A stretch of 5,922 nt of DNA, from NCBI GenBank assembly GCA_900754605.1, contig CAAEDK010000069.1, positions 1 through 5,922 on the forward strand, written 5' to 3'. Made by a program: the position numbers and the translations under genes. Numbering within the stretch: position 1 is the first letter of the stretch; every line of letters begins with the position of its first letter. The notes beneath the pieces were generated by a model. The model was given only the letters and a program-made list of their open reading frames with translations, searched no databases and was not told where the DNA came from. Positions 1-5,922 of this stretch are shown piece after piece. Origin of the DNA: an uncultured Oscillospiraceae bacterium (GTDB taxonomy: Bacteria; Bacillota_A; Clostridia; Oscillospirales; Oscillospiraceae).

Positions 1-324
1 GTGGCGGAGTCGGAGGCGGACGAGGTCAAAGCCCTTTCGGAAAAGCTGGAGATCATCAATTTGCAGTTTGCCCGGAGAAAGGCCGTGCGGCGGGCGGCCC
101 TCCATTGGCTGCTCATCGCGGTGTGCGGGGGCATCCTGGCCGTCGCCGCGGTTCTGGCCGCGGTAAACAGTCCCTATCTGGGCTGGGATTACAGCGCCCC
201 GGAAACCGCCGTTATGGGGGTGGCCATCCACGCCTTTGAATGGGGCTTTGTCCGTCTGGCGCCCTTTGCTCTGATCGCGGCAATGGTCGGCGTTTTCCTG
301 ACGCGAAAAAAACATAAGGTATGA
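1..324 (+). CDS. Small membrane protein, probably the 3' part of a gene
   Basis: An open frame runs from the first base of the window to a TGA at 322-324. A GTG lies at position 1, but no upstream sequence is available to show a ribosome binding site, so the gene may start outside the window. The visible 107 residues begin with a charged, helix-prone stretch (about residues 1-30), then a hydrophobic segment (about 35-57), a short polar linker with Gly, Trp and Pro, and a second hydrophobic segment (about 80-100) ending in a basic RKKHK tail. This suggests a two-span inner-membrane protein with a cytoplasmic positively charged C-terminus. I do not recognise the family. The next gene starts 118 bases downstream, so the two are not tightly coupled. 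Confidence 0.6.
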   Translation: MAESEADEVKALSEKLEIINLQFARRKAVRRAALHWLLIAVCGGILAVAAVLAAVNSPYLGWDYSAPETAVMGVAIHAFEWGFVRLAPFALIAAMVGVFLTRKKHKV

Positions 325-442
325 ATTGGGAGAGTGCACCACTGAACATGGAGATAACTACCACCGGACAAATATAGGCACGGAAAGTCGGGCAGAGTCA
401 CTTACATTCTGCTATGCTGAATCCAGAAGGACGGTGTGACCA

Positions 443-1300
443 ATGGATTGGGTAGCAAGTATTCATCAGGCGATCCAGTATATCGAAGAACATCTCCGGG
501 AGGAGCTGACCATCCGGGAGATCGCGCAGCAGGCGGCCCTATCCCCTTTTTACTTTCAGAAGGGTTTTGCCATGCTGTGCGGTATAACGGCGGGCGACTC
601 CATCCGTCAGCGCCGGCTCTCCGCCGCCGGGCTGGAGGTTCTCACGACGGACCGGAAGATCATCGACATCGCGCTGGAGTTCGGCTACGATTCGCCGGAC
701 AGCTTCACCAAGGCTTTTGTCCGATTCCACGGCCTCACACCTGCCGCACTGCGAAAAAGCGGAGGCGCGGTCCGTTCCTTTGCTCCGCTTCGGATTAAAT
801 TGACATTGGAAGGTGGTCAAAACATGGATTGCAAGATTATGAAAAAAGAGGCGTTCACGGTGCTCTGCCGGGCAAAGACGTTCAAGTATGAGGACGCCGC
901 TGCTCAGGTTCCCCAGTTCTGGGCAGAGCATTTCGGCACAGGCGGCGGCAAGGTGGTTTGCGGCATGTACGGTATCAACCTGGACGAGAGCATGGGCGGC
1001 AACGAGTTTGAATATCTTATCGCCGACAACTACGATCCGGCCAAGGAGATCCCCGATGGCTTCACCACCCGCACCATCCCGGCCCATACCTGGGCGGTGT
1101 TCCCCTGTACTGGCCGGATGCCCCAAGCCCTCCAGGGACTGAACCAGCAGATCTTCTCCCAGTGGCTGCCCACGAACCCCGACTACAAGATCGCCGCAGG
1201 CATCAATGTGGAGCTGTATAGCGACGCCAGCAGGTTTGAGGACGGCACCCAGGACCAGGACTACTACTGCGAGGTCTGGGTCCCGGTGGAAAAGAAGTAA
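443..1300 (+). CDS. AraC-family transcriptional regulator with GyrI-like effector-binding domain
   Basis: The 285-residue protein has two domains. Residues about 8-105 form an AraC/XylS-type double helix-turn-helix, recognisable by the helix pattern LTIREIAQQAALSPFYFQK and the second-helix signature IIDIALEFGYDSPDSFTKAF followed by FHGLTPAALRKSG. Residues about 125-285 resemble the GyrI-like / AraC effector-binding domain, with the typical EYLIADNY, IPAHTWAVFPCTG and EVWVPVEKK strands. In this arrangement (as in Rob-like regulators) the C-terminal domain usually senses small, often hydrophobic or cationic compounds, and the N-terminal domain binds promoters of stress or efflux genes. The actual ligand and targets cannot be read here. 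ATG 443 is chosen because the HTH begins immediately after it; AGAAGG at 425-430 is a rather distant ribosome binding site. The flanking genes give no clear operon partner. Confidence 0.9.
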   Translation: MDWVASIHQAIQYIEEHLREELTIREIAQQAALSPFYFQKGFAMLCGITAGDSIRQRRLSAAGLEVLTTDRKIIDIALEFGYDSPDSFTKAFVRFHGLTPAALRKSGGAVRSFAPLRIKLTLEGGQNMDCKIMKKEAFTVLCRAKTFKYEDAAAQVPQFWAEHFGTGGGKVVCGMYGINLDESMGGNEFEYLIADNYDPAKEIPDGFTTRTIPAHTWAVFPCTGRMPQALQGLNQQIFSQWLPTNPDYKIAAGINVELYSDASRFEDGTQDQDYYCEVWVPVEKK

Positions 1301-1549
1301 GGCACATTCCTCGGCAAAATTAACGGTCCTACCATATTGTTTCAAACAGAATCCACCAAACAAACTAGTATCGTATGCTGACAGCGTGCGCTGTATGTTA
1401 TGTGTTGCATCAGGTGGGATGCCGAAGATATTGGAGGAAAATGTAAAAAAATCCGGCGAAGACAGTTTCGTTTATAGATAAAAATCGATTTCGTCTGTGA
1501 AGGAAACCACATCCGGCAATCGGTGCGGCTCTTTCTTTGCGGCCTTTAT
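1301..1549. other. Noncoding spacer downstream of the AraC-type gene
   Basis: No convincing coding frame on either strand. Reading frames that cross it are short or are shadows of the regulator upstream. No hairpin-plus-T-run terminator sits directly after the regulator stop at 1300; the first strong one begins at 1550. Confidence 0.5.
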
Positions 1550-1598
1550 ACGCCCTGCGTCAGCTTGTCCAACGGACAGCGTATCGCAGGGCGTTTTT
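1550..1598 (+). terminator. Rho-independent terminator with a branched stem
   Basis: A perfect 10-bp stem (ACGCCCTGCG at 1550-1559 with CGCAGGGCGT at 1585-1594) is followed by a T5 run at 1594-1598. The loop contains a second small hairpin, TGTCC-aac-GGACA. It is about 250 bases after the AraC-type gene and just before a broken zinc-ribbon gene. It may terminate long read-through from the regulator, or be left from a deleted gene. Confidence 0.8.
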
Positions 1599-1624
1599 CT
1601 ATCGTTTGAAAGGTGCCAAGGCGC

Positions 1625-1949
1625 ATGAGCTTGAAATACACTTGCCCCATTTGCGGCACGCCCCTGGGTTATAAGGGCCTGTGCTGGAAATGCAGGTCTG
1701 AGCAGGAGCGAAGGACTGATTGTCCTGGACACCGGAACAAATCTCAGAGAAACAGAAAAGCCTTATTCAGAACATCCAGCGGCTGGGTGATGTGGAGGCC
1801 CTGGAACTCACCGACTTCCGGCAGCAGGACGGGCTGATCCATCCTCTGGTGTCCACATAGATTCCAGCGAAGCATCAAACCTGATGTGCGGCCTGGCCAT
1901 ACAGGGGGATGACCGGGCCACGGAAACGTTATCGGAACTGGATTTGTGA
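1625..1949 (+). pseudogene. Frameshifted remnant of a zinc-ribbon protein
   Basis: ATG 1625 opens a frame starting MSLKYTCPICGTPLGYKGLC and continuing WKCRSEQERR. Four cysteines (residues 7, 10, 20, 23) form a CxxC-CxxC zinc ribbon. The sensible frame then changes between about 1710 and 1726: WTPEQISEKQKSLIQNIQRL continues in another frame to a TAG at 1858. After that, SSEASNLMCGLAIQGDDRAT continues in a third frame to a TGA at 1947. Deleting the two bases TA at 1858-1859 would rejoin the second and third pieces, which points to a small indel. The text between LELTDF and QDGLIHPLVST also looks shortened. From memory, similar zinc-ribbon proteins of gut Clostridia are much longer, but I cannot confirm that here. 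Function unknown; very probably dead. Confidence 0.65.
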
Positions 1950-1996
1950 TCCCACTGGAACCCCCATGCGGACCGACACAGCAGAGGCGGAGCCAG

Positions 1997-2095
1997 ATGG
2001 TGGGGGTGGATATCGGATACGGCGGGGAACCTCTGCTCATCCCCATCAACATGCGGGACGGGAGCCTTCTCTGCGTAGGCAGGGGCAATGAGGTC
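1997..2095 (+). pseudogene. RtcB-like RNA ligase remnant, collapsed by internal deletion
   Basis: In one frame the sequence reads VGVDIGYG directly followed by GEPLLIPINMRDGSLLCVG and RGNEV, then TGA at 2096. The first motif resembles the VGVDIGCG metal-site region of RtcB tRNA-splicing/repair ligases. The second resembles their later GEELIIPMNMRDGALICIGKGN-like segment. In intact RtcB these lie far apart and the second is followed by the SAPHGAGR catalytic histidine region, which is missing here. The piece therefore looks like two short islands joined by a large deletion. The identification rests on motif memory over about 33 residues and is moderate. The same frame continues open after the stop, but I do not recognise that text. 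Confidence 0.45.
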
Positions 2096-2098
2096 TGA

Positions 2099-2224
2099 GA
2101 AATTCTGCCGAAAACCGTAGGCGGACTGCGGCAGGAACTGGTGAAGCTCAACCAACTGGCATGGCAGGCCGGCAAGGACACAATCCCCCGCTGGACAGAA
2201 ACAGAGGGTTATCCGGTTGATGGT
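2099..2224 (+). pseudogene. Unidentified coding-like remnant
   Basis: After the TGA at 2096 the frame stays open and protein-like (ILPKTVGGLRQELVKLNQLA followed by WQAGKDTIPRWTETEGYPVD). It has no start or ribosome binding site of its own and stops resembling a protein where the opposed chemotaxis fragment begins near 2225. It could be the tail of another decayed gene fused to the RtcB-like piece. I do not recognise the family. Confidence 0.3.
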
Positions 2225-2505
2225 AGCCTCCACCGCTGTATTCAATACAAGAATATTGGTTTGGAATGCAATATTATCAATCGTCCTGATAATGTTCTCA
2301 ATTTCATCGGAGCCCTGTTTGAACTCTTCCATAGAACCGGCCTGTTCGGCCGCTCCCCGAACCAACGCTGCGCTCCGCTGAAAACCTGATCGCCGGTTTT
2401 ATCATTTGGGTTGCTTTGAATGTCAGCATCCAGATTTCCCTGGGCAAATTCCTGTGCAATCAAAATGGGTATCCATACTGCCAATTTGTCAAATCCGGTT
2501 CTGTA
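2225..2505 (-). pseudogene. Methyl-accepting chemotaxis protein remnant (HAMP plus signalling tip)
   Basis: On the minus strand, AQEFAQGNLDADIQSNPNDK (about 2385-2460) matches the HAMP linker of chemotaxis receptors. A frameshift near 2370-2385 then leads into FQRSAALVRGAAEQAGSMEE, GSDEIENIIRTIDNIAFQTN and ILVLNTAVEA, the well-known MCP hairpin-tip region (normally [22 protein letters not shown]). Homology stops abruptly at about 2225, exactly where the tip should continue into AARAGEAGKGFAVVADEVR. Most of the region between HAMP and tip, and the transmembrane/sensor part, are missing. A functional receptor would be over 500 residues, so this is a collapsed fragment. A MITE-like element lies just upstream of it in its own orientation. 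Confidence 0.75.
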
Positions 2506-2509
2506 CCCC

Positions 2510-2677
2510 CTAGGGCTTGTTTGAAAATTGGCGATGTGCCCGGCGACGAGGAATTTGGGGCCGCTGGCAAGCAATTTTTTCGCAGGAATCCTGACGGATT
2601 TCAGGGAAAAATTGCGCCGTCCAGCGGTCAAAAGGCCCGTCGATTGGGCATGTTGACATTTTTCAAACAAGCCCTAG
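2510..2677. mobile_element. MITE-like palindromic element with CTAG flanks
   Basis: Two ends form a perfect 19-bp inverted repeat: 2509-2527 (CCTAGGGCTTGTTTGAAAA) and its reverse complement at 2660-2678. The interior is also largely self-complementary: CCGCTGG 2561-2567 with CCAGCGG 2621-2627, and GCAATTTTT 2571-2579 with AAAAATTGC 2607-2615. Both ends carry CTAG (2510-2513, 2674-2677), which fits a 4-bp target duplication of the IS5/IS1031-like kind, leaving a body of about 160 bp. No transposase frame exists inside, so it would be mobilised in trans. It sits beside or inside the decayed chemotaxis gene. Confidence 0.7.
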
Positions 2678-2718
2678 GATACAAAAATCCAAGCATGTCC
2701 ACAGTCAGCCTGCAATGA

Positions 2719-3465
<747 letters not shown>

Positions 3466-3517
3466 ACAGCAGGCAGCTTCACAAAAAGGTGTACCTTTCT
3501 GTGAAGCTGCCTGCTGT
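3466..3517. repeat. Long perfect palindrome P1 after the recombinase gene
   Basis: An 18-bp perfect stem (3466-3483 with 3500-3517) starts on the base after the recombinase stop codon. Its centre, AAAGGT-GT-ACCTTT (3485-3498), is itself a dyad about a GT dinucleotide. No T-run follows (the next bases are CTCTATAC), so it is a poor standard terminator despite the strong stem. Its core recurs inverted at 3591-3621. Confidence 0.8.
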
Positions 3518-3532
3518 CTCTATACATTATCC

Positions 3533-3560
3533 TTATCGTCCAAATCCTCGTCATGTTAAG
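3533..3560 (-). promoter_or_regulatory. Possible flagellar sigma (sigma-28/sigma-D) type promoter, minus strand
   Basis: On the minus strand, GACGATAA (3540-3533) resembles the sigma-28 -10 element GCCGATAA. It is preceded at 15 bases by CTTAA (3560-3556), a weak version of the TAAA -35. In the present orientation it would transcribe back toward the recombinase gene, not toward the TnpB-like gene. It lies between P1 and P2. The match is imperfect and could be chance. Confidence 0.25.
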
Positions 3561-3590
3561 AGTTTTTTGAAAAAGATTTTGAAAATTGGG

Positions 3591-3621
3591 GGCTTACAGA
3601 AAGGTACACATTTCTGTAAGC
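3591..3621. repeat. Palindrome P2, inverted relative of P1
   Basis: An 11-bp perfect stem (GCTTACAGAAA 3592-3602 with TTTCTGTAAGC 3611-3621) surrounds GGTACACA. Its reverse strand shares 14 identical bases with P1: GTGTACCTTTCTGT at plus-strand 3489-3502 and minus-strand 3609-3596. It also shares flanking AAGC/GCTT arms. The two palindromes therefore face each other across about 93 bp. Confidence 0.75.
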
Positions 3622-3661
3622 AGCCAAAAGCAAAGCATGGATTTGGAGGCGGGCGGCCACG

Positions 3662-4831
3662 ATGTCATCCAGAGAAAAACAATATAATGTCCTCAAGCTG
3701 CGCCTGTATCCAACCTCAGAGCAAGCAGAACTTTTTGAAAAGACCTTTGGCTGCTGCCGCTATCTCTGGAACCAGATGCTGGCTGACCAGCAGCGGTTTT
3801 ATTTGGAGACTGGCGTCCACTTCATCCCTACCCCGGCAAAATACAAAAAGGGAGCCCCTTTTCTAAAAGAAGTGGATAATCAGGCACTCATTCAGGAGCA
3901 CAACCAGTTGTCCCGGGCGTTCCGTTTATTTTTTCAAAACCCGGAGGCTTTTGGGCATCCCAATTTTAAGCGAAAAAAAGATGACCGGGACTCCTTCACC
4001 GCCTGCAATCATGTGTTTACTTCCGGCCCGACCATTTATACCACGCGGGACGGCATCCGCATGACCAAGGCCGGAATGATTCGGGCTGTCTTTCCACGCC
4101 GCCCGCAAAACGGGTGGAAACTCAAGCGCGTCACAGTGGAAAAGGCCCGGACGGGCCGCTATTACGCTTATGTCCTGTATGAAAGCCTGGTACAGCCGCC
4201 GGAGCCGGTCCTTCCCGCTCCGGAGCGCACCCTAGGGCTGAAATATTCCCTGCGCCACTTTTATGTGGACGACCAGGGCAACAGGGCCGATCCACCCCGC
4301 TGGCTGAAACAGTCCCAGGAAAAGCTGGTGCATCTTCAGCGGCGGCTGAACCGAATGCAGCCTGGCTCGAAAAATTATGAGGAAGCCGTACTGAAATACC
4401 GCCTGCTCCATGAGCACATCGCCAATCAGCGCAGAGACTTCCTCCACAAGGAATCCCGGCGGATAGCCAACGCCTGGGATGCCGTATGTGTGAGGGGCGA
4501 CGATCTGGGTGCGATGACGGACACGCTGATTCAGGCCGGGAGCGCCGTAAAGGAGGCGGGGTTCGGGATGTTCCGGGAGATGCTGTGCTACAAGCTGGCC
4601 CGCCAGGGAAAAGCATTTATTCAGGTAGACCGGTATCTCCCTACCACCCGGAGCTGTTCGGCCTGTGGGTTGACGCGGGACGCGCTCCATGCGCGGGATT
4701 ACAGGCGAAGTGGTTGGGTCTGTCCAGAGTGCGGCGCGGTTCATGACCGTGAGGTCAACGCGGCAAAAAATATCAAAGCCCGTGGGCTGGAACAGTTTTT
4801 TGATTTACAGGGGCAGGACAGGAGCGCCTGA
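3662..4831 (+). CDS. Nuclease-dead TnpB-family protein, candidate TldR (RNA-guided repressor)
   Basis: The 389-residue protein is a full-length TnpB/OrfB homologue. It has an N-terminal helix-turn-helix-like OrfB domain (KTFGCCRYLWNQMLADQQ, about residues 27-44), a middle wedge region (LKRVTVEKARTGRYYAYVLY, 154-173), a RuvC core and a zinc ribbon with Cys332, Cys335, Cys354 and Cys357. Active TnpB needs three acidic RuvC residues. The first, the Asp in a GLDYS-type motif, is Lys194 here (LGLKYS; codon AAA 4241-4243). The second, the Glu in a VVVEDLNL-type motif, is Arg278 (VCVRGDDL; codon AGG 4493-4495). Only the third, Asp362 in HDREVNAAKN, remains. Two charge reversals in an otherwise well-kept protein indicate loss of cleavage with retention of RNA and DNA binding, as in TldRs. 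No IS200/IS605 transposase is present. The start at ATG 3662 has GGAGG at 3645-3649. A structured RNA and csrA-flagellin follow. Role as repressor is inferred. Confidence 0.85.
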   Translation: MSSREKQYNVLKLRLYPTSEQAELFEKTFGCCRYLWNQMLADQQRFYLETGVHFIPTPAKYKKGAPFLKEVDNQALIQEHNQLSRAFRLFFQNPEAFGHPNFKRKKDDRDSFTACNHVFTSGPTIYTTRDGIRMTKAGMIRAVFPRRPQNGWKLKRVTVEKARTGRYYAYVLYESLVQPPEPVLPAPERTLGLKYSLRHFYVDDQGNRADPPRWLKQSQEKLVHLQRRLNRMQPGSKNYEEAVLKYRLLHEHIANQRRDFLHKESRRIANAWDAVCVRGDDLGAMTDTLIQAGSAVKEAGFGMFREMLCYKLARQGKAFIQVDRYLPTTRSCSACGLTRDALHARDYRRSGWVCPECGAVHDREVNAAKNIKARGLEQFFDLQGQDRSA

Positions 4832-4849
4832 CCCTTTCCAGGCGTCCTG

Positions 4850-5042
4850 TGCTCCGCCTTGACAATATGCCGGCCGGGACACCGGTGAACGCCCATGATT
4901 CCGGCTGGAGAGCGTGGATGGAACGCCGGTGGGGAGCCTCCGCCCTTCCATCCACATTCTCCGGACCGCCGAGTGGGAAACGAGAGGCCGCATCCGTGCG
5001 GCTGAAGCCTGTAAGCAGGCGTCCACAATATTATGACGATGT
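4850..5042 (+). ncRNA. Candidate guide RNA (omega-RNA-like) of the TnpB-like protein
   Basis: TnpB and TldR guide RNAs are normally encoded at and just after the 3' end of the protein gene, with the guide at the RNA 3' end. This stretch has no ribosome binding site-led frame but has several strong hairpins. One pairs GTGGATGGAA (4914-4923) with TTCCATCCAC (4946-4955), extended by GGAGA 4907-4911 with TCTCC 4958-4962. Another pairs GCCGCA 4987-4992 with TGCGGC 4997-5002. The last pairs GCCTG 5007-5011 with CAGGC 5016-5020. GGGACACCGGTGAACGCC near 4876-4893 resembles, from memory, a motif in clostridial TnpB omega RNAs. If the scaffold ends with the last hairpin, the guide would begin at 5021 (GTCCACAATATTATGACGAT), just before a T5 run at 5042-5046. 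The 5' end and the exact guide boundary are uncertain. Confidence 0.55.
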
Positions 5043-5050
5043 TTTTGCAC

Positions 5051-5090
5051 GCGGCGCATGGATGCGCGCCGCTGGCCACAGGAAGGAGAT
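5051..5090 (+). promoter_or_regulatory. csrA leader: GGA-loop hairpin and ribosome binding site (possible autoregulation)
   Basis: GCGGCGC (5051-5057) pairs perfectly with GCGCCGC (5066-5072), exposing the loop AUGGAUGC with GGA at 5060-5062, close to the CsrA consensus ARGGAUGU. Eight bases further is ACAGGAAGGAG (5078-5088), the ribosome binding site, with two more GGA triplets. CsrA dimers typically bridge a loop GGA and a GGA in the ribosome binding site, so negative autoregulation is plausible but inferred. Confidence 0.5.
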
Positions 5091-5095
5091 CCCCC

Positions 5096-5515
5096 ATGCT
5101 TCAGCTCTCTCTGCGCCCCGGTGAGTATCTCACCATCCATGGCGACATTGTGGTACAGCTCGCTCAGCTCTCTGGCAGCCGCGCCTTCCTTCGGGTAGAG
5201 GCCGACCGCAGCATCCCCATTGTGCGGGGAAAGGTACTGGAGCGGTCGGGGGCTCCCCGGCCGGAGTGCCTGGCATCTCTTCCCCGCAGCCGCGCCAGGA
5301 AAGGCCGGGATGCCGTCTACCACTGGAGTGCGGAGCGGGAGCGGGCCGTCCGCACAATGGAACAGCTCCTGGAGCGGATGGAGGCCGGGGACAGCCGGGA
5401 GGAAGCCCAGGCGCTGCGGGCACAGTTGGAGCACCTGCTTCCAACTGTATGGGAGGAGGAGCTGTCCGGCCAAATACAGGCCCTGTTCCGCAGCAAAACA
5501 GCCCAGGACGTATAA
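5096..5515 (+). CDS. csrA: CsrA-family RNA-binding translational regulator with long C-terminal extension
   Basis: The N-terminal 52 residues match CsrA/RsmA: MLQLSLRPGEYLTIHGDIVV, then a Gly-Ser turn, FLRVEADRSIPIVRGKVLER. Leu4, Arg7, Gly9-Glu10 and the key RNA-binding Arg44 line up with the well-studied proteins; the position of Arg6 is Leu. The protein is 139 residues, about twice the usual 60-75. Residues about 60-139 form a charged, helix-prone tail (SAERERAVRTMEQLLERMEA and AQALRAQLEHLL) that could be a coiled coil. CsrA dimers bind GGA motifs in mRNA leaders; in Gram-positive bacteria the classic target is flagellin mRNA, with FliW as antagonist (no fliW in the window). ATG 5096 is chosen over an in-frame ATG at 5033 because it follows a strong ribosome binding site and begins the conserved MLxL motif. 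Flagellin starts 186 bases downstream. Confidence 0.88.
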   Translation: MLQLSLRPGEYLTIHGDIVVQLAQLSGSRAFLRVEADRSIPIVRGKVLERSGAPRPECLASLPRSRARKGRDAVYHWSAERERAVRTMEQLLERMEAGDSREEAQALRAQLEHLLPTVWEEELSGQIQALFRSKTAQDV

Positions 5516-5701
5516 AGAACCACCTTAGTTTGGTTTCACCCGGTCTCGCGAACCGGTTGAAATAAATCGAAGTGCAGGGACACAGCCCGCCAAAGGCCAC
5601 GGCGTCTGTGTTGGTCTGCCAAACCACTAAACGCACATGAGGGATCGGTGCGTTGGACCAGCAAACCCAATATCATTTCAGAAAGAAAGGAAACGATCGA
5701 A
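5516..5701 (+). promoter_or_regulatory. Structured flagellin leader with CsrA-type GGA sites
   Basis: The gap before flagellin holds several hairpins: CCGGT 5540-5544 with ACCGG 5552-5556; ACACAG 5580-5585 with CTGTGT 5606-5611, continued by CGCC 5588-5591 with GGCG 5601-5604; and a perfect 7-bp stem AACGCAC 5630-5636 with GTGCGTT 5648-5654. The last exposes AUGAGGGAUCG with GGA in the loop, a good fit to ARGGAU. Other GGA triplets are at 5578-5580 (GCAGGGAC) and in the ribosome binding site GAAAGAAAGGA (5681-5691). I could not identify a convincing sigma-28 or sigma-A promoter, so transcription may come partly from csrA or from an unrecognised promoter. Confidence 0.55.
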
Positions 5702-5922
5702 ATGAGGATCCAGCATAACATCATGGCGATGAACGCCTACCGCAACTACGCCAACAACACATCTTCTCTGTCCAAGAACCTGGAGAAGCTGTCCTCCGGC
5801 TACAAGATCAACCGCGCCGGTGACGACGCCGCAGGCCTCGCCATCTCCGAGAAGATGCGCGCCCAGATCACCGGCCTGGACAAGGCCCAGGACAACGCCA
5901 AGGACGGCATCTCCCTGGTGCA
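5702..5922 (+). CDS. Flagellin, N-terminal part (gene continues past the window)
   Basis: The first 73 residues read MRIQHNIMAMNAYRNYANNT, then LSKNLEKLSSGYKINRAGDD, AAGLAISEKMRAQITGLDKA and QDNAKDGISLVQ. This is the conserved D0/D1 N-terminal domain of flagellin, the filament subunit exported by the flagellar type III apparatus. The SSGYKINRAGDDAAGLAISE signature is diagnostic. GAAAGAAAGGA at 5681-5691 is the ribosome binding site, 10 bases before ATG 5702. The codons are strongly biased to C-ending forms (AAC, ATC, AAG, GCC), as expected for a very highly expressed gene. The D2/D3 variable region and C-terminus are outside the window. Its position after csrA and the GGA hairpin in its leader point to CsrA control; the TnpB-like protein may be a second regulator. 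Confidence 0.95.
   Translation, partial: MRIQHNIMAMNAYRNYANNTSSLSKNLEKLSSGYKINRAGDDAAGLAISEKMRAQITGLDKAQDNAKDGISLV

Follow-up and report, generated by a model that had tools for sequence, protein, structure and literature searches.

A phage-encoded, fliC-associated TldR of Enterobacter was reportedly described by Wiegand in 2024. The closest described relatives of the locus presented here are the csrA-associated TldRs of gut commensals (Oscillibacter/Flavonifractor), which combine a nuclease-dead TnpB and a 3' guide RNA with linked csrA and flagellin genes (Walker et al., Nat Microbiol 2026, PMC13418256). The methods of that paper list seven csrA-associated TldRs as previously reported. Its text presents RIP-seq and ChIP-seq data on members of the group, targets inside flagellin coding regions, binding of CsrA to a flagellin 5' UTR and, for an Oscillibacter member, a dual guide RNA cut by RNase III; in F. 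plautii it describes inversions of ~120 bp beside hin, in a region that holds a FliA-dependent promoter. The fliC-associated Enterobacter TldR, as it appears in the same text, acts as a repressor of its host's flagellin and has a replacement flagellin linked to it, both of which liken it to the present locus; unlike the TldR described here, it is phage-borne and its guide is directed to the fliC promoter region (PMC13418256). Among the papers listed in our literature searches there was no second one on the csrA-associated TldR clade.

The DNA analysed here, referred to as the window, is a stretch of 5,922 nucleotides that matches the corresponding record of Flavonifractor plautii ATCC 29863 (locus L001) at ~98.5-99.4% across most of its length, which makes a different F. 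plautii strain its most likely source. Judged by its sequence, the window locus is of the csrA-associated TldR type, with csrA and a flagellin gene less than 3 kb from tldR, hin upstream and a predicted target within a flagellin coding region. Against the text of PMC13418256 we found no essential difference: both have a TnpB that is nuclease-dead or, in the window, predicted to be so, a 3' guide RNA, linked csrA and flagellin, and an upstream hin; the published inversion of ~120 bp with its FliA promoter has a putative counterpart in the window, and the target lies, or is predicted to lie, within a flagellin coding sequence. The find is thus real but not new, because the same kind of system was published in 2026, and on the text of that report this kind of system is already known. 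This analysis contributes a guide-target pair for F. plautii, predicted sparing of the linked flagellin through synonymous differences, the replacement of the third catalytic residue, and CsrA hairpin candidates ahead of csrA and of each flagellin. Neither an F. plautii guide-target pair and linked-flagellin sparing nor CsrA-like sites in the csrA leader or before linked flagellins were found in the main-text passages of PMC13418256 on this clade. The main text likewise makes no mention of synonymous changes, self-targeting or the system's own flagellin, and synonymous sparing is not claimed here as unpublished.

The tldR gene (3662-4831, forward strand) begins with ATG and encodes a 389-aa TnpB homologue with 99% identity to the F. 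plautii ATCC 29863 protein. Three Pfam models, HTH_OrfB_IS605, OrfB_IS605 and Cas12f1-like_TNB, each score over their cut-offs, and the protein shares its domain order with ISDra2 TnpB (PDB 8bf8, 8h1j), with an alignment to 8bf8 over 365 residues (residues 12-376 of the window protein, E 7e-38), which bears out the earlier reading of a full-length TnpB homologue. In this alignment Lys194, Arg278 and Glu364 of the window TldR pair with Asp191, Glu278 and Asp361 of ISDra2 TnpB, which we take to be the catalytic triad of an active nuclease. By this pairing, all three RuvC catalytic residues are replaced in the window protein, and loss of cleavage is predicted. Alignment with an active TnpB, which the preliminary description had proposed as a check, confirmed two substitutions that it had named, Lys194 for the first Asp and Arg278 for the Glu. 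Its third point, retention of the final RuvC Asp at residue 362, did not hold: Asp362 pairs with ISDra2 Asp359 rather than Asp361 and varies within the clade (55 of 137 homologues have Asp there), and the catalytic position is the replaced Glu364. Asp280, in a DDL motif resembling EDL, was considered as the position of the catalytic Glu and was rejected because four active-looking relatives (ISDra2, L023, L079 and L021, a Paracholeplasma relative) align their Glu to Arg278 without a gap; the Asp280 column holds Asp in 135/137 homologues. The zinc-ribbon cysteines at 332, 335, 354 and 357, also named earlier, are present and invariant across 38 aligned sequences. An AlphaFold model of the window TldR was poor (pLDDT 62, pTM 0.38) and too weak for a reading of the RuvC pocket.

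To describe variation at these positions, 137 homologues were aligned, comprising the 120 best of 1922 listed database matches, 16 loci and the window, some of them near-identical; as the 120 are the closest of the listed matches, the figures describe the clade and not all TnpBs. The Lys194 column contains K in 132, Q in 3 and N in 2 sequences, the Arg278 column R in 136 with one gap, and the Glu364 column E in 132, G in 3 and D in 2. The median dN/dS of tldR was 0.17 (range 0.09-0.36; 105 pairs from 15 genes, Nei-Gojobori, custom script), with the qualification that dS was high, ranging from 1.1 to 2.2 across the 14 pairs that include the window. Neither this set nor the scaffold alignment described below contains L006 or L001, the latter being near-identical to the window. 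On these sequence comparisons, tldR is under purifying selection and not in decay.

TnpB genes are common and frequently decayed, and an ordinary dying tnpB of the IS200/IS605 type, its catalytic residues lost by drift and its neighbourhood accidental, would be in keeping with the broken copies that we observed in relatives. Some relatives carry broken csrA-linked tldR copies beside intact ones (one with a TGA, G004:C1; two partial, G014:C92 and G015:C152), and ATCC 29863 has one tnpB relative with an in-frame TAG and another cut by a contig end. The same Lys/Arg/Glu replacements are, however, found in nearly all 137 homologues, dN/dS is about 0.17, and the csrA-flagellin neighbours and the guide are conserved, which is not the random decay of frameshifts and variable substitutions that the preliminary description had held would point to a dying transposon gene. 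No transposase of the IS200/IS605 type was present among the six window open reading frames scanned with Pfam, and a search of the draft ATCC 29863 assembly for the Y1 transposase (PF01797) gave 0 matches, in agreement with the earlier statement that no such partner is present. The lack of a Y1 partner in the window reading frames and the ATCC 29863 draft led us to reject an IS200/IS605 element as the identity of the locus, and together with the conserved substitutions and purifying selection it speaks against a dying transposon gene, the probability of which we regard as very small. A phage origin was also rejected: a search of viral_contigs for relatives of the window TldR, which reaches close relatives only, returned one pattern match and none that tblastn confirmed.

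The neighbourhood of tldR was compared across 16 loci (L001-L016). A flagellin start lies downstream of tldR in all 16, and a pattern search places csrA after tldR in 13; inspection of the sequence adds L009 and L014, whereas in L012 the 170 nt 3' of the guide contain no csrA start. By nucleotide match, a hin-like gene is found upstream of tldR in 10/16 loci, L006 and L015 having too little upstream sequence to judge. Conservation of the Lys/Arg substitutions and of the csrA-flagellin neighbourhood, which had been put forward as a check, was therefore found on both counts (K 132/137, R 136/137; flagellin in 16/16 loci). As a separate observation, three of the hin-like genes (L008, L011 and L012) lie on the opposite strand, so that the orientation of hin relative to tldR varies.

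In the window, Pfam places csrA at 5096-5515 and a flagellin gene from 5702, both on the forward strand, as the preliminary description had stated. The csrA product has 139 aa, with the Pfam CsrA domain at residues 1-50 followed by a C-terminal extension; in 12 relatives (excluding L001) the linked CsrA is 121-134 aa long in ten and shorter in two (62 and 76 aa). By eye, the extension has a similar form in relatives, and the window CsrA has no NCBIfam match. ATCC 29863 has two csrA genes, one adjoining fliW and the other being the tldR-linked copy, without an adjacent fliW. The linked flagellin gene (5702-5922) runs off the window, matches Pfam Flagellin_N and has CAT AAC ATC as codons 5-7.

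Between tldR and csrA lies a guide-RNA scaffold (about 4869-5023, forward strand) that is conserved in the aligned loci. Its consensus fold contains 45 pairs, 21 of which show pair-keeping changes on both sides (RNAalifold, 15 sequences), and includes a long hairpin (4907-4929/4940-4962), which may or may not be cut by RNase III. The window piece 4832-4960 folds with a z of -2.81, and an Rfam search gave three matches, each far below the gathering score. The scaffold is followed by an 18-nt guide, CACAATATTATGACGATG (5024-5041, forward strand). Its first base is presumptive and may lie up to three bases later, a start at 5027 also being possible because the terminal scaffold bases vary among loci.

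With one mismatch, at position 13, the guide matches codons 5-10 (HNIMAM) of an unlinked flagellin gene in ATCC 29863 (17/18; G001:C233:1713-1730). Allowing up to three mismatches, the 3.8-Mb ATCC 29863 assembly contains three sites only, namely the guide's own position, the unlinked flagellin at one mismatch and a further site at three; the reversed guide pattern, used as a control, gave 0 matches in the same assembly at the same threshold. A TnpB homologue with a substituted RuvC, under selection, with a predicted structured guide RNA and a chromosomal guide match, is by these features a predicted TldR. The mismatch at position 13 (window 5036) is a general one and a point against the proposed targeting, as this position is A in 15 of 16 guide entries and G in all 34 flagellin starts compared. 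In the consensus fold, the A at position 13 pairs with a U near the 3' end of the scaffold (14 UA and one UG of 15), yielding a short GUC/GAC stem with the seed inside its loop.

The flagellin linked to tldR encodes the same amino-acid stretch and matches the guide at 14/18 positions, and it could be argued that TldR targets this adjacent flagellin, or its own operon in autoregulation, rather than the unlinked gene. The linked gene, however, reads CAT AAC ATC where the unlinked gene reads CAC AAT ATT, with the same residues encoded, and across guide positions 1-12 this gives 3 mismatches to the linked flagellin and 0 to the unlinked one. Because these synonymous differences fall at guide positions 3, 6 and 9, the linked flagellin should be spared. 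A 6-nt seed reported for an enterobacterial TldR in the text of PMC13418256 also argues against the adjacent gene as target.

The same comparison was extended to 15 guides, with the best unlinked and the best linked flagellin scored over positions 1-12. "Unlinked" here denotes that no tldR was seen close by, and contig ends could conceal some. The unlinked flagellin was the better match for 13/15 guides, with one tie (the G003 guide, CACAACATTGTG) and one opposite result, the G004 guide CCAAACATT, which is closer to a linked flagellin. Restricting the comparison to positions 4-12 again gave 13, 1 and 1, with a perfect unlinked match for 11/15 guides and a perfect linked match for 1/15. Mean mismatches at positions 1-12 were 2.96 for linked (24 comparisons) and 1.06 for unlinked flagellins (16 comparisons); the rank test P of 3.5e-5 is descriptive only, because the flagellin pairs are not independent.

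Several guides fit less well. In 8/15 the best unlinked flagellin is mismatched at position 2 or 3, which would belong to the seed if the guide begins at 5024. The CACAACATTGTG guides have 2 (G003) and 3 (G014) mismatches to their own unlinked flagellin at positions 1-12, and the G012 guide has 3. In G014, the flagellin beside a truncated tldR fits the guide better (1 mismatch) than the unlinked one. Two flagellins adjoining broken tldR copies (L094, L045) were kept out of these tallies; their three comparisons showed 0, 1 and 3 mismatches over positions 1-12. Outside the 15-guide count are G006, whose locus carries an insertion and whose guide escaped the pattern, G015, in which no guide was found, and G013, which has no listed unlinked flagellin; L056 was unused in the guide comparison, its start being mis-set. 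The G004 guide fits best the linked flagellin of another locus, which is what targeting of adjacent flagellins would lead one to look for; set against the 13/15 guides that favour the unlinked gene, we consider such targeting, or autoregulation, very unlikely. The most likely predicted target of the TldR is the unlinked flagellin and not the neighbouring one.

Candidate CsrA sites were found in the leaders of both linked genes in the window. In the csrA leader, a predicted hairpin (5051-5072, forward strand) presents a CsrA-like ATGGA (5058-5062) in its loop and is a candidate autoregulatory site; in the 5' UTR of the linked flagellin, a CsrA-like AGGGA (5640-5644, forward strand) lies in a predicted hairpin loop. 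Overall, neither leader folds better than its shuffles (z -0.45 for csrA, -0.95 for the flagellin). By eye and without a shuffle control, 11 of 14 csrA leaders, the window included, contain A-N-GGA with the GGA unpaired in a hairpin loop; in L007 and L014 the motif is likely the Shine-Dalgarno sequence too, L005 lacks the motif in such a loop, and the starts in L003 and L016 are doubtful. Hairpin loops with A-N-GGA precede 14/16 linked and 12/13 unlinked flagellins, compared with about 5% in mononucleotide shuffles. As such loops precede linked and unlinked genes alike, CsrA can probably act on both flagellins, and it is not obviously discriminating between them; CsrA action on the csrA and flagellin leaders would follow from these motifs. 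The frequency of the loops before flagellins would also suit an arrangement in which flagellin is controlled mainly by CsrA and Hin and TldR serves in another role, for example on RNA. That the guide is conserved and matches flagellin codons, and that ChIP-seq of relatives shows DNA targeting in the text of PMC13418256, makes this arrangement highly improbable.

Upstream of tldR, a gene at 2857-3465 (forward strand) encodes a 202-aa hin-like serine recombinase with an N-terminal catalytic domain (Pfam Resolvase, residues 5-149). The best NCBIfam model was an Mpi-type invertase, at 52 bits against a cut-off of 272. An IS607 element, suggested by the serine recombinase, was rejected: the IS607 transposase model matched in part only, at 24.5 bits against a cut-off of 110, and the catalytic domain lies at residues 5-149. 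Between this gene and tldR, a 22-nt inverted repeat (91% complementary, 93 nt between the arms) forms a left crossover-like site at 3481-3502 (forward strand) and a right one at 3596-3617 (reverse strand), their starts 115 bp apart; among the 12 loci searched, of which the window is one, 8 carry comparable paired sites. The Hin-type recombinase gene is thus followed by a putative invertible segment of roughly 115 bp between the paired inverted sites. The recombinase, these sites and the readable guide at 5024-5041 had gone unnoticed in the preliminary description.

Within the segment, a FliA (sigma-28)-like promoter (3533-3559) has one mismatch to TAAA-N13-16-G[AC]CGATA[AT]. As it is located on the minus strand, it is directed away from tldR in the window, and the segment would be in the OFF state here. 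Shuffled segments contain a FliA-like match in 10% of cases for the window segment, and in 6-10% with the strict pattern for eight segments; a similar pattern also matches coding places in the window at 190-215 and 3736-3763. The strict pattern occurs in 5/8 segments, four directed away from tldR and one towards it. Segment orientation is identical in the window and ATCC 29863, the two sequences compared; the segment may invert in the window locus. FliA-like sites 5' of the unlinked flagellin were found solely with a looser pattern and are not put forward here.

We consider it very likely that the window carries a flagellin switch that is phase-variable and belongs to the csrA-associated TldR type, and we infer binding and repression by the window copy. 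The scaffold, the guide-flagellin match and the conserved substitutions uphold the proposal of the preliminary description, a clostridial TldR that works on flagellar genes and is encoded in a locus of tldR, guide RNA, csrA and flagellin, with two refinements, namely that the predicted target is the unlinked flagellin and that all three catalytic positions are replaced. In such a switch, Hin would invert the segment of roughly 115 bp so that the FliA-like promoter faces tldR, and in this ON state a single transcript would yield TldR, the guide RNA, the second CsrA and the linked flagellin. TldR with its guide RNA would bind codons 5-10 of the unlinked flagellin without cutting, blocking transcription, and CsrA would stop translation of the residual flagellin message. 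The linked flagellin would escape TldR because different codons encode the same residues within the guide match. This proposal has in common with Hin/fljBA phase variation of Salmonella an invertible promoter segment and repression of an alternative flagellin; it differs in that the Salmonella repressor, FljA, is not RNA-guided.

More tentatively, and with less confidence than doubt, these elements may form one integrated design: RNA-guided self/non-self discrimination through codon choice, with the linked HNIMAM stretch synonymously rewritten in the seed; CsrA-hairpin feedback through the csrA leader and both flagellins; a FliA-driven invertible promoter that sets the state; and a position-13 mismatch kept for pairing with the scaffold 3' end, with the seed looped until target binding. 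The proposed switch would give a gut commensal a naturally occurring form of RNA-guided gene control, in which DNA inversion, RNA-guided repression and CsrA seem to converge on a single surface protein. With the guide-target pair and the predicted synonymous sparing, the published model can be put to a direct test in F. plautii.

Finally, other features were observed in the window. A gene at 443-1300 encodes an AraC/Rob-type regulator with a GyrI-like effector domain (Pfam), and an open reading frame at 2216-2365 (reverse strand) contains, by eye, what may be left of the signalling domain of a methyl-accepting chemotaxis protein (EQAGSMEEFKQGSDEIENIIRTIDNIAFQTNILVLNTAVEA). A MITE-like element of ~167 bp at 2511-2677 has inverted ends, TAGGGCTTGTTTGAAAA and TTTTCAAACAAGCCCTA, that were placed by eye, and locus L013 carries sequence 74% similar to this element.
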